DNA of 64,000 nt from assembly GCF_033366695.1 (NCBI RefSeq), contig NZ_JAOBTQ010000001.1, positions 4,464,001 through 4,528,000 of the forward strand, written 5' to 3'. The stretch's first letter is position 1, and each line of letters opens with the position of its first letter. This stretch comes from Streptomyces sp. SCL15-4 (lineage in GTDB: Bacteria; Actinomycetota; Actinomycetes; Streptomycetales; Streptomycetaceae). Position numbers and translations under genes: made by a program. Below are positions 1 through 64,000 of this stretch, one piece after another. The notes under the pieces are model-generated. The model did not search any database, was not told the origin of the DNA, and saw only the letters and a program-made list of their open reading frames with translations.

Positions 1-483
1 CCGGACCTCGACGCCTACCTCGCCGAGGCCGAGGACGGCCTGCGCGCCCTGCTCGGCGAACACCCCGCCGGCCGGCTGCTGGAGACCAGCGCGGGCGCCA
101 TGCCGCTGGACGACTACCTGGTCACCCGTGTCGTCGAACTCGTCGTCCACACCGACGACCTGAACGCAGCCGTCCCGGGCCTCGCCGTGCCGTACGACCG
201 GCAGGCCCTGGCCGCTACCACCCGGCTGCTCGCCGACGCGCTCGCGGTCAAGGCGCCCGGCGGCTCCACCGAGGTGCGCGTGCCGCCGTATGCCGTCGTG
301 CAGTGCGTGGCGGGCCCCCGGCACACCCGTGGCACCCCGCCCAACGTCGTGGAGACCGACCCGCTGACCTGGATCCGGCTCGCCACCGGCCGTCTGGCCT
401 GGGCGGACGCGGTGGCCGGCGCGCGGGTCGCCGCCAGCGGGGAGCGGGCCGATCTCGGCGGGCTGCTGCCGCTGCTCGGATAG
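1..483 (+). CDS. Maleylpyruvate isomerase/sterol-carrier family protein (5' truncated)
   Basis: The reading frame is open from the first base of the window, so the N-terminus is missing and at least 160 residues are visible. The text around residues 45-60 (VTRVVELVVHTDDL) is typical of the mycothiol-dependent maleylpyruvate isomerase/DinB-like family, and the C-terminal half resembles the sterol-carrier-like domain that often follows it in actinobacteria. A protein of this kind lies just upstream of purF in other streptomycetes. The substrate cannot be inferred. The family assignment is from recall, not from a search. Confidence 0.75.
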   Translation, partial: PDLDAYLAEAEDGLRALLGEHPAGRLLETSAGAMPLDDYLVTRVVELVVHTDDLNAAVPGLAVPYDRQALAATTRLLADALAVKAPGGSTEVRVPPYAVVQCVAGPRHTRGTPPNVVETDPLTWIRLATGRLAWADAVAGARVAASGERADLGGLLPLLG

Positions 484-518
484 CGGAACCGGAGGCCGTC
501 CGCCTTCGTCCAAACCGT

Positions 519-968
519 ATGAAACGGCACAAGAAGTGGCTCGGGCTGCTGATGGTTCCCCTGATGGCCGGCTGTGGTGCCGGGAAGGCGGACAGTGGTG
601 CGATGGGCGTGAGCGCGTCGGTGACCGGCGTGGAGTGGCGGGTCGAGAGCGTCACGGCCGGCGGTGACACCCTCGGCGCCCCCGCCGGCGGCTCCCCGCG
701 CCTGACGATCGGCACCGACGGCAGCGCGTCCGGCGACCTCGGCTGCAACCGGTTCAGCGCCCGCGTCAGCGTGCACGGGGACCGGATCACCTTCGGGGCG
801 CTGCGCACCACCAAGATGGCCTGCGATCCCGCGCGGACGCGCTTCGAGCGCGCGCTCACCCGGGTGCTCGACCGGCAGACGGTCACCGGTACGGTCGAGC
901 ACGGCAAGCTCACCCTCACCAGCGGTCACGGTGACCTCGTGCGGCTCGGCCGCGGCGCGCCCGAATGA
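519..968 (+). CDS. META-domain lipoprotein
   Basis: Predicted 149-residue secreted lipoprotein. The N-terminus has basic residues (MKRHKK), a hydrophobic stretch and a cysteine near residue 19 in the context MAGC, a slightly atypical lipobox because Met is at -3. The rest resembles the META domain (HslJ-like): a Trp-containing strand, a GCNRFSA segment, and a TTKMAC segment. META proteins are small beta-structured envelope proteins; HslJ is linked to novobiocin resistance in E. coli, but the role here is unknown. ATG 519 is preferred to upstream in-frame starts because it begins the signal peptide. It starts 36 bp after the preceding gene and may be cotranscribed with it. Confidence 0.75.
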   Translation: MKRHKKWLGLLMVPLMAGCGAGKADSGAMGVSASVTGVEWRVESVTAGGDTLGAPAGGSPRLTIGTDGSASGDLGCNRFSARVSVHGDRITFGALRTTKMACDPARTRFERALTRVLDRQTVTGTVEHGKLTLTSGHGDLVRLGRGAPE

Positions 969-1170
969 TGTGCGACACCTCACTCATCGCGGCGGCGAAT
1001 CGTTCGTATTCGCCTCGCGGCAGCCCGGCCCGGAAACCGCCCGATCGCCGAAAAACGCCAGGTGACCTGCGCAAACGTAGAAAGCACCAAGGTGATCGGA
1101 AGGGCCGGTCCGGTCGAGGGCACGTATCCCCAATTCGGACCAGTGGTCGACCTCGCCTACACTCGGTGGC

Positions 1171-2700
1171 GTGCCACGTGGTGACGGTCGACTCAATCAC
1201 GATCTGCTTCCCGGCGAAAAGGGCCCCCAGGACGCTTGCGGCGTCTTCGGCGTCTGGGCTCCGGGTGAAGAGGTCGCAAAGCTCACGTACTTCGGGCTCT
1301 ACGCCCTCCAGCACCGGGGTCAGGAATCCGCGGGAATCGCGGTCAGCAACGGCTCCCAGATCCTCGTCTTCAAGGACATGGGCCTGGTATCCCAGGTCTT
1401 CGACGAAACCTCGCTCGGTTCGCTCCAGGGTCACATCGCGGTCGGACACGCCCGCTACTCGACCACCGGCGCCTCCGTGTGGGAGAACGCCCAGCCGACG
1501 TTCCGTGCCACCGGGCACGGCTCGATCGCGCTCGGCCACAACGGCAACCTGGTCAACACGGCGCAGCTCGCCGAGATGGTCGCCGAACTACCCAACGACA
1601 ACAACAGCCGCTCCACCCGGGTCGCGGCCACCAACGACACCGACCTGCTGACGGCCCTGCTGGCCGCCCAGGTCGACGAGGACGGCAAGCCGCTGACCAT
1701 CGAGGAGGCGGCCCACACGGTCCTCCCGAAGGTGCGGGGCGCCTTCTCGCTCGTCTTCATGGACGAGCACACCCTCTACGCCGCCCGTGACCCGCAGGGC
1801 ATCCGCCCGCTGGTCCTCGGCCGCCTGGAGCGCGGCTGGGTGGTCGCCTCCGAGTCCGCCGCCCTGGACATCTGCGGCGCGAGCTACGTGCGCGAGATCG
1901 AGCCGGGCGAGTTCGTCGCCATCGACGAGAACGGCCTGCGCAGCTCTCGATTCGCGGAAGCGAAGCCCAAGGGCTGTGTCTTCGAGTACGTGTACCTGGC
2001 CCGCCCGGACACCGACATCGCCGGCCGCAACGTGTACCTCTCCCGGGTGGAGATGGGCCGCCGGCTGGCCAAGGAGGCCCCGGCCGAGGCCGATCTCGTC
2101 ATAGCGACCCCGGAATCCGGCACCCCGGCCGCCATCGGCTACGCGGAGGCCTCCGGCATCCCCTTCGGCGCCGGTCTGGTCAAGAACGCCTACGTCGGCC
2201 GGACCTTCATCCAGCCCTCGCAGACCATCCGCCAGCTGGGCATCCGGCTGAAGCTGAACCCGCTGAAGGAAGTCATCAAGGGCAAGCGCCTGGTCGTCGT
2301 CGACGACTCGATCGTGCGCGGCAACACCCAGCGCGCCCTGGTCCGCATGCTCCGCGAGGCGGGCGCCGCCGAGGTGCACATCCGCATCTCCTCGCCGCCC
2401 GTGAAGTGGCCCTGCTTCTTCGGCATCGACTTCGCCACCCGCGCGGAACTGATCGCCAACGGCATGAGCATCGAGGAGATCGGCACCAGCCTCGGCGCCG
2501 ACTCCCTCGCCTACATCTCCATCGACGGCATGATCGAGGCGACCACGATCGCCAAGCCCAACCTGTGCCGCGCCTGCTTCGACGGCGAGTACCCGATGGA
2601 GCTGCCGGACCCCGAGCTGCTCGGCAAGCAGCTGCTGGAGACCGAGCTGGCCGCCGGTCCCGCCGCCACGGCCGCGGCCGACGCGATCCGTCGCCCGTAA
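1171..2700 (+). CDS. purF: Amidophosphoribosyltransferase PurF
   Basis: First committed step of purine synthesis: PRPP plus glutamine gives phosphoribosylamine. It has 509 residues. The N-terminal class II glutaminase domain starts at Cys23 (context DACGVFGVW) after a short propeptide that would be removed to expose the catalytic cysteine. The C-terminal phosphoribosyltransferase domain carries the PRPP loop VVVDDSIVRGNT near residue 375. Cysteines in KGCVFEYV, KWPCFFG and the NLCRAC pair match the four [4Fe-4S] ligands of the Bacillus-type enzyme. Start is GTG 1171; the 5' spacing shows only a weak ribosome-binding site, but this start agrees with the family. purM follows 42 bp downstream. 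Confidence 0.97.
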   Translation: MPRGDGRLNHDLLPGEKGPQDACGVFGVWAPGEEVAKLTYFGLYALQHRGQESAGIAVSNGSQILVFKDMGLVSQVFDETSLGSLQGHIAVGHARYSTTGASVWENAQPTFRATGHGSIALGHNGNLVNTAQLAEMVAELPNDNNSRSTRVAATNDTDLLTALLAAQVDEDGKPLTIEEAAHTVLPKVRGAFSLVFMDEHTLYAARDPQGIRPLVLGRLERGWVVASESAALDICGASYVREIEPGEFVAIDENGLRSSRFAEAKPKGCVFEYVYLARPDTDIAGRNVYLSRVEMGRRLAKEAPAEADLVIATPESGTPAAIGYAEASGIPFGAGLVKNAYVGRTFIQPSQTIRQLGIRLKLNPLKEVIKGKRLVVVDDSIVRGNTQRALVRMLREAGAAEVHIRISSPPVKWPCFFGIDFATRAELIANGMSIEEIGTSLGADSLAYISIDGMIEATTIAKPNLCRACFDGEYPMELPDPELLGKQLLETELAAGPAATAAADAIRRP

Positions 2701-2742
2701 CACCCCCGCACCCCGCAGTACGACACGAAAGCTCTCACAGCC

Positions 2743-3807
2743 ATGTCTGAGACAACCGGTGCCAGCTACGCAGCGGCGGGCGTCGACATCGAGGCGGGCG
2801 ACCGCGCAGTCGAGCTCATGAAGGAGTGGGTGAAGAAGACCCGGCGCCCGGAGGTGCTGGGCGGCCTCGGCGGCTTCGCCGGGCTCTTCGACGCCTCCGC
2901 CCTCAAGCGCTACGAGCGCCCGCTGCTGGCCTCCGCCACGGACGGCGTCGGCACGAAGGTGGACATCGCCCGCCGCATGGGTGTCTACGACACCATCGGC
3001 CACGACCTGGTCGCCATGGTCATGGACGACATCGTGGTGTGCGGTGCCGAGCCGCTGTTCATGACCGACTACATCTGCGTCGGCAAGGTCCACCCCGAGC
3101 GGGTCGCGGCCATCGTCAAGGGCATCGCGGAAGGCTGTGTGCTGGCCGGCTGCGCCCTGGTGGGCGGCGAGACGGCCGAACACCCGGGTCTGCTGGGCGA
3201 GGACGACTTCGACGTCGCCGGGGCCGGTACGGGCGTCGTGGAGGCCGACCGGCTGCTCGGCGCCGATCGCATCCGCACGGGTGACACGGTGATCGCCATG
3301 GCGTCCTCCGGGCTTCACTCGAACGGGTACTCCCTGGTCCGCCACGTCCTGCTGGACCGCGCCGGGCTGGCCCTGGAGTCGGAGATCGCGGAGCTGGGCC
3401 GCAGCCTCGGCGAGGAACTGCTGGAGCCGACGAAGATCTACTCACTGGACTGCCTGGCGCTCACCCGCACCGCCGAGGTGCACGCGTTCAGCCACATCAC
3501 CGGCGGCGGTCTCGCGGCGAACCTGGCCCGGGTGATCCCGGACGGCCTGCACGCGGTCGTCGACCGCTCCACCTGGACCCCGGGCGCGATCTTCGACCTG
3601 GTCGGCAAGACCGGCAGCGTCGAGCGCCTGGAGCTGGAGAAGACCCTCAACATGGGCGTCGGCATGATGGCGATCGTCCCGCAGGAGTCGGCCGAGGTGG
3701 CCCTCACGACCCTGGCCGACCGCGGGGTCGACGCCTGGGTGGCCGGCGAGATCACCGAGCGCGGCGACAAGACGACGGGCGCCGAACTGATCGGTGACTA
3801 CGCGTAA
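2743..3807 (+). CDS. purM: Phosphoribosylformylglycinamidine cyclo-ligase PurM
   Basis: AIR synthetase, 354 residues, converting FGAM to AIR with ATP hydrolysis. Family motifs are present: DGVGTKVDIA near residue 67, the MVMDDIVVCGAEPLF stretch near residue 90 and GGETAEHPG near residue 142. Length is normal for the family. It sits 42 bp after purF on the same strand and is probably in one operon with it. Two hairpins follow the stop codon (3816-3835 and 3850-3879). Confidence 0.97.
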   Translation: MSETTGASYAAAGVDIEAGDRAVELMKEWVKKTRRPEVLGGLGGFAGLFDASALKRYERPLLASATDGVGTKVDIARRMGVYDTIGHDLVAMVMDDIVVCGAEPLFMTDYICVGKVHPERVAAIVKGIAEGCVLAGCALVGGETAEHPGLLGEDDFDVAGAGTGVVEADRLLGADRIRTGDTVIAMASSGLHSNGYSLVRHVLLDRAGLALESEIAELGRSLGEELLEPTKIYSLDCLALTRTAEVHAFSHITGGGLAANLARVIPDGLHAVVDRSTWTPGAIFDLVGKTGSVERLELEKTLNMGVGMMAIVPQESAEVALTTLADRGVDAWVAGEITERGDKTTGAELIGDYA

Positions 3808-3815
3808 GGCCGGGA

Positions 3816-3835
3816 CGCGGGGCCCCGGCCCCGCG
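3816..3835 (+). terminator. Hairpin after purM
   Basis: Nine-base inverted repeat (cgcggggcc / ggccccgcg) 9 bp after the purM stop. There is no T-run, which is common for Streptomyces terminators. Confidence 0.5.
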
Positions 3836-3849
3836 ACGGCAGCACAAAA

Positions 3850-3879
3850 CCCGGTCCGGTGCCAAGGCCCCGGACCGGG
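3850..3879 (-). terminator. Hairpin terminator for the DUF3073 gene (possibly bidirectional)
   Basis: Perfect 10-bp stem cccggtccgg / ccggaccggg with a 10-base loop. Read on the minus strand it is followed directly by TTTT, so it fits termination of the minus-strand DUF3073 transcript, whose stop codon is 28 bp away. It may also back up purM. Confidence 0.65.
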
Positions 3880-3906
3880 AAAGCGCAATAAAGCCCGCTG
3901 CAAGCG

Positions 3907-4152
3907 TTACGCGCCGCGACGGTGCTGCTGAGGACCGTCGTCCTCGTCGTCGTCGTCCTCATAGAGGTCGGCGTACCGTGCATACAGGTCGTCGTCGTGC
4001 TCATCGTCCTCGAATCGGTCGCCGTTCGGCGACTGGTTCGACGTCGATGCGCCCAGCTCCTCGGCCAGGCGTGAGAGGTCCGTCCCACCGCTGTTGTACT
4101 TCAGCTGGCGGGCGACCTTCGTCTGCTTGGCCTTGGCCCGGCCGCGCCCCAT
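3907..4152 (-). CDS. DUF3073 family protein
   Basis: Small 81-residue protein. The basic N-terminus (MGRGRAKAKQTKVARQLKY) followed by a serine/asparagine-rich middle and a very acidic Asp/Glu tail is the hallmark of DUF3073, an actinobacterial family of unknown function conserved next to purM in Streptomyces. Charge separation (basic head, acidic tail) suggests nucleic-acid or ribosome association, but that is inference only. Confidence 0.9.
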   Translation of the reverse strand: MGRGRAKAKQTKVARQLKYNSGGTDLSRLAEELGASTSNQSPNGDRFEDDEHDDDLYARYADLYEDDDDEDDGPQQHRRGA

Positions 4153-4442
4153 GGCTCGACCCCCTCAACGACGGGGCTCGACGGCCCCAGAGTCTGACAC
4201 GCGTTCATGATCTGGAACGGACTCTCCATGGAGAGGCCGGTCCGTAGGGCTTCCACGGTACCTGAGCCCGCGCCCATACGGTACGTCGCCCGCAGCACGC
4301 GCGTGTGCCCAGGACCTTCGAGGCGCCCTGTCCTCGCTGGTCAGTGGCGATTTTAACCACTTATCGGGGAACGACCCGCCGGGGGAAGTGAGAGTTCTCT
4401 CGAAGTTCCCGCCGACGGGTACCGCTCATATGTGCGAACGAC
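4153..4442. other. 290-bp gap between the DUF3073 and dehydrogenase genes
   Basis: Both neighbours are on the minus strand. The gap holds a 14-bp perfect palindrome ctctccatggagag at 4222-4235, which could be an operator for the DUF3073 gene. No convincing ORF or RNA gene is seen. Confidence 0.4.
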
Positions 4443-5549
4443 CTAGCGCGCGGCGCTGTTCGCGCGGGCGTCGGCCATCCGCTGTTCGGCGATCCGGTCG
4501 GCCGCGGCGGCCGGCGGGATCCCGTCTTCCTTCGCACGTGCGAATATGGCCAGCGTGGTGTCGAAGATCTCCGACGCCTTCGCCTTGCACCGGTCGAAGT
4601 CGAACCCGTGCAGCTCGTCGGCCACCTGGATGACCCCGCCGGCGTTCACCACGTAGTCCGGCGCGTAGAGGATCCCGCGGTCGGCGAGGTCCTTCTCCAC
4701 ACCCGGGTGGGCGAGCTGGTTGTTGGCCGCGCCGCACACCACCTTGGCGGTGATCAGCGGGACGGTGAGGTCGTTCAGCGCGCCGCCGAGGGCGCAGGGG
4801 GCGTAGATGTCCAGGCCCTCCACGCGGATCAGCTCCTCGGTGCCGGCCACGGCCGTCACGCCCTCCGGGTACTGGTCGAGGATCCGCCGCACGGCGTCCG
4901 GGCGCACGTCGGTGATCACGACCTCGGCGCCCTCCTCGCGCAGATGCCGCACCAGCTGGTGACCGACCTTGCCGACACCGGCGATGCCGACCTTGCGGCC
5001 GCGCAGCGAGGGGTCGCCCCACAGGTGCTGGGCGGAGGCGCGCATGCCTTGGTAGACACCGAAGGAGGTGAGCACCGAGGAGTCGCCGGCCCCGCCGTTC
5101 TCCGGGGAGCGGCCGGTGGTCCAGCGGCACTCGCGGGCCACGACGTCCATGTCGGTGACGTAGGTGCCGACATCGCAGGCGGTGACGTAGCGACCGCCGA
5201 GGGAGGCGACCATCCGCCCGTAGGCGAGCAGCAGCTCCTCGGTCTTGTCGCGCTCGGGGTCGCCGATGATCACGGCCTTGCCGCCGCCGTGGCCGAGACC
5301 GGCCATGGCGTTCTTGTACGACATCCCGCGCGCGAGGTTGAGGGCGTCGGCGACGGCCTCGGCCTCGGTCGCGTACGGGTAGAAGCGCGTGCCGCCGAGG
5401 GCGGGGCCGAGGGCGGAGGAGTGGATGGCGATCACGGCCTTGAGGCCGCTGGCGCGGTCCTGGCAGAGCACGACCTGCTCATGACCGCCCTGGTCCGAGT
5501 GGAACAGGGTGTGCAGCACATCGGCAGGCGCGCCGGTTACGTCGGTCAC
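4443..5549 (-). CDS. vdh: Valine/leucine dehydrogenase (Glu/Leu/Phe/Val dehydrogenase family)
   Basis: NAD-dependent oxidative deaminase of branched-chain amino acids, 368 residues. The GGGKAVIIG segment near residue 91 carries the catalytic lysine, [13 protein letters not shown] follows near residue 125, and a Rossmann NAD-binding fold starts at [11 protein letters not shown] near residue 186. The start is GTG 5549, with AGGAG about 9 bases upstream. In Streptomyces this enzyme (Vdh) feeds valine carbon to acyl-CoA precursors of polyketides. Val versus Leu preference cannot be told from sequence by eye. Confidence 0.9.
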
Positions 5550-5748
5550 TGTGGTGACTCCTGTGTACTAGCGGCGAGTGGGGTCGGTCCCCGTACGGGT
5601 GGCGGGGAGTCGTGGCATGAGCGTAGAGCCTCGGCCCCGTCACCATCCGCTCAGTGTTCAGGATCACTCGCACGGAGCCCTGGCGCACGCATGACCGTGG
5701 CACGATTTGCAGTGGTTTCGAGCCGGGCCCGATGGGGAGGGAGCAGGC

Positions 5749-6591
5749 GTGCCCAAGGTGTCCTCCGTGGTCGTCCCCTATGCCGCCTACCTGCGTGTGT
5801 ACGAGCCGCTGGGCGCCTTCCCGGAGCCCGAGCGCGACCACTGGGCGCGCTACGCCCGCCGCTCCGACCGCCCCTCCTACCAGGACGAACTGCGCCGATC
5901 GCTGGCCGACTTGGTGGCCGTCCCGCCGATCGCGGTGCCGGTGCACGAGAGCGGGGACGCCTTCGTGCTGGAGGTCGACGGGGTCGTCTGCGTCTGCCCG
6001 TGGCGGACCCGGCTGCGCGGCTGGCAGGCCCTGGACGGGCTCGCGGAGGAGCTGCCCCCGCCGGTGCTGGACGCGGTGCTGCCGCCGGTGGTGCGCCGGC
6101 AGGCGGCCCTGGACTACGAGCGCTGGCTCGCCCGCAACCCCGATGCCCGCCCGTGGATCCGCACGGCGACCTGGCAGGTGCCGCTGAACTGGTTCGTGCT
6201 GGTCGCGGACGACGAGCGGCGGTACGACAAGGGCACCGCCGACGTGCCGCCGGTGCTGCGCTACCGCACTCCGATGGTGCAGGCACGGCGCCGGGTCGCG
6301 CGGGCGCTGCGCACGCTGCGGGACACCGTGGAGGAGGGCCCGCTGGTCGAGGGGGTGGTGGACGTGGGCCGCTGGCTGGAGGAGTTCCATCCGCGCTCGC
6401 TGGTGGAGCTGGACTACGGCGGGCTGGTGCACGTGCTGCCGGCGGGCGAGCTGGAGGGCGACCACTCGGCGGCGGACGTGGCGGCCGGTATCGAGGCGCT
6501 GCGCCGGGGCGACGGCACGGCCGCCGGAGAGGCGTACGGGCGGCTGGTGGAGCGCTGGCGGGCGGTCCGGGACCGGCGCTCCGCGAACTGA
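5749..6591 (+). CDS. Conserved Streptomyces protein of unknown function
   Basis: 280 residues, divergent from the dehydrogenase gene. GTG 5749 is chosen because GGGAGG lies 7 bases upstream; a TTG further up (5707) has no such site. I recognise no catalytic motif. The protein is rich in Arg, Trp and Leu with no signal peptide and no clear membrane helix, so it is probably cytosolic. Residues 130-190 carry a WQVPLNWFVLVADDERRYD stretch that looks like a conserved core. The position upstream of bldC is conserved in streptomycetes as I remember them. Confidence 0.75.
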   Translation: MPKVSSVVVPYAAYLRVYEPLGAFPEPERDHWARYARRSDRPSYQDELRRSLADLVAVPPIAVPVHESGDAFVLEVDGVVCVCPWRTRLRGWQALDGLAEELPPPVLDAVLPPVVRRQAALDYERWLARNPDARPWIRTATWQVPLNWFVLVADDERRYDKGTADVPPVLRYRTPMVQARRRVARALRTLRDTVEEGPLVEGVVDVGRWLEEFHPRSLVELDYGGLVHVLPAGELEGDHSAADVAAGIEALRRGDGTAAGEAYGRLVERWRAVRDRRSAN

Positions 6592-7110
6592 GTGACGTGC
6601 GTCACGGTCAAAGGGGCACCGGAGGACGTACGTTCTACCTCGCTTGACCACCTGACGGGACGTTGGACTCGATCTGGACTTTTGTCCCAAGGGTGATGGA
6701 CAGCACTTACAAGGCCCTTGCCCTGGAAGCCACCCCTCGTGCCAAAATAGGACAAGGAGTCCGGGGAGGGCTCCCTCCGTCCAACTATGCTCCACTGTGG
6801 CCGGAATCTCAGCATTGCACGCTTTGGGGGGTCCGGTGACTCCTGAACGCCACTGTGACTGATCGTCACAGTGGCGTGACTGTCCGCTATGGCATGGTCC
6901 ATCGGCTTCCGTCGCTGATGAACACCTGGGAGGGCAATTCCATCGGTTTGGCCGACGCGGCTGGACAGATGGTGTAGTTGTAGTGCCGAGGACAAGCCGT
7001 TCGTCCTATAACCGACTCGACTCGCGTCCGCCATTTCGGGCAACGCGGGTCAAGGTGCAGAATTTAGAGGAAAGAACCGAGAAGGTTCGGTTCTCCCGAG
7101 GAGGCCGCTC
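6592..7110 (+). promoter_or_regulatory. bldC upstream region
   Basis: 519 bp with no plausible gene. It contains a perfect 13-bp inverted repeat with a 5-base loop (6847-6877; arms acgccactgtgac and its complement) and, right before the start codon, a second inverted repeat with 8-bp arms (7073-7080 and 7087-7094). The ribosome-binding site GAGGAGG (7098-7104) sits 6 bases before the bldC ATG. The first repeat could be a terminator of the preceding gene or an operator; the second could modulate access to the ribosome-binding site. Confidence 0.55.
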
Positions 7111-7317
7111 ATGACCGCTCGCACCCCTGATGCCGAGCCGCTGCTGACCCCCGCTGAGGTCGCCACCATGTTCCGCGTCGACCCCAAGACGGTCACGCGG
7201 TGGGCGAAGGCCGGCAAGCTCACGTCCATCCGCACGCTCGGTGGGCACCGCCGCTACCGCGAGGCGGAGGTCCGGGCGTTGCTGGCGGGCATCCCGCAGC
7301 AGCGCAGCGAGGCCTGA
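7111..7317 (+). CDS. bldC: Developmental regulator BldC
   Basis: 68-residue MerR-like DNA-binding protein that lacks an effector domain. The single winged helix-turn-helix covers residues 10-60 (LLTPAEVATMFRVDPKTV, then the GGHRRYRE wing). Known function: BldC binds direct repeats cooperatively and holds back premature sporulation in Streptomyces. Sequence and length match the known family closely. A strong GAGGAGG site precedes ATG 7111 and a T-tailed terminator follows at 7465-7504, so it is probably monocistronic. Confidence 0.97.
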   Translation: MTARTPDAEPLLTPAEVATMFRVDPKTVTRWAKAGKLTSIRTLGGHRRYREAEVRALLAGIPQQRSEA

Positions 7318-7464
7318 ACACCGCGTAACCGGGCAAGACGGACGGTCCCCCAACCGTCCGAGGCGCCCGAAACCTTGGCTCCACACGACGCGGGACCTGC
7401 CCCAACAGGTCCCATGCCCAAGCCGAAGAGAACGTCATAGGCACACAGCACAGGGTGCGTCGTC

Positions 7465-7504
7465 GATCGCGCTGGACTCCGCCGGGTCCAGCGCGATCTT
7501 TTTT
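7465..7504 (+). terminator. Intrinsic terminator of bldC
   Basis: Perfect 13-bp stem (gatcgcgctggac / gtccagcgcgatc), 8-base loop, followed by six T. It is one of the few classical rho-independent terminators in the window. Confidence 0.9.
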
Positions 7505-7777
7505 GTGCGCGGAGCGCGAGCGGGAACGGGCGCTGTGAGCGTCCTTGTCGGAGTCTGGGGAGGCCTGTCGGAACGGCCGGGTGCGACCCCGGGTCATAGT
7601 GCAATTGCACATATTAAATTGACCCGTTGTAGGCAGGGGGTAAGTTCCCCCGTTTCCCCAACTCGTGCGGTGACTCCCGTCACACGACAAGCCGCTTGCC
7701 GCTCGCGGCACGCATGGGTTAAAGAGCCGCGCCGACTCCAGGGGCCCATGCACGCAAGGGTGTTGGGCCCGACGGGG
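7505..7777. other. Gene-free stretch with an AT-rich palindrome
   Basis: No supported gene. It contains the perfect 12-bp palindrome gtgcaattgcac (7599-7610), followed by atattaaatt, which is strikingly AT-rich for this genome. It could be a regulator site or an unannotated promoter; nothing firm. Confidence 0.4.
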
Positions 7778-7969
7778 TCACGCGCGCCGGCGGCCGTCGC
7801 CCTCGGCGGCCTCCTGCTCGCCTGCCTGGCCCCGCGGGCCGGCGGCCATCGCCAGCCGCAGCAGGTGGTGGCAGACGGGACAGTGGCGGGTGAGATGCCG
7901 GTAGGACGTGGCAGCCGCCAGATGGGCCCTCAGAAGCGCCCGCGTCTCGTGCCTGACCGACGTCGTCAT
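7778..7969 (-). CDS. Small conserved protein with CPVCH motif (DUF6274-like)
   Basis: 63 residues. An excellent ribosome-binding site (GGAGG, 7 bases before ATG) supports translation. The core RALLRAHLAAATSYRHLT followed by CPVCHHLLRLAM recalls a small Streptomyces family I associate with DUF6274. The two cysteines and the histidine pair could bind a metal. Function is unknown. It lies downstream of tRNA-Asp, separated from it by that gene's terminator. Confidence 0.65.
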   Translation of the reverse strand: MTTSVRHETRALLRAHLAAATSYRHLTRHCPVCHHLLRLAMAAGPRGQAGEQEAAEGDGRRRA

Positions 7970-8116
7970 ACGCCACCTCCGGGGGCCGCACAGGAGGAAC
8001 GGGCCCTGCTCCCTGGGTACCGGTGGAAAGAGGTGCCGTCAAGGCCGCACGCCGCCGCCGGAAGAGTGAAGAGCCGTTCGGCGCAGGGCACTTGAAGGCG
8101 GGTGCAGGCATGAGAA

Positions 8117-8146
8117 AGGCCCGCGTCCCTTGCGGGACGCGGGCCT
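8117..8146 (-). terminator. Terminator of tRNA-Asp (first copy)
   Basis: Perfect 13-bp stem aggcccgcgtccc / gggacgcgggcct with a 4-base loop. Read on the minus strand it is followed by TTTCTC, 11 bp after the tRNA 3' end. Confidence 0.8.
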
Positions 8147-8156
8147 CGACTCGATG

Positions 8157-8231
8157 CGGTCCTGACGGGATTTGAACCCGCGGCCTCCACCTTGACAGGG
8201 TGGCGAGCACTCCAAACTGCTCCACAGGACC
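8157..8231 (-). tRNA. tRNA-Asp (GUC), copy 1
   Basis: 75 bases including discriminator G. The seven-pair acceptor stem (GGTCCTG/CAGGACC), the anticodon stem CCACC/GGTGG with loop CTGTCAA (anticodon GTC) and the T-arm GGGTTCAAATCCC are all intact. CCA is not encoded. Identical to the copy at 14733-14807. Confidence 0.96.
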
Positions 8232-8279
8232 TTGCTCGCGGCGCTTGTTCGTGCGTTGCGCTGCGAGAAGGACTGTACA

Positions 8280-8312
8280 GGAGGGTGAGGGTCCCGGTCG
8301 AACTCACCCTCC
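8280..8312 (-). terminator. Hairpin after hrpA
   Basis: Nine-bp stem ggagggtga / tcaccctcc, 13 bp past the hrpA stop codon on the minus strand. There is no T-run. Confidence 0.4.
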
Positions 8313-8324
8313 GTGCCCGGTCGG

Positions 8325-11300
8325 CTACGGCACTGCCGCGTCGATCGCCTTCACGATCCGCTTGTCCGACACCGGGTACGCCGTGCCCAGCGCGTGGGCG
8401 AAATAGCTGACCCGCAGCTCCTCGATCATCCAGCGGATGTCCAGCACCTGCTGCGGCACCGGCCGGCCCTGGGGCAACTGCTCCAGCAGCCAGGCGTACT
8501 CGTCCTGCATCTCGTGGACCTTCTCCATGCGCGTGGTGTCCCGCTGCACGTTGGCCGGCATCTGCTGCAGGCGCCGGTCGGCGGCCACCAGATAGCGCAT
8601 CAGGTCGGGCAGGCGGCGTATCCCCGCCCAGGTGACGAAGCCGGGCTTCACGAGGGCGTCCAGCTGCTTGCGGACGTCCGTCAGGTTGGCGAGCAGGGCG
8701 GGGCTGCGTACGGCCTTCAGGCGCCGTTCACAGGCCTGCCAGGCGGCCAGCACCTGCTGCACCTGGGCGACCGTGCGGACCGTGGTGTCCACGATCTCCG
8801 CGCGCACCTTGTCGTACAGCTTCCGGTACGACTCCTCGTCCCACGCCGGACCGCCGAAGTCCGCGATCAGCTTGTCCGCCGCCGCCATCGCGCAGTCGTC
8901 GAACAGGGCCTGGATGGAGCCGTGCGGATTCGCGGACAGGGCCAGCTTCTGCTGGTTCGTCAGCTTCTCGGACGCGAACTTCGCCGGGTTGACCGGGATG
9001 TTGCGCAGGATCAGCCGGCGGGTGCCCTTCCACATGGCCTCCGCCTGCTCCGCCTCGGTGTCGAAGAGCCGGACCGAGACCGTGTCGCCGTCGTCCACCA
9101 GCGCCGGGTACGCCCGCACCGGCTGCCCGGCCCGGCGCGTCTCGAAGACCCGGGTCAGCGCGCCGATGGTCCAGTCGGTGAGGCCCTTGCGCTCCAGGGA
9201 CTCGCCGCCCTCGCGGGACGCGGTCGCCGCGGCGGCCTGGGACAGGGCCTTGCGCGCCTTCGGCTTCAGCCGGAGCTTCAGCGCCTCGAGGTCCTTGTCC
9301 TCGGCGAGCTTGCGGCGCCGCTCGTCGACGATCCGGAAGGTGATCTTCAGGTGGTCGGGGAGCTTCGTCCAGTCGAAGTCGTCCGCCTCGAAGGGCACGC
9401 CGACCATGCGCTTCAGCTCGCGGGCCATGGTGACGGTCAGCGGCTCCTGGAGGGGCACCGCCTTGTCCAGGAACGCCCTGGCGTAGTTCGGCGCCGGGAC
9501 GTAGTTGCGGCGGATCGGCTTGGGCAGCGAGCGGATCAGCTCCGTCACCACCTCCTCGCGCAGGCCCGGGATCTGCCAGTCAAAGCCCTCGTCCGTGACC
9601 TGGTTGAGCACCTGGAGCGGGATGTGCACCGTCACGCCGTCGGCGTCCGCGCCGGGCTCGAACTGGTAGGTGACCCGGAACTTCAGGTTGCCCTGGCGCC
9701 AGGTGTCCGGGTAGTCGGACTTGGTGACCGCCTCCGCGGACTCCCGGATGAGCATCTCCCGCTCGAAGTCCAGGAAGTCGGGCTGCTCGTGCCGCTTGTG
9801 CTTCCACCAGGAGTCGAAGTGGGCGCCGGAGACGACGTGTTCGGGCACCCGCTGGTCGTAGAAGTCGAACAGCGTCTCGTCGTCCACGACGATGTCCCGC
9901 CGCCGGGCGCGGTGCTCCAGCTCCTCGACCTCGCTGAGCAGCCTGCGGTTGTCGGCGAAGAACTTGTGGTGCGTGCGCCAGTCGCCCTCCACCAGCGCGT
10001 TGCGGATGAACAGCTCGCGGGAGACCGCGGGGTCGATCCGGCCGTAGTTCACCTTGCGCTGGGCGACGATCGGGACGCCGTACAGCGTGACCTTCTCGTA
10101 CGCCATCACGGCCGCCTGGTCCTTCTCCCAGTGCGGTTCGCTGTACGTGCGCTTCAGCAGGTGTCCGGCCAGCGGTTCGACCCACTCGGGCTCGATCCTG
10201 GCGTTGACCCGGGCCCAGAGCCTGGACGTCTCCACCAGCTCGGCCGACATCAGGAACCGGGGCTGCTTCTTGAACAGCGCCGAGCCCGGGAAGATGGCGA
10301 ACTTGGCGCTGCGGGCGCCCAGGTACTCGTTCTTGTTGCCGTCCTTGACGTCCTTCATCCCGATGTGGGAGAGCAGGCCGGCGAGGAGGGAGACATGGAC
10401 GCGGTCGGCCGGTGCGTCCTCCTCGGCGAGGTGGATGCCCATCTGCTTGGCGACCGTGCGCAGCTGGGTGTAGATGTCCTGCCATTCGCGGATGCGCAGG
10501 AAGTTCAGGTACTCCTGCTTGCACATCCGGCGGAAGGACGACGAACCCCGCTCCTTCTGCTGCTCGCGGATGTACCGCCACAGGTTCAGATAGGCCAGGA
10601 AGTCGCTGGTCTCGTCCTTGAAGCGGGCGTGCTGCTGGTCGGCCTGGGCCTGCTTGTCGGCCGGGCGTTCGCGCGGGTCCTGGATGGACAGCGCGGCGGC
10701 GATGACCATGACCTCGCGGGCACAGCCGTTCTTGTCGGCCTCCAGGACCATCCGGGCCAGCCGCGGGTCGACCGGCAGCTGGGCCAGCTTGCGGCCGGTG
10801 TCCGTGAGCCGCTTGCGGGGGTCCTTCCGGTCCGGGTCCAGCGCGCCCAGCTCCTGGAGCAGCTGCACGCCGTCGCGGATGTTGCGGTGGTCCGGCGGGT
10901 CGATGAAGGGGAACTTCTCGATGTCGCCGAGGCCGGCCGCGGTCATCTGCAGGATGACGGAGGCGAGGTTCGTCCGCAGGATCTCCGCGTCCGTGAACTC
11001 CGGGCGGGCGAGGAAGTCCTCCTCGGAGTACAGGCGGATGCAGATGCCGTCGGAGGTACGGCCGCAGCGGCCCTTGCGCTGGTTGGCGCTGGCCTGGGAG
11101 ACCGGCTCGATGGGCAGTCGCTGGACCTTGGTGCGGTGGCTGTAGCGGCTGATCCGGGCGAAGCCGGGGTCGATGACGTACTTGATGCCCGGGACGGTCA
11201 GGGAGGTCTCGGCGACGTTGGTGGCCAGAACGATCCTGCGCCCGGTGTGCTGCTGGAAGACGCGGTGCTGCTCGGCGTGCGAGAGCCGGGCGTAGAGGGG

Positions 11301-12269
11301 GAGCACCTCCGTGGATCTGTACTTCTTCTTCTCCAGCGCGTCCGCGGTGTCCCGGATCTCCCGCTCGCCGGAGAGGAAGACGAGGATGTCGCCCGGCCCC
11401 TCGGCCATCAGTTCCTCGACGGCGTCGGTGATGGCGGTGATCTGGTCGCGGTCGGCGTCGTCGGAGTCCTCCTCCAGGAGGGGCCGGTAGCGCACCTCCA
11501 CGGGATACGTCCGCCCGCTCACCTCGATGATCGGGGCGTCGCCGAAGTGCCGGGAGAAGCGCTCGGGGTCGATGGTCGCCGAGGTGATGACGACCTTCAG
11601 GTCCGGGCGCTTGGGCAGCAGCTGGGCCAGGTAGCCCAGCAGGAAGTCGATGTTCAGGGACCGCTCGTGGGCCTCGTCGATGATGATCGTGTCGTAGGCG
11701 CGCAGCTCGCGGTCGGTCTGGATCTCGGCGAGCAGGATGCCGTCCGTCATCAGCTTGACGAAGGTGGCCTCCGGGTCGACCTGGTCGGTGAAGCGGACCT
11801 TCCAGCCGACGGCCTCGCCGAGCGGGGTCCTCAGCTCCTCCGCGACCCGCTCCGCGACGGTCCGGGCGGCGATCCGGCGCGGCTGGGTGTGCCCGATCAT
11901 GCCGCGCACGCCCCGGCCCAGCTCCATGCAGATCTTGGGGATCTGCGTGGTCTTGCCGGAGCCGGTCTCACCGGCCACGATGACGACCTGGTGCTCGCGG
12001 ATGGCGTCCGCGATCGCGTCCTTCTTCTGGCTGACCGGCAGCTGCTCGGGGTAGGTGACGGCCGGCACGCGGGAGCGGCGCTCGGCCATCCGGTCCGCGG
12101 CGCGGTCGATCTCGGTCTCGATCTCGGCGAGCACGGCGGCGCGGGCCTCCGGCTTGCGGATCTTGCGCGCGCCCTCCAGCCGCCGGCCGATCCGGTGCGC
12201 GTCGCGCAGCGTCAGCTCGGTCAGGCGGGGGGCGAGGGTGCCGAGGGCGGGGGCGGGATGCGTAGACAT
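8325..12269 (-). CDS. hrpA: ATP-dependent RNA helicase HrpA
   Basis: 1314-residue DEAH-box helicase. Walker A GETGSGKTT at 100-108, DEAH at 198-201, a SATID motif III near 230, motif V TNVAETSLTVPG near 355 and motif VI QRKGRCGR near 398 are present. They are followed by the helicase-associated and OB-fold regions and the long C-terminal DUF3418 extension that marks bacterial HrpA. Known role in E. coli: mRNA processing and rescue of stalled or collided ribosomes. Start is ATG 12269. Length is normal for the family. Confidence 0.96.
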   Translation of the reverse strand: MSTHPAPALGTLAPRLTELTLRDAHRIGRRLEGARKIRKPEARAAVLAEIETEIDRAADRMAERRSRVPAVTYPEQLPVSQKKDAIADAIREHQVVIVAGETGSGKTTQIPKICMELGRGVRGMIGHTQPRRIAARTVAERVAEELRTPLGEAVGWKVRFTDQVDPEATFVKLMTDGILLAEIQTDRELRAYDTIIIDEAHERSLNIDFLLGYLAQLLPKRPDLKVVITSATIDPERFSRHFGDAPIIEVSGRTYPVEVRYRPLLEEDSDDADRDQITAITDAVEELMAEGPGDILVFLSGEREIRDTADALEKKKYRSTEVLPLYARLSHAEQHRVFQQHTGRRIVLATNVAETSLTVPGIKYVIDPGFARISRYSHRTKVQRLPIEPVSQASANQRKGRCGRTSDGICIRLYSEEDFLARPEFTDAEILRTNLASVILQMTAAGLGDIEKFPFIDPPDHRNIRDGVQLLQELGALDPDRKDPRKRLTDTGRKLAQLPVDPRLARMVLEADKNGCAREVMVIAAALSIQDPRERPADKQAQADQQHARFKDETSDFLAYLNLWRYIREQQKERGSSSFRRMCKQEYLNFLRIREWQDIYTQLRTVAKQMGIHLAEEDAPADRVHVSLLAGLLSHIGMKDVKDGNKNEYLGARSAKFAIFPGSALFKKQPRFLMSAELVETSRLWARVNARIEPEWVEPLAGHLLKRTYSEPHWEKDQAAVMAYEKVTLYGVPIVAQRKVNYGRIDPAVSRELFIRNALVEGDWRTHHKFFADNRRLLSEVEELEHRARRRDIVVDDETLFDFYDQRVPEHVVSGAHFDSWWKHKRHEQPDFLDFEREMLIRESAEAVTKSDYPDTWRQGNLKFRVTYQFEPGADADGVTVHIPLQVLNQVTDEGFDWQIPGLREEVVTELIRSLPKPIRRNYVPAPNYARAFLDKAVPLQEPLTVTMARELKRMVGVPFEADDFDWTKLPDHLKITFRIVDERRRKLAEDKDLEALKLRLKPKARKALSQAAAATASREGGESLERKGLTDWTIGALTRVFETRRAGQPVRAYPALVDDGDTVSVRLFDTEAEQAEAMWKGTRRLILRNIPVNPAKFASEKLTNQQKLALSANPHGSIQALFDDCAMAAADKLIADFGGPAWDEESYRKLYDKVRAEIVDTTVRTVAQVQQVLAAWQACERRLKAVRSPALLANLTDVRKQLDALVKPGFVTWAGIRRLPDLMRYLVAADRRLQQMPANVQRDTTRMEKVHEMQDEYAWLLEQLPQGRPVPQQVLDIRWMIEELRVSYFAHALGTAYPVSDKRIVKAIDAAVP

Positions 12270-12385
12270 ACGCGATCCAGGATCTCACCTAGGGCGAAAA
12301 ACACGCGAACGATTTGACCGCGGGCGGCCCGGCGCCCGCGGTCACCGACGGGCACCCCTCACGACGAGATGCCAAAGTAACCGTT

Positions 12386-13420
12386 ATGCCCGATATGCAA
12401 CGCTGGGCGGCGTTCAAGGCATCCCCCTTCCTGCCCGCCACGGTCCTCGTCCTCATCCTCGCCGCCGCGGCCGGTCTCTTCGCCGGCTCGTACACGTACG
12501 CCATGGCCAACCCGACCCCGCACGGCATTCCGACGGCGGTCACCGGCCACTACGACGAGCCGGCCGCCCGGCGCTTCATCGACGGCATGGAGGAGGCGCT
12601 GGACGCCTCGATGCGGCTGCGCCCCTACGGCAGCCGTCAGGACGCGGTACGGGCCGTGGACGAGCAGAGGGTGTTCGCGGTGCTCGACGCGCCCGCCGGC
12701 GGCCGGACGATCTCCCTGGACGTGTCCGGGGCGTCCGGTGCGACGGTCGCCCAGGTGCTCGGGCAGGCGGCGGAGCAGGTGGGCAGGGCCACCGGCACCA
12801 CCGTGGTGGTCCGCGACCTCAAGCCGCTGCAGCGGGGCGACCCGCGGGGACTGGCCATCTTCTACATCACCCTGGCCGCCGTGATCATCGGCTTCGTCGG
12901 CGCCATCCAGCTCAGCGTGCACGCCCGGGAGCTGAACCCGCTGGAGCGGATCGCCTACACCGTCGCCTACTCCGTGCTGGGCGGGTTCACGATCGCCGCG
13001 GTGGTCGACTGGTGGCTGGGCGCGGTCAGGCTGCCGTTCGTCGAGTCGTGGGCCATCCTCGCCTTCACGATGTTCACGTCCGGCATGGTGTTCACGATGT
13101 TCAACACCCTGTTCGGCCGGTGGGCCATGCTGCCGACGTGGGGCCTGATGGTGCTGCTGGGCAACCCGTCGTCCGGCGGTGCCGTCTCCTGGCCGCTGCT
13201 GCCGTCCCTGCTCGGCACGATCGGCCGCTGGCTGCCGCCCGGCGCCTCGGTGAACGCCCAGCACACCGCGGTGTACTTCCGGGGCCACCAGCACGCCGTC
13301 CCGTTCCTGGTGCTGGCGGGCTGGGCGGTCGTCTCCTGCGCGGTCTTCCTGATCTGGCGCCACCGCCACCCGGGCGGGCGTCCGGTCCGGCCGGCCGAGG
13401 AGGACCTGGAGACGGCCTAG
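12386..13420 (+). CDS. ABC-2/DUF3533-like membrane protein
   Basis: 344 residues. One membrane helix at about 15-35, then an extracytoplasmic domain of about 120 residues, then five or so helices (155-177, 190-213, 220-242, 247-262, 304-323). That layout (TM, large outside loop, membrane block) is that of YhgE/Pip and DUF3533 (SNG1) proteins related to ABC-2 permeases. No ATPase gene is adjacent. ATG 12386 begins the first helix region; an upstream in-frame ATG at 12314 would add 24 low-complexity residues. Substrate unknown. Confidence 0.7.
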   Translation: MPDMQRWAAFKASPFLPATVLVLILAAAAGLFAGSYTYAMANPTPHGIPTAVTGHYDEPAARRFIDGMEEALDASMRLRPYGSRQDAVRAVDEQRVFAVLDAPAGGRTISLDVSGASGATVAQVLGQAAEQVGRATGTTVVVRDLKPLQRGDPRGLAIFYITLAAVIIGFVGAIQLSVHARELNPLERIAYTVAYSVLGGFTIAAVVDWWLGAVRLPFVESWAILAFTMFTSGMVFTMFNTLFGRWAMLPTWGLMVLLGNPSSGGAVSWPLLPSLLGTIGRWLPPGASVNAQHTAVYFRGHQHAVPFLVLAGWAVVSCAVFLIWRHRHPGGRPVRPAEEDLETA

Positions 13421-13737
13421 GAGGCACCCTGGACGGGCGGGGCCGCCGGGGCGGCCTCGGCGTGCCTGCGGGCCATGCCGTCGCCGAGCGCGATCGACCT
13501 GGCGGTGTTGGAGACGGCCTTGATCCCCAGGTAGGCCGTGGTCATGCCGCTGACGGCGGTGAACGCGGCGGTGAGGACGCCGACGATCACCGCCTTGTCC
13601 CCGTCGAGCCGCCACACGCCGATGATCGCGACCGCGGCGATCGCGAGATTGCTGAAGACGACCGCGAACAGCCCGTACCGGGCCCGGACCTTCTCCAGGT
13701 CGGTGTCCCGCCCGGCTCTGTCCTCGTTCCGGCTCAC
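13417..13737 (-). CDS. Small two-helix membrane protein
   Basis: 106 residues with two predicted membrane helices at about 22-43 and 48-70, a charged N-terminus and an Ala/Pro-rich tail. Start is GTG 13737 (context SRNEDRAG), where a purine-rich stretch lies just upstream. No family recognised. Its stop overlaps the convergent permease gene by 4 bp. Confidence 0.6.
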   Translation of the reverse strand: MSRNEDRAGRDTDLEKVRARYGLFAVVFSNLAIAAVAIIGVWRLDGDKAVIVGVLTAAFTAVSGMTTAYLGIKAVSNTARSIALGDGMARRHAEAAPAAPPVQGAS

Positions 13738-13811
13738 GTTCTCCCCCCGTCCCCGCGCACCACGCGCGGCGAGGCCGAACGTAGCGCCGACCGGGCGCGG
13801 TGCCAAGGCGG

Positions 13812-14537
13812 TCACCGCGCGTCCGGCCGGTCCGGTCCGGGCCGGTGGCTCCCGGGCGGCCGGTGCGCGTCCGGGCCGCCGGCGAGGAGGGCGGCGACGG
13901 CCCCGGGCGACCAGTGGCCGTCGGCGCCGGGGCAGGAGGCGACGTAGGAGGCGACCGCGTCGGTGTCCCAGGCCCCGGCGGAGAGCAGGCCCGTGGCCAG
14001 GAAGCGGACGTAGGCGGCGGAGGGGACGACCCACGGCACGTCGTTCACGCCCCACGGCGCGGTGAAGGTCAGCACCGGCAGGCCTTCCACCTGACCGGCG
14101 CACACCAGGGTCTCGTAGCGCCCCTCGCCGAGGACGGCACGTCCTCGCGTGAGCACCTCCACCAGGTCCAGGTTGCCGTCCGGCGCCCGGTACATCTCCT
14201 GCGCCGCGATGTCGGCGAACTGCCCGCTGGTCACCAGATGCGCCCGGGCCAGCACCCGCCCGTCCGCCTCCGGGTCGTAGAAGGCGCGCCCGCCTCCCCA
14301 GACGGCGGACTCGGTGGCGAAGTACATCGCGCCGGTCAGCTCCACCGGGATCGACCGGGCCGGCATGGCCGGATCGCGGCATCCGGGGTACTCCCGGCCC
14401 GCGCCGGGCGGCCGGCCGCCCTTGATGTAGGCGGCGAGACGGTCCAGATGGGTGTTGGAGCCGTAGGAGGTGTACCAGACCCGCTCGGGATGCCGGTCGA
14501 GCGGCGGCGTCGGATCGATGCTCGGTAAGGCCTTCAC
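13812..14537 (-). CDS. Gamma-glutamylcyclotransferase-like protein
   Basis: 241 residues. The N-terminal VWYTSYGSN stretch at about 20-28 is the substrate-loop signature of the GGCT-like fold, and GCRDP and ATESAVWGGGRAFYD follow. Streptomyces homologues of this kind have sometimes carried a 'histone deacetylase' label, which I see no support for. The start GTG 14537 lacks a strong ribosome-binding site, so the true start may be slightly different. Likely a soluble enzyme; substrate not inferable. Confidence 0.65.
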   Translation of the reverse strand: MKALPSIDPTPPLDRHPERVWYTSYGSNTHLDRLAAYIKGGRPPGAGREYPGCRDPAMPARSIPVELTGAMYFATESAVWGGGRAFYDPEADGRVLARAHLVTSGQFADIAAQEMYRAPDGNLDLVEVLTRGRAVLGEGRYETLVCAGQVEGLPVLTFTAPWGVNDVPWVVPSAAYVRFLATGLLSAGAWDTDAVASYVASCPGADGHWSPGAVAALLAGGPDAHRPPGSHRPGPDRPDAR

Positions 14538-14583
14538 CGTGGCGGGCTCCGTTGGCGTACCGGGTGGGCAGGACGGGTACGAA

Positions 14584-14615
14584 AGAGCCCCTCTTCGTGA
14601 ACGAAGAGGGGCTCT
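14584..14615 (-). terminator. Terminator of the tRNA cluster
   Basis: Fourteen or more perfect pairs (agagcccctcttcg / cgaagaggggctct) closed by a tetraloop. Read on the minus strand it is followed by TTTC, about 20 bp past the tRNA-Phe 3' end. Confidence 0.85.
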
Positions 14616-14634
14616 GCCCTGGTCAGGGCGGCTG

Positions 14635-14708
14635 TGGCTGGGGCCGGGGTCGAACCGGCGACCTTCCGCTTTTCAGGCGGACGCTCGTACCAACTGAGCT
14701 ACCCAGCC
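14635..14708 (-). tRNA. tRNA-Phe (GAA)
   Basis: 74 bases with discriminator A. Acceptor GGCTGGG/CCCAGCC, anticodon stem TCCGC/GCGGA with loop CTGAAAA (anticodon GAA), T-arm GCCGGTTCGACCCCGGC. Confidence 0.96.
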
Positions 14709-14710
14709 AC

Positions 14711-14730
14711 GGTGTTTCACGTGAAACACC
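14711..14730. promoter_or_regulatory. parS site (ParB-binding, chromosome segregation)
   Basis: Perfect 20-bp palindrome. Its central 16 bases (14713-14728), TGTTTCACGTGAAACA, equal the Bacillus parS consensus, and the inner 14 bases (GTTTCACGTGAAAC) equal the consensus reported for Streptomyces parS. Streptomycetes carry many parS sites clustered around oriC; ParB loads there to form the segregation complex. Here it lies between the tRNA-Phe and tRNA-Asp genes. Confidence 0.92.
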
Positions 14731-14732
14731 AG

Positions 14733-14807
14733 CGGTCCTGACGGGATTTGAACCCGCGGCCTCCACCTTGACAGGGTGGCGAGCACTCCAAACTGCTCCA
14801 CAGGACC
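14733..14807 (-). tRNA. tRNA-Asp (GUC), copy 2
   Basis: 75 bases, identical in sequence to 8157-8231, anticodon loop CTGTCAA. Confidence 0.96.
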
Positions 14808-14843
14808 AAGCGTGTGTGCAACAGTGTCGCACACGGTAATGCG

Positions 14844-14916
14844 TGCCCCCAACGGGATTCGAACCCGTGCTACCGCCTTGAAAGGGCGGCGTCCTAGGCC
14901 GCTAGACGATGAGGGC
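14844..14916 (-). tRNA. tRNA-Glu (UUC)
   Basis: 73 bases. Acceptor GCCCTCA paired with TGGGGGC (one G-U pair), anticodon stem CCGCC/GGCGG with loop CTTTCAA (anticodon TTC), T-arm ACGGGTTCGAATCCCGT. First gene of a Glu-Asp-Phe cluster on the minus strand. Confidence 0.96.
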
Positions 14917-14996
14917 TATCGGCCCGCCTGGGCGCTTCTCAGCGCGTCGGGGACGTGAGAAGCATATGGGATGGCGAGGGGTATCGCCAAAACGGT

Positions 14997-16547
14997 TTAC
15001 GGCAGGGCGCCGGGAGGGGCGGGCGAGGGGGACCGCGAGGCACCGGCGGCGGGCTTGTTCTCGTCCACCAGATGGCGGCTGACCTCGGCCGTCGTCAGGC
15101 CCAGTCCTCCCAGTTCGATGGCGTCCCAGGCCTGGAGCCGGCGGCTGTCCCGGTCGAAGTAGAGGACCGAGGCCTGGATCGGGGCGGGGTGCTCGTGCTC
15201 CACGGCTCGCAGCCCGCCGCCGCCGGTCGAGCCCTCCCGCCGCAACCGGGTGCCGTACGGCAGCAGCCGCGTTCCCTCGTGGTGCAGATGCCCGCAGAGC
15301 GCCAGGGGCACCACGCCGTCCGTCTCCTCGGCGGCCGTCGGCTCGTGCGCGACCGCCACGTCCACGGGGGTGCCGGCCGCCTGCTGGTCGCGCAGCGCGC
15401 TGGCCAGCCGGGCACCCGCCAGCCGCTCGGCCGCCTCGCCGCCGGGCACCGCCGAGCGGTCGGGGGTGAACTGCGGATCGCCGGTGCCCGCGAACCGCAG
15501 GCCCCCCACCGTCACGGCCCGGCCCTCGTCCAGGACGCGCACGTTGCGCATGCGCTCCAGATAGCGCTGGGTGGTCCGGGAGTCGTGGTTGCCGCGCACC
15601 CAGACGTACGGCACGCCCAGGTCCCCGACCGGGTCCAGGAAGCCGTTCTCCGCCGCCGTGCCGTGGTCCATCGTGTCGCCGGAGTCGACGATCACGTTCA
15701 CCTGGTACTGCTTCACCAGCGAGCCGATGATCTTCCAGCTCGCCGGGTTCAGATGGATGTCCGACACGTGCAGGACCCGGATGGTGGACGGGTCGGGGCG
15801 GTAGGCCGGGAGGGTGGACGTGGCGTCGTACAGCTTCGTCACGTTCGTCACCAGGCGCGCCAGCTCCTTCTGGTAGACGTCGAACTCCGTGACGATGCTG
15901 CGGGCGTTGCCGACCACGGACGGCGCCGAGGCGAGCAGGCCGGAGAACCTCGGCTCCAGGACCGACTTCGGGTTCCAGGTGGCGTACGCCGACGCGCCCG
16001 AGGCGGCCAGCAGCACCAGGGCCAGTCCGCCGGCCGCCAGGGCCGGGCGCGGGCGGCGGTAGACGGCGAGACCGAGGGCGGTGGCGCCGCAGACCACGGC
16101 GACGCAGGAACGCACGCCCAGGTCCCGTGTGCCGTGCCCGACGTCCCGGACGACCTCGTCCTGGAGCCCGGAGATCCGTTCCGGGTGGTCGACCAGCGCC
16201 TGGGAGCGCGGCGGGTCCAGCCGCTCGACGTTCACGTCCAGGCGGACCGGGGCCGCGTGGCTGTCCAGGGAGAGCGAGCCCAGCGGGGACACGTCGATCC
16301 TCGTGCCGCCGGTGAGGGAGGGCCGGAGCGCCATCGTCGTGTCCATCGGGCCGACCGGGACCCGGACCGTGCCGGCGATCAGCAGGCCCAGCCAGGCGCC
16401 GGCGAGCACCACGGCGGTCAGACCGAGGGCGCGCGTCCAGGGGCGGGGACGGGCGGCGAGTTCGTCAGAGGGGAGCGGGCGGGGGCGTGCGCGGTGCGGG
16501 GTCCGGTGGCGCATGGTGCTCAGGGCTGCGAGGGGGACGCGGGCCAT
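14997..16547 (-). CDS. Membrane-anchored metallophosphoesterase
   Basis: 516 residues. One helix at about 40-60, two more near 145-185, then a calcineurin-like phosphoesterase domain with all metal motifs: SDIH at 261-264, SGD at 288-290, GNHD at 318-321, AHEP near 400 and GHLHHEG near 420. Substrate unknown; the domain topology suggests that the catalytic part faces one side of the membrane behind a three-helix anchor. An in-frame ATG 11 codons downstream of the annotated start is also possible. Confidence 0.85.
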   Translation of the reverse strand: MARVPLAALSTMRHRTPHRARPRPLPSDELAARPRPWTRALGLTAVVLAGAWLGLLIAGTVRVPVGPMDTTMALRPSLTGGTRIDVSPLGSLSLDSHAAPVRLDVNVERLDPPRSQALVDHPERISGLQDEVVRDVGHGTRDLGVRSCVAVVCGATALGLAVYRRPRPALAAGGLALVLLAASGASAYATWNPKSVLEPRFSGLLASAPSVVGNARSIVTEFDVYQKELARLVTNVTKLYDATSTLPAYRPDPSTIRVLHVSDIHLNPASWKIIGSLVKQYQVNVIVDSGDTMDHGTAAENGFLDPVGDLGVPYVWVRGNHDSRTTQRYLERMRNVRVLDEGRAVTVGGLRFAGTGDPQFTPDRSAVPGGEAAERLAGARLASALRDQQAAGTPVDVAVAHEPTAAEETDGVVPLALCGHLHHEGTRLLPYGTRLRREGSTGGGGLRAVEHEHPAPIQASVLYFDRDSRRLQAWDAIELGGLGLTTAEVSRHLVDENKPAAGASRSPSPAPPGALP

Positions 16548-16607
16548 TGGTGCCGTATGCCCACGTCAAGGGGTGGATATGCGACGCCGTTCGCGGACAA
16601 TGGCCGT

Positions 16608-16958
16608 GTGCTGGAGATGACGCGCGAGGAGTTCGAGGAACTGGTCGCCGAGGCGCTGGACCGTATTCCGCCGGAGCTGACGCGGCTGATGGACAACGTC
16701 GCGGTGTTCGTCGAGGACGAACCGCCCGCCGACGATCCCGAGCTGCTCGGGCTCTACGAGGGGACACCGCTGACCGAACGGGGCGAGTGGTACGCGGGCG
16801 TCCTGCCGGACCGGATCACGATCTATCGCGGGCCGACGCTCAGGATGTGCGCCAGCCGGGAGGACGTGATCGCGGAGACCGAGGTGACGGTGGTGCACGA
16901 GATCGCCCACCACTTCGGCATCGACGACAACCGGCTGCACGCGCTCGGGTACGGGTGA
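16608..16958 (+). CDS. Metallopeptidase family protein (minigluzincin-like, HEIAHHFG)
   Basis: 116 residues from GTG 16608 (or 113 from ATG 16617). The HExxH zinc motif (HEIAHHFG, about residues 98-105) near the C-terminus and an N-terminal MTREEFEELVAEALDRIP segment match the small actinobacterial metallopeptidase family of PF06262. No signal peptide, so it is cytosolic. Substrate unknown. Divergent from the phosphoesterase gene. Confidence 0.85.
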   Translation: MLEMTREEFEELVAEALDRIPPELTRLMDNVAVFVEDEPPADDPELLGLYEGTPLTERGEWYAGVLPDRITIYRGPTLRMCASREDVIAETEVTVVHEIAHHFGIDDNRLHALGYG

Positions 16959-17127
16959 GCGGGGCGGCTGCCGCGAGCGGCACGGCTGGCGCGGCCGGGC
17001 GGGGCGCCCGACGCGGGTGAACGGGGGGTGGTGGGTGCCGCCGTGCGCCCGGGGCGTGCGCGTGTCCTCTTGTGGGCGGCGGGAGTTGGGGAGGTTGACT
17101 CCGTCCCCGCCCCCGGAGGTGGCCGCT

Positions 17128-17664
17128 GTGCGCCCCTTGTACGTACCCGTCCGTCTGGCCGCCGCGGTACTGGCCGTCACCGCCGCCGCCGGCTGTGTGA
17201 ACGTGGGCGACGGCGCGGACCGGGCCCGCCCCTCCCGCTCGGCGGGACAGCCCGGCGGCGAGGCACCCGACGGCGGCCCGGCCCCGGGCGTGGCCGCTCC
17301 CGCCGAGGCGGGCAGGGCGGCCGACGGCACCCATGGCCACGGCGGCAAGGCGAGGCCGGGTGAGTCCGGCTCGGCGTCGCCCGCCGCGTCGGGCGGGAAC
17401 AGCCCCTCGGACGCGCCCGGGAAGCCGGGGAAGCGGGGCGAGCCGGAGGAGCCCGGGGAGACCGACGTGCCCGGCGGCCCGGCGCCGACCAAGGCCCCGC
17501 CCACGCCCCCGGCCAGCTCCGTCCCGCCCGCCCCGCCGGCCACCACGGAGCCGCCGCCCGTCACCGAGCCGCAGTCGGCCGAGCCGTCCTCCTCGGCGCA
17601 CGAGGAGCCCGGGCCCCAGCTCGTCCAGCGCGAACCGGCGCCCGCGGCGGGCGCGGCGGTGTGA
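17128..17664 (+). CDS. Proline-rich lipoprotein of unknown function
   Basis: 178 residues. GTG 17128 has GGAGG 8 bases upstream. The leader is hydrophobic, with lipobox AAGC near residue 22. The remainder is low complexity, rich in Pro, Gly, Ala and Glu, with no recognisable domain, as expected for a cell-wall-spanning linker. Coding is supported by the signal peptide and ribosome-binding site, not by homology. Confidence 0.55.
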   Translation: MRPLYVPVRLAAAVLAVTAAAGCVNVGDGADRARPSRSAGQPGGEAPDGGPAPGVAAPAEAGRAADGTHGHGGKARPGESGSASPAASGGNSPSDAPGKPGKRGEPEEPGETDVPGGPAPTKAPPTPPASSVPPAPPATTEPPPVTEPQSAEPSSSAHEEPGPQLVQREPAPAAGAAV

Positions 17665-17723
17665 CCCCTTCCACTTCTCCGGCGCCGACAGACCCACTGT
17701 GACGTGGGTCTATGCCACTCGGT

Positions 17724-17753
17724 TTGCCTTCAGGGGTGGTAGGTGCGTATGGT
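17724..17753 (+). promoter_or_regulatory. Predicted promoter of the DEAD-box helicase gene
   Basis: TTGCCT and TATGGT separated by 18 bases resemble a HrdB-type promoter. It would give a leader of about 150 bases before ATG 17911. Sequence-based guess only. Confidence 0.3.
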
Positions 17754-17910
17754 GGTAGATCGTTTGATCCCATTTGCCCGGCGCCACCACAGAGCGCGCC
17801 GTGTGGCGCGTACTCTCCTTTGCCGTGGCGGACCGCATCGAGGCGGTCGTGAGCGAATCACGGAGTTGACGGGCGCGTGCCGACGAGACTCCGGAAGGTT
17901 TCGCATTCGC

Positions 17911-20052
17911 ATGTCCGTGTCCAGTACCGACCAGATCGTCATGTCCGAGAACGAGAACGAACTCGACGTGACGAACGAGGTCATCGAGGCCCCCGAGGCC
18001 GCTGACACCACCCCCCAGACCACCTTCGCCGACCTCGGCCTCCCCGAGGGCATCGTGCGCAAGCTCGCGCAGAACGGCGTGACGACCCCCTTCCCGATCC
18101 AGGCCGCGACCATCCCGGACGCCCTGGACGGCAAGGACATCCTCGGCCGCGGCCGCACCGGCTCCGGCAAGACCCTCTCCTTCGGTCTGCCAACCCTGGC
18201 CCTGCTGGCCGACGGCCGCACCGAGAAGAAGCGGCCCCGCGCGGTCATCCTCACCCCGACCCGCGAGCTGGCCATGCAGGTCGCCGACGCCCTCCAGCCC
18301 TACGGCGACGTCCTCGGCCTGAAGATGAAGGTCGTCTGCGGCGGCACCTCGATGGGCAATCAGATCTACGCCCTGGAGCGCGGCGTCGACATCCTCGTCG
18401 CCACCCCGGGCCGCCTGCGCGACATCATCAACCGCGGCGCCTGCTCGCTGGAGGACGTGCGGATCGCCGTTCTCGACGAGGCCGACCAGATGTCCGACCT
18501 GGGCTTCCTGCCCGAGGTCACCGAGCTGCTCGACCAGGTGCCGGCCGGCGGCCAGCGCATGCTCTTCTCCGCCACGATGGAGAACGAGATCAAGACCCTG
18601 GTCGACCGCTACCTGAACGAGCCCGTCCTGCACGAGGTGGACGCGGCCCAGGGCGCGGTGACGACCATGTCGCACCACATCCTCATCGTGAAGCCCAAGG
18701 ACAAGGCGCCGGTCACCGCCGCGATCGCCTCCCGCAAGGGCCGCACGATCATCTTCGTCCGCACCCAGCTCGGCGCCGACCGCGTCGCCGAGCAGCTGCG
18801 CGACGCCGGGGTGAAGGCCGACGCGCTGCACGGCGGCATGACCCAGGGCGCCCGGACCCGGACCCTCGCGGACTTCAAGGACGGGTACGTGAACGTGCTC
18901 GTCGCCACCGACGTCGCCGCCCGCGGCATCCACGTCGACGGCATCGACCTGGTCCTGAACGTGGACCCGGCCGGCGACCACAAGGACTACCTGCACCGGG
19001 CCGGCCGTACCGCCCGCGCGGGCCGTACCGGCACGGTCGTCTCGCTCTCCCTGCCGCACCAGCGGCGCCAGATCTTCCGCCTGATGGAGGACGCCGGCGT
19101 CGACGCGGCCCGCCACATCATCCAGGGCGGCGCCGCCTTCGACCCGGAGGTCGCCGAGATCACCGGCGCCCGCTCCATGACCGAGGTCCAGTCCGAGTCC
19201 GCCGCCAACGCCGCCCAGCAGGCCGAGCGCGAGGTCGCCCAGCTCGCCAAGCAGCTGGAGCGCGCCCAGCGCCGCGCGGCCGAGCTGCGCGAGGAGGCCG
19301 ACCGGCTGGTCGCCCGGGTCGCCCGCGAGCGCGGCGAGGACCCGGAGACGGCGGTGGCCGAGGCCCAGGCGACGGCGGCGGAGCAGCTCGCCGTGGCCGA
19401 GGAGCCGGCCGAGCGCGAGACCGAGCGCGAGGAGCGCCCGGCGGCGGCGCCGTACGAGCGCCGGGAGCGGCGCGGCTTCGAGCGCCGTGACGACCGCCGC
19501 GACGACCGCCGCGACGACCGTGGCGAGCGCCGTCCGTTCGACCGGGACCGTGACCGCGGTTTCGAGCGCCGTGACGACCGTGGTGGCCGTGGTTTCGAGC
19601 GTCGTGACGACCGTCGTGACGACCGCGGTGGCCGTGGCTTCGAGCGTCGCGACGACCGTGGTGGCCGTGGTTTCGAGCGTCGTGACGACCGTCGTGACGA
19701 CCGTGGTGGCCGTGGCTTCGAGCGTCGTGACGAGCGCCGCGACGACCGTGGCGAGCGCCGTCCGTTCGAGCGCCGCGACGACCGTGGTGGCCGTGGTTTC
19801 GAGCGTCGTGACGACCGTCGTGACGACCGGGGCGGCTTCCGCCGGGAGGAGCGCGGTGGCTTCCGCCGTGACGAGCGCAGCGGCCACCGGGGCAGCGACC
19901 GTCCGTTCAACCGCGACCGCCGCGACGACCGCCCGGGCTTCCGCTCCGGCGGCCACGACCGCCCCTACGGCCGTCGTGACGACCACCGCGGCGGCACCGG
20001 CGGCTCCTTCGGCCGCCGCGAGGACAAGCCGCGCTGGAAGCGCAACGGCTGA
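17911..20052 (+). CDS. DEAD-box RNA helicase with RD/RG-rich repeat tail
   Basis: 713 residues. Q-motif region around 55-65, Walker A GRTGSGKT at 81-88, PTREL near 117, DEAD at 189-192, SAT near 222, VATDVAARGIH near 333 and HRAGRTARAGR near 364. After a coiled-coil-like Glu/Ala/Arg segment (about 440-500) the last 190 residues are tandem repeats built from GFERRDDR, RDDR and GGRG units, a disordered RNA-binding tail. Comparable helicases act in ribosome assembly and cold growth. ATG 17911 is chosen; ATG 17941 is an alternative. A long 5' leader is likely. Confidence 0.93.
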   Translation: MSVSSTDQIVMSENENELDVTNEVIEAPEAADTTPQTTFADLGLPEGIVRKLAQNGVTTPFPIQAATIPDALDGKDILGRGRTGSGKTLSFGLPTLALLADGRTEKKRPRAVILTPTRELAMQVADALQPYGDVLGLKMKVVCGGTSMGNQIYALERGVDILVATPGRLRDIINRGACSLEDVRIAVLDEADQMSDLGFLPEVTELLDQVPAGGQRMLFSATMENEIKTLVDRYLNEPVLHEVDAAQGAVTTMSHHILIVKPKDKAPVTAAIASRKGRTIIFVRTQLGADRVAEQLRDAGVKADALHGGMTQGARTRTLADFKDGYVNVLVATDVAARGIHVDGIDLVLNVDPAGDHKDYLHRAGRTARAGRTGTVVSLSLPHQRRQIFRLMEDAGVDAARHIIQGGAAFDPEVAEITGARSMTEVQSESAANAAQQAEREVAQLAKQLERAQRRAAELREEADRLVARVARERGEDPETAVAEAQATAAEQLAVAEEPAERETEREERPAAAPYERRERRGFERRDDRRDDRRDDRGERRPFDRDRDRGFERRDDRGGRGFERRDDRRDDRGGRGFERRDDRGGRGFERRDDRRDDRGGRGFERRDERRDDRGERRPFERRDDRGGRGFERRDDRRDDRGGFRREERGGFRRDERSGHRGSDRPFNRDRRDDRPGFRSGGHDRPYGRRDDHRGGTGGSFGRREDKPRWKRNG
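19480..19990 (+). repeat. Degenerate tandem repeats coding for the RDDR/GGRGFE tail
   Basis: Units such as cgtgacgaccgtcgtgac and ggtggccgtggtttcgag recur many times with near identity at the DNA level. The array is a candidate for slippage and length variation between strains. Confidence 0.85.
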
Positions 20053-20067
20053 CAGCCAGTGAGCTGA

Positions 20068-20105
20068 GGAAGGGCCCGTACGACACCGGTCGTACGGGCC
20101 CTTCC
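20068..20105 (+). terminator. Terminator of the DEAD-box helicase gene
   Basis: Perfect 17-bp stem (ggaagggcccgtacgac and its complement) with a 4-base loop, 15 bp after the stop codon. Confidence 0.85.
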
Positions 20106-20159
20106 GTGTCCCTGCCCAGTGGCGCATATCACACCGCCGGGCAGGGAATTGCTGGAGGC

Positions 20160-21677
20160 ATGACAGATGACGCGCGGGTGACCGGACAGCGGGCGGCTTC
20201 CGGCCCGTCGGACGAGGAGCGGCTGGCACAGCTCGGCTACACCCAGGTCCTCGCGCGCCGGATGTCGGCGTTCTCGAACTACGCCGTCTCCTTCACGATC
20301 ATCTCGGTCCTCTCCGGCTGTCTGACCCTCTACCTCTTCGGCATGACCACGGGCGGCCCGGCCGTGATCACCTGGGGCTGGGTCGCGGTCGGCCTGATGA
20401 CGCTGTTCGTGGGCCTGTCGATGGCCGAGATCTGCTCGGCGTACCCGACCTCGGCGGGCCTGTACTTCTGGGCCCACCGGCTGGCGCCGCCGCGTTCGGC
20501 GGCGGCCTGGGCGTGGTTCACGGGCTGGTTCAACGTGCTGGGCCAGGTGGCGGTGACCGCGGGCGTCGACTTCGGCGCGGCCTCCTTCCTGGGCGCCTAT
20601 CTGAACCTCCAGACCGGCTTCGAGGTGACCCCGGGCCGTACGGTGGCGCTGTTCGCGGCGATCCTCGTCCTGCACGGCCTGCTGAACACCTTCGGCGTGC
20701 GGATCGTGGCGTTCCTGAACGGCGTGAGCGTGTGGTGGCATGTCCTCGGCGTCGCGGTGATCACCGGCGCGCTCGCGCTGGTCCCCGACCACCACCAGCC
20801 GGCGTCCTTCGTCTTCACCCGCTTCGTCAACGAGACGGGCTGGGGCAGCGGCCCGTACGTGGTCCTGCTGGGGCTGCTGATGGCCCAGTACACCTTCACC
20901 GGCTACGACGCCTCCGCGCATATGACCGAGGAGACCCGGGACGCCGCCACCGCGGGCCCGAAGGGCATCGTCCGCTCGATCTGGACGTCCTGGATCGCCG
21001 GCTTCGTGCTCCTGCTGGGCTTCACCTTCGCCATCCAGTCCTACGACGCCTCACTCGCCTCCCCCACCGGCGCCCCGCCCGCCCAGATCCTCCTGGACGC
21101 CCTCGGCGCCACGGCCGGCAAACTGCTCCTGCTGGTGGTGATCGGCGCCCAGCTCTTCTGCGGCATGGCCTCCGTCACCGCCAACAGCCGTATGATCTAC
21201 GCCTTTTCCCGGGACGGCGCGCTGCCGTTCTCCCGCCTCTGGCGCACGGTCGGCCCGCGCACCCGCACCCCCGTGGCGGCGGTCTGGCTGGCCGCCCTCG
21301 GCGCGCTGGTCCTCGGCCTGCCCTACCTGATCAACACGACGGCCTACGCGGCGGTGACCTCGATTGCGGTGATCGGCCTGTACATCGCCTACGTCATCCC
21401 GACCTTCCTGCGGGTCCGCAGGGGTGCCGCGTTCGACCGCGGCCCCTGGCACCTGGGCCGCTGGTCCGGCGTGGTCGGAGTGGTCGCGGTGACGTGGGTG
21501 CTGGTGATCACTGTCCTGTTCATGCTGCCGCAGGTCTCCCCGGTCACCTGGCGGACCTTCAACTACGCCCCGGTGGCCGTCCTGGCCGTCCTCGGCTTCG
21601 CGGCGGTGTGGTGGCTGGCCTCGGCCCGCCACTGGTTCCTGTCCGTCGACCCGGCCCCCACACCGGCCGAAAAGTGA
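20160..21677 (+). CDS. APC-family amino-acid permease
   Basis: 505 residues with about 12 hydrophobic segments from residue 35 on. The N-terminal part (YTQVLARRMSAFSNYAVSF, then GGPAVITWGWV near 80) is typical of the APC superfamily, amino acid/GABA permease branch. It would import an amino acid or amine by cation symport; the substrate is not inferable. The start ATG 20160 directly follows GGAGGC, an unusually short spacing, but this start matches homologues I remember. Confidence 0.88.
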   Translation: MTDDARVTGQRAASGPSDEERLAQLGYTQVLARRMSAFSNYAVSFTIISVLSGCLTLYLFGMTTGGPAVITWGWVAVGLMTLFVGLSMAEICSAYPTSAGLYFWAHRLAPPRSAAAWAWFTGWFNVLGQVAVTAGVDFGAASFLGAYLNLQTGFEVTPGRTVALFAAILVLHGLLNTFGVRIVAFLNGVSVWWHVLGVAVITGALALVPDHHQPASFVFTRFVNETGWGSGPYVVLLGLLMAQYTFTGYDASAHMTEETRDAATAGPKGIVRSIWTSWIAGFVLLLGFTFAIQSYDASLASPTGAPPAQILLDALGATAGKLLLLVVIGAQLFCGMASVTANSRMIYAFSRDGALPFSRLWRTVGPRTRTPVAAVWLAALGALVLGLPYLINTTAYAAVTSIAVIGLYIAYVIPTFLRVRRGAAFDRGPWHLGRWSGVVGVVAVTWVLVITVLFMLPQVSPVTWRTFNYAPVAVLAVLGFAAVWWLASARHWFLSVDPAPTPAEK

Positions 21678-21776
21678 CCATCAGCCCCCTCCCGCCCCCC
21701 GCGACGCGGCCGTGTCCCCGATACCCGATCGGCGACACGCCCCCGTCCGGCTATGCTCGGACAAGCAACATCGCCC

Positions 21777-21849
21777 GGGCCCTTAGCTCAATTGGCAGAG
21801 CAGTGGACTTTTAATCCATTGGTTGTGGGTTCGAGTCCCACAGGGCCTA
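21777..21849 (+). tRNA. tRNA-Lys (UUU), prophage attachment gene
   Basis: 73 bases with discriminator A. The acceptor pairs with one G-U at position 1-72; the anticodon loop CTTTTAA gives anticodon TTT, and the T-arm GTGGGTTCGAGTCCCAC is intact. The prophage begins immediately downstream, so the 3' half is the likely attB/attL core. Confidence 0.96.
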
Positions 21850-21850
21850 C
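21820..21850. other. Probable attL (tRNA-Lys 3' end)
   Basis: Inference: tyrosine integrases of actinophages usually recombine within the 3' part of a tRNA gene, and the integrase gene of this element lies at its far right end. The matching attR copy would lie beyond base 64000, so the core cannot be delimited here. Confidence 0.55.
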
Positions 21851-21855
21851 CGCAT

Positions 21856-21890
21856 CGCCCCCAGCTCAGAGCAGGATCGAGCTGGGGGCG
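21856..21890 (+). terminator. Terminator after tRNA-Lys
   Basis: Perfect 12-bp stem cgcccccagctc / gagctgggggcg, 11-base loop, with TTTT 6 bases further on. It may be host or phage sequence depending on the att crossover point. Confidence 0.75.
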
Positions 21891-21961
21891 AGTCCGTTTT
21901 AGGGGGGTTTCATGATCGCATGCTGGCCCGCTGCTGGCCCGAGGGGTCGCGGCAAACGAGA

Positions 21962-21993
21962 CCGGGCGGCCACCCGCGAGGGTGGCCGCCCGG
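21962..21993. terminator. Strong 14-bp hairpin with GCGA tetraloop
   Basis: Perfect stem ccgggcggccaccc / gggtggccgcccgg with a GNRA-type loop. It would insulate the tRNA and the prophage end from each other. Confidence 0.6.
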
Positions 21994-22056
21994 CTCCGCC
22001 TCGGCGTCCTCTCCGGGCCGTAGCCCAACGCCTCGGCGGTCTGAGGGGGCAGAGAT

Positions 22057-22072
22057 TTAGGGTCGACCCTAA
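22057..22072. promoter_or_regulatory. 16-bp palindromic operator candidate before the small XRE gene
   Basis: TTAGGGTCGACCCTAA is a perfect palindrome, 34 bp upstream of the GTG start of the XRE gene. Placement and symmetry suit a dimeric repressor, possibly the XRE product itself. Confidence 0.55.
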
Positions 22073-22106
22073 TCACAGGTGATCACGCGGTCGAGAACGT
22101 GGACCC

Positions 22107-22343
22107 GTGCCACGCCCCACCCCGCCCGACGCCCGGGTCCTCGCCCGCCGTCGCGCCGTGGGTGATCAGATCCGCCGCGTGCGCTTGGCACACCACCTGA
22201 GCCAGCGTGATGTCTGCGAGCGGACCGGGATCGACATGGCGTCATACAGCCGCATCGAGCAGGGCCACGCCTCACCTCTGCTGGACACCTTGATCCGGAT
22301 CGCCGATGCCATCGGTGTTCCTCTGGGTGATCTCGTTGGATGA
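22107..22343 (+). CDS. XRE-family transcriptional regulator (78 aa)
   Basis: One helix-turn-helix over residues 17-75 (QIRRVRLAHHLSQRDVCERT, then MASYSRIEQGHASP) and little else, so it is a stand-alone DNA-binding protein. Start GTG 22107. It is preceded by a perfect palindrome (22057-22072) and followed directly after the stop codon by a terminator. It is divergent in function from the minus-strand cargo operon that ends downstream of it. Confidence 0.85.
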   Translation: MPRPTPPDARVLARRRAVGDQIRRVRLAHHLSQRDVCERTGIDMASYSRIEQGHASPLLDTLIRIADAIGVPLGDLVG

Positions 22344-22375
22344 CGGCCGTCCCTGACGGGGGGCAGGGACGGCCG
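22344..22375 (+). terminator. Terminator of the XRE gene
   Basis: Perfect 12-bp stem cggccgtccctg / cagggacggccg that begins at the base after the stop codon; 8-base loop. Confidence 0.75.
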
Positions 22376-22472
22376 CTCGTCTCCAGCGCGGGGCCCGCGC
22401 CGTCGTCCGAGGCATCGCGCTGGAGATCTGACCGTGCCCGGCGGCGGCTGGCAGTGCTGCTGGGCACGGGGC

Positions 22473-23171
22473 TCATCTCATCGCTCGGATCATCGCGGTC
22501 TCCTCGTCGGCCAGGGCGTCGAGGTCAGTCACGGGGGTGACGCCTTCCAAGGTGATCACTAGGCGGGCGGCGAGGGTCCAGCGGATGCGTCTCGTGTCCG
22601 TGAACGCGACGCGGTGCAGGCCCTCACCGTCCTCGGGCCCGGGGACTCGTTCAAGGGTGAGCGGGTCGTAGACCGTACCGGCCACCCCCCAGACCGGCGT
22701 GCGCTCCACCAGCGCAGCCGCCCAGCCGCGGCGGTGGAGCGGTGGGCAGTGTTCGACGGCGAGCCGGGCGCAGACGGCGTGCACCGGTGGAGACGCCGTC
22801 GGCTCACCGGCGTAGAGGGCCTGGCGGGCGCCGGCGGCGAGGAAGAGCGTGCGCGCGTCCTTCCGGGTCCCGACCGTGGGCCCGCCGCAGAGCTGGCAGA
22901 GCAGGCGGCTCATCGCCTGCCGCTGCCGCAGCGCGTGAACGAGTCCGTGCCGCGGCCGGCCGCCCCGGGTGGCCGGCATCCGCATCCACGGCACGCCGTA
23001 GTGCCGCTCGACCTCCGTCTCGCCTCGGAGGCCGAGTTCCGTTCCTCCGAGGCGCCGGACCTTGGCCAGAGGCTGGGGCGGGATCTGCTCCTTGGACCAG
23101 GTCGTGATGAAGGGAACGGGGGTGCCGTCCCAGTACCGGACGGGCCGGATCGGGCTGGTGGCTGTGGTCAT
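22473..23171 (-). CDS. Unknown protein with CQLC motif, last gene of the RsbW-like operon
   Basis: 232 residues. N-terminal part RYWDGTPVPFITTWSKEQ, then CQLCGG at 92-97, then a C-terminal region of mixed beta character. I do not recognise the family. Its ATG overlaps the stop codon of the preceding gene (ATGA), so it is translationally coupled to it. The single CxxC plus two more cysteines (near 138 and 146) could bind a metal. Confidence 0.75.
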   Translation of the reverse strand: MTTATSPIRPVRYWDGTPVPFITTWSKEQIPPQPLAKVRRLGGTELGLRGETEVERHYGVPWMRMPATRGGRPRHGLVHALRQRQAMSRLLCQLCGGPTVGTRKDARTLFLAAGARQALYAGEPTASPPVHAVCARLAVEHCPPLHRRGWAAALVERTPVWGVAGTVYDPLTLERVPGPEDGEGLHRVAFTDTRRIRWTLAARLVITLEGVTPVTDLDALADEETAMIRAMR

Positions 23172-23641
23172 CGGGTGCTCGCCCTCCCGGTCAGGCACCG
23201 CAGGTGGGCGTACCCGATGCTGTGCCTGGTGGTGCCCTCCCACTTCACGGGGCCCACCAGCTCCGTCGGCAGCAGCGGTGCGGGGCAGACGACGCACTCG
23301 GGCTTCTTCCCGATGGCCTGCGCAGTCCGCTCGTGCAGGAGACGGCGGCCGTGACCGACGTAGCAGGTCTGACGCTGCCGGCAGGCCGTGCAGACGGTGT
23401 AGTGGGTGTGCCAGTCCGCCCAGGTGAGGTACCAGGCGAGCCGGGCCGAGTAGCAGCGCTGGCAGGCCAGGCGGCGGAGCGCGGCTGAGGGGGCCAGTTC
23501 TACGGCGGTGGCGTCCGCCGGACGGGTGCACCAGACGCATGCCTCGCCGGCCGCGGCCGTCGCGGGTAGGCGCCGGGGTACCTCGTACCAGGAGAGGCAC
23601 TCGTGCACGTCGTAGAGCACTGCGGGGATCTGCACGGTCAT
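23168..23641 (-). CDS. Cys-rich protein with four CxxC motifs
   Basis: 157 residues. CxxC pairs at 35-38, 60-63, 84-87 and 116-119 suggest two zinc sites. The pattern CxWC, ATAVxL, CxRC, CxxC is shared with the upstream protein (23638-23976), so the two are likely paralogues. It overlaps both neighbours by 4 bp. No known family recognised; treble-clef or zinc-ribbon-like folding is inference. Confidence 0.75.
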   Translation of the reverse strand: MTVQIPAVLYDVHECLSWYEVPRRLPATAAAGEACVWCTRPADATAVELAPSAALRRLACQRCYSARLAWYLTWADWHTHYTVCTACRQRQTCYVGHGRRLLHERTAQAIGKKPECVVCPAPLLPTELVGPVKWEGTTRHSIGYAHLRCLTGRASTR

Positions 23642-23976
23642 CGGGGCAGCTCCAGAAGCAGAGTCCGCAGAGCCTGCATGACCGGGCAGGGCTTCAGGTC
23701 GTAGACGCACTGCGGGCAGGGGCCGGGGTGGGCGATGTACGCCTGGGCCGCGGCCCGCAGGGTGCACCGGTGGCAGCCGCGGAGGAAGAGCGTGATGCCG
23801 CCCTGGGCCGGGCGCTCCCCGAGGTCCACGGCGGTGGCGATGGACAGCCGCGTGGCGCACCAGGTGCACTCAGCTCCGCGCGCCTTGGCGGCGGGGAGGT
23901 CGTCCAGGGCTGGCAGGGGGAGCAGGGGGCGTAGATCTGCGGGGATGCGGGACAGGGTCCTCGGGGTGGACGTCAT
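23638..23976 (-). CDS. Cys-rich protein with three CxxC motifs
   Basis: 112 residues with CxxC at 37-40, 68-71 and 87-90, plus a lone Cys at 97. Order and spacing resemble the next gene's product. The ATG overlaps the stop of the ATPase gene, and its stop overlaps the next ATG. Function unknown; likely part of a complex with the neighbouring gene products. Confidence 0.75.
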   Translation of the reverse strand: MTSTPRTLSRIPADLRPLLPLPALDDLPAAKARGAECTWCATRLSIATAVDLGERPAQGGITLFLRGCHRCTLRAAAQAYIAHPGPCPQCVYDLKPCPVMQALRTLLLELPR

Positions 23977-24383
23977 GCCCGCTCCTCAACGGTGGACAGG
24001 TCGGCCCACACCTGCTTCTCCCAGGGCCAGCGGGTGTAGCCCCAGCTCTTGGTGATGGCGTCCACCACCGCCAGCCCGCGCCCGGCGGTGGCGAGGGGGC
24101 CTGCGGTCCGGATGTCGGGACAGGCCTCAGGGTGCCTGTCGATGACGATGACCCGGACGGCGTCCGACGGCAGCCGGCGAACGATGACCCGGACGGTCGG
24201 TGTCTCGGTGTGCTGGACCGCGTTGGTCACCAGCTCGGTCACGACGAGCGCGGCATCGGCCAGCACGTCGAGCAGGCCCCAGTCCTTGAGGACGTCGATG
24301 ACGAAGTGCCGCGCGTCCGGCGCGGCAGATGTCTGCCGGGGTAGTACGCGGACCTGCGGCAGGTGCCTGCGCTCCACGGCCAT
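23973..24383 (-). CDS. RsbW-like ATP-binding protein (HATPase_c)
   Basis: 136 residues. GHKL-type ATP-binding fold: N box ELVTNAVQH at 50-58, G1 aspartate in VIDRHP near 82, G2 GRGLAVVDA at 101-109. Such stand-alone domains are the anti-sigma/serine kinase-like proteins abundant in Streptomyces. ATG 24383 has GGAGG 9 bases upstream and is preferred to a further upstream start. It is the first gene of a four-gene operon with ATGA overlaps. No sigma factor or anti-anti-sigma gene is adjacent, so its target is unknown. Confidence 0.85.
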   Translation of the reverse strand: MAVERRHLPQVRVLPRQTSAAPDARHFVIDVLKDWGLLDVLADAALVVTELVTNAVQHTETPTVRVIVRRLPSDAVRVIVIDRHPEACPDIRTAGPLATAGRGLAVVDAITKSWGYTRWPWEKQVWADLSTVEERA

Positions 24384-24485
24384 AGCGGCACGCCTCCACG
24401 GTCTAGTGATCCAACTCACAAGACGACTGTATGGAGGCGTACAACCTGTCATCCGAGCTGTCAGCTCGGGTGAACCACAGGCTCG

Positions 24486-25688
24486 TCAGACCAGGCCGAT
24501 CCTCTCCGCCAGCTGCTCGGCCTGGCGTGCGTGCATCGCCCGGGCCCGCCGGATCACCGTCAGCACCAGCTGGCGCGCGAGCGCGGTCCGCGCGAGATCT
24601 TCTGGTGCGATCGCCTCAAGGCCGATCAGGGCCAACAGGGTTGCGGCGTCATCTCGCCGCTGGCTGTGGCACGCTGCCACCTCAAGACCGAACGTGAACT
24701 CCCGTTCCAGACTCGGCAGACCGCTGGTGTCGATGGCATCGGCGGTGTGCAGCGCCTCGCCCGTCTCGCCGGCCTCCATCTCGATGGACAGCGCATGAAG
24801 TGCCACGTTGGTGGGACCGAACACGGTCCAGCCGACGTTGCTGTGGTCAGGTACCGCACGAGCCGCCCGCGCCGCGTGCTCCCGCAATCGGTGTCGGGCT
24901 TCCCACCAGCGCCGTTGACGTGCCGCGCCCACCACGGCAACAAGATGAAGCGCGCCGCTCATCGCGGTCCGCTCGACCTCAGGCAGCCGTACGCCGGCCA
25001 CCTGCTCGGCTGCTCGCAGCGCCAGTTCCTCTGCTTCACCAGGCTGGTCGGCGGCGAGGAGTACGTGCCCCAAGTTCCACTGGGCGGCGGCGATGCGCAG
25101 CGGGTCGTCGGCGTCCTCTGCGGCACGCATGGCACGGTCGGCGGCGATGGTGGCAAGGTCGACACGGCCGGTACGCCGGAGATATGAGCGGAGGAGACAG
25201 TAGAGATCGACGGAGGCGCGGAGCACTGCGCGCCGCTCGGCCGCGTCCGTTCCAGCGCGTGCGGCACGTACGGCGTGCTCCATGTCGGCGACCAAACCGG
25301 GCAGTGTCTCGGCGGCCTTGGTGAAGCGATCGCCGTCGCTCTGCCAGCTCCTCCAAGCGGCCTCGACCCGGTCCCGTAGTACGGCCGAAGACACGGGCGC
25401 CGTACTGCGGGCTGGTCCGTATCCGAGGAGGGCACGGCCGACGGCGACTTCCGCCGTGTCCGTGGGCTGCTGTTCGGCCGGTGGTCGATCGGACAGCAGT
25501 GCGGCGGCGGGCACGCCCAGCTCCTGGGCGAGCGCGTACAGGATCGGCAACGAGGGCACCTTCAATCCGCGTTCGATCTGGGACAGGTAGTCCGGAGAGA
25601 TCCCGACCAGCCCCGCGACTGCGTCCTGCCGGCGCCCTCCGCGGTAGTGCCGGATCCGGTCCCCGATGGGGAGGTCTGCTGCAACCAT
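24486..25688 (-). CDS. XRE-family regulator with TPR-like C-terminus
   Basis: 400 residues. N-terminal helix-turn-helix at about 8-60 (IGDRIRHYRGGRRQDAVAGL, then SPDYLSQIERG), followed by an alpha-helical region of about 300 residues with TPR-like pairs (ADRAMRAAEDADDPLRIA, AAQWNLGHVLLAA). This architecture is common in Streptomyces next to stand-alone ATP-binding proteins, and some such proteins sense peptides. ATG 25688 has GGAGTGG upstream. It is divergent from the HAD phosphatase gene with an 81-bp shared promoter region. Confidence 0.85.
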   Translation of the reverse strand: MVAADLPIGDRIRHYRGGRRQDAVAGLVGISPDYLSQIERGLKVPSLPILYALAQELGVPAAALLSDRPPAEQQPTDTAEVAVGRALLGYGPARSTAPVSSAVLRDRVEAAWRSWQSDGDRFTKAAETLPGLVADMEHAVRAARAGTDAAERRAVLRASVDLYCLLRSYLRRTGRVDLATIAADRAMRAAEDADDPLRIAAAQWNLGHVLLAADQPGEAEELALRAAEQVAGVRLPEVERTAMSGALHLVAVVGAARQRRWWEARHRLREHAARAARAVPDHSNVGWTVFGPTNVALHALSIEMEAGETGEALHTADAIDTSGLPSLEREFTFGLEVAACHSQRRDDAATLLALIGLEAIAPEDLARTALARQLVLTVIRRARAMHARQAEQLAERIGLV

Positions 25689-25769
25689 GCGCCCACTCCT
25701 CGCTCCGTGTTCCGAGCGTAGGGTGCCGGATGCGCGGGGACCCTGCTGTTCCGAAGAGAGGAGGCCCCG

Positions 25770-26438
25770 GTGCTGGAACTGGTGCTGTGGGACATCGACC
25801 ACACGCTGATGGCGACGGGCGGGTTCGGCCGAGAGCTGTGGGCCGAGGCATTCAAGCAGGTGACAGGGCTGGAGCTGCGAGAACAGGCGTCGGTGACGGG
25901 ATCGACGGAGCGGGTGATCCTGCGCGAGACCGCCCGGCTGCACGGCGTCCCTTTCAGCGAGGCCCTGTTCGTCCGTTTCGCTGACGCACTGGGCGCTGTG
26001 CACGTCCGGCGGGCGGCCGAACTGCGGGAGCGGGGGCACGCACTGGCCGGCGCAGCGGGCGTTCTGGCGGCCCTCGCCGAGCGAGGCGTACGGCAGTCGG
26101 TGGTGACGGGCAACGTTCGCCTGGCGGCCGAGGTCAAGCTGGCGACGTTCGGACTGGACTCGTACCTGAACCTGGACCACGGGGCGTACGGCGAGGACGG
26201 AGAAGGGCGGCCGGAACTGCTGCGCGAGGCCCTGGCGCGCGCGGACGTAGGGGCACCAGCGGCGGTGTTCCTCGGGGACACCCCGGCCGACGTGACGGGT
26301 GGCCGCGACGCCGGCGTACGTGTGGTGGCGGTCGCGACAGGGAAGACACCAGCGGCCGAGCTGAGGGAAGCGGGCGCCGACGTCGTGCTGAGCGGCCTAG
26401 CCGACACCGAGCAGGTCCTCGACGTGATTGTGGCATGA
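25770..26438 (+). CDS. HAD-family hydrolase (phosphoglycolate phosphatase-like)
   Basis: 222 residues. Motif I DIDHT at about 8-12 (catalytic Asp pair), motif II TGN near 112, motif III lysine near 120 and motif IV GDTPADV near 172 are all present, with a helical cap between them. Substrate unknown. GTG 25770 follows GAGAGGAGG. Probably cargo carried by the prophage or an older insertion at this tRNA. Confidence 0.85.
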   Translation: MLELVLWDIDHTLMATGGFGRELWAEAFKQVTGLELREQASVTGSTERVILRETARLHGVPFSEALFVRFADALGAVHVRRAAELRERGHALAGAAGVLAALAERGVRQSVVTGNVRLAAEVKLATFGLDSYLNLDHGAYGEDGEGRPELLREALARADVGAPAAVFLGDTPADVTGGRDAGVRVVAVATGKTPAAELREAGADVVLSGLADTEQVLDVIVA

Positions 26439-26445
26439 CGAAAGG

Positions 26446-26480
26446 GCCCCCTCCCGCCCGAAGGCGAGAAGGGGCCATGG
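26446..26480. terminator. Imperfect hairpin between convergent genes
   Basis: Fourteen-position stem with two mismatches (ggccccctcccgcc / ggcgagaaggggcc), placed between the HAD gene and the oppositely oriented lysis module; suited to terminating both. Confidence 0.55.
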
Positions 26481-26855
26481 TCAGACGCCCGTACGGTCGT
26501 ACTCCTCCACCCGGGGCGGCGGGGCCGGCGGCTCGATACCGCGCTGCCGCATCAACCCGGTCAGCTCCGCAACGTACCCGGCGTACGCCCGCACCAGAGA
26601 GGTCAGCCCCTCGATCCGCCGCTCGCTCCGGTCCACCCGCCGTTCCAACGTCTCCCGGATCTCCCGGAAGGCCGCGAGGTCGGCCTGCCGCTGCGCGGGC
26701 TCGGCTGCGGCCTCGGCCGCCGTACGCTGCGCCTCAGCCGTGGTGCGGGCCGCCGCCCGCGTCGCCCGCGCCGCGAACAACCCCGAGCCCAGCAGGGCGA
26801 CGGCGCCGAGCACCGACCCGATGATGCCGGCGACGACCCCCCACGCTCCGCTCAC
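26481..26855 (-). CDS. Phage protein with N-terminal membrane helix and coiled coil
   Basis: 124 residues. One hydrophobic helix at 5-30 followed by a long Ala/Glu/Arg heptad-like region (about 33-90). Last gene of the lysis module. The shape suits a spanin-like or holin-accessory membrane protein, but this is inferred from position only. Confidence 0.7.
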   Translation of the reverse strand: MSGAWGVVAGIIGSVLGAVALLGSGLFAARATRAAARTTAEAQRTAAEAAAEPAQRQADLAAFREIRETLERRVDRSERRIEGLTSLVRAYAGYVAELTGLMRQRGIEPPAPPPRVEEYDRTGV

Positions 26856-27283
26856 GGTGCCTCCCGACCTACGGTGTGGGGCACCTCGTACTCAGGCACG
26901 CTCGCGGCCCACAGGATGATGCCGACGTGGCTGGTGGCGTACCAGCCGAAGATGGCCAGGCCGCGCGGGAAGTCGCCGGCGGCCGACGCCCAGAGGAACG
27001 CGGCCCCCCACACGAACGGCGGGACCAGGGCGGCGATGAACCCGAACCGGTCGCGGCCGATCCGCAGCCAGGCCGAGCCGAACGTGACCGCGCCGCACAC
27101 CACCCAGACCATCGCCCACCACCGGATGCTCCCGTGGTTGGTGAGCAGCTCCAGGCCGCGCGTCTCGGGCTGCGGGGTGAGGATGTAGCCCGCCCCGTAG
27201 CAGCACTTGCCGATGCCGAGGAGCGCGAGTGCGTGCCCGCGGCGGCCCAGCTTCTTGCGGAGCCGCCGGGCCGCCGCGCGCAT
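26852..27283 (-). CDS. Four-helix membrane protein of the lysis module
   Basis: 143 residues with predicted helices at 18-36, 54-73, 80-100 and 107-127. ATG 27283 overlaps the holin stop by one base and the next gene by 4 bp. Possibly a second holin or anti-holin; no family recognised. Confidence 0.7.
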   Translation of the reverse strand: MRAAARRLRKKLGRRGHALALLGIGKCCYGAGYILTPQPETRGLELLTNHGSIRWWAMVWVVCGAVTFGSAWLRIGRDRFGFIAALVPPFVWGAAFLWASAAGDFPRGLAIFGWYATSHVGIILWAASVPEYEVPHTVGREAP

Positions 27284-27549
27284 CAGACGCCCGGTGCCGT
27301 GGACGCGCTGTTCTTCGGGCCGATGAGCCGGGCCGCGATTCCCTTGACGAGGGTCACGACGGCGGCCAGGCCGGCGGTGCCGGCGCCCTCCCAGAAGGAG
27401 ACGGACAGCATGTCGGCCGGGCCGCCCGCGAGCGCGACGGCCCCGGCGGCGCCGAGGAATGTCCAGATGACGCGCTCGGCGAGGTCGCGTGTGTAGGTCT
27501 TCGCCGTCTTCACGACCATCTCGTTGCTGGGCAGGTGGAGCTGGGACAT
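27283..27549 (-). CDS. Holin (r1t-type candidate)
   Basis: 88 residues. Two hydrophobic segments (about 26-44 and 52-72) with a short polar N-terminus and a basic C-terminal region, placed directly downstream of the endolysin gene. The VIWTFLGAAGAVAL and GLAAVVTLVKGIAARL stretches resemble r1t-type holins. It would form membrane lesions that release the endolysin. Confidence 0.75.
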   Translation of the reverse strand: MSQLHLPSNEMVVKTAKTYTRDLAERVIWTFLGAAGAVALAGGPADMLSVSFWEGAGTAGLAAVVTLVKGIAARLIGPKNSASTAPGV

Positions 27550-27569
27550 GGTGGATCGGTCCTCTCAGG

Positions 27570-28376
27570 TCAGACGTTGGGGACGTGGAGCTTGGCCCAG
27601 GACGTGGGGCCGGGTGGCCACCGGGCGTCCGCGCCGCTGTAGCCGAGGGACCGCTGGTACGCCTCGTACGCCTTGACGTCGGCCTCGCCGAGCGTGGGCC
27701 CGGCACCGACCCGGTAGTACCGACCGAAGCCGCGCGCGATGAGCCGCTTGCCCATCGCGGTGAAGATCTTCGAGGACCGGCCGATGGCGGGCTTGCTACC
27801 GGCCATGAACAGCTGCGCGCCTGGGAACGGCTCGTACTTCGGCCCGTTGGGGGCGGGGCCGCCGCCGGTCCCGGCCGGACGGGGCGCGCCCTTCTTCACC
27901 CACGCGTACAGCGGCCCGCCCGGGCACGCGGTCGGGTAGCCGTCCTTGTGCCCCAGGATCTCGTCCTCGGCGCCGTGTGCGCGCAGCAGCTCGATGCCGT
28001 CGCGGATCGCGCCCAGCATCTCGTCGGTCGGCTCGGTCAGGCCCTCGTCGCCGACCAGGCCGACGATCGCGTAGTGCGAGATGTTCAGCGGCTGGTTGCC
28101 GTTGGCGCCGGTCCGCCGGCCGATGCCGCGGCCCTCGAGGAGGTAGCCGTGCGGGCAGGCCCCGTAGTTGTAGGCGATGTCGGAGTAGTTCTCCTTGGTG
28201 TTCGCCAGGTGGGAGCGGCGGATCGCCTGCCACTCCGCGATGCACGCGGCGTGGTCGGTCAGCAGGTTCCGGCTGACCGGCGTGCCCTCGTAGTGGACCT
28301 TCACGCCGCGGGTGGTCGCCTGTAGCGGGGCGGCCGACGCCGGCCAGCCCAGCGCCTTGCGGGTGACGAGTCTCAT
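27570..28376 (-). CDS. Endolysin: N-acetylmuramoyl-L-alanine amidase (PGRP/amidase_2)
   Basis: 268 residues. The N-terminal amidase domain has VHYEG near 28, the YGACPHGYLLEGRG core near 70 and GHKDGYPTACPGG near 135, giving the His/His/Cys zinc ligands of amidase_2/PGRP. After a Gly/Pro linker the C-terminal domain ends in an AYQRSLGYSG, LHVPNV peptidoglycan-binding-like repeat. It cleaves host peptidoglycan at the end of the lytic cycle. ATG overlaps the preceding gene by 4 bp. Confidence 0.93.
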   Translation of the reverse strand: MRLVTRKALGWPASAAPLQATTRGVKVHYEGTPVSRNLLTDHAACIAEWQAIRRSHLANTKENYSDIAYNYGACPHGYLLEGRGIGRRTGANGNQPLNISHYAIVGLVGDEGLTEPTDEMLGAIRDGIELLRAHGAEDEILGHKDGYPTACPGGPLYAWVKKGAPRPAGTGGGPAPNGPKYEPFPGAQLFMAGSKPAIGRSSKIFTAMGKRLIARGFGRYYRVGAGPTLGEADVKAYEAYQRSLGYSGADARWPPGPTSWAKLHVPNV

Positions 28377-28588
28377 CGGCTGGCCTCCTGCTCGTCGTCG
28401 GCGGCGGCCTGGTCGTCGGCGGTGTGCGCGGCGACGGCCGCCGCCGCGGCGATCCAGGCGCCCTGGACGGTGTCGCCGAGGTCGTCCCACGCGGGCATCG
28501 GCCGGCCGTCGTGGGTGAGGCCGCCGGTCGCCTCGCTGTAGGCGAGGTACGCGACCTGGCCGAGGTCGCTCGGGGAGTGCTGGGGCAT
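28373..28588 (-). CDS. Small phage protein next to the endolysin gene
   Basis: 71 residues. An aromatic core (YLAYSEATGG, then WDDLGDTVQGAWIAAA) recurs in small proteins of actinophages; function is unknown. Acidic C-terminus. Translationally coupled to the endolysin gene by an ATGA overlap. Confidence 0.75.
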   Translation of the reverse strand: MPQHSPSDLGQVAYLAYSEATGGLTHDGRPMPAWDDLGDTVQGAWIAAAAAVAAHTADDQAAADDEQEASR

Positions 28589-28609
28589 GGGCCCTCCAGG
28601 GCGTGAAGA

Positions 28610-28636
28610 AAGCCCCGGCCGGACGGCGCGGGGCTT
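28610..28636 (-). terminator. Terminator between tail and lysis modules
   Basis: Eight-bp stem aagccccg / cggggctt; read on the minus strand it is followed by TCTTC. It separates the tail genes from the lysis genes. Confidence 0.6.
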
Positions 28637-28650
28637 GGGGTGGGGTGGGG

Positions 28651-29076
28651 TCAGACGAGGATGAAGTCGGCGTGCATCCGCAGGTTGGAGCCCTGGCCGG
28701 TGGGGGATGTGGCGTCGCCGCGGATGAGGGACCCGTTCGACGTCCGCAGGGTGCAGATGCCGTCGTTACCGATGACGAACCCGCCCTGCGCGGTGCCGTC
28801 GTCCCAGCTGCCGTTGACGGTGCCGTTGTTGGGGCGGAAGCCTGCCGGCACGGTGCAGGTCTGGGTGTCGGTGATGTTGCCGCCGGTCACGGTGATGTCG
28901 GCCCCGGTGCGGTGCAAGTAGATGTCGACGGTGACGGACTTTCCGGATCGGGTGCCGCGGAAGTCGTTGAGGGAGAACCCGGACGCGACGACGAGCCCGC
29001 TCGCCGTGGTGACCGCGTCCGGACCGTCGTTCAGCCGGGCGGCCGTGATGAGCATGCCGGGTTGCCACAGGGTCAC
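28651..29076 (-). CDS. Phage tail/fibre-associated protein
   Basis: 141 residues. It begins with MTLWQPGMLITAARLND, a start common to accessory tail or head-fibre proteins of Streptomyces phages, followed by an all-beta pattern. It lies directly after the large minor tail protein gene, so a role in host binding or virion decoration is likely. GTG start. Confidence 0.7.
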   Translation of the reverse strand: MTLWQPGMLITAARLNDGPDAVTTASGLVVASGFSLNDFRGTRSGKSVTVDIYLHRTGADITVTGGNITDTQTCTVPAGFRPNNGTVNGSWDDGTAQGGFVIGNDGICTLRTSNGSLIRGDATSPTGQGSNLRMHADFILV

Positions 29077-29086
29077 GTAGATCTCC

Positions 29087-32000
29087 TCACAGGGCGACGA
29101 ACGAGGGGTCGGCGAGCTGGACCGGCGTGCCGGCCGTCTGCGCCTTGCTGACGCCGTTCACGCTGCGGACGACGGTGAACGCCTGCGGGGAGGTGGAGCC
29201 GGTGATGCTGGTGACCCGCATGCGCTCGCCGCCGACCGTGACGTCGAAAGGGAAGTCGGCCGGGTAGGCCGCGTCCGTGATCCACAGCGGCCCGGTGGTG
29301 ACCGCCACGGACAGCGTGGTGTCACTCGTCCCCGCGCCGGCGGCGAGCTGACTGCCGTCGGTGGCCGCCCGCATCGGCGCCGGCCCCTTGAAGAGCAGGT
29401 CATCGATCCAGGCGGCGTCCTCACCGGCCGAGCTGCTGTTGTCCTTGGCGTACCGGAAGGTGACAGCGGTTCGGCCGGTGACGTCGATGGTCGTCCGCGT
29501 CCACCCGACCTCCCCTTGGGCGCGCAGCACTTGGGTTCCGTCGACCAGGACCACGAGCCGGTCGCCCTCGAAACCGGGCCCCGCCGGCTCGGAGGACACG
29601 CGGTACCAGAACGTCAGCTCCGTGGCGCCGTCCGGCACGGTCACGATGGCGTCCGACGTCTGGGCGTTGGCGATCGCGCCGGACTGCAGCGACCAGGTGC
29701 CGGTGTTGTAGCGGGTCTGCGACCGGTCCCACGGTGCGTTCCCGCCGCTGGTGATCGTGACCGCGTAGGTGCTGTCCTCGAAGTCCTCGTAGACGGCGGT
29801 CGCCGCCACGGTCCACGGGGTGGCCGGCGTGCAGGTCAGCTGGACGTCCCAGTCGTTGGGGTGGCCGATGACCTCGGTGTAGCCCTGCACGATCAGGTCG
29901 ATGGGGCCCGGGGGGAGCCAGGCGGGCGGGTTCGCGATCTGGATGCGGTCGCCGGAGTCCAGCGCGGTGACCGCGTCCACCAGAGCAGGGGCGGCGGCCA
30001 GGTCCACGTTGACGACCGGGTAGCGGGCCTCGTCCACGGTGCCCATGTGCAGACGCCACGCGGCGTGCTGCGCGGGCTGGTCGTCGTCGTACAGGTTCAG
30101 GGTGACCGACTCGTCGTAGACACCGACCCCGTTGGGGGGTGCCTGCGTGGACAGCGGGCCCGTGTCGAGGGTGACCCGCGCCGAGGCGCCGCCGTCCCGG
30201 GTGACGGTGACGTCGTTGCGGACGGCCTGGTCGTCGTCCACCGGTTCCAGCGGCGGGGCCACGTGCCCGTCGACGGTGTAGTCCAGGCGCAGTGCCGGGG
30301 CCTGGCTGTACAGGGAGGCACGGTCGCGGTAGGCGAGCCCGAGCCGGTCGCGCCGCTCGTAGAGGATGCCGCCCTCGACGTCGGCGGCCTCCTCCAGCAG
30401 GGCGAGCAGGGTCTCGACGCGCTGGGGTCCCATCGGTTCCTGGCTGTTCACCGCCCCGTACACGGTGAGCGGGAAGCTCTCCTCGGAGGCCAGCCGGGTC
30501 AGGCGGACCCCGGCCGGTTCCTGCCGGAACCCGTCGTCGGCGTCGTTGTAGACGGTGACGCCCGCCGCGGGGGCGGTGGTGCCGCCGATGTCCCACGCGG
30601 CGAGGTGGCCGATCGCCATGCCCTGGAAGTCGGACCCCCAACTGCCCTTGATGCCGGTGAGCGTGCCGGGCGTGCCCACCCAGGTGGTCCGCGCGTTCCA
30701 CCAGGTGTTCGCCACGACATCGCGCCACGAGCAGTTGAGGTAGGCGTTGGACCCGCTGGTGGCGGAGTAGATCTGCAGCCGGTTCCACACGCCGGCGAAG
30801 TCGCCGATGGCGTCCGCGTCGCTGAAGACGAAGAAGGCCAGCACGGTGCCGTCGCCGTCGAGGGCCTGGACCCGGATCCCGGCGGCCGAGACACGGCACA
30901 GCACCTGTGCCACACCGCCGGTGCCGGGGTTGAGGGTCAGGGACAGCATGGTCTGCTCGACCGAGGGGAGCGTCGGCAGCTTGTAGACCATCTCGACGTG
31001 CCAGCCGCCGGCCGTGGCGCCGGGCACCCGCCCCTCCAGCGAGGCGCTCTGGCCGAGCGTGGGCAGCGGGCTGGACCCGGCCGGGTAGTCGCTGCCGCCG
31101 AACGAGAGCCCGGACACGCGCAGCGGCCTGCCACCGCTGACGGCGGATGCTGCCTGGGTGGCCTCGGCCCCGTCCTCCATCGGCCAGTACGCCAGCGGGT
31201 TCCCGGAGGGGATCCGGCGCCGCAGGGTGGAGTCCAGCGCCTTGGTGCCCTGCCCGTAGCGGCGCAGGACACCGGCGGCCTCGACCGGCACGCGGACGTC
31301 CTTGCCGGAGACGTCCCACCGGGCGGGCCACGCGGAGACCTCGCCGACGAACCGGGTGCGCCGGTTGCTGATCGCCGCCTGGCCCGCGAGCGTCCACGGC
31401 AGGCCCACGCCGTCGCTGAAGGCTGTGGTGCCCGGTGCCTGGGCGGTGAAGTCAGGCGCGGCGACCAGGAGGCCGTCGATGCCGTTGCGGACCTCGGCCC
31501 GGTAGACCCGCCCGGTGACCGGGTACCGCAGCGGGGTGGCGGAGATGAGGTCGGCGGGCGCGATGCGCAGGGGGGCGGTGCTGGCGAAGGTGGTGCCGGT
31601 GCCGGTCACGCTGCCCCCGCCGAACTGCCGCCAGGGCGCGGTAAGGGTGGGGGCCCAGTAGAAGGTCGCGGTGCGGCCGCCCGATCCGTTGTCGACGTCC
31701 AGCGTGGCCCGCAGCGCGGCGCGGCGGGGCAGCGCGGGCAGACGCCAGCGCAGCAGAGCGCCGTTGGTGCCGTCGGTGCTGTGGTGGATGACGAGGTAGC
31801 CGTCCTCCAGGCGCAGCATGTAGGCCTTCTGTCCGGCGGCGTCCCACTTGCCGATGAGGATCTGGGCGCCGAGCCGGTTCCAGTTGGCCTCTCCCTCCCA
31901 GCGCAGGTCGAGGTCGCCGGTGATGTCGAGTGCCGCGGTGTCGGGGGTGGTGGCGTAGTTGGCCGGGTCGCCGTCCAGCTCCAGGTACGACGTCGGCCCG

Positions 32001-32281
32001 GGTACGGACACCCGCAGCGGTGTGTTGCGGCCGATGCGCCCGTACAGGTCGCTGCGGGGGTTGCGCGGCGAGTACCGGCCGAAGACGCCGGGGACGACCT
32101 TGGAGGCGCCGTTGTTGAAGGTGAGCGCGCACTTGCCGGGGTCAGTGCGGGCGCCCTCGTCCGCCCGCCCCCGCGAGATGCTGATCTGCTCGGCGGCATA
32201 GACGTCCTTCGTGACGTCCGTCCAGCTGCCGTCGATGAGCAGCTCTACCCGCACGTCCAGCGGAGTCTGCGGCCACGCCAC
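29087..32281 (-). CDS. Minor tail protein (tail tip / receptor-binding)
   Basis: 1064 residues. The N-terminal region MAWPQTPLDVRVELLIDGSW with an ISRGRADEGARTDPG segment near 55 is typical of large minor tail proteins in Streptomyces siphoviruses. A LamG-like beta-sandwich seems to lie around 120-270 (LRLEDGYLVIHHSTDG), and another carbohydrate-binding-like beta region is near 880-1010. GTG start with GGGAGG upstream. It probably joins the tail tip to the cell-surface receptor. Confidence 0.88.
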   Translation of the reverse strand: MAWPQTPLDVRVELLIDGSWTDVTKDVYAAEQISISRGRADEGARTDPGKCALTFNNGASKVVPGVFGRYSPRNPRSDLYGRIGRNTPLRVSVPGPTSYLELDGDPANYATTPDTAALDITGDLDLRWEGEANWNRLGAQILIGKWDAAGQKAYMLRLEDGYLVIHHSTDGTNGALLRWRLPALPRRAALRATLDVDNGSGGRTATFYWAPTLTAPWRQFGGGSVTGTGTTFASTAPLRIAPADLISATPLRYPVTGRVYRAEVRNGIDGLLVAAPDFTAQAPGTTAFSDGVGLPWTLAGQAAISNRRTRFVGEVSAWPARWDVSGKDVRVPVEAAGVLRRYGQGTKALDSTLRRRIPSGNPLAYWPMEDGAEATQAASAVSGGRPLRVSGLSFGGSDYPAGSSPLPTLGQSASLEGRVPGATAGGWHVEMVYKLPTLPSVEQTMLSLTLNPGTGGVAQVLCRVSAAGIRVQALDGDGTVLAFFVFSDADAIGDFAGVWNRLQIYSATSGSNAYLNCSWRDVVANTWWNARTTWVGTPGTLTGIKGSWGSDFQGMAIGHLAAWDIGGTTAPAAGVTVYNDADDGFRQEPAGVRLTRLASEESFPLTVYGAVNSQEPMGPQRVETLLALLEEAADVEGGILYERRDRLGLAYRDRASLYSQAPALRLDYTVDGHVAPPLEPVDDDQAVRNDVTVTRDGGASARVTLDTGPLSTQAPPNGVGVYDESVTLNLYDDDQPAQHAAWRLHMGTVDEARYPVVNVDLAAAPALVDAVTALDSGDRIQIANPPAWLPPGPIDLIVQGYTEVIGHPNDWDVQLTCTPATPWTVAATAVYEDFEDSTYAVTITSGGNAPWDRSQTRYNTGTWSLQSGAIANAQTSDAIVTVPDGATELTFWYRVSSEPAGPGFEGDRLVVLVDGTQVLRAQGEVGWTRTTIDVTGRTAVTFRYAKDNSSSAGEDAAWIDDLLFKGPAPMRAATDGSQLAAGAGTSDTTLSVAVTTGPLWITDAAYPADFPFDVTVGGERMRVTSITGSTSPQAFTVVRSVNGVSKAQTAGTPVQLADPSFVAL

Positions 32282-32297
32282 GACAGCCTCCCTTCTG

Positions 32298-35231
32298 CTA
32301 CTGCCCGAAGGCGACTTGTACGTTGCCGCGTCCCTTGACGCGGGTCAGCTTGCGCATCAGGCGGTGGAAGTCGTCCTGGGCGCCGCCCATCTCGAACCGG
32401 ACCACCACGACCCCGCCGCCGGCGGGTCCGCCGACGAGCGGGGCCATGCCCGTGGTGAGCGGGGCCCCCGGCTGGCCTGCCAGCTCCGGCCGGACGAGCC
32501 GGCGCATCACGGCGTCGAGCTGGGGGCTGGTCTGCTTGATGCCCTCGACCACGCCGGGCGGGATGAACCGGCCCACGGTGTCCGCCATCAGGGCCGACGG
32601 GGACCGGATGCCGAGAGCTTTCTTGATCGCCTTCTGCATGCCCTGGGCGATCTTCAGCATCTGCTTCTCGATCGCCGCCTGTTCCTTCTGCAGGCCCTTG
32701 ACGATGCCCTGGGCGGCCTGGATACCAGCGCCGTACATCGCGTTCCCGGCGACGGATCCGGCCTGGCCAGCGGCGGTGACGAGCTGGCCCTGGGTCGCGT
32801 TGATCTGCTGGATGGTGCCCTTGTCCGCGATCGCCAGCGCGGTCGCGGCCGCCGACCCCTGCTCGACGCCGGCCTGGGCGATCTGGGCGATGAGGTCCGC
32901 GCGGACGCCCTTCTTGCGCAGCCGGGCCAGGTCGGCGGCGAACTGCTTGGCCTGCTGGAGCTTGTTCTGCAGGCCGGTCAGGATGCTGTCGGCGGTGACT
33001 GCGCCACCAGTGGGGTTCTGGGTGATGTTGGCCGCGTCCAGCACGCCCTTCTTCACGTCCGCGGCGAGTTTGTCCCGGGCCTTGATCAGGTCGGCGAGCC
33101 GCGTGTTGGCGGTCTTCAGCCGTGCGGCGACGGAGGCCTCGCGGTTCGCCAGCCTCACCAGCTGCGCGGAGCCGGTGCTGATGTTGCCGAGGGCCTTGGA
33201 CCTCTTCTTCCCCGGGGCCATGGCGTCGCGAACAATGTCCGCGAGCTTGGTCGAGGCCGCCCTGACCTGTTTGGCCGACCCGGTCAGACCGGCGACCAGG
33301 CCGCGGGCGATCCACCGGCCCTGGGCGGTCGTGACCTTCGACGGCGACGCGATGCCGAGGGCCTTGGCGATCGGCCCCGGGATCATGGACCGCGCCCAGC
33401 TGATCAGCTGGGACCTGATCCAGCCGCCCATGGACTTGATGCCGTTCCACAAGCCCTGTACGACCGCGACGCCCTTGGAGTACAGCAGGCTGCCCAGCGA
33501 GCCGATACCCCGACTGATCTGCCCGGGCAGGCCCTGCATCCACACGACCAGGGCTACGGCCCTCTGGATCGCGGCGATCTTCATTCGGTTGAAGTAGCCC
33601 GCTACCTGCCCAGGGATCCGGGCGATCCAGCCGACGGCGGCGAGGACACCGGACACCGCCCCCCGGACCTTGCCCCAGACCCAGTTCCAGGCCATGCCGG
33701 TGTACTGCTTGACCAGGTCCCACTTGGCGACGATCAGCACGACCAGGCCGACGAGAATGGCGATGACCCAGCCGACCGGGCCCATGGCGATCAGCCACTG
33801 GGCGGCCATCGTCGCGGCCCAGGCGATCGCGCGGGCGGCCATCATGGCGAACTGCACGCCGGAGACGACAGCGGCCCGGATGACGGCGAGGACCCAGGTC
33901 CCGATGGACACCAGCGCGGACCCTGCCCAGGCCGCTGCGGTGGTCAGTGCGGAGGCCACGGCGCCGGCGGCGATCCGCGCGTACGCCATCAGGCCGACCG
34001 CGTTCATGCGCAGCCAGTTCCCGATCACGCCCCAGGCCGAGGCGGAGATGATGGCGTTGGCGCCGGCCACCAGGGTGGAGACGGCCGAGTAGGTGGCCAT
34101 CGCGCCCCGGACGACGAGCACCGTGGCGGCCAGCCCCATCAGGGTGTACGTGAGCGGCAGGAACACGCCCTGGTTGGTCATGGCGAACTGGACGAAGCCG
34201 CCGCTGACCTCGGCAAGCCGGGTCATCGCCTTGCGCTTGAACTCCTCCAGCGCCTTCGCGCCGCTGCCGCCCATCGTGTCGACGAGCCGGTCCGTCGACC
34301 CGGCCGCCTTGTCCATCCCGGATGCGGCGGCAGCACCGGCGGGGTCCATCGCGAATAGCGCGTCACCCATCACGGTGCCGGGGTCGCCGAACAGCGCGGT
34401 GGCGGCGTTGAGCCGGAGTTGCTCGTCCTTGGTTCCGCGCAGGGCATCGAGCGTCATCTGCAAGGCCTGCTGGCCCGCCTTGCCGCCCTGCTGAAGCTTG
34501 GCCTTGATGGTGTCCGCGTTGAGCCCGATCGACGTGAACGCGGTCTCGACTGCCGAGCCGCCGGCGAGAGCCAGCTCGCCGAACTGCCCGATGGCGTCGG
34601 CGACCTGGTCACCGTCCCGGGCACCCGCGTCGACGGCCTGGTCGATCAGCCCGATCGCTGTCCTGCCGTCCAGGCCGACGCGCTTGAACTGCACGGAGTA
34701 CTCGTTGATCACGTCGAGGAAGTCGTCGGCCTTGTTCGCGGACGTCCCGAACCCGGCGGAGATGATGTCGAACGCATCGTTCGCGTTCTTCGCCAGCCCG
34801 GTGCGCATCAGCTGGCCGACGGCCGCCGTGGTCGGCCCGACCTCCTGGTCGAACGTCTCGGCGAGCGCGAGGGCCTTGGTGGTGACTCCCTCCAGGCCGC
34901 CCTCGACCTGCGAGACGTCGCCGATGTTCTGGTAGACGCCCCTGATGGCCTCGTTGACGGTCTGGATCGAATCGCCCCAGGCGCCCTCGTAAACCGACGC
35001 TGCGACCTTCGCCAAGTCGGCGGCCTTCTCCGGCCCGACGCCGAGCTGGGCGGCGAGCTTGTTGCTGGCGGCCGACATGTCGAGGCTGGCCGCCACGCCC
35101 ACGCCGAGGGCGGTGGCGACGCCCGCGCCGATGCCGGCCGCCGCGGTGTCGAACCGCTCCCGCACCTTGGAGAGGCCCTCCCCGGTGCGGTCCCGGGCCA
35201 CGAGGTTGAAGACGAGCGAGGTGTCGCTCAC
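32298..35231 (-). CDS. Tail tape measure protein
   Basis: 977 residues. An N-terminal coiled, Ala-rich TMP region (about 40-330) contains the family's ADLAKVAASVYEGAW and GTSANKADDFLDVI segments. Hydrophobic stretches follow at about 350-520 and a long helical part closes the protein. Two regions carry a repeated ALGIASPSKV / ALGIRSPSAL element, common in phage tape measures. Length sets the tail length: about 977 residues x 0.15 nm gives roughly 145 nm. GTG start 35231. Confidence 0.95.
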   Translation of the reverse strand: MSDTSLVFNLVARDRTGEGLSKVRERFDTAAAGIGAGVATALGVGVAASLDMSAASNKLAAQLGVGPEKAADLAKVAASVYEGAWGDSIQTVNEAIRGVYQNIGDVSQVEGGLEGVTTKALALAETFDQEVGPTTAAVGQLMRTGLAKNANDAFDIISAGFGTSANKADDFLDVINEYSVQFKRVGLDGRTAIGLIDQAVDAGARDGDQVADAIGQFGELALAGGSAVETAFTSIGLNADTIKAKLQQGGKAGQQALQMTLDALRGTKDEQLRLNAATALFGDPGTVMGDALFAMDPAGAAAASGMDKAAGSTDRLVDTMGGSGAKALEEFKRKAMTRLAEVSGGFVQFAMTNQGVFLPLTYTLMGLAATVLVVRGAMATYSAVSTLVAGANAIISASAWGVIGNWLRMNAVGLMAYARIAAGAVASALTTAAAWAGSALVSIGTWVLAVIRAAVVSGVQFAMMAARAIAWAATMAAQWLIAMGPVGWVIAILVGLVVLIVAKWDLVKQYTGMAWNWVWGKVRGAVSGVLAAVGWIARIPGQVAGYFNRMKIAAIQRAVALVVWMQGLPGQISRGIGSLGSLLYSKGVAVVQGLWNGIKSMGGWIRSQLISWARSMIPGPIAKALGIASPSKVTTAQGRWIARGLVAGLTGSAKQVRAASTKLADIVRDAMAPGKKRSKALGNISTGSAQLVRLANREASVAARLKTANTRLADLIKARDKLAADVKKGVLDAANITQNPTGGAVTADSILTGLQNKLQQAKQFAADLARLRKKGVRADLIAQIAQAGVEQGSAAATALAIADKGTIQQINATQGQLVTAAGQAGSVAGNAMYGAGIQAAQGIVKGLQKEQAAIEKQMLKIAQGMQKAIKKALGIRSPSALMADTVGRFIPPGVVEGIKQTSPQLDAVMRRLVRPELAGQPGAPLTTGMAPLVGGPAGGGVVVVRFEMGGAQDDFHRLMRKLTRVKGRGNVQVAFGQ

Positions 35232-35258
35232 CGCCGTCCCCCCTTCAGCCGGGGGGCG

Positions 35259-35821
35259 TCAGCGGCCCCTGTTCAGGTCTTCATGCGCCTTGCGCTGGGC
35301 TTCCTCGTAGGCATCGAGCCAGTCGAGCAGCGCGTCGGTCTCCTCGACAGTGCAGGCGTCCCAGTCGCGGGGGCGCATGCCGAGCAGGTGGGCGGCGTCG
35401 CCCAGCCTGCTCAGTCGGCGACGGGCAGCTGGGCTTTTCCCTCGTCCTCCGGGTCCTCGAAGGCCTCCGAGATCTCCTCGTCCAACTTGGCGAGGATGGT
35501 GGCACGCTCGTCGCCGGTCGCGGACTCGGCGACGGACTTGCGCAGCTCGGCCAGCTCGCCACGGCTGTACTCCAGGGACAGCTCGTCCCAGGCGAAATCG
35601 ACGTCGTCCAGCTTCAGCGTGGGGTGCTCGCGCTTGAGGTACGTGTACAGCAGGGCGCGGCGGCACAGCGACGAGCCGGCCACGACGTCCTTGGTGAACT
35701 CGCTCCAGTTGCGGCTGGTGATCCGCTCGATGTTCTCCCGCTCGGCGGACATGATCTTGCGCGGGTTGTACTTCCAGCGCTTCGGCTCGTCGCTGCCCTC
35801 GGGGCTGTAGACCAGGTACAT
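35259..35821 (-). CDS. Tail assembly chaperone, frameshift product (G-T type)
   Basis: Join of 35821-35435 and 35435-35259 (minus strand), giving about 187 residues. The slippery heptamer GGGAAAA on the minus strand (plus 35441-35435) is in the correct phase, codons GGA AAA, for a -1 slip. The -1 frame then continues 58 codons (SPAARRRLSRLGDAAH, HLLGMRPRDWDACTVEE, ALLDWLDAYEEAQRK) to a stop at 35259. This is the classical siphovirus arrangement between tail tube and tape measure genes. Confidence 0.88.
35411..35821 (-). CDS. Tail assembly chaperone, short form (G type)
   Basis: 136 residues, acidic C-terminus (EAFEDPEDEGK). It contains the PRKIMSAERENIERIT region typical of Gp-G proteins. 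Placed directly before the tape measure gene, which it would chaperone together with the longer frameshift product. Confidence 0.88.
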   Translation of the reverse strand: MYLVYSPEGSDEPKRWKYNPRKIMSAERENIERITSRNWSEFTKDVVAGSSLCRRALLYTYLKREHPTLKLDDVDFAWDELSLEYSRGELAELRKSVAESATGDERATILAKLDEEISEAFEDPEDEGKAQLPVAD

Positions 35822-35829
35822 CGCTCTCC

Positions 35830-36339
35830 CTATCGGGCCCGGGCGGCGAGGCGCCGGGCCATGTTCTCCATCGCCGTCTCCACGGCGGCCCTGTAGACGC
35901 CCTCACGTCCCTCGAAGCTGCGGTCGAACCACTGGATCTTGCCGGTCTGCTGCACCCAGACCTCGCGGCTGCCCCAGACGGGGTGCCGCCAGCCGCCGGC
36001 CCTGTTTGTCCTCTTGGGCGCGTTGGGGAAGCCACGGACGTTCTTCGTCTTGAACGCCTTCACACGGGCGCCGGACCAGCGCCCGCCGAGCTTGACCTCG
36101 GGCCGGATCTTCCGCGCGATGGACGACCGCAGAGCGGGCGCGGTGGGCAGGCCGGCCGATGACATCGACATAATCTGGGACTTCGCCTCGGCGGCCGCGG
36201 GCTTGAGGGCCTCGCGCATGTTCCGCGCCAGCTCCTTGCGCAGGGCCTTGCCGTCCTCCTCGGCCCGGATCGCGCGGGCCAGTGCGTCCAGGCCCTCGAT
36301 GTTCTCGACGCCCAGGCCGAACGGCGGTCCGCCGGCCAT
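35830..36339 (-). CDS. HK97 gp10-like neck/tail-completion protein
   Basis: 169 residues. The helical N-terminus (ALRKELARNMREALKPAAAE) is followed by a beta-rich part with RGFPNAPKRTNRAGGWRHPVWG and a WFDRSF segment, the usual pattern for gp10-like tail completion proteins. It is placed after, not before, the tail-tube genes, which is a little unusual. ATG 36339 overlaps the tail-tube stop by one base. Confidence 0.75.
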   Translation of the reverse strand: MAGGPPFGLGVENIEGLDALARAIRAEEDGKALRKELARNMREALKPAAAEAKSQIMSMSSAGLPTAPALRSSIARKIRPEVKLGGRWSGARVKAFKTKNVRGFPNAPKRTNRAGGWRHPVWGSREVWVQQTGKIQWFDRSFEGREGVYRAAVETAMENMARRLAARAR

Positions 36340-36749
36340 CAGGTCGTTCCGCGGGCCACGGCGCCGGACGTGGGGAAGGTGATCCCCACGGTGGCCTCGT
36401 CGCCGACCGAGCCCTCGATCGGGTTCCAGCCCTTGATCAGGATGTTGCCGCTGTACTTCGGGTTCGTGGTGCTGACCGCGGACTGGTCGGCGCGGACCTC
36501 GAACGGCACCACGGTGCCGAGCAGCGGCCACATGATGGCGTCGAGCTGGCTGGCGGCGAAGTCCTGGAGGAACTCCACCGCGAGTTCAGCGGACTTCAGG
36601 CCGCCGATGACTTCCTTCCAGCCGAGGCTGCCGTAGGTCGTGACGTCCTTGTCCTCGACCTCGACAGACAACTCCGCCTTCTTGGTAAAGGTGTTCAGGG
36701 TCTGGCCGTTGATGCTCAGGTACTGGGCGAGCAGGACCATCTTGGGCAT
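36339..36749 (-). CDS. Tail tube protein paralogue (short)
   Basis: 136 residues. VEVEDKDVTTYGSLGWKEVI and GGLKSAELAVEF are strikingly like the next gene upstream (36811-37548), which has VEDKDSTNFGSGGWKEVMGG. Both belong to the family of major tail tube subunits. The short form lacks the C-terminal extension of about 100 residues. Either it is the main tube protein or a minor isoform. Confidence 0.85.
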   Translation of the reverse strand: MPKMVLLAQYLSINGQTLNTFTKKAELSVEVEDKDVTTYGSLGWKEVIGGLKSAELAVEFLQDFAASQLDAIMWPLLGTVVPFEVRADQSAVSTTNPKYSGNILIKGWNPIEGSVGDEATVGITFPTSGAVARGTT

Positions 36750-36810
36750 GGTGGGGCCCCCTTCCAGGGCATGGCGAACGGGCCCGGGAGGGCCTGGGCG
36801 GGTGTGGTGG

Positions 36811-37548
36811 CTACTGGACGCCGAGCGAGGCGACGAACAGGAAGCTGGGCGTGGTGCCGGTGACGGTCCAGGCGACGCGCCACCAGGGATCGGCGATCGC
36901 GCTGCCCGAGGTCCGCAGGATCTGCCCGCCGACGGCCGTGGCCGCGCCGAACGTCAGCCGGGTGACCGGTGCCGCGAAGGTGTTGTCCGCGGACGACTCG
37001 ACCCGGGCGGTCAGGCTCGGCGTGGTGCCGGCCACGGACAGCACGTGCAGCGCGGCGTACAGCCGCCGCCCCGCGGGCACCGCGCCGATGTTCACGCCGG
37101 CGCCGGTACCGGTGGCGGTACGGGCTGTGCCGGGCGGGTGCGCGAACTGGCCGCGGACCAGCGGCCAGCTGCTCTTCGCGGACGTGGCCCAGGGAGCGAT
37201 CTCGCCCACGGACTCGCCGAGCGTGTAGCTGGCCTGCATGGCGGAGGTGAAGTAGGCCAGGTCCCCGACGTTCGCGGAGTTGTTGGCGCTGATGGACCAG
37301 GGGCCGACACCACCGAGGTTGGCCCACGACGCGTCATCGACCTTGGACGGGTCGCCTGCCTCCCACTGTCCCTCACCGGAGATCTCCGCCGAGGCCAGCC
37401 CGCCCATCACCTCCTTCCAGCCGCCCGAGCCGAAGTTGGTGGAGTCCTTGTCCTCGACCTCGGCGGACAGCTCGATCTTGTTCGAGACGCTGGTCAGGTC
37501 GAGGCCCACGGTGAACGCGCGGACGTTGACCAGGACGGTCTTGGACAT
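36811..37548 (-). CDS. Major tail tube protein (long paralogue)
   Basis: 245 residues. The N-terminal tube domain (about 1-140, with SAEVEDKDSTNFGSGGWKEV) is homologous to the following gene. The C-terminal part (150-245) is an extra beta-rich domain, possibly a surface-exposed Ig-like or carbohydrate-binding decoration. GGAGGGG precedes ATG 37548. Confidence 0.85.
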   Translation of the reverse strand: MSKTVLVNVRAFTVGLDLTSVSNKIELSAEVEDKDSTNFGSGGWKEVMGGLASAEISGEGQWEAGDPSKVDDASWANLGGVGPWSISANNSANVGDLAYFTSAMQASYTLGESVGEIAPWATSAKSSWPLVRGQFAHPPGTARTATGTGAGVNIGAVPAGRRLYAALHVLSVAGTTPSLTARVESSADNTFAAPVTRLTFGAATAVGGQILRTSGSAIADPWWRVAWTVTGTTPSFLFVASLGVQ

Positions 37549-37769
37549 CACCCCTCCTCTTCCGCTGGCGCCCGGCGTCGCCCGCGTCGCTGCTCGGCCG
37601 GCGCCTGCTCGCCGCCTCCGGCATCCTCGGCGGCTTCCTCCGCGATGCCGGAGGCGATCAGGTGCGCGGCCTCGGCCGTCGGCAGGTCGGCGACCGCCCC
37701 CTTGGCGGGCCAGGGCTCGCCGTTGCGGGCGGCGCCGTCGGGCATCTCGACCAGCATGCGGATCAGCAT
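37548..37769 (-). CDS. Small phage protein (head-tail region)
   Basis: 73 residues. MLIRMLVEMPDGAARNGEPW then an acidic/basic tail; the opening resembles a short protein found beside tail-tube genes in actinophages. Function unknown. It overlaps its neighbours by one base on each side. Confidence 0.65.
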   Translation of the reverse strand: MLIRMLVEMPDGAARNGEPWPAKGAVADLPTAEAAHLIASGIAEEAAEDAGGGEQAPAEQRRGRRRAPAEEEG

Positions 37770-38218
37770 CAGGTGCTCCCTTCTCCGATGACCTTGACGG
37801 CCAGCTCGGCGCCGACGTAGGTGGAGCCGGCGTGCTCGTACCAGCGGTAGCCCTGGACCCGCATGACGTGCAGGTCATGGGCCAGGCCGCCCAGTGCGTA
37901 CTCGCCGGGCGCCCCGCGGGCTGTCTCGATCGCCTGCTTGAGCGAGGCGGGGCCGGAGCCGGACAGCATGCCGTCGAGGACGCGCTGGGCCGAGCGGTCG
38001 TCAGCACGGGAGACGAGCACACGGCAGGTGAACGTCAGCTCGTCCAGGCCGCGCGCCATGGCCCGGTCGAAGTCCTGCTCGTACTCGGCGACGAAGAAGT
38101 GCGGTGCGACCACGGCGTCCGGGACGTAGCCGGTGCACGTCAACGCCTTGATGCCTTCGGGCAGGACGACCGCCCGGGCCGCCTCGGCGATCGCCTCGCG
38201 AATGGCGGAGATCTGCAT
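37769..38218 (-). CDS. Tail terminator-like protein
   Basis: 149 residues. Starts MQISAIREAIAEAARA and shows an alpha/beta pattern (CTGYVPDAVVAPHFFV, FTCRVLVSRADDRSAQ) like tail terminator (gpU/gp10-type) proteins. Its place between the connector gene and the tail-tube genes supports this. Family identity not verified by search. Confidence 0.6.
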   Translation of the reverse strand: MQISAIREAIAEAARAVVLPEGIKALTCTGYVPDAVVAPHFFVAEYEQDFDRAMARGLDELTFTCRVLVSRADDRSAQRVLDGMLSGSGPASLKQAIETARGAPGEYALGGLAHDLHVMRVQGYRWYEHAGSTYVGAELAVKVIGEGST

Positions 38219-38226
38219 GCCGCCTC

Positions 38227-38823
38227 CTATCCGAAGCCCGGCAGGATGAACGGCTCGATCAGCGCCCACACATCCGGGTCACGGCGCGAGAGGTTGCGCA
38301 CGCCCCACTCGGCCGAGCCGATGATGCCCTCCGGGCTGTCCTTACGCTTGTACAGCCGGGAGGCCTGGATCAGGGCCGCCTCGGTGATGTCGTCCGGCAC
38401 GGCCGGCCACCCGAACCGGGCGGTGACCCGCAGCCGCCCCGTGGCCGATCCCCAGCTGCCGCTCGCCCGGAGCAGGCCGGTGATGGGCCGGCCGTCGAGG
38501 AGTGCGTTGTCGGGGCTGGTGTCGTAGCCGGTCGCCAGCGACCAGGACGTGCCCGAGCCCGTTTCGACGCTCAGGCCCTCGGCGCTGCCGATGTCATCGA
38601 CCAGGAACAGGACGCCGTCGGGCTCGTAGACGATCCGGCCCCGCGGCCTGTAGATGCGCGCGACCGGCTCGGCGTCGAGCCAGAACCGGCGGCCGGTCGC
38701 CCGGTCGATACCGCGCGAGGCCGCAGCGAGGGCACTGGTCAGCAGCGTGTCCGCCGTGGTGTCGTCGGCCTGGATGCCGACCCGTTCCTTCAGTGCGGCG
38801 AGGGTGCCGTACTCATTGGCCAT
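38227..38823 (-). CDS. Head-tail connector (gp6-like head completion protein)
   Basis: 198 residues. The helical start MANEYGTLAALKERVGI with LASRGIDRATGRRFW-like spacing near 40 is the typical signature of gp6-type adaptor proteins that plug the portal. A beta domain follows. ATG 38823 is embedded in the end of the previous gene by 11 bp. Confidence 0.75.
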   Translation of the reverse strand: MANEYGTLAALKERVGIQADDTTADTLLTSALAAASRGIDRATGRRFWLDAEPVARIYRPRGRIVYEPDGVLFLVDDIGSAEGLSVETGSGTSWSLATGYDTSPDNALLDGRPITGLLRASGSWGSATGRLRVTARFGWPAVPDDITEAALIQASRLYKRKDSPEGIIGSAEWGVRNLSRRDPDVWALIEPFILPGFG

Positions 38824-39082
38824 CGGCGTCCGGCTTCTTCGCGGCTCGCCTGCCAAGGGGGGCCTTGCGGACCTCGCCGGGCTCGCGGGTAGCGCGTTCG
38901 ACCCGCGGGGCACCCAGGCGCCCCGCTGCGGGCATCTTGATGTCCGGGTCCGGTGCTGTATCGGTGAACAGGTCCGGACGTTCCGCCACCAGGGGGTGGT
39001 CGTCGGCGATGGACTGTCCCTCTCGCAGCGCGGCCGTGCCACCGGACCAGCGCACGGCCAGGGACTGCTTGACGTACTTCAC
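38813..39082 (-). CDS. Small phage protein downstream of capsid
   Basis: 89 residues from GTG 39082, chosen for its GGAGA site 5 bases upstream. Begins (M)KYVKQSLAVRWSGGTAALREG and ends in a basic Lys/Arg tail. Seen next to capsid genes in several actinophages; function unknown. Confidence 0.65.
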   Translation of the reverse strand: MKYVKQSLAVRWSGGTAALREGQSIADDHPLVAERPDLFTDTAPDPDIKMPAAGRLGAPRVERATREPGEVRKAPLGRRAAKKPDADGQ

Positions 39083-39148
39083 CAGGTCTCCTCTCCTGCG
39101 GCCGGGGCTGCCGCCCGCATCAGCGAGCGGCAGCCGCACAGCAGACGG

Positions 39149-40615
39149 TCAGACGCCGTTGTTGTTGATGAGCAGGCGGAAGGCCTGGGGGTTGACCACG
39201 CCGGCACCGACCCGGGCCCACGCGAACCACCCGCGCTGACCGGTGGGCCGGTTGTTGGCAGTGTCGAACAGCTGCGGGATGAACTCCACCGTCATGCCCG
39301 CGCGCTGGGCCACCAAGTAGCCCTTGAAGTCGCCCACGACGAGCAGGGGTTCGCTGCCCGCGCCGGCGGGGAGATCCGCCATGAAGTCGTTCATGGGGTA
39401 TTCCTTGCCGAACAGCCGGGGGATCGCCTCCTGGGTGATGTCCACGGTGAAGTTCGGGTCCGTGGTGCCCAGCTGCCGGATCGTGTTCTGCACGTCCGTC
39501 GAAGACAGCCACGCGGCGCTCGCGCGGCGCCGGTACTTCTGCGGAAGCGCGTTCCACAGGCCGTAGATGTCGGCTGCTGCGATGGCTCCCGAGGCGGCCG
39601 TCTCGATGGGAGCCGGCGTGCCGAGGGCTGCGAGCGAGGCGACCAGGCCGTCCGGCTCGTCGGTGGCCGAGCCGGTCGTGAGCTTCTCGGCCAGCAGTTC
39701 GTCGTAGCCCTCGGCGAGCAGCCCCGACATCTGCTCGGCGAAGCCGGGCCAGTCCATGCCGATCTCGATCGAGAACGGGATGAAGCCGTCCGCGCGGTGC
39801 GTCGGGACCTCGGGCTGGGCGATGGTCGGCGAGTTGTCGGCGGCCGGTGCCGCCTCCGCCTTGAACGACCACGAGACCCCGGCGGACGACAGGCCGCGCC
39901 AGGTGTCGTTCGTGATGGTCTCCACGCGGGCCAGGCGCAGGATGTCGTTCTCGCTGCCCTGCGAGGTCAGGATGATCGTCGGGTCGATCAGGACCGGCAC
40001 GGCGAAGCCGCCCGAGGCGTCCACCCCGATGGACATGGCGCGCTTGATGAGCTGGACCTGCTCGATCGCCCGGGACTCTTCCGGCGTGAAGATAGGCGTC
40101 TGGCTGGCGGCAATCTTCTGGAACGCGCTGCGGTAGTGCGGATTCTCGGTGGCCAGCAGCAGCCGGCCGACCAGTTCGCCGTTGGTGTCGCCGGTCTGCG
40201 TCCGCAGTACCTTCTGCACCTGGGTCTTCTGGTCGTCGCGGAGGTGGCGGCCGCCGAGAGAGGAGTCGACCACGGCCATGGACCGGTCGTAGACCGCGCG
40301 GCCGGAGAGCGTCCGCGGGTCGTCCGCGAAGGGGTCGTTCTGCGGGGAGAACTGGGTAGAGGACCAGCGCTCACGGGACGCCCGCAGACGCTCGGACCGC
40401 TCGAACGCACGGACCTCGCCCTCGCGGAACCTCAGCTCCGCCTCCAGCTCGTCCCAGCTGCGCTGTCCGGTCTCGTCCAGGTCGTCGCCGCCCGCCTCGC
40501 GGTCGATGACCTCCATCTCTTCGTGGATCTGTCCGACACGCTCGGTCGCGGCCTTCAGATCCTTGGCCCGCTCGAACACCGGCTCGTCCCGGTCGCCGTC
40601 CTGCTTCTTCGTCAT
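39149..40615 (-). CDS. Major capsid protein (HK97 fold)
   Basis: 488 residues. The first 100 residues are helical and charged (delta/scaffold domain, probably removed by the protease), then the HK97-type capsid follows (e.g. GGFAVPVLIDPTIILTSQG near 195, AWLSSTDVQNTIRQLG near 370, PMNDFMADLPAGAG near 405). It forms the capsid shell; no separate scaffolding gene is visible. Position behind the protease is standard. Confidence 0.95.
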   Translation of the reverse strand: MTKKQDGDRDEPVFERAKDLKAATERVGQIHEEMEVIDREAGGDDLDETGQRSWDELEAELRFREGEVRAFERSERLRASRERWSSTQFSPQNDPFADDPRTLSGRAVYDRSMAVVDSSLGGRHLRDDQKTQVQKVLRTQTGDTNGELVGRLLLATENPHYRSAFQKIAASQTPIFTPEESRAIEQVQLIKRAMSIGVDASGGFAVPVLIDPTIILTSQGSENDILRLARVETITNDTWRGLSSAGVSWSFKAEAAPAADNSPTIAQPEVPTHRADGFIPFSIEIGMDWPGFAEQMSGLLAEGYDELLAEKLTTGSATDEPDGLVASLAALGTPAPIETAASGAIAAADIYGLWNALPQKYRRRASAAWLSSTDVQNTIRQLGTTDPNFTVDITQEAIPRLFGKEYPMNDFMADLPAGAGSEPLLVVGDFKGYLVAQRAGMTVEFIPQLFDTANNRPTGQRGWFAWARVGAGVVNPQAFRLLINNNGV

Positions 40616-40622
40616 CGTGGGG

Positions 40623-41474
40623 TCACCTCTTCACGCCGAGTAGGGTCATGCGGCGGCGACGTGCCGCCGCGGAGAGCCCGTCGACGTGGCGGGCCGGCTC
40701 AGGGCCGGGTGCCGGGGTCAGCGGGGTGGGACGGTGCCGGGCAGCGGCCCCCTCCTGCGAGGGGGTGCTGAGTCCGTGCATCGCCCGGAAAGCTGCGAAG
40801 CTGCGCTGCAGTTCCTCGACCTGGTCCTGGTCGCGCTCGTGCAGCGACTCCATCAGCCAGTCCACACCCGAGCGCGTGGAGCGAAGCCCAGCGGTGGCGT
40901 CGGGGTTGGCCGGCCATGTGACAGGTCCGGCCTCGAACAAGCGGACCTCCTTGATGGTCCGCTCGGGCAGCCCGTCGGGGTTGTGATCACTTACGCCCGG
41001 ATCGTGGTTCCAGTCCTCGCGCACGACCTCGAACATGAACGAGCTGCCGTAGGCGCCGGCGCGCAGCCCGGGGATCAGGTCCCGGTTGTAGGAGGTGTCC
41101 AGCAGCGGCACCTCCATGTACGGGGAGGACTCCCGCTCCTCCAGGACGGTGGCGACGCCGAGGCTCTTCTTGTCGATCTGCATGTCCCGGCCGTGGTTGA
41201 ACAGCACCTTCACCCCCGCCGGCCCCAGCGCCTTGATCGTGCGCTTGAACGCGCCGCGGGCGGTCTTCTCCAGGAACCGTCCCTCCCACCAGGAGTCGAT
41301 CTCGTACCAGGTATCGAACCGGGAGAACTCCACCGTCATCACGGTGCCGGTGTCGCCGGCCGTCTCGGTTCCGCTGGCGTCGACCGCGCCGACGTCGGCC
41401 CGGGCCTTGGTCAGGGTCGGCGCCATCGCGGCGCCACGGATCAGCTTGAGCCCGCGGATCGCGGCCATGGTCAC
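40623..41474 (-). CDS. Prohead protease (HK97 family)
   Basis: 283 residues. Motifs VKVLFNHGRDMQIDKKSLG near 100 (His) and GAYGSSFMFEVV near 145 (Ser) match the HK97-family serine protease. The C-terminal tail is a charged linker. It would remove the capsid delta domain during maturation. GTG start overlaps the portal stop codon by 4 bp. Confidence 0.88.
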   Translation of the reverse strand: MTMAAIRGLKLIRGAAMAPTLTKARADVGAVDASGTETAGDTGTVMTVEFSRFDTWYEIDSWWEGRFLEKTARGAFKRTIKALGPAGVKVLFNHGRDMQIDKKSLGVATVLEERESSPYMEVPLLDTSYNRDLIPGLRAGAYGSSFMFEVVREDWNHDPGVSDHNPDGLPERTIKEVRLFEAGPVTWPANPDATAGLRSTRSGVDWLMESLHERDQDQVEELQRSFAAFRAMHGLSTPSQEGAAARHRPTPLTPAPGPEPARHVDGLSAAARRRRMTLLGVKR

Positions 41475-42679
41475 TCCTCTGCCAGAGAGTCATCGGCGGT
41501 CGGCTCGTCGGCGGCCTGGGCCGCGGCCCCGGGAACGAACGGGGCATCGCCCCACGGCACAGGCGGACGCTCCTCAAGCCGCCGCACCTCGTTGATCGTT
41601 TCCCAGTTGCTCGACAGCGCGGACGCGTGCGCCTGGAAGCGCTGCAACGTGTTCGTCTCCAACAGCGCGTCGCGGTTGAGCTTCACGTACTGGGGCCTCG
41701 GCAGGAACTCGGACAACACCCGCTCCATGCGGCGGATCCACTTGCCCAGCGCGTACTTCAGCAGGGTCAGCTCGCGGTCCTGGATGTTCGCGTAGGTCAT
41801 GCTGCCGCCGGTCTCGTAGCCGAGGATCTCGGCGATGCCGGGTCCGAAGATGCGGGCGCACTCCGCAGCCGAGTAGCCCTGTGTCTGCAGGAACTGCGAC
41901 TCCTCCGGAGCCACCTGGATCGTCTCGTACTCCCAACCCTTACCGAAGACGACCGGCTCGCGGCTGCCCCGCAGGGCGGCAAGGAACCGGTCCTTCGCCG
42001 TGCGGACCTGCCCATCGTCCAGGGAGACTTCCGTGTTCTTCAGGATCGCCGACGGGTGCGCCCCGTCCTGGAACCACTGCAGCCCGAACCTGGCCCCGGT
42101 GAGCTGCAGCCCGATCGTTGTCGCGTGCAGCCGGACGGGCGACATGCCCAGCACAACACCCGGCAGCGGATTGACACGCCGGTGCAAGAACCTGCGGGAG
42201 TCAGTGACCTCCTGGCCGTTGACCGCCCACTTCACTTCGCCCTCGTCCATCCAGCCCGAGACCTCGTCGGGATGGAACAGGCGCACCTGCTGCAGGTAGC
42301 CGGCCGTCGCGCGCTGCAGCTCATCCCCGAACAGGTTGCCGCGCAGCAGCCACGACATCGTCGCCTGGTACCGCCAGTCCGCCAGACCGTGGCCGGACCC
42401 GTCTGGGTCCTCCAACCACCAGGGCAGCGACAACTTCCGTGCCTCGTCCCCTTCCCCGCGGAAGACACCGACAGGCAGCTCCGACACGATCGACGCGATG
42501 AGGTCGCAGGCGGACCACACCGCGACCGCCTGCAGCGAGGACTCCGCCCGGGACAGATCGACGTCCGCATACGACCGGGAGGTCTTGAGCAGCGACATGA
42601 CCTGGTCCAGTGACATCTCTCCGGACCGTCGCAGACGTCCGTCTGCCGCACGGTCGCGGCTGCGCCACCACAGGCTCAC
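41471..42679 (-). CDS. Portal protein
   Basis: 402 residues. HK97-type portal: LQAVAVWSACDLIASIVSEL near 38, MSWLLRGNLFGDELQ near 105 and the SMTYANIQDRELTLLKYALG region near 300. GTG 42679 is preferred because GGAGG lies 6 bases upstream and the ATGA overlap with the preceding small gene is preserved. It forms the dodecameric DNA gate. Confidence 0.93.
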   Translation of the reverse strand: MSLWWRSRDRAADGRLRRSGEMSLDQVMSLLKTSRSYADVDLSRAESSLQAVAVWSACDLIASIVSELPVGVFRGEGDEARKLSLPWWLEDPDGSGHGLADWRYQATMSWLLRGNLFGDELQRATAGYLQQVRLFHPDEVSGWMDEGEVKWAVNGQEVTDSRRFLHRRVNPLPGVVLGMSPVRLHATTIGLQLTGARFGLQWFQDGAHPSAILKNTEVSLDDGQVRTAKDRFLAALRGSREPVVFGKGWEYETIQVAPEESQFLQTQGYSAAECARIFGPGIAEILGYETGGSMTYANIQDRELTLLKYALGKWIRRMERVLSEFLPRPQYVKLNRDALLETNTLQRFQAHASALSSNWETINEVRRLEERPPVPWGDAPFVPGAAAQAADEPTADDSLAEE

Positions 42680-42864
42680 GGCAGCCTCCGATCCGCCAGC
42701 AGCAGGAACACGCCCAGCACCACGAACCCCAGCGGAGCCCAGGCCAGCCACAACCCATACGCCACGAGAACAGCCCCGCACAGCCCGGGCCCCACGCGCA
42801 GGCAGACTCCCGCGATCTCTGCGGCACGGCCGGCCGCAGCCCGTCCCCGTCCGCGCTTCGCCAT
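42676..42864 (-). CDS. Small single-helix membrane protein between portal and terminase
   Basis: 62 residues. Basic N-terminus (MAKRGRGR) and a hydrophobic segment from about 32 to 54 (YGLWLAWAPLGFVVLGVFLL). ATG 42864 has GGAG 7 bases upstream. A membrane protein inside the packaging/capsid module is unusual, but such genes recur in Streptomyces phages as I recall. Function unknown. Confidence 0.7.
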   Translation of the reverse strand: MAKRGRGRAAAGRAAEIAGVCLRVGPGLCGAVLVAYGLWLAWAPLGFVVLGVFLLLADRRLP

Positions 42865-42875
42865 GCCCACGCTCC

Positions 42876-44438
42876 TTAGAAGATGTTCGCCATCGGGTCG
42901 TAGCCCTCTGCGACCTGCGGCCCCCTGATGAGCAGGGCCCAGCGGGCGAACGTGACCGCGCAGAGGGGCGAGATGTCCACGAGGCTGTTCGTCCTGTCCA
43001 GCGTCCAGGCGTCGCCGTTACGCCGGGTCCGGGCCCCGTTCACCGCGGCGGTCAACGGCACCTGATCGATGTGCTTGACGATGCCCTGGTTCATCGCGTC
43101 CGCCATCTGCCCACACGCCTCGGTGATATCCCCGGACCGCATCACCGCCAGGTCACCGCGCTGCGGCGCGTCCTTGTCCTTCGGCGACTCGATCCCGGCC
43201 GACACCAGGTCATCGATCAGCGATCCGGCCGGCGCCCCAGCGGAGGCGACGGCCACGGCCACCGGGCGCCACAGCTTGTGCAGCTTCACCACGGCGGGCA
43301 CCACCCAGTCCGTGCCGGGACGGTGCGCAACGACCTCCAGGTGCACCGTGCCATCCGGCCGCAGGGAAGCGGCGGCGATCGCCGCCCGCTTCCGGTCCTG
43401 CGACACGTCCAGCGCCAGGGCGACCTTGCCCGGAACTGGCTTGCTCTTCGCATCGGTCAGGCCGGGCCAGGCAGCCTTGGGGACGTTCGGGTCAGACGGC
43501 GGGGTCGGCTTCCTGGTGCGGTTCAGATAGGCCCGGTCGAACTCCGCCGCGTCCAGCTTCTCCAACTCCGCAGCGATGACCTCCTCGGTCACCGTGTAGC
43601 CAAGCGCCGGCAGCGTCGCCCGCCACGTCGCCGGGTCCGCCCGGTCCATCTCCTCCGGGGCGTACCACTCGAAGTAAGCCGCGCGCGGCCGCGGCGCCTC
43701 CGGGTCCTCGGCGAGCGCGGCGAACAAGGCCTCGATCAGCTTCCGGCCCTTCTCCCGCTTCCTGTTCAGCCACACGCTCTTGGTCGTGCCGCCGGCGGAT
43801 GCCCACCACAGCTGAGCCATTGCCCGGGTCAGCATGGCTGGGGAGAACGCCTGTTCGAGTCGATCATCTTCGTGACTGAATGCCTCGTCGATGAACCCCA
43901 AATCCAGCGGCGGCCCGTGCCCGGCTTTCTCGGTGTTCGCGGTGATACCCATGCGGCTGCGCGTCCGCGGCCAGAGGATCGCCTCGTTGCCGTTGCTCTT
44001 CCGGATCCGCGCGTACTTGGCCAGAGGCGAACCCGAGATCTTCTCCCAGAACTCGTCTTCCCACCGCTGCCGCGCCATGCCGCGGGTCTGGGCGGCGTAG
44101 ACGACGTTCTGCCGCGGCCAGGCCATCGCCCGGTGGACCTGGGCGCCCAACGTCAGCTCGGTCTTGCCCTGCTGCCGGGACACGGAGAGGCCCACCTCGC
44201 GGTGCGCAAACAGGCCGGTGGCCGGGTCGATCTCCAGGGCGACGTCGGACACGTACTTCTGCCAGGGCATCGGCGGGGCGCCGAGCTTGGTCATGACCTT
44301 CCACAGCTTCGGTCCGAGTGACGGCCGGTCCGGATGCCGCGGCGTCCCCCAGCGCGGTGGGCAGGTCAGCCCGTACCGCTCGTACAGATCCTCGGCGAAC
44401 TCAGTCGGGGGAGCCCAGGTCTCCGAGGTCGTCGTCAT
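42876..44438 (-). CDS. Terminase large subunit
   Basis: 520 residues. ATPase domain with Walker A-like VSRQQGKT at 86-93 and Walker B LGFIDEAF (acidic pair at 184-185); nuclease domain with the first metal Asp in LALDVSQDR near 344. It cuts and packages the DNA into the prohead. Overlaps the small-subunit gene. Confidence 0.95.
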   Translation of the reverse strand: MTTTSETWAPPTEFAEDLYERYGLTCPPRWGTPRHPDRPSLGPKLWKVMTKLGAPPMPWQKYVSDVALEIDPATGLFAHREVGLSVSRQQGKTELTLGAQVHRAMAWPRQNVVYAAQTRGMARQRWEDEFWEKISGSPLAKYARIRKSNGNEAILWPRTRSRMGITANTEKAGHGPPLDLGFIDEAFSHEDDRLEQAFSPAMLTRAMAQLWWASAGGTTKSVWLNRKREKGRKLIEALFAALAEDPEAPRPRAAYFEWYAPEEMDRADPATWRATLPALGYTVTEEVIAAELEKLDAAEFDRAYLNRTRKPTPPSDPNVPKAAWPGLTDAKSKPVPGKVALALDVSQDRKRAAIAAASLRPDGTVHLEVVAHRPGTDWVVPAVVKLHKLWRPVAVAVASAGAPAGSLIDDLVSAGIESPKDKDAPQRGDLAVMRSGDITEACGQMADAMNQGIVKHIDQVPLTAAVNGARTRRNGDAWTLDRTNSLVDISPLCAVTFARWALLIRGPQVAEGYDPMANIF

Positions 44439-44676
44439 CGTCAGCGGCCCGCCCCTCCAGCAGCTGGGCGAGCGTCTGCCGTAGCTCGCGGGTCAACTGG
44501 GGCAGCAGCTTGTCGTCCTGGGCGATCGGCTCCCCGCACGTCTGGCACTCGGCGCTGGCAGCCGCGTCGATGCGGCCGGCCAGTGTGAACGCCAGCTCGG
44601 ACAACGAGGGCTCCACGCCGACCAGGTCGCCGAGCTGCTCGACGTCGCTGCGCACGGCTTGCTCGACGGGGCCCAT
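44401..44676 (-). CDS. Terminase small subunit candidate
   Basis: 91 residues, helical, with CQTCG in the middle and a very acidic tail. Overlaps terL by 38 bp. It sits between HNH and terL, the usual place for TerS, but it is shorter than classical TerS and the identity is inferred from position. Confidence 0.65.
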   Translation of the reverse strand: MGPVEQAVRSDVEQLGDLVGVEPSLSELAFTLAGRIDAAASAECQTCGEPIAQDDKLLPQLTRELRQTLAQLLEGRAADDDDDLGDLGSPD

Positions 44677-44930
44677 GACGCCCCCCTTCCATGATCATCC
44701 GACCGCGATCGGCCCGGGGGGAGAAAAATAAAAGCTGGGCGCGGGGTTGCGATATGTCCGATTTCTAAAAAATCTTGGGCGCTGCCCGAGCGTGCGATCG
44801 TGGTGTCATGACGCTGCTCTTGCTCAGGTCCGCCTCTGGTTCCGCACAGTCCTGGGCATCAGGGATGTCAGGACCGCACGGCTCCAGTCCGAGGTCAGCC
44901 AAGCGCGGGGGCGGGCCGCTGCCTGATCGC
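44677..44930. other. 254-bp AT-rich-centred gap between HNH and TerS genes (possible cos region)
   Basis: No supported gene. Two AT-rich patches (gagaaaaataaaag at 44721-44734 and gatttctaaaaaatc at 44759-44773) flank gctgggcgcggggttgcg. In HNH-type actinophages the cohesive-end site often lies next to the terminase genes, so this gap is a candidate. No cos consensus is claimed. Confidence 0.35.
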
Positions 44931-45224
44931 CTACGGCCCGGCGAACCAATCGACGCTGGTGTGCAGTTGCACCACCTCGGACAGCGGCCGGTCGCCCTTC
45001 TCGCTGTTGCACTTGCGGAGGCAGACGGGGCAGCCGGTGACGCCGTGGATGGGAGCAACGTTGGCGGGGTCGAGGCGGGCGCCGCCCTTGCTGACCGAGA
45101 CCACGTGGTCGGCGGTGTCGCTGCCGCCGTGGCCGCAGACGACGCAGACGTCCGATGCGGCGAGGATCCGGGCGCGGAGCTGGCGCCACTGGTAGCTGGT
45201 GAGTTCGCTCCGGTCGGTGGCCAT
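44931..45224 (-). CDS. HNH endonuclease (packaging-associated)
   Basis: 97 residues. HNH motif with zinc-ribbon: CVVCGHGGSDTADHVVSVSKGG near 30-51, then NVAPIHGVTGCPVCLRKCNSEKG. It lies next to the terminase genes, where such enzymes assist large terminases in cos cleavage. ATG 45224 gives the shortest sensible product; a longer in-frame start at 45284 adds 20 basic residues. Confidence 0.9.
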   Translation of the reverse strand: MATDRSELTSYQWRQLRARILAASDVCVVCGHGGSDTADHVVSVSKGGARLDPANVAPIHGVTGCPVCLRKCNSEKGDRPLSEVVQLHTSVDWFAGP

Positions 45225-45288
45225 GCTCACCCCCCGGATACGGTTGGCGCCCATCCTCGCGGAGGGGCGCCGGCGGACTCTCACAGGG

Positions 45289-45678
45289 TCACGGGCAGGT
45301 GCGGCCCTTGACGGTCTCGAACTCCGTCTCGCCGTCCTTGAGGCCGGTGGCGGCCTCGCCCATGTCGCCGCGCGCGAGGCGCCCGTTGGCCAGGCGGTTG
45401 TCGCTGGTTCCGGTGCCGCCGGTCGAGCAGTTGATGTAGATGTGGTAGCCAGCGTCGTCGCTGAGGTTCTTGGTGACAGCGTCGAACACGGCCTTCAGAT
45501 TCTTGCCGCTGCGGACGGTGACCTCGACTTCTCGGCTGTTCCCACTGTCGTCCTGCTTCGTGATCTCGTAGGCAGGCGTCGGGAGCTGGGAAACACTGCT
45601 GCTGTCGTCGCTGCTGCATGCGGTGAGGGCTGCGGCGAGGGTCGCGGTGATGGTGACGATGGTGATGCGGGCGCGCAT
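45289..45678 (-). CDS. Phage-encoded lipoprotein
   Basis: 129 residues. Signal peptide with lipobox LTAC near residue 22; CSSDDSSS follows. GGGGAG precedes ATG 45678. The mature part is a mixed alpha/beta domain with one further cysteine pair (about 85 and 128). Phage lipoproteins are often superinfection-exclusion factors, but the function here is inferred only from localisation. It lies in the minus-strand run between the small regulators and the HNH gene. Confidence 0.7.
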   Translation of the reverse strand: MRARITIVTITATLAAALTACSSDDSSSVSQLPTPAYEITKQDDSGNSREVEVTVRSGKNLKAVFDAVTKNLSDDAGYHIYINCSTGGTGTSDNRLANGRLARGDMGEAATGLKDGETEFETVKGRTCP

Positions 45679-45766
45679 GATCTCCCCAGGGCTGGCTGGC
45701 GCTGAGGAAGCATCATGCAGCGCGTCGTGACCAGACGCGCCCCATGTGGCCATGTTGTGACCGGGC

Positions 45767-45910
45767 TCAGTGCAGCACGGACAGCAGGTCGCACTCGCCC
45801 TTCAGGCAGACGCCCTGCCCGTCGCTGACGATGTGCACGTGGTGGCCCTGCTGGGTGAGTTGGTGGGCGGCCTCGGTGGCGCTCCGGGGCGCCTCGGTCG
45901 TGGCGGGCAT
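45767..45910 (-). CDS. Small phage protein, 47 aa
   Basis: GGAGG lies 4 bases before ATG 45910. Sequence MPATTEAPRSATEAAHQLTQ then an HHVHIVSDGQGVCLKG stretch. Too small to classify. It may be cotranscribed with the lipoprotein gene. Confidence 0.5.
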   Translation of the reverse strand: MPATTEAPRSATEAAHQLTQQGHHVHIVSDGQGVCLKGECDLLSVLH

Positions 45911-45930
45911 GGCGCCTCCGGGTACGACGA

Positions 45931-45953
45931 AGGCCCCGCTGGGGGCGGGGCCT
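45931..45953 (-). terminator. Hairpin upstream of the 47-aa gene
   Basis: Nine-bp stem aggccccgc / gcggggcct, 5-base loop. It lies 21 bp before ATG 45910 on the minus strand and could be an attenuator or a terminator. Confidence 0.4.
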
Positions 45954-46022
45954 CGGGTGTCTGTGGTGCCGCGTGAGGGCACAGTTGTACACCGAGATCG
46001 TCACACAGGGCCTGACCTGCGG

Positions 46023-46232
46023 TCAAGCGGCCGCGCGCTCGCGGCGCTTGAGCGCGAGGGTGGTGACGTCGGTGACGGCGTAGTAGGGATACCTGGCGGT
46101 GCCGCCGGAGCGGGCGAGCTGGCCGCGATAGACCAGCTGGCGGAGGGCGCCGGCGCTGATGCCGCCGAGGACTTGGCGGGTCTGCTCGGCGGTGAGGTGA
46201 CCAGGGCGGATGGGCTGCTCCATGGTCACCAT
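46023..46232 (-). CDS. Small helix-turn-helix (excisionase-like) protein
   Basis: 69 residues. HLTAEQTRQVLGGISAGALR then QLVYRGQLARSGGTARYPYY resembles the MerR/excisionase-type winged helix. A strong hairpin (46240-46276) lies 7 bp upstream of the ATG and no ribosome-binding site fits between them. In-frame ATG 46223 is an alternative start. Function: probably a small DNA-binding regulator. Confidence 0.65.
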   Translation of the reverse strand: MVTMEQPIRPGHLTAEQTRQVLGGISAGALRQLVYRGQLARSGGTARYPYYAVTDVTTLALKRRERAAA

Positions 46233-46239
46233 GATGCGA

Positions 46240-46276
46240 CAGGCCCCGCCATCGGTGGGTGCGATGGCGGGGCCTG
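46240..46276 (-). terminator. 15-bp perfect hairpin abutting the HTH gene
   Basis: caggccccgccatcg and its exact complement around a 7-base loop. It lies between two minus-strand genes and probably terminates the upstream one, or controls the HTH gene. Confidence 0.6.
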
Positions 46277-46294
46277 TGATCAGCGGGCGCACGG

Positions 46295-46573
46295 TCAGGG
46301 GGTGAGGTCGCGAGGGACTCGGCCCGCGGCGTAGGCGGGCAGGTCCGGGCGCAGCTCGGTGAGCTGCTCGACGGTGTACTCCAGGCGCCTGGTCGAGATC
46401 GCGACGAAGCGGGCGCCACAGGGCCTGTCGCGCGGGTCGGGTGTGCCCCAGCCGGACATGAGGCGGGTGTGATGGGTGTCCTTGATGCGCGCTCCCTTCC
46501 CGCATCTGCCGCACTTGGTGGTGTACGAGTCGACTAGAAGCACGGCCGTCTGCTCAGGCATGACGCCCATCAT
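46295..46573 (-). CDS. Small zinc-ribbon protein
   Basis: 92 residues with CGRCGKG near 21-27 and further His/Cys residues (DTHHTRL, PCGARF). Typical of small Zn-finger proteins of Streptomyces phages. The start ATG 46573 overlaps the previous small gene's stop (ATGA). Function unknown. Confidence 0.65.
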   Translation of the reverse strand: MMGVMPEQTAVLLVDSYTTKCGRCGKGARIKDTHHTRLMSGWGTPDPRDRPCGARFVAISTRRLEYTVEQLTELRPDLPAYAAGRVPRDLTP

Positions 46574-46707
46574 CCCTTCTTCGGTGTGCCGGGGACGGGC
46601 CTTTCAGCACGCTTCACCCAGCCGCCGCGCGACGACTGGTAGGTGGTCTCGTGCCCCTTCAGCCGAGGGTCGGTGGGCTCCGGGTTTTTCTTCCAGCCGA
46701 GTGCCAT
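46570..46707 (-). CDS. Very small phage ORF, 45 aa
   Basis: Too short for usual gene calling. It begins with MALGWKKNPEPTDPRLKGHE and ends at TGA overlapping the zinc-ribbon gene's ATG. Basic and Gly/Pro-rich. Coupling to the next gene supports its reality; GGAGA lies about 9 bases before ATG. Confidence 0.55.
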   Translation of the reverse strand: MALGWKKNPEPTDPRLKGHETTYQSSRGGWVKRAERPVPGTPKKG

Positions 46708-46789
46708 GATGGCGGTCTCCTGTCTCGTGATCGGGATGGGACCCGGGGCGGCCGGCTAGCTGCCAGGCGGACGGCCGCCCCGGGGTGAG

Positions 46790-46951
46790 CTACAGGTCGC
46801 CGCGCCTCTCCAGCTCGTCCAGGGCCTCGTTGATGCCCCAGTGCGCGGCGTCGCGCGTGGCGTCGGACAGTTCGGGCCGGTCGATCTCGGCCTTGAGCCG
46901 CTGGACTTCGGCCTTGATCTCGTTGCTGCTCACGTAGTCGAAGTTCTTCAT
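46790..46951 (-). CDS. Small helical phage protein, 53 aa
   Basis: MKNFDYVSSNEIKAEVQRLK then EIDRPELSD and INEALDELERRG: almost entirely helical, possibly a coiled-coil dimer. GGAGAGGG lies upstream of ATG 46951. Function unknown. Confidence 0.6.
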   Translation of the reverse strand: MKNFDYVSSNEIKAEVQRLKAEIDRPELSDATRDAAHWGINEALDELERRGDL

Positions 46952-46995
46952 CACGGGCCCTCTCCGGTCGAACCGAGGCGGCTGCCCCAGGGGCT

Positions 46996-47820
46996 TCATG
47001 CGCGGACGGTGCCGCGTCGGCGGTGGGTGTCGGCGAGGTCGTAGACGATCAGCCCGCCATCGGTGCGCACTACACGCACCCCCTCTTCGGGTCCCTCCCG
47101 ATCGGTGTCGTCGTCGTTGTCGTCGGCGGTCTGACCTGCGCCGACGACACCCGAGGAGGGGGCTTCCAGGGGAGGGGAGGGGACCTCGTCCCCGCGTAGC
47201 CCGGCCGCCGACGACCGGCCCTTCATCCGGACGTCCTTCACCGGCCACCTCATCCCGGCCGCCGCGGAGCGCACCGCGTCGGTGGTCGTGCTGAGGTGCT
47301 CGGCGAGGGGGACGAGCTGGGCATGCGGGGTGCCGATGTCCCGGACCGCGGCGATGAGCGCACGGGGCGAGACGGGCGGAGGCCCTGCGGGGGCCTGCTC
47401 GACGGTCGGCGTCGACTGCTCGGTGTCGGCCTGCTCATCCTCGGCTGAGGTCGCGTCGGCGGGCGCCGGTGCCGGGGTCGGCTGCCAGTCGTCGCGGCCG
47501 GCGCGGTAGGCCGCGCTGATCCAGGCGAGGACGGCTGCGGCGAGCAGGTGCCACCAGGCGCCGGACTGGATCCGGTCGTACGCCCACCTGCCGACGGCTA
47601 CCCCAATCGCCCGGGCGATCAGTGCCGCACCGGCCAGCAGCGCCACGCGGATCCACTTGTCGAGGCCGGTCGACTCCCCTACCCACGCCCGGGTCCGCGC
47701 GTACCGGCTGTGCGCTCCCCGGATGAGGCGCCCGCCCCGGTCGGCGGCCAGCCGCGTGCTGCCGACGGCCACCCGGTCGACGGCCGCGCGGAGCCACTGC
47801 GCGGTGGTGGGGGCGCTCAT
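46996..47820 (-). CDS. Membrane protein with winged-helix-like C-terminus
   Basis: 274 residues. Helices at about 57-78 and 88-104, then an acidic/Pro linker (112-160), then a compact helical domain (170-235: ALIAAVRDIGTPHAQLVPLA, AEHLSTTTDAVRSAAAGMRW) that looks like a DNA-binding winged helix, ending in an acidic tail. Similar C-terminal pieces occur in proteins of Streptomyces plasmids and ICEs as I recall. Its ATG overlaps the stop of the gene that follows on the right (ATGA). Confidence 0.65.
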   Translation of the reverse strand: MSAPTTAQWLRAAVDRVAVGSTRLAADRGGRLIRGAHSRYARTRAWVGESTGLDKWIRVALLAGAALIARAIGVAVGRWAYDRIQSGAWWHLLAAAVLAWISAAYRAGRDDWQPTPAPAPADATSAEDEQADTEQSTPTVEQAPAGPPPVSPRALIAAVRDIGTPHAQLVPLAEHLSTTTDAVRSAAAGMRWPVKDVRMKGRSSAAGLRGDEVPSPPLEAPSSGVVGAGQTADDNDDDTDREGPEEGVRVVRTDGGLIVYDLADTHRRRGTVRA

Positions 47821-48398
47821 ACCAGGGTCCCGGTCGCGATCTGGCCGAGGACGAAGTGGCCCAGGCTGTTGGTGCTGCCGACGACCTGCTGGGCGATGAC
47901 CGCGGCGGTGCCGGTGGAGATGCACAGCACGCACCCGGTGAGCACGCCCTTCTTCCACTTCCCCTTCACGGCCTTGGCGATCGACTTCCGCAGCCACCAC
48001 AGCGCCATCGTGAGCGCGGTGATGACGACGGCGCCGTACCCGTCCAGGCCCGGGGCGGAGGCGCTGGCGAGGGTGGTGCCGTCCTTGCCGGTGAGCCAGC
48101 CCATGGCCATGCCGCCGGCGCCGTTGGTGCCCCAGCGCAGGAAACCGGCGGCGGTGCCGAGGAAGCCGGCGGGGCAGGCGACCATGAGGATGCCGCAGAT
48201 GATCCCGAACCAGAACGGGATGAGCTGCTTCGGATCGCGGCTGCCGCCACCTCCGGCCGCGCCGGCGGCTGCTCCCCCACCGGCCTTGTACCAGCGGTAG
48301 TGCTCGACGCCGAGCAGGGCCAGGCCGACTGCGAACCCCGCGGTGGTGACGGTGCCGGAGGTGAACCGGCTGACCTCGGCTGCGAGGACGGTGCTCAT
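47817..48398 (-). CDS. Integral membrane protein
   Basis: 193 residues, about four helices (16-31, 59-84, 121-136, 150-171) with a Gly/Ala linker (39-53). Resembles the spread (Spd)-type membrane proteins of Streptomyces plasmids in composition, but homology is not demonstrated. Translationally coupled to both neighbours. Confidence 0.65.
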   Translation of the reverse strand: MSTVLAAEVSRFTSGTVTTAGFAVGLALLGVEHYRWYKAGGGAAAGAAGGGGSRDPKQLIPFWFGIICGILMVACPAGFLGTAAGFLRWGTNGAGGMAMGWLTGKDGTTLASASAPGLDGYGAVVITALTMALWWLRKSIAKAVKGKWKKGVLTGCVLCISTGTAAVIAQQVVGSTNSLGHFVLGQIATGTLV

Positions 48399-48970
48399 GG
48401 ACGGACTCCAGTCAGGATGATCACGAGGGAGTACAGGGGCAAGGCGAGGGCGGTGGCCTCGGCGGTGGCGTACAGCGCGAGCCGGGCGACGGTGGCGCGG
48501 ACCCGCGGTCCCCACAGGTCCGGGTCGGAGTGCCTGGCTTGGATCCTGGATGCGTTGTCCCACCAGGCGACGACGGCGAGCGCGATCACGGCCACGACCC
48601 AGGCGCCGGTCAGCGACCCGTCGGCGCGGACGTAGGTGAGGACCCAGGCCCAGGGCCCGGACAGCGGGATCGCGGCGAGGGCCATCACCGCGTGGTAGCC
48701 CCAGCGGATCCGGCGCCACCACGGCTCCGGAGGCGGCTCCGCCGGACCCGTGTCGATGGTCACGGTGACGTGGACGTCGACCGGGATCGGCTGGGGCGGT
48801 ACGGCCGGGCGGGGAAGGTGACGCCACCAGTCCGGACCGGGGACCGGGGCGGGCGGGGCCGGCGGGAACGGAGGCCGGGGCGGAGGAGGGGGCGGGGGTG
48901 TGCCCGGGGCGGGCAGCGGCTCCCCCGCTGGGATGACCCGGGTCGGGGTGATCGGACGGCGGCCGCTCAC
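48395..48970 (-). CDS. Proline-rich membrane protein (Spd-like candidate)
   Basis: 191 residues. A proline-rich N-terminus (14-65), then EPWWRRIRWGYHAVMALA and three hydrophobic segments (91-113, 120-137, 160-187) separated by a SRIQARHSDPDLWGPRVRA loop. I recall similar proteins in Streptomyces conjugative elements. GTG 48970 follows GGGGGTGG. ATGA overlap with the following gene. Confidence 0.6.
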   Translation of the reverse strand: MSGRRPITPTRVIPAGEPLPAPGTPPPPPPPRPPFPPAPPAPVPGPDWWRHLPRPAVPPQPIPVDVHVTVTIDTGPAEPPPEPWWRRIRWGYHAVMALAAIPLSGPWAWVLTYVRADGSLTGAWVVAVIALAVVAWWDNASRIQARHSDPDLWGPRVRATVARLALYATAEATALALPLYSLVIILTGVRP

Positions 48971-49260
48971 AGCGCCACCCCCGCGCAGGCGAGCGCGACA
49001 AGCGCAGTGGCGACCCAGGTGGTGGCGATCCAGATCCGGCCGGCGTCGTAAGCGCGGAGAGCGGCGACGATCGAGCCGAGGGCGACCAAGATGCCCAGCG
49101 GCGGGGCGACCACCATGGCGGCGACGAGCAGGCACGGCAGGCTCGCGGTGACGCCGAGGCCAGCCAGGACGGCGGTGAGCCATCCATGGCGCTGGTGCAG
49201 GAGCCAGGCGGTGGCCGCGCCGGGGGCGAGGCCAGCCAGGCAGAGAGCAAGGAACAGCAT
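48967..49260 (-). CDS. Four-helix membrane protein, 97 aa
   Basis: Nearly all hydrophobic, helices at about 3-20, 26-46, 48-65 and 75-95, little polar sequence. Overlaps the next gene by 4 bp. Function unknown; part of the membrane cassette. Confidence 0.6.
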   Translation of the reverse strand: MLFLALCLAGLAPGAATAWLLHQRHGWLTAVLAGLGVTASLPCLLVAAMVVAPPLGILVALGSIVAALRAYDAGRIWIATTWVATALVALACAGVAL

Positions 49261-49270
49261 GGTTCCGGTC

Positions 49271-49417
49271 CTAGTGGAGGACGGCCGCGGCGAGCGCGGC
49301 GACGGTGAGGATCAGGGCGCAGGTCCCGGTGGCGGGCGGGACGGCGCGGAGGTCGACCAGGGCGAGACCGATGAGCCCGGCCCCGGCCGACACGGCGTAG
49401 AAGGCGGAGAGCAGCAT
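49271..49417 (-). CDS. Two-helix small membrane protein, 48 aa
   Basis: MLLSAFYAVSAGAGLIGLAL and a second hydrophobic stretch. Start codon overlaps the stop codon of the preceding gene by one base. Function unknown. Confidence 0.55.
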   Translation of the reverse strand: MLLSAFYAVSAGAGLIGLALVDLRAVPPATGTCALILTVAALAAAVLH

Positions 49418-49920
49418 CAGCCGCTGCCCGTGAGCGGCACCGGCTGGATGCGCCACAGCACCTCGGCGTCGGGGTGCTGGGTGCCGGGTCCGCCCAGGGT
49501 GAGCCAGCCGTCACGGGGCGCACCGTCCCGCTCGGCGGCGTCCTCGGCGGCCTCCCGGGACTCGTGGACGCTGTGGAACCGGTCGCGCTGGAGCAGGACG
49601 TACACACGCCGGGGGCCGGCGGACTTCCGGGCCTGGCGGAGCAGCATCCGCAGGGCGGCGCGGTCCTCGGTGTCGAGCAGGGCCTGGGCGCGCAGGGCCT
49701 TCAGCTCGCCCTCGGCGCGGGCGCCGTCGGCGATGCTGCGGGCGTGCGCGTCGCGCAAGTCCTCCAGCGTGGTCTCCGCGCGGATCGCGAAGTCGGTGGC
49801 GAACTCGGCTTCCAGTCGGTGCTGCTCGGCCAGGGCGCGGGCGGCCTCGGCCGCGGACTCGGCGGCGGCCAGGTCGGCGCGCAGTGCGCGCATGGTGCGG
49901 GTACGAACGATGGCGATCAT
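49417..49920 (-). CDS. Coiled-coil protein with C-terminal globular domain
   Basis: 167 residues. Residues 10-100 form a charged Ala/Glu/Arg-rich helix (coiled coil); the C-terminal part (RRVYVLLQRDRFHSVHESRE, then WRIQPVPLTG) looks like a small alpha/beta domain. No membrane helix. The only clearly soluble protein of the cassette. Confidence 0.6.
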   Translation of the reverse strand: MIAIVRTRTMRALRADLAAAESAAEAARALAEQHRLEAEFATDFAIRAETTLEDLRDAHARSIADGARAEGELKALRAQALLDTEDRAALRMLLRQARKSAGPRRVYVLLQRDRFHSVHESREAAEDAAERDGAPRDGWLTLGGPGTQHPDAEVLWRIQPVPLTGSG

Positions 49921-50046
49921 GAGAGTCCTCAGAGTCCTCGGGTCTGGGAGTCCAGATGGCGGGGCGGGTCGGTGCGGCGGAGAGCGGCACCGCGGCCAGG
50001 TGGAGCACCAGCAGCAGGCCCAGGACGGGCCTGCCGGCCGGTCTCT
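49921..50046. other. 126-bp gap in the membrane cassette
   Basis: Low-GC-bias reading frames pass through here without a credible start or ribosome-binding site. I see no gene. Confidence 0.4.
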
Positions 50047-51237
50047 TCAAACGGGCACGCCGACCGGGACGGGCGGCAGGTCGTCCGGGTGGAACAGGTT
50101 GCGACCTCGGAGGTCCTTGGAGTGGACGGTGAGGCGTCCCACCGCCACCCAGGAGCGCACGGTGGACTGCTCGATGCCGTAGTGCCGGGCGACGTCTGCG
50201 GACGTCATCAGGGGCGGCTCGGGCGGGGTCTCGTCCTCGGCGTCCTCGGCGTCCTGGGGTGCGTCCTGAGCGTCCTGCGCGGTCGGCGCGGCCGGGGCCG
50301 GGCGGGCGATGATCGGGAGCAGCCGGGCGCCCGGCGGGACGGGGATCGGAAAGGGACGACCGGCCGGGGACGCGGGCGCGTCCTGGGCGTCCTGGGCGTC
50401 CTCGGGTGCGTCCTGCCACGGCGACGGCAGGTCGATCGTGGCGAGCGCCGAGGCGTGGCGGCGGGCGGCGAGCAGCTCTAGCAGCTTCGTGCGCTGCTCT
50501 TCGCTCGCGCCGGTCTGTGCCTTGCCCACGGCCACGGACAGGCGCCGGGCGACCCGGGCCCGACCGCGAGCGCTGGGCTCCATGTCGGCCAGCTTGGCGG
50601 CCAGGTCGACGGCCTTCACGGTCCACCGGTCGCGGGTGATCTGCTCGGCGGTACGGTCGCGAGTCGCCAGGCCGAGGTAGGACAGCAGCCGTTCACGCGC
50701 CTCGCGGGCGAGCAGCGCCGGCAGACTGCTGGAGTCCGTACCGGGCTTGGCGTGCCGCAGCTCGATCCCCATCGCGAGGTGCCACAGCAGGGCGGCGAGG
50801 ACCGGGCCGACGACGGCGCGGACGGTGCCGCCAATGACGCCCGACTCGGAGTAGGCGGGGATGATCTGCACGCCGGTGATGACCCAGACCAGCATGCCGG
50901 GGGCGCCGGGGGCGCCCTTCTTCGGGTCGCGGAGGTTCTGCCGGGCCATGAGGCCGCAGGCGAACAAGGCCAGCTCGGCGGCGGCGAACATGGCGCTCCG
51001 CTCGGCGCCCGAGGCCATACCGAGACGGTGCTCGGCGAACCGCCAGCTCGTGTCCGCGCTGTAGGCGGTGCAGGCCATGGCAGCGAGGGAGGCGAACAGG
51101 ACGGCGGCGGGCGTCCGGCTGGTGGCCTTGCGGCCGGCCACGGCGAGCGCGACGACGCCGGCCAGGGACAGGGCGGCGGCGACAGTGGCCGGTACCGGGT
51201 TGGTCTGCGCCCACGTGGTGAGAGTGCTGGTGGTCAC
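50047..51237 (-). CDS. Membrane protein fused to a helix-turn-helix domain
   Basis: 396 residues. Five predicted helices (16-35, 43-60, 82-98, 112-128, 135-156), a charged helical middle, a long Ala/Asp-rich linker with repeated AQDAQDAP text (about 260-330) and a C-terminal excisionase-like HTH (TSADVARHYGIEQSTVRSWV, then a SKDLRGRNLFHPDD wing). GTG 51237 with GGGGAG upstream. A membrane-tethered regulator or DNA anchor is the simplest reading. Confidence 0.7.
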   Translation of the reverse strand: MTTSTLTTWAQTNPVPATVAAALSLAGVVALAVAGRKATSRTPAAVLFASLAAMACTAYSADTSWRFAEHRLGMASGAERSAMFAAAELALFACGLMARQNLRDPKKGAPGAPGMLVWVITGVQIIPAYSESGVIGGTVRAVVGPVLAALLWHLAMGIELRHAKPGTDSSSLPALLAREARERLLSYLGLATRDRTAEQITRDRWTVKAVDLAAKLADMEPSARGRARVARRLSVAVGKAQTGASEEQRTKLLELLAARRHASALATIDLPSPWQDAPEDAQDAQDAPASPAGRPFPIPVPPGARLLPIIARPAPAAPTAQDAQDAPQDAEDAEDETPPEPPLMTSADVARHYGIEQSTVRSWVAVGRLTVHSKDLRGRNLFHPDDLPPVPVGVPV

Positions 51238-51566
51238 CGCTGCTCCCCTTCCGGGAGCGCGACCGCCTCGGTCCAGGTGGCGCCGGCGTCGAGCGCGGCG
51301 TCGGCCTGGGTGGCGGTGACGTACCCGGTGATCGGGTGCGTGGCGAGGCGCTCGCGCAGGTACTCGGCGTCCCACGTCAGGCTCATGACGGGTCCGTTGA
51401 AGCCGAGGGCGCTGCGCAGGGCGATCCGGGCCCACGTGACGCGGGCGGCCAGCAGCCGGTCGTGCACCTCGACGCCGGCGACGGTCGCCGGGTGCGGGAG
51501 GTCGATCGCCTCCAGCACGGCGGTGAGCAGGTCGCGTACGGGCTCGGGCATGTCGGGCGCGCTCAT
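51234..51566 (-). CDS. Soluble phage protein, 110 aa
   Basis: MSAPDMPEPVRDLLTAVLEA then mostly helical, with ITGYVTATQADAALDAGATW near the end. Overlaps both neighbours by 4 bp. No family recognised. Confidence 0.6.
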   Translation of the reverse strand: MSAPDMPEPVRDLLTAVLEAIDLPHPATVAGVEVHDRLLAARVTWARIALRSALGFNGPVMSLTWDAEYLRERLATHPITGYVTATQADAALDAGATWTEAVALPEGEQR

Positions 51567-51748
51567 CGGGCGCCCGCGCTCTCGGCGGCGTGCGCGCGGG
51601 CCAGGGCGAGCTGGTCGCGGGCGCTTCCGGCGGCGGCCGTGCGGGTGTCGGCGGCGCCGTCGTAGTCGGCGCGGCACAGGCGGTGCAGCTCGGCGACGCT
51701 GTCGGTGTCGTTCGCCCTGGTGGGGGCGCTAAGGTGCTGCTGGGCCAT
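51563..51748 (-). CDS. Small helical phage protein, 61 aa
   Basis: MAQQHLSAPTRANDTDSVAE, one predicted helix-turn-helix-like hairpin, no cysteine cluster. First gene of the coupled membrane cassette. Function unknown. Confidence 0.55.
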   Translation of the reverse strand: MAQQHLSAPTRANDTDSVAELHRLCRADYDGAADTRTAAAGSARDQLALARAHAAESAGAR

Positions 51749-51873
51749 GACGAGGTCCTATCTCGTTCGTGGTCAAGTGCCGACGCGCAGCAACGCGTCG
51801 GTGCGTAGAGGGCCGGGCGGCGCGCGCGCCTCGGGTGTTCCAGCACCCGGAGAGCTGCTGTCCGGCCCTCGCT
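51749..51873 (-). promoter_or_regulatory. Structured 125-bp leader/terminator region before the membrane cassette
   Basis: Two stems: ccgacgcg/cgcgtcgg (51780-51801) and an outer stem gagggccgg (51808-51816) paired with ccggccctc (51862-51870), enclosing an inner ctcgggtg / cacccggag arm. No ORF. It could terminate the regulator gene on its right and form the leader of the cassette. Confidence 0.5.
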
Positions 51874-52083
51874 CTATTCGGTTGTGTACTTCTTGATCGC
51901 GTGGGCGACAGCCGTCCAGCTCAGGCCCAGCGACTTCGCCAGCGCGTACACGCTGCCGAGGTCACCGACCCCATCCCGCAAGGCCATCGCTCGTCGTCTG
52001 CGGGCCGCTTCCGCCTGGCGGTCGAGCTGTTCCAGCAGCTCTTCCTCCGCGCGAAGGCGCTCCCGCCAGGGGGATGCTTCCAC
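51874..52083 (-). CDS. Small helix-turn-helix regulator
   Basis: 69 residues from GTG 52083 (upstream in-frame extension is possible). Charged N-terminal helix (PWRERLRAEEELLEQLDRQA), then LGSVYALAKSLGLSWTAVAH, which reads as an HTH recognition pair. A purine-rich site abuts the GTG with almost no spacing, so translation may be leaderless from a promoter inside the 52092-52135 repeat. Probably autoregulated. Confidence 0.65.
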   Translation of the reverse strand: MEASPWRERLRAEEELLEQLDRQAEAARRRRAMALRDGVGDLGSVYALAKSLGLSWTAVAHAIKKYTTE

Positions 52084-52091
52084 CTCTCCGA

Positions 52092-52135
52092 GAGTATCAC
52101 ATCCCCCCTTATGCACAAGGGGGGATGTGATACTC
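52092..52135. repeat. Perfect 19-bp inverted repeat (operator/promoter candidate)
   Basis: Arms gagtatcacatcccccctt and its exact complement around a 6-base loop. It sits immediately upstream of the small HTH gene's start and over the stop codon of the zinc-finger gene. The arm contains the -10-like TGTGATACT on the minus strand. Confidence 0.85.
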
Positions 52136-52790
52136 ACTGGGCTATCTCCGGCTGAAGCCGCTTCAGCCGGAGATAGTCCGCCGGCCCGTACGCCGTACCG
52201 CACCACTGGCAGGTGACGACCGCCTGGCCGGGGTACGACCGCAGGGCGGCCCCGCACACCACCGGGTCCTCGCCGTCGCCAGCCTCGACCTGGGCGACGC
52301 AGTAGCCGATGTGAGTGCCGCGCCGGGCCCGCCGCTCGTCCGGGTCCTCAGGGTCCACGATCGACAGGACGTCGCGCTCCAGGTCGCGGACCTCTGTCGC
52401 CATGACGCCGGCCATCGGCCAAGAGCCCCCGATCCACTCCATGTTGAGCGACAGCGCGCGGGCCGCGACGAGGACACGACGCTCGACGGCGGTCGGTACG
52501 ACGGGGCGGCCCCAGCCGCGGTCCGCCTGCATCGCGGACCGCCAGTCCTCCAGGACCCCGGCGATGCCGCCAGCGGCGCGGAGGCTGAGCACGGTCTCGC
52601 GCACGGGCAGCGGCGCCTCGGCCGGGGTGGTGCGCCCGTACTGGGGGGTGCCGCTGGCGGGGGCGAGGAACGCGGAGAGCGCGGCCCACAGCCGGGGCAT
52701 GCGGTCGAGCCGCTCGGTGGTGGCGAGCGTGCAGCCGGGGCACAGGTAGCCGTGCTCCAGCTGTCGCTCGCACAGGCCGCAGGTGTTCAC
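52134..52790 (-). CDS. Zinc-finger phage protein, 218 aa
   Basis: Two Cys clusters: CGLCERQLEHGYLCPGC at the N-terminus and CGAALRSYPGQAV, CQWCG near 185-202. The middle is helical. Common in Streptomyces phages; function unknown. Its last codons form part of a 17-bp inverted repeat (52143-52177). Confidence 0.75.
   Translation of the reverse strand: MNTCGLCERQLEHGYLCPGCTLATTERLDRMPRLWAALSAFLAPASGTPQYGRTTPAEAPLPVRETVLSLRAAGGIAGVLEDWRSAMQADRGWGRPVVPTAVERRVLVAARALSLNMEWIGGSWPMAGVMATEVRDLERDVLSIVDPEDPDERRARRGTHIGYCVAQVEAGDGEDPVVCGAALRSYPGQAVVTCQWCGTAYGPADYLRLKRLQPEIAQ
52143..52177. repeat. 17-bp perfect inverted repeat in the 3' end of the zinc-finger gene
   Basis: ctatctccggctgaagc and its complement separated by a single base. 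It precedes the 19-bp repeat by 7 bp on the plus strand. Could act as a terminator or RNA-stability hairpin for the gene that encodes it. Confidence 0.75.
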
Positions 52791-53065
52791 GGCGTGCTGG
52801 TCTCCTTGGGTTCGGCGATCCTGGCGGCGATCCTGGCGCGGATGTTGGCCGCCACCGGGTCCTCAGCGCTGTCGTCCTTGAGCACCACGCGGGCGTAGGT
52901 GTCCAGTTCGTCGCACCACTTGGTCAGCCGCTCCAGAGCGGCTTCGGCCTTCAAGGCGCGGTCCTTCCACTCGTCGCCTCGGCGCCAGCCGCGGTTCGCG
53001 TTCTCGTACAGCTCGTCCAAGGCGTCGTCGTTGATCGTGTCGGCGGTGTAGCGCTTGGGGGTCAC
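52787..53065 (-). CDS. Small helical phage protein, 92 aa
   Basis: (M)TPKRYTADTINDDALDELYE, then a charged coiled-coil stretch and a C-terminal RARIAARIAEPKE. GTG 53065 overlaps the end of the next gene by 4 bp. Such proteins recur in Streptomyces phages; no function known. Confidence 0.7.
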   Translation of the reverse strand: MTPKRYTADTINDDALDELYENANRGWRRGDEWKDRALKAEAALERLTKWCDELDTYARVVLKDDSAEDPVAANIRARIAARIAEPKETSTP

Positions 53066-53232
53066 AGGTAGCTCCCGGTGAGGGGGACGGTGGTGATCCG
53101 GTGCTTGCCGCGGCGTTCGAGGCCCTGGCCGTCCAGGTCGCCGCCCCAGTAGGTCCGGCGGCGGCGCGCACAGCGGCAGACCCGGGCGTCGGCGGGGAGG
53201 AAGTGGCCGCGGGGGCAGCGGCGGCGGCTCAC
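53062..53232 (-). CDS. Small zinc-finger protein, 56 aa
   Basis: CPRGHFLPADARVCRC is a compact Cys/His cluster followed by a very basic tail. GTG 53232. Coupled to both neighbours by 4-bp overlaps. Probably nucleic-acid binding. Confidence 0.65.
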   Translation of the reverse strand: MSRRRCPRGHFLPADARVCRCARRRRTYWGGDLDGQGLERRGKHRITTVPLTGSYL

Positions 53233-53777
53233 GACTGCGGCTCCTCGTCCGCGCGGGCCAGGAGCTGCCAGGCCTGGCCGAGGTAGCGCTCGCGGTCGGC
53301 GTCCGGCAGCTGGTCGTACGGCGGCGCATCTCCGGTGAGGGCGGCGGTGCCGGCGCGGAGGCGGGCGAGGGCGGGGACGGTGAGTCCTGGCGTGGTCTGC
53401 TGCGCCTCGCCAGTGGTCGCCTCGGCGGCGGGCTGCGCCTCGGAGATGGCCTTGCGCAGCAGATGCGCGACGGCGAGTGCCCCGCGGTAGGGGCCGGCGC
53501 CGATCTCGGCCTCCAGGGCGTTCAGCCGCATGCCCTCGGTGTAGGCGATCTCGTATGCCTCCCGGAGCACGGCGGCCCGGTCGACGGGCGGGCCGGGCGG
53601 GAGCACCTCCCGGCCGACGTACGCGGCGACGCGCACCGTAATGGTGGCAGCGAGGTCGGCGATGCCGGCCGGGGTGCCGAGGGTGAGCGGGGTCTCGCGC
53701 AGGGCGCCGGTCACGACGCGAACGAGCGGGGCCAGTTCGGTGAGGTCGGGTTCGGCGGTGGTGGTGCGGTCGGTCAT
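53229..53777 (-). CDS. Phage protein, 182 aa
   Basis: MTDRTTTAEPDLTELAPLVR then a helical protein with DRAAVLREAYEIAYTEGMRL near 80. No motif recognised. First gene of a coupled run (53777 to 52787). GGAGCGACC lies upstream of the ATG. Confidence 0.65.
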   Translation of the reverse strand: MTDRTTTAEPDLTELAPLVRVVTGALRETPLTLGTPAGIADLAATITVRVAAYVGREVLPPGPPVDRAAVLREAYEIAYTEGMRLNALEAEIGAGPYRGALAVAHLLRKAISEAQPAAEATTGEAQQTTPGLTVPALARLRAGTAALTGDAPPYDQLPDADRERYLGQAWQLLARADEEPQS

Positions 53778-53838
53778 GGTCGCTCCAGGTGGGTAGGGTC
53801 GGTGGAGACATGCCTGGGCCGGGGCGCGCGGGTGGCGT

Positions 53839-55341
53839 TCACGACAGCACCGCCGCAACCCGCTGCCCCAGCCACTGGGCGACGTTGCAGGAGACGGCGT
53901 TCCCCGCTTGCATGGTCTGCTCGCCCTTGTTGCCGAGCACGATGTAGTCGTTCGGGAACCGCTGCGCCAGCAGCTGCTCGCGAGGTTGGATCATCCGGTA
54001 GTGGCAGTCCTCCAGGGCCGGGGCCGCAGCCAGTAGGCCGGCGGAGTCCTTCGTGCCGAGCGTGTGCAGCGGCTGTGTCACGGGCTTCGTGGCGGCGTTG
54101 CGGTACGGGATGACGAGCCAGTGGTGCCGCCCTTGTCCGGTCACAGTGTCGACCGGCTCGGTCACGGGGCGGGCGCTGCTGTGGCGGCGCAAGGTGACGA
54201 TGAACGATTCGTCGGCTTGCGGCGGTACAGCGAGCGCGTGGCCGTCCCGGGCGGTGATGGTCCCGAACGGCTCGGCGAGACTGCGCACCATGTCGACTGG
54301 GCGCGCGTTGCCGCCGTAGTTCTTCACGTAGAACGCCCCAGTCGGGACGAGGACGGCGTCGCCGATCTTCGCGGTGCGCGCCGGGAGGGGAGAGCCGTCC
54401 GCCGGAAAGGCACGGCCGTCGTGCCCGCCGTGGTTGACGGTCAGCACCATCCGCCGGTCGCCGAGCAGCTCAAGGCCCTTGCGGATCCGAGCGACGGTGT
54501 TCTTCGCCAGGGGGCGCAGCCCCTTCGCCTCCCGGTCCCCGATGCGGACGCCGAGGTTCGACCAGTCGATGATCGAGGCAGCCGGCCGAACGTAGGGCTC
54601 GACGACCGCGTGCCGGCAGCGCGTTCCGTTGGGGCAGCGGTAGACGTACTGAGCGCCGTACTTGCCCAGCTTGCGGCCGGGCTTCTTCCATGACTGGAAG
54701 GCGTGGACGGTCTCCTCGCAGACCGGGCACCAGGCCCGCGGGCGGGGCTGAACGTCCGGCAGGGGGACGCCCTTGCGGGTGCAGATGATGTAGATCCGGT
54801 CCCGCCACTGCGGCGCCGGGGCGTTGCCCTTCTCGTCTCCGGCGTGCGCCGAGGACAGGGACACGAACTGGATGTTGTAGCCGAGGGTGCGCATGCCCGA
54901 CAGCCACACGTCGAACAGCTCCCAGTCCGCAGCCTCCATCACGTTCTCGACCAGGACGGCCTTGTAACGGTGAACCTCGGTGGCGCGGATGACGTCCCAA
55001 AACGTTGCCCGGGTCCGCTCGAACGCGGCGCTAGGGACGGGTCCTAGCTCCTCGATGCCCAGCTGCCCGGCTCCGGCGGGGGTACGGCGGCGGCGCCCGC
55101 CGGCAGGGCTCAGCTCGGTGCAGATCGGCGAGGCCCACAGGATGTCGGTGCGCGGGAGGCGCCGCATGTCGTAGTTGTTGACGTCGGCGCAGAGGTGGTC
55201 GGCGTTCCGGTGGTTCGCGGCGTGCGTCTCGATGGCCCGCTGCCAGTGGTTCGCGGCGAGCTTGAGTTCCAGCCCGGCGGCGACGAGGCCGGTGGAGGAT
55301 CCTCCAGCGCCGCAGAAGATGTCGGTGAAGGTGAGGGACAT
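53839..55341 (-). CDS. DNA (cytosine-5-) methyltransferase
   Basis: 500 residues. Motif I FTDIFCGAGGSS at 5-15, motif IV SPIC at 71-74 with the catalytic Cys (P-x-C instead of PC), motif VI ENV at 132-134, motif VIII QWRDR at 178-182, and motif X near 475 (QAGNAVSCNVA). A four-cysteine insertion (CPVC at 205-208, CPNGTRC at 236-242) is probably a zinc ribbon. GGAGGTC before ATG 55341. It may protect phage DNA from host restriction. No cognate restriction gene is visible. Confidence 0.92.
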   Translation of the reverse strand: MSLTFTDIFCGAGGSSTGLVAAGLELKLAANHWQRAIETHAANHRNADHLCADVNNYDMRRLPRTDILWASPICTELSPAGGRRRRTPAGAGQLGIEELGPVPSAAFERTRATFWDVIRATEVHRYKAVLVENVMEAADWELFDVWLSGMRTLGYNIQFVSLSSAHAGDEKGNAPAPQWRDRIYIICTRKGVPLPDVQPRPRAWCPVCEETVHAFQSWKKPGRKLGKYGAQYVYRCPNGTRCRHAVVEPYVRPAASIIDWSNLGVRIGDREAKGLRPLAKNTVARIRKGLELLGDRRMVLTVNHGGHDGRAFPADGSPLPARTAKIGDAVLVPTGAFYVKNYGGNARPVDMVRSLAEPFGTITARDGHALAVPPQADESFIVTLRRHSSARPVTEPVDTVTGQGRHHWLVIPYRNAATKPVTQPLHTLGTKDSAGLLAAAPALEDCHYRMIQPREQLLAQRFPNDYIVLGNKGEQTMQAGNAVSCNVAQWLGQRVAAVLS

Positions 55342-55400
55342 GGTGACCTCCGTGGTGTGATGGGTGGAGGTCCGGGCCTGATAGCGACAGGCCCGGACCG

Positions 55401-57008
55401 CTACGCTGCGGGGATCAGCTGGCCCAGGACGCGGCCGACGCGCTCCTGGTCGATCAGGTCGGCGACGTCGCCGGCGGTGCTGCCGGGCGGGATTCGGATG
55501 CCGAGGCGGTGAGCCAGCGCGCACTGCCTGCCCGTGGGCCTGTCCTGACGCCAACGGGCCTGGCGGGTGACGAAGGCCTGTGGCGCGAGGGTCTTGGCTT
55601 GGTGCTCCAGCCAGGCCAGCGCCTCGGGCAGCGGCCGTGCGACGTCGGTCTTCGGCGGGTGCACGCCGTCCGCCTGCGTCCAGCGGCGCATCCGGTAGAG
55701 CCGGGTGCCGGGGTCGCGCTGCAAGAACAGGAACATGGCGCTGGTCAGCCGGATGAACCAGACGCCGTCCTGCGTGCGCAGCCAGCGGATCGCCGACCCG
55801 CCGAAGAGGTTGATCTCCTCGGCCTCGACCCGCGCGGCGAGCGCACGCCGCTGCTCGGCGGCCGCGTGCTCCTCGGCGATCTGCCGCAGGCTCCGGCCGG
55901 CCTCCGCCTGGCCGATCTCCCGCTCCGTCAGGTCGACCATGCTGGCGAGCTTGTGGCGGGTCGCGGCGCCCATGACGTCCAGCAGCAGCGCGTCCGCCTT
56001 CCCGGGAGCCGGGCGCAGGCCGCGGCCGACCATCTGCACGTACAGGCCGGCGCTCTTGGTCGGCCGGGCGACGACAACGCAGGACGTGCGTGGCGCGTCG
56101 AAGCCCTCCGTCAAGACCATGCAGTTGGTGAGCACCTGGACGTCGCCTGCTTCGTACCGGGCGAGGGTCGCGCGGCGCTCGTCGCGGCCCATGTCGCCCC
56201 ACACTGGGGCCGCCGTGATGCCGGCCGCGCGCAGCGACGCGGCGGCGGCCTGGGCGGTGGCGACGGTGGGGGTGAAGACGACACCAGGGCGGTCGGCGGC
56301 ATGGTCGCGGTACGCCTTGGCGATGGCGTCCAGCGCTCCAGAGTCCTCCAGCGCCTTGCCCAGCTGGCCGTCGACCAGGTCGCCGCCGCGGGTACGGACC
56401 CGGTCGAGGTTCAGGGTGTCGACCTTGATGGCCATGCCCCGGACGTCGCACAGGTAGCCGTCGCTGATCATGTCGAGGATGTCCAGGCGGTACACGACGT
56501 CCTGCCAGACCTCGGCCAAGCCGCCGTCTGCGCGGGCCATGGTGGCTGTGAAGCCAGCCACCGGCACACCGCCGTCCCAGGCGCCGAAGTGCCTCAGGAC
56601 CTCCATGTAGGTCGGGGCGGCGGCGTGGTGGCACTCGTCCACGATGATCAGGCCGATGTCCCGGATGGCCTCCCGCCGGCGGGGCACGGCCAGGGTCTGG
56701 ACGCTGGCCACGATCACGTCGGCGTCCGCGTGGTCGTCGCGCTGGGCCTTGACGATGCCGACCCGCAGCATCGGGTCGACCGAGAGCAGCTTGGAAGCGG
56801 CCTGCTCGATCAGCTCCTCCCGGTGGGCGATCACCAGGACGCGGCGGCCGTCGAGGCTGTCGAGCATCTGGTGCGCCAGGTGGGAGAAGACGACGGTCTT
56901 GCCGGCGCCGGTCGGCAGGACGACGGCCAGGCGCTGCTGGCCGGCGGCCCAGCCCTGGCGTAGCGCCTCGATGGCGTCGAGCTGGTACGGGCGGGGTGTG
57001 AAGGACAC
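55401..57008 (-). CDS. DECH-box helicase (SF2)
   Basis: 535 residues. Walker A LPTGAGKT at 31-38, DECH at 124-127, SAT-like GFTATM near 153, motif V TEGFDAP near 305 and motif VI QMVGRGLRP near 330. It resembles the phage SSL2/type III-like helicases used in DNA replication or restriction-evasion. A C-terminal domain of about 180 residues follows. Its upstream region is the iteron array. Confidence 0.92.
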   Translation of the reverse strand: MSFTPRPYQLDAIEALRQGWAAGQQRLAVVLPTGAGKTVVFSHLAHQMLDSLDGRRVLVIAHREELIEQAASKLLSVDPMLRVGIVKAQRDDHADADVIVASVQTLAVPRRREAIRDIGLIIVDECHHAAAPTYMEVLRHFGAWDGGVPVAGFTATMARADGGLAEVWQDVVYRLDILDMISDGYLCDVRGMAIKVDTLNLDRVRTRGGDLVDGQLGKALEDSGALDAIAKAYRDHAADRPGVVFTPTVATAQAAAASLRAAGITAAPVWGDMGRDERRATLARYEAGDVQVLTNCMVLTEGFDAPRTSCVVVARPTKSAGLYVQMVGRGLRPAPGKADALLLDVMGAATRHKLASMVDLTEREIGQAEAGRSLRQIAEEHAAAEQRRALAARVEAEEINLFGGSAIRWLRTQDGVWFIRLTSAMFLFLQRDPGTRLYRMRRWTQADGVHPPKTDVARPLPEALAWLEHQAKTLAPQAFVTRQARWRQDRPTGRQCALAHRLGIRIPPGSTAGDVADLIDQERVGRVLGQLIPAA

Positions 57009-57331
57009 GGGTCACCTCGATTCGGTGGAGAGGGGAGATCGGTACGCGCTGCGTACCGGCTGCGTACCGGCTGCGTACCGGGCAAAAAGGTGCTGTGACC
57101 TGCTCTTATGTCTCTCTCTAGAGACAGTGGTACGCAGGTACGCAGAAACACACAGGGGTCGATGTGCGCAGGCGCACGCGCACACACGCGCACGCGCGCC
57201 CACGCCTGAGGGGTGCCATTTCCAGGCGACTGCGTACCGCCCCGAAACCAGCTGTCGATACGCGTCTGACCTGCGCAGACGAGAGGCGCAGGGTGGTACG
57301 CACCTCGTGCGTACCACCGCCCCCAGGGCTC
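57009..57331. other. 323-bp gap between helicase and Prim-Pol genes
   Basis: No protein gene is supported. It holds the iteron-like array (57041-57318), a 7-bp stem around tctctctctagaga (57110-57127) and the alternating tract 57163-57202. Confidence 0.6.
57041..57318. repeat. GCGTACC/GGTACGC iteron-like array, candidate phage origin
   Basis: Nine copies of a 7-bp element in 275 bp: GGTACGC at 57041, 57129, 57137, 57295 and GCGTACC at 57051, 57062, 57073, 57232, 57309. Three are spaced exactly 11 bp; two lie 8 bp apart; the last two form a 12-bp perfect inverted repeat (57292-57318). The gap also has an alternating purine/pyrimidine tract. It lies between two replication genes. Confidence 0.7.
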
Positions 57332-60187
57332 TCATACCGTCTCGTCCTGGTCGCCGAAGGCGATGCCCTCCGGAGTGAACGCGAGGCACTTCGCCCGGGC
57401 GCCGCCGAACCGCCGGGGCACCAGATGCGGCGGGCGCTGGCTCTTGAGCACCTTGAGGTATCCGGCGTCGACCCAGCTGCCGACCACGGCGTCCAGCGAG
57501 TAGTCGGCGTCCGCCAAGATCTTGCGGACCCGCTCCGGCAGCAGGGCCACCTCGGTGACGCCGTCCTTGGTCGACAGGACGCCGAGCCAGCCGGAGTACG
57601 GCGGTTTCTCGTGCAGGGCCGCGCGGGTGACGCTGAAAAGTTCGTGCGCGTGCCCTGCCACGTACTCCCGTACGACGTCCAGCGCCATCTCGGGGCGGTT
57701 GTCGGTGGGGTTGTGGGCGGTGAAGAGCCCACGCCAGATGTCGGCGCTGAGCGGCTCGTACGGCAGCAGCCCGATGCGGCACGCGAGGATCTCGGCGAGC
57801 GCGAGGACGGCGACCATCGGTGCGCGTCTGTTGGTCATGTCGCCGGCGCCGCGGAACTCGGCCACCAGCGTGCGGTGGTGCTCCTTGAGCTTGTCCCGCC
57901 CGTTCGGCTGCGCCAGGCCGCTGAGGATGTACTGGATGAACTCGGGCCCGGCATGCCCGTGGTGGGCCAGGACGCCCTCGCGGACGGCGGCCGCCGTCGC
58001 GCCGCCTCCGTCGCCGAAGGGGGCAGTTGTGGTGCCGAGGATGCGGGCGGCGGCGCCCTGGCTGGTCGTGAAGCTGAGGGCCGGCCGTTCGCCGGAGGAC
58101 AGGAGGATGGTCTCCCAGGGCAGCATGTTGCCGAACGCGCCGCCGCTGCGGGCCTTCCCGTGGTTCATCGGGAGCTGGTAGAGCACCTCATCGATGAGGG
58201 TGTCGTCGGTGACGGCCATCGTCTCGTCGAAGACGGTGACGATGCCGCGGACGAGGTTCAGCCGCTTCTCGATCGCGTACAGGGTGGTGCGCCAGTTGCT
58301 CATCGCGGAGGCGTGCTCGGACGGGTCCGCCCACACGCTGAGCGCGCACTGCAGCGCGGTCGTCTTGCCCTTGGTGGACCGGCTGGAGATGTCCAGCGTG
58401 AAGGAGTTCAGGCCGAGCGGCTTGAGCAGCGGGGCGGCGAGCGCGGCCGCGACGGCCACACGCGGCACCGGGAAGTCGGCCAGCTGGCCGATGGTCTCTC
58501 GCCAGCCGTCCAGCCCGCCCTTCCTGGCGTGCGCACGTGCCGGGCCGCGCTGCTCCTCGAAGGGGACGTCGACCTTGATGCCGTCCTCGGGGGAGCTGAC
58601 GAACGTGCCGTCGTCCTGCCAGCCCAGCCAGCGGGCCAGCTGCTCGGACGGGATGCGTCCGACGTTGGCGGCCTCGAACTCGGCCAGCCACTTCTCGACT
58701 GCCCGGGCGTCGCCCTCGACCGCCGGGAGCCCGGCCGAGCCGAGCGTCTCGATCAGCTTGCGGCCGCGCTTCGCGGTCTCCCGGCTGACGATGCGGGAGA
58801 TGCGGCGAGGCCGGCCGAGGCTGCGGTCGATCCACGACAGCTCCACGTACTGGTCGCCCTCGGGGTCCTCGAACGTGGCGCTGACGACCAGCGGGGCAAA
58901 GGTGACCCGCGTCCAGTTCTCGCCGCTGGTGCTGAGGACCTCCACCCCTCGGCCGGTGAGCCGGTAGTCCCAGGGCGTGCGCACCGTGGCGGGGAGACCG
59001 AAGGCGCTGGCGTAGTCGTAACCCTCAGGGGTGTCCGCTGGATCGTCCAGCGGCGCCTGGCCGGCGTGCTCGTCGTCGGCGGTCTCTTCGTCCGGCGCAG
59101 GGGGCGGGGCCGCGGGAGCGGCGGCGGGGGTGCCGCCGACGGGGGTCAGGTGGCGGCTGCCGTAGCCGAGGCGCGCGAGTTCGCGGGCGGCCGCCTTGTG
59201 GTCGCCGCCGTGGCTGAGCAGGGCGTAAGCGCCGAACTTGCTGTACGGCACCTCAGGCTGGAACTCGGAGCCGGTGGCGAAGACGAACAGCCGGTTGTGC
59301 TCGTCCCGTCCAGTCGTGGCCTTCACTCCGCCGACGCCGTCGGCCCATCCCCAGTACGTCTCGCTGCCACGCGTGGACAACGGCCGGAAGACGCCACGGA
59401 GGACGTCCGCCCAGTCGGCCCGGGCCTCGAAGTCGTCGCCGGGCCGCAGAGCGCCGTCCGGCCGGGGCGGTGCGGTCCGTGGCGCCGTCTTGGGGGACTC
59501 GGCCACGGGCATCGCGTCGAACGCCTGGCACAGTGCGTACAGGGCGTCCATGTCCTCGGGCCCGAGGACGGGCATGCTGGTCGGGCCGCCGGAGAGCCGG
59601 ACGTACGGCCGGCCGCTGGGGTGAGTGGTCCCGTGGGACGGCGCGATGACGACGAAGCCGCCCTCGCCGCGCGTCTCGATCAGGGTGCGCACGATCTTCG
59701 CGCCGGGCTTCTCTGCGACGCGCTGCTGCTCTTGCGGGGTGTACTCGTCCGGCCTGGCGAGCCGCTGGGCCAGCTTCTTGTTGGCGGCGGCTGGCCTGCC
59801 CTCGATGACGACCTTGTAGTGGACACCGCCGGACGGCGACTGGTCGGCCCAGCCGGTGGTGACAGCCTGCCAGAGGTCGCCCAGGCCGCTGTCGGCGGCG
59901 AGTTCGGCGACAGCAGTGAGGACTCCCTCGCGGACGGCGAGGCCCTCGAACTCGATCAGCTCGATGTTGCCAGACACGGCACCGGTGACGATGCCGATGC
60001 CGGTGCGCCGGCCGTCCCCGAACCACGCATCATGCTCGGCGGGGGTGGAGCGGTCGACCTTGTACTGGGTCCAGCTGCGGACGTCCGGTGCCTTGGTGCC
60101 ATCGGCTCGGACCGGCAGGACGCACAGGCCAGCGGCGTGCAGCTCTCGGGCGGCGGCCCGGAGGTCGGTGGACTGTGAGTCAGTCAA
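57332..60187 (-). CDS. Bifunctional Prim-Pol/DUF927 replication protein
   Basis: 951 residues. N-terminal primase-polymerase domain (about 8-215) with the acidic IELIEFEG motif at 75-82 and the SGGVH motif at 119-123. It joins, through a linker rich in Ala/Pro near 350, a DUF927-like helicase domain with Walker A SSRSTKGKT near 600 and Walker B VFDETMA near 645. Such proteins prime and unwind phage or plasmid DNA. It ends next to the candidate origin. Confidence 0.92.
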   Translation of the reverse strand: MTDSQSTDLRAAARELHAAGLCVLPVRADGTKAPDVRSWTQYKVDRSTPAEHDAWFGDGRRTGIGIVTGAVSGNIELIEFEGLAVREGVLTAVAELAADSGLGDLWQAVTTGWADQSPSGGVHYKVVIEGRPAAANKKLAQRLARPDEYTPQEQQRVAEKPGAKIVRTLIETRGEGGFVVIAPSHGTTHPSGRPYVRLSGGPTSMPVLGPEDMDALYALCQAFDAMPVAESPKTAPRTAPPRPDGALRPGDDFEARADWADVLRGVFRPLSTRGSETYWGWADGVGGVKATTGRDEHNRLFVFATGSEFQPEVPYSKFGAYALLSHGGDHKAAARELARLGYGSRHLTPVGGTPAAAPAAPPPAPDEETADDEHAGQAPLDDPADTPEGYDYASAFGLPATVRTPWDYRLTGRGVEVLSTSGENWTRVTFAPLVVSATFEDPEGDQYVELSWIDRSLGRPRRISRIVSRETAKRGRKLIETLGSAGLPAVEGDARAVEKWLAEFEAANVGRIPSEQLARWLGWQDDGTFVSSPEDGIKVDVPFEEQRGPARAHARKGGLDGWRETIGQLADFPVPRVAVAAALAAPLLKPLGLNSFTLDISSRSTKGKTTALQCALSVWADPSEHASAMSNWRTTLYAIEKRLNLVRGIVTVFDETMAVTDDTLIDEVLYQLPMNHGKARSGGAFGNMLPWETILLSSGERPALSFTTSQGAAARILGTTTAPFGDGGGATAAAVREGVLAHHGHAGPEFIQYILSGLAQPNGRDKLKEHHRTLVAEFRGAGDMTNRRAPMVAVLALAEILACRIGLLPYEPLSADIWRGLFTAHNPTDNRPEMALDVVREYVAGHAHELFSVTRAALHEKPPYSGWLGVLSTKDGVTEVALLPERVRKILADADYSLDAVVGSWVDAGYLKVLKSQRPPHLVPRRFGGARAKCLAFTPEGIAFGDQDETV

Positions 60188-60432
60188 CGGTCGTTCTCCT
60201 CATGGAACCCCCGGTGCACATCCCGGACCCCGGCGATGAAGGCGCGCAGCTCGGCGAAGCCGTGTTGCGCGGCGGTGACAGGGCGGCCCTCTACCGGGCG
60301 GGGACAGCCAGGGCGGTGGCAGATGTAGCGGGCGCGGCGGCCGTCCAGATCGACGTGGAGGACGCCAGCGAGGCGCTGGATGGCGGGCGCGCGCCCCGGA
60401 GCGTCCCGGGCGCGCGCGACGTCAACCGTCAC
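60184..60432 (-). CDS. Small phage protein, 82 aa
   Basis: (M)TVDVARARDAPGRAPAIQ, then YICHRPGCPRP with two Cys and several His. Overlaps the Prim-Pol gene by 4 bp. Possibly a small zinc-binding accessory of replication; unverified. Confidence 0.65.
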   Translation of the reverse strand: MTVDVARARDAPGRAPAIQRLAGVLHVDLDGRRARYICHRPGCPRPVEGRPVTAAQHGFAELRAFIAGVRDVHRGFHEENDR

Positions 60433-60902
60433 GGTGCAGTCCGGGACGTGCGCGCGTGCCAGCCGTCGATGTCCTCCACGTGGCCGGCCGCGACGGACGC
60501 CTGGAAGGCGGCCGCGCGCGCAGCGGCTTCGTCGCGTTGTGCGACTTCCTCGCGCAGCAGGACGAGAGTGCGGGCTGGCCGCTGTCCGGCCGGGACGATG
60601 GCCATGCCTCCGCCGCCGGCCGTCCAGATGATCATCGTCCGGAAGACTTCGTCGTCGCGTGACGTGTGCACGGTGATGTCGTGTTGCGCGGCGTACGCGC
60701 GCAGCTGCTCGCGGGCGAGGATGTCCGAGACCCAGGCGATGCTGGAGCTGGGGGCACCGTTGATCCGGATCAGGTCACCGAGGGCGTCAAGGACGGGAGC
60801 CAGATCCTGGCCGACGACCAGCTTCGCGGCCTCGATCTGGATCAGGGTGCGGGCGACATCGGGCGTGGTGGTCGGCGTGGTGGCCGTGGGAAGCTCATGC
60901 AC
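60429..60902 (-). CDS. Phage protein, 157 aa
   Basis: GTG start with AAGGGG upstream. Mixed alpha/beta; begins MHELPTATTPTTTPDVARTL. No family recognised. Coupled to the next gene by an ATGA-type overlap. Confidence 0.65.
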   Translation of the reverse strand: MHELPTATTPTTTPDVARTLIQIEAAKLVVGQDLAPVLDALGDLIRINGAPSSSIAWVSDILAREQLRAYAAQHDITVHTSRDDEVFRTMIIWTAGGGGMAIVPAGQRPARTLVLLREEVAQRDEAAARAAAFQASVAAGHVEDIDGWHARTSRTAP

Positions 60903-60913
60903 GAGCGGACCCC

Positions 60914-61228
60914 TTACTTGCTGGCGTGAGTGGGTGCGGACTGCTCGGACGGCGCTTCCGGCTGGACCCCGGGGGCGCCGTCGTCATCGGTGGCTGTTGC
61001 CGACTGGACCTCGACAACAGCGGGTAGGCCGAGAAAGGCCAGGAGGTCCGTCTTGCGGACTCGGAACGCGCGCCCGAACCGCACGACCTCGATGGGGAAC
61101 TCGCCCGCCTTGATCAGGTCGTAGCCGAGCGTTTCGCCGATGTTCAAGGCGGCGAAGGCCTGCAGCGCGGTCGGCATGGCGGGGAGCTGGCGAACCTGCT
61201 CCAGAGAGAGTGGAGCGGCGGTCGTCAT
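60914..61228 (-). CDS. Excisionase-like helix-turn-helix protein
   Basis: 104 residues. NIGETLGYDLIKAGEFPIEV then RFGRAFRVRKTDLLAFLG is a MerR-type winged helix as in excisionases and phage regulators. It may be the excisionase of this prophage or a replication regulator. It overlaps the XRE gene by 4 bp. Confidence 0.75.
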   Translation of the reverse strand: MTTAAPLSLEQVRQLPAMPTALQAFAALNIGETLGYDLIKAGEFPIEVVRFGRAFRVRKTDLLAFLGLPAVVEVQSATATDDDGAPGVQPEAPSEQSAPTHASK

Positions 61229-61512
61229 ACGGCGCCCTGCGCGACGATGAAGGTCCGGCCCGCCCTCTCCATCGGTATGAACAGCACCAAGAGGTCGATG
61301 CCGAGGGCAGCGGCGATGGCCTTGGCTTTGGCCTCGGGCACAGTGCGCTGAGCACCGGACATGAGGGCGCCGATCGTGCCGTTCGCGATGCCGGCGGCCT
61401 CTGCGAGGCCGCGGCTGGTGATGGCATGGCCAGTGCCAGTGCGCTCCATCAGCATCTTCAGCCGGTCGCTGCTGGCGACGGCGTACATGGTGGGCGGAGT
61501 GTGCGCGGACAT
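61225..61512 (-). CDS. XRE-family phage regulator (Cro-like candidate)
   Basis: 95 residues. HTH at about 15-70 (RLKMLMERTGTGHAITSRGLA, EAAGIANGTIGALMSGAQRT). First gene of the minus-strand early operon and divergent from the putative repressor gene. Position suits a Cro-like or early regulator. Confidence 0.78.
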   Translation of the reverse strand: MSAHTPPTMYAVASSDRLKMLMERTGTGHAITSRGLAEAAGIANGTIGALMSGAQRTVPEAKAKAIAAALGIDLLVLFIPMERAGRTFIVAQGAV

Positions 61513-61515
61513 GTG

Positions 61516-61758
61516 CGTTCACCTCATGGGACGGTTCGTTCATCGCGCTGAACGGCGATGACCAAGAGCATCACACGAGCTGAACGTCCTGTCCAGCGTG
61601 CTGAACGGAGCGGTCAGGGTTGGCCTAGTTTTTGGTCAATGGAAGGGGGCGGGCTGGCGAACGTGACTCGCCTACTGAACAATCCGTCCAGTGAGTGGAA
61701 CGACAATGGACAATGACCAGCGCATATCCATCGACGGCTCCAAGGGCGTAGCTGAACG
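61516..61758. promoter_or_regulatory. Lysogeny control region with TGAACG operator array
   Basis: TGAACG (or its complement CGTTCA) occurs six times: 61516 and 61537 (complement), 61549, 61581, 61602 and 61753. The pair at 61537/61549 forms a symmetrical CGTTCA-6-TGAACG unit, and two pairs are 21 bp apart (two helical turns). It spans the gap between the divergent regulators, as expected for a repressor-operator switch. Confidence 0.65.
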
Positions 61759-61792
61759 ATCACAGCGCATACCTCGACCCAGGAGTGGCAGG

Positions 61793-62233
61793 ATGATCCC
61801 CATGGCGGCGCATAACGATCAAGCGACACGAGGGCCCGGCAGTCCCGAACGCCGCACGCAGTTCGCGGACTTGATCAGGGCCCGGAGGGCGGAGCTGAGG
61901 CTGAGCTTGAAGGAATTCGCGACAAGGTCCGTAGATCCGGTGACTGGCACGAGCGTCACGCGTGGCTGGATCTATCGCTTGGAGACCGGGGAGTCGGTGA
62001 TCCCTCCGCAGCTACCCGAGCTGCGAGCCTTGCGTGCCGCGTGCGATCTGCCACTTGAGCAGCTGCAAGACGCTGCCGGCGCACAGTTCTTCGGGGTGGA
62101 TCCGCTGGTGAGCGGCTCCACCGAGGCCAAGGCCTACGTGCACAAGCTAGATCGCCTCCCGGCTGAGCAGCGTGACCGCCTGCTTCGCCTCATCGACACT
62201 CTCGTCCCGCCGGACGACCCGAGCGCAAGTTGA
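61793..62233 (+). CDS. Putative phage repressor (XRE-like)
   Basis: 146 residues from ATG 61793 (AGGAG 7 bases upstream). RTQFADLIRARRAELRLSLK then GWIYRLETGESVIPPQLPEL is an XRE-type HTH (about 20-75). The C-terminal part is short, without a visible LexA-type protease domain. It faces away from the Cro-like gene across the operator array. In-frame starts at 61691 and 61706 are possible but would lie over operators. Confidence 0.75.
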   Translation: MIPMAAHNDQATRGPGSPERRTQFADLIRARRAELRLSLKEFATRSVDPVTGTSVTRGWIYRLETGESVIPPQLPELRALRAACDLPLEQLQDAAGAQFFGVDPLVSGSTEAKAYVHKLDRLPAEQRDRLLRLIDTLVPPDDPSAS

Positions 62234-62402
62234 ATCGATCATTCCCCTAAACGTGACTCCCTGTAGTTAGAGTCAGCGCAGTGTAGAGATCTGTTGTCCG
62301 TGGTGCGATCATGTCCGGACGCCATTGACCGCAAATGTGCTGGTCGATGGGTTTAGATCGAACGCAAGTGCGGGCACATGCCGGAAGGATGGGGGAGGCT
62401 GC

Positions 62403-62633
62403 ATGGAGTCACAGCGCCAGCAGGCGCGAGCCTGGTACTTCTTCAGTGATGAGGTACCGGACGGCGAAGTGATAGTGCCAATCAAGACACGATACGGCCT
62501 CGCGTTCGCGTGCCGACCCGGCGAGATGACCCAGCGCATGCTCGACGGGCTGAACGAAGCCGCGAGGCACGTACTCGGCGTGGGACTGGCGACCATCACC
62601 GACAATGAAAAGCCGCCCGAGCGGAAGGAGTAG
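62403..62633 (+). CDS. Small protein upstream of integrase, 76 aa
   Basis: MESQRQQARAWYFFSDEVPD, with a GGGAGG site 4 bases before the ATG. Ends just before the integrase gene, with which it probably forms an operon. Function unknown; could be a recombination directionality accessory, but no HTH is visible. Confidence 0.6.
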   Translation: MESQRQQARAWYFFSDEVPDGEVIVPIKTRYGLAFACRPGEMTQRMLDGLNEAARHVLGVGLATITDNEKPPERKE

Positions 62634-62638
62634 TGCCG

Positions 62639-64000
62639 ATGCCGTCAGCTCGCCGGGCCGGAAGCGTCTACCGTCGATGCGAGTGCCGCGATGATGACGG
62701 CAAGCTGCTGGGGCAGAAGTGTCCCAAGTTGAAGCGCAAGAACCATGGTGCGCCGGCGATCCGCCAGGAACTGCCGCCGGACGCCGAGGGGAAGCGCAGA
62801 ACGTTCCGGCGCACCGGGTACGAAAGTGTGACGGAGGCCCAGGGCGACCTCTCCCGCCTGCAGGCCATCCTCGACCTCCCCGGCGATGACCCTACGGAGC
62901 AGCAGCGCGTAGGCGACCTACTCGCGGATATCGCGAAGCGCCGCGCGGCCATCCCCAAGGCCGCTGAAGTCCAGCGCCGCCTCGGCGTGGGCATCCCGCT
63001 CGACGGCACCACTACGGTCGGCGAATGGCTTGACCGGTGGATGGCCAGTAAGAAAACCCGGCCCACGACGAACCGCGGCTATTCCTCGCACATCCGGGTT
63101 CACCTGCGGCCTCGCCTCGGGCACTACCGTCTCGACCGCCTGACCGTCGGCCACGTCCAGGAGATGTTCGACGCGATCGCCGACGAGAGCGACGTCATCC
63201 GTGCTGAGAACGCCGCCCGTCGCGAGCAGGCAGCGCGAGCGAAGTGGACGAAGCCGGGACGGCCACCGGCCAAGGAGCGCGAGCGCCTGGCCGCTGAGCG
63301 CGCGAAGCTCGCCGAGATGAAGCCGTACCGGAAGGCAAACGGGCCCGCGACACGGCACGCGATCCGCCGCACCCTGCGCACCGCGCTGAATGCCGCGATC
63401 GCCCAGCAGCTCATCACCTTCAACGCCGCCAGCCACGTCGAGCTGGGCTCCAGCGCGCGCCCCAAGGGCCTGCTTTGGACCGCCGAACGAGTCGAACGCT
63501 GGCGCGAGACCGGCAAAAAGCCCAGCCCCGTGATGGTGTGGAGCCCTGAGCAGCTTGGGGCTTTCCTGGACGTCGCCGAGGACAACAGCCGGTTGTACGC
63601 CTTCTATCACCTCGTCGCGCACCACGGCCTGCGCCGTGGTGAAGGGGTCGGCGCTGACTGGTCGAACGTGCACCTGGACGCCAGACCCGCCCGGATCGAT
63701 GTGCTCACCGAGATCGTGGTGGAGGGCTGGGAGCCCGTGGAGACGGTGCCCAAGACGGACTCCTCCATGGCCTCCGTGACGCTCGACCAGGGGACCGTGG
63801 CTGTACTGCGCGAGCACCGGGCCCGCCAGGAAGCAGAGCGTCAGGCGGCCGGGGCGGCTTGGACAGAGACCGGAAAAATCTTCACGACGGAGACAGGCGC
63901 CTGGCTGCACCCAGATGTGGTCAGCAAGGAGTTCCGGCGCCTGGTGGAGCTGGCAGACCTGCCGCCCATCAACCTGCGCGACCTCCGACATGGCGCGGCC
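62639..64000 (+). CDS. int: Tyrosine site-specific integrase (3' end beyond window)
   Basis: 454 codons are seen, open to the window edge. A Cys-rich N-terminal start (RRCECRDDDGKLLGQKCP) precedes a SAM-like DNA-binding domain with TVGEWLDRWMASKK near 123. Box I, HGLRRGEG, holds the first catalytic Arg near residue 332; the Lys-containing and Box II region begins at INLRDLRHGAA near 444, where the window ends, so the catalytic Tyr is not visible. ATG 62639 has GGAAGGAG upstream. It recombines attP with the tRNA-Lys attB. Confidence 0.93.
   Translation, partial: MPSARRAGSVYRRCECRDDDGKLLGQKCPKLKRKNHGAPAIRQELPPDAEGKRRTFRRTGYESVTEAQGDLSRLQAILDLPGDDPTEQQRVGDLLADIAKRRAAIPKAAEVQRRLGVGIPLDGTTTVGEWLDRWMASKKTRPTTNRGYSSHIRVHLRPRLGHYRLDRLTVGHVQEMFDAIADESDVIRAENAARREQAARAKWTKPGRPPAKERERLAAERAKLAEMKPYRKANGPATRHAIRRTLRTALNAAIAQQLITFNAASHVELGSSARPKGLLWTAERVERWRETGKKPSPVMVWSPEQLGAFLDVAEDNSRLYAFYHLVAHHGLRRGEGVGADWSNVHLDARPARIDVLTEIVVEGWEPVETVPKTDSSMASVTLDQGTVAVLREHRARQEAERQAAGAAWTETGKIFTTETGAWLHPDVVSKEFRRLVELADLPPINLRDLRHGAA

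Follow-up and report, generated by a model that had tools for sequence, protein, structure and literature searches.

A short stretch of repeats between two replication genes of a Streptomyces sp. SCL15-4 prophage raises the question of whether it represents the replication origin of this element or a site of another kind. The window, a 64,000-nucleotide stretch of the chromosome, contains most of the prophage, which spans ~42.7 kb between 45-bp att repeats; the attR copy starts at 64513, just past the window end, and is accompanied by a phage integrase match. Terminase, portal, major head, major tail and tape-measure families are all represented. PICIs are satellites lacking a full structural gene set of their own, and the structural families present here set the prophage apart from such elements. 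As originally predicted, the array occupies the gap following a PrimPol-DUF927 gene and ahead of a helicase gene, Pfam matches being found in both neighbours (Table 1), and its first iteron begins at the 17th base past the PrimPol-DUF927 stop codon. In the parts available of the literature matches listed, no description of this array was found.

Table 1. Positions in the window of the iteron region and its neighbouring features.
Feature	Position	Strand	Remarks
attL, 45-bp core in the 3′ half of tRNA-Lys	21806..21850	plus	
C5 cytosine methylase gene, 500 aa	53839..55341	minus	Neighbour, unlinked to the array
DEAD/ResIII-type helicase gene, 535 aa	55401..57008	minus	Pfam PF04851, PF00270, PF00271
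Iteron array	57041..57315		Eight TGCGTACC and one 7-mer GCGTACC (minus, 57041-57047)
TGCGTACC copies	57050-57057, 57061-57068, 57072-57079, 57231-57238, 57308-57315	plus	
TGCGTACC copies	57129-57136, 57137-57144, 57295-57302	minus	
30-bp stretch of highest AT content in the region	57084..57113		57% AT; between iterons; second candidate melting site
GCAGGTCA box 2	57096..57103	minus	
GC-rich alternating purine-pyrimidine tract	57162..57203		Within the largest iteron-free gap
Box GGAAATGGCACCCCTC of class A origins	57208..57223	minus	
GCAGGTCA box 1	57267..57274	minus	
Inverted repeat, 12 bp with 3-nt loop	57292..57318		Built from two iterons
PrimPol-DUF927 gene, 951 aa	57332..60187	minus	Pfam PF09250 (Prim-Pol), PF06048 (DUF927); proposed initiator

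The nine predicted GCGTACC copies are present, five on the plus and four on the minus strand, as are the three copies at an exact 11-bp spacing (57051, 57062 and 57073) and the hairpin with its perfect 12-bp stem, the inner bases of which differ in some relatives. Eight of the nine belong to the 8-mer TGCGTACC, which the window otherwise lacks. The 7-mer itself occurs 24 times in the window (shuffle mean: 9.04; 0/100 shuffles reach 24) and, because 15 of these copies lie outside the array, ~0.065 would be expected in 275 bp. This expectation is twice the figure of 0.03 originally given. The whole-genome count that had been proposed yielded 179 copies of the 8-mer in 8.42 Mb, eight of them inside the array, which by arithmetic corresponds to ~0.006 expected per 275 bp. 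Close pairs of GCGTACC (spacing up to 25 bp) also occur elsewhere in the genome, where 16 of the 19 direct pairs and 8 of the 12 inverted-pair rows (four places, both strands) are located; these comprise single pairs and one triple (2730382-2730430). Among the 100 of 179 places listed, three same-strand TGCGTACC copies share a 351-bp segment distant from the prophage (G000:C1:440072-440422); a further copy was not found within 2.5 kb, and this grouping is probably due to chance.

Two features of the neighbouring genes can be set apart from the array. A 1058-aa ORF (53839-57015) might be taken for a helicase-methylase fusion, but it covers two genes in different frames. The C5 methylase is found in few relatives (L044/L045: 86% identity; L046: 46%), and the array was rejected as a methylase target, the enzyme being restricted in the stretches compared to the window, L044/L045 and L046/L071, while arrays are general.

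Matches were identified in 7 of 150 same-genus genomes, that of the window included, and further loci were obtained from genome contigs (6) and viral contigs. The first set comprises 45 loci, after exclusion of 25 duplicates, L050 (no primase in the contig), and L018 and L083 (no array); in L018, which has a related PrimPol domain, the best repeat is merely a poly-C 8-mer. The commonest 8-mer past the initiator stop occurs in 3 to 14 copies per locus (n=45), L077 having just three exact copies of its own, and the arrays of classes A and B contain 6-14 sites. By their motifs the loci fall into class A (20 loci; TGCGTACC), class A2 (5; TGCGTAAC or GCGTAACC), class B (15; TGCGGGGA, TGCAGGGA or TGCGGGGT) and a D5 type (5) with other motifs. 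A second PrimPol-array-helicase module is located on the same chromosome as that of the window (L012; G000:C1:4872000-4890000). Its helicase and that of the window share 91% identity, and the C-terminal initiator half and iterons of L012 are those of class B; the two modules possibly represent two compatible origins in one cell.

The partner of the motif could be sought in 33 loci, the window included, each of which has the PrimPol domain, the C-terminal half and the helicase. Eighteen of them carry TGCGTACC and fifteen the TGCGGGGA type, and the motif class agrees with the C-terminal half of the PrimPol-DUF927 protein in 33/33. This half shares 62-100% amino acid identity inside a class and 22-31% across classes, whereas helicases reach 97% and PrimPol domains 78% identity across classes. 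In L041 and L039, for example, the helicases are 97%, the PrimPol domains 64% and the C-terminal halves 25% identical, and the iterons are TGCAGGGA and TGCGTACC, respectively. Swaps such as this one led us to reject both the PrimPol domain and the helicase gene as determinants of specificity. The distance between gaps follows that between C-terminal halves (Spearman 0.83) more closely than those between PrimPol domains (0.51) or helicases (0.24), no probability being attached to these values since the locus pairs are non-independent. The A2 loci show the converse case: the PrimPol domain is unrecognisable as the window type, the C-terminal half is kept at 53-57% identity, and closely related motifs (top 8-mer in 3-6 copies) are found at the same place in 5/5. 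These alignments suggest that the initiator helicase half and its iterons have very probably been swapped together as one cassette, with the PrimPol domain on one side and the helicase gene on the other both conserved. Because the array adjoins the C-terminal half, the co-variation may partly reflect their joint replacement by recombination.

Within class B, the fourth iteron base (TGCG or TGCA) is paralleled by three aligned columns that split 8 loci from 26, kinship being uncorrected. One of these lies in the last 130 initiator residues, in a presumed wing column, with Lys in 26/26 and Arg/Cys in 8/8, and separates TGCG from TGCA iterons, likewise without correction for kinship. For the last iteron base, by contrast, no class B residue that varies in parallel was found.

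The iterons are conserved beyond their surroundings. In 19 class A gaps, 60 of the 64 iteron columns show no variation, compared with 68 of the 217 other columns (alternating tract apart) and 14 of the 42 columns of the alternating tract. The occurrence of arrays was further assessed in 119 loci collected by alignment searches, in one of which the best 80 of 167 relatives were kept; this wider set shares 18 loci with the first and excludes the re-fetched contigs L084-L105. Under a threshold of at least four copies of the top 8-mer in the 450 bp starting 30 bp before the stop, an array was detected in 94/119 loci and in 84/2110 control windows. All class B loci were positive (33/33; controls: 17/617), as were 55/78 D5 loci (controls: 65/1390) and 6/8 distant DUF927 loci (controls: 2/103). 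The 25 loci without a detected array (23/78 D5 and 2/8 distant DUF927) mark limits of the origin rule or of the array test. No array was present in the tested stretch of viral contigs L151 and L170. Phage RootBeer harbors three AGTGACAC copies from ~300 bp past the stop, beyond another annotated gene, and in Arthrobacter phage Peas nine AGTGAC copies lie within 450 bp past the primase gene, under an annotated hypothetical protein. This Peas gene 61 (L232 5975-6316, corresponding to 40642-40983 of the phage record) covers the AGTGAC array proposed as an origin, and its annotation as a gene may be mistaken.

The protein half with which the motif co-varies is, judging from profile comparisons, related to Cch-type helicases. 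Its profile matches PDB 8tch, a 'Pathogenicity island protein' (e-value: 3.4e-16), and PDB 5dgk (positions 196-574 of 593; e-value: 1.4e-13), an 'Active helicase' which we take to be Cch. The Pfam domain HTH_56 ('Cch helix turn helix') matches 11 of the 12 aligned C-terminal halves, while the match of the window protein itself (19.3 bits) lies below the Pfam cut-off (26.2). With this sub-threshold match included, the protein has the sequence characters of a SaPI Rep/Cch-like helicase whose DNA-binding domain is C-terminal.

The gap and dyad analyses of the arrays covered those loci with enough iterons (four of the five A2 loci; for the added class B and D5 loci, a top motif count of five was required). 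The largest iteron-free gap of class A extends from a median of +101 to +187 (86 bp), with iterons on both sides in 20/20 loci, and contains the centre of the alternating purine-pyrimidine tract in 20/20 (chance share: ~0.32). A tract with at least 33 of 40 alternating steps is found in 20/20 class A loci and 2/760 control windows, in 5/5 A2 loci (controls: 1/182) and in 27/34 class B loci (controls: 2/1082). It is present in 16/79 D5 loci (controls: 8/1984) and 0/8 distant DUF927 loci, and was thus rejected as a feature of every family. By pairwise count, differences within the class A tract are mostly transitions (1102 to 470), while the other non-iteron columns show 3491 transitions to 5743 transversion-type differences. 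An AT-rich region between the iteron sets is lacking in class A, where the AT content of the gap (31%) is below that of the remaining origin (34%) and the most AT-rich 30 bp lie outside the gap in 20/20. In class B, the gap is 40% AT against 31%, and the most AT-rich 30 bp lie inside it in 30/34. Since the class A gap is GC-rich and the AT-rich stretch lies elsewhere, the strands may open either at the alternating tract or at the second candidate site. Dyad symmetry of the array exceeds the shuffled mean in 29/34 class B, 21/41 D5 and 1/4 A2 loci, but only in 2/20 of class A, and overall symmetry is therefore not claimed for the latter.

Two further boxes were observed in these regions. The GCAGGTCA box, of which the window has two copies, is found in 19/20 class A (controls: 35/760), 5/5 A2 (3/182), 10/34 class B (58/1082), 22/79 D5 (47/1984) and 0/8 distant loci (1/144). 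It recurs in origins whose iterons and initiator halves are unrelated. As a widespread host site it was rejected, with 599 genome copies against 493 for the reversed control, and no host role is assigned to it. The GGAAATGGCACCCCTC box belongs to the class A origins; its CACCCCTC part shows no change across the 19 aligned gaps, while the remainder varies in a few.

Taken together, the retained position of the array, the conservation of its iterons and the fact that motif and C-terminal half change together bear out the suggestion of a prophage origin, which is the best-supported reading of this comparative evidence. In all likelihood, the array is the replication origin of the prophage and is recognised by the C-terminal half of the PrimPol-DUF927 protein. 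The alternative offered with the original prediction, in which the repeats are operators where a phage regulator or the initiator binds to control transcription of the helicase operon, is improbable as the main function. Origin iterons can serve as operators too, and the array stops shortly before the helicase gene begins, a possible promoter position, such that control may be a side role; it nevertheless accounts for less than an origin does. The motif has wholly changed upstream of helicases that stay 91% (L012) or 97% (L041/L039) identical, 6-14 sites over ~300 bp on both sides of the tract exceed what an operator needs, and in 5/5 D5-type loci the array follows the initiator gene with no match to the window helicase in the compared stretch. 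Arrays of short repeats also make up centromere/partition or packaging sites. The large terminase gene is, however, ~12.6 kb distant, none of the ten ORFs of the region (among which the 1058-aa ORF was scanned rather than the helicase gene itself) matches a PHROGs partition family, and the motif tracks the initiator half, all of which makes such a function highly implausible.

A stem-loop origin of the pRN1 kind, in which a folded structure is recognised and repeats matter only as inverted copies, would account for the folding of the gaps as single strands: that of the window beats 100/100 shuffles (z -4.8) and that of the class B locus L012 100 shuffles (z -6.6), its two opposed iteron sets pairing as one long stem. 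Inverted iterons would fold likewise, so folding does not separate the two models. The window gap forms several separate hairpins rather than a single large stem-loop, relatives retain the iteron sequence itself, and in class A the majority of copies are direct or have no pairing partner, which renders this model very unlikely. The repeats might also be by-products of slippage that travel neutrally with the neighbouring gene end, given the physical linkage of the array and the C-terminal half. Near-invariant iterons amid drifting flanks argue against mere hitch-hiking, with adjacency to the gene end as a caveat; the copies moreover lie in both orientations at fixed places, and where the motif differs, it does so throughout an array. 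We consider this explanation barely credible.

The prophage-origin reading allows a mechanism to be proposed. After induction, the PrimPol-DUF927 protein would bind the TGCGTACC iterons that follow its gene via its C-terminal Cch-like winged-helix region and would assemble as ring helicases on the iteron sets flanking the ~86-bp central gap. These ring helicases would open the DNA between the sets, the N-terminal PrimPol domain would prime synthesis, and the neighbouring DEAD-type helicase may serve as an accessory. More speculatively, a GC-rich alternating tract whose physical behaviour (undertwisting/Z-prone steps) is kept, and not its exact sequence, might take the place of an AT-rich melting site at the centre of origins in high-GC actinophages, coupled to an exchangeable cassette of initiator half and origin that lets co-resident prophages keep compatible origins, a proposal we regard as possible but doubtful. 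If the origin reading is true, it provides a sequence rule for actinophage origins, namely to search just past the PrimPol-helicase gene. The natural swap series, in which each initiator half has its own iterons, could allow a recognition code to be derived, and the alternating tract raises the question of how origins open in 70%-GC DNA.

Several known systems share parts of this plan. In the available text on SCCmec and SaPI replication, Cch is described as having a DUF927 domain and being related to SaPIbov1 Rep, and the C-terminal domain of SaPI Rep as recognising iterons directly downstream of the rep gene (PMC7581432), while PICI origins are described as lying on the 3′ side of the initiator gene, two sets of iterons surrounding a centre (PMC6092414), which in PICIs is AT-rich. 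The window region resembles these rep (pri-rep)-ori units, as far as they are described there, in having short iterons immediately past the 3′ end of the initiator gene, in the sets around a centre and in the proposed reading of the origin by the C-terminal domain. The Cch-related C-terminal half and the iterons just 3′ of the initiator gene would accordingly place an origin of SaPI/PICI plan in a complete prophage. The D5-type relatives, rather than the window itself, recall SCCmec Cch2 and SaPI5 Rep: the Cch2 iteron is given as AAGTG (PMC7581432), and AGTG occurs in the top 8-mer of 16 of their 55 arrays. For the comparison with pRN1, the portions consulted of PMC4234260 place a required origin region of ~100 nt, a stem-loop, just downstream of the replication gene, as is the position of the window array, which consists of iterons instead. 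The same source proposes a large stem-loop origin rather than iterons for proteins combining primase, SF3 helicase and winged helix, some phages included, and the repeats found in phage BIP-1 were judged by its authors not to be the origin (PMC4234260).

The window module differs from all of these in certain respects. The alpha protein of phage P4 has a helicase of a family other than the DUF927 of the window protein. It is likewise a replication protein with a cognate ori, as is generally held and in part stated in PMC6092414. The window protein shares DUF927, the HTH_56 domain of 11/12 members and the 5dgk profile match with SCCmec Cch, for which neither a PrimPol fusion nor iterons bound by Cch itself are described in the passages available. 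Relative to SaPIs and PICIs, the proposed window origin resides in a prophage that has its own terminase, portal, head and tail genes, its initiator carries a fused Prim-Pol domain of the present type, and the class A centre is GC-rich and alternating instead of AT-rich like that of PICIs. What is new against the known plan, on the comparisons made here, is the apparent combination of a PrimPol-fused initiator, the exchange of initiator together with origin, and a GC-rich alternating centre in a complete prophage.
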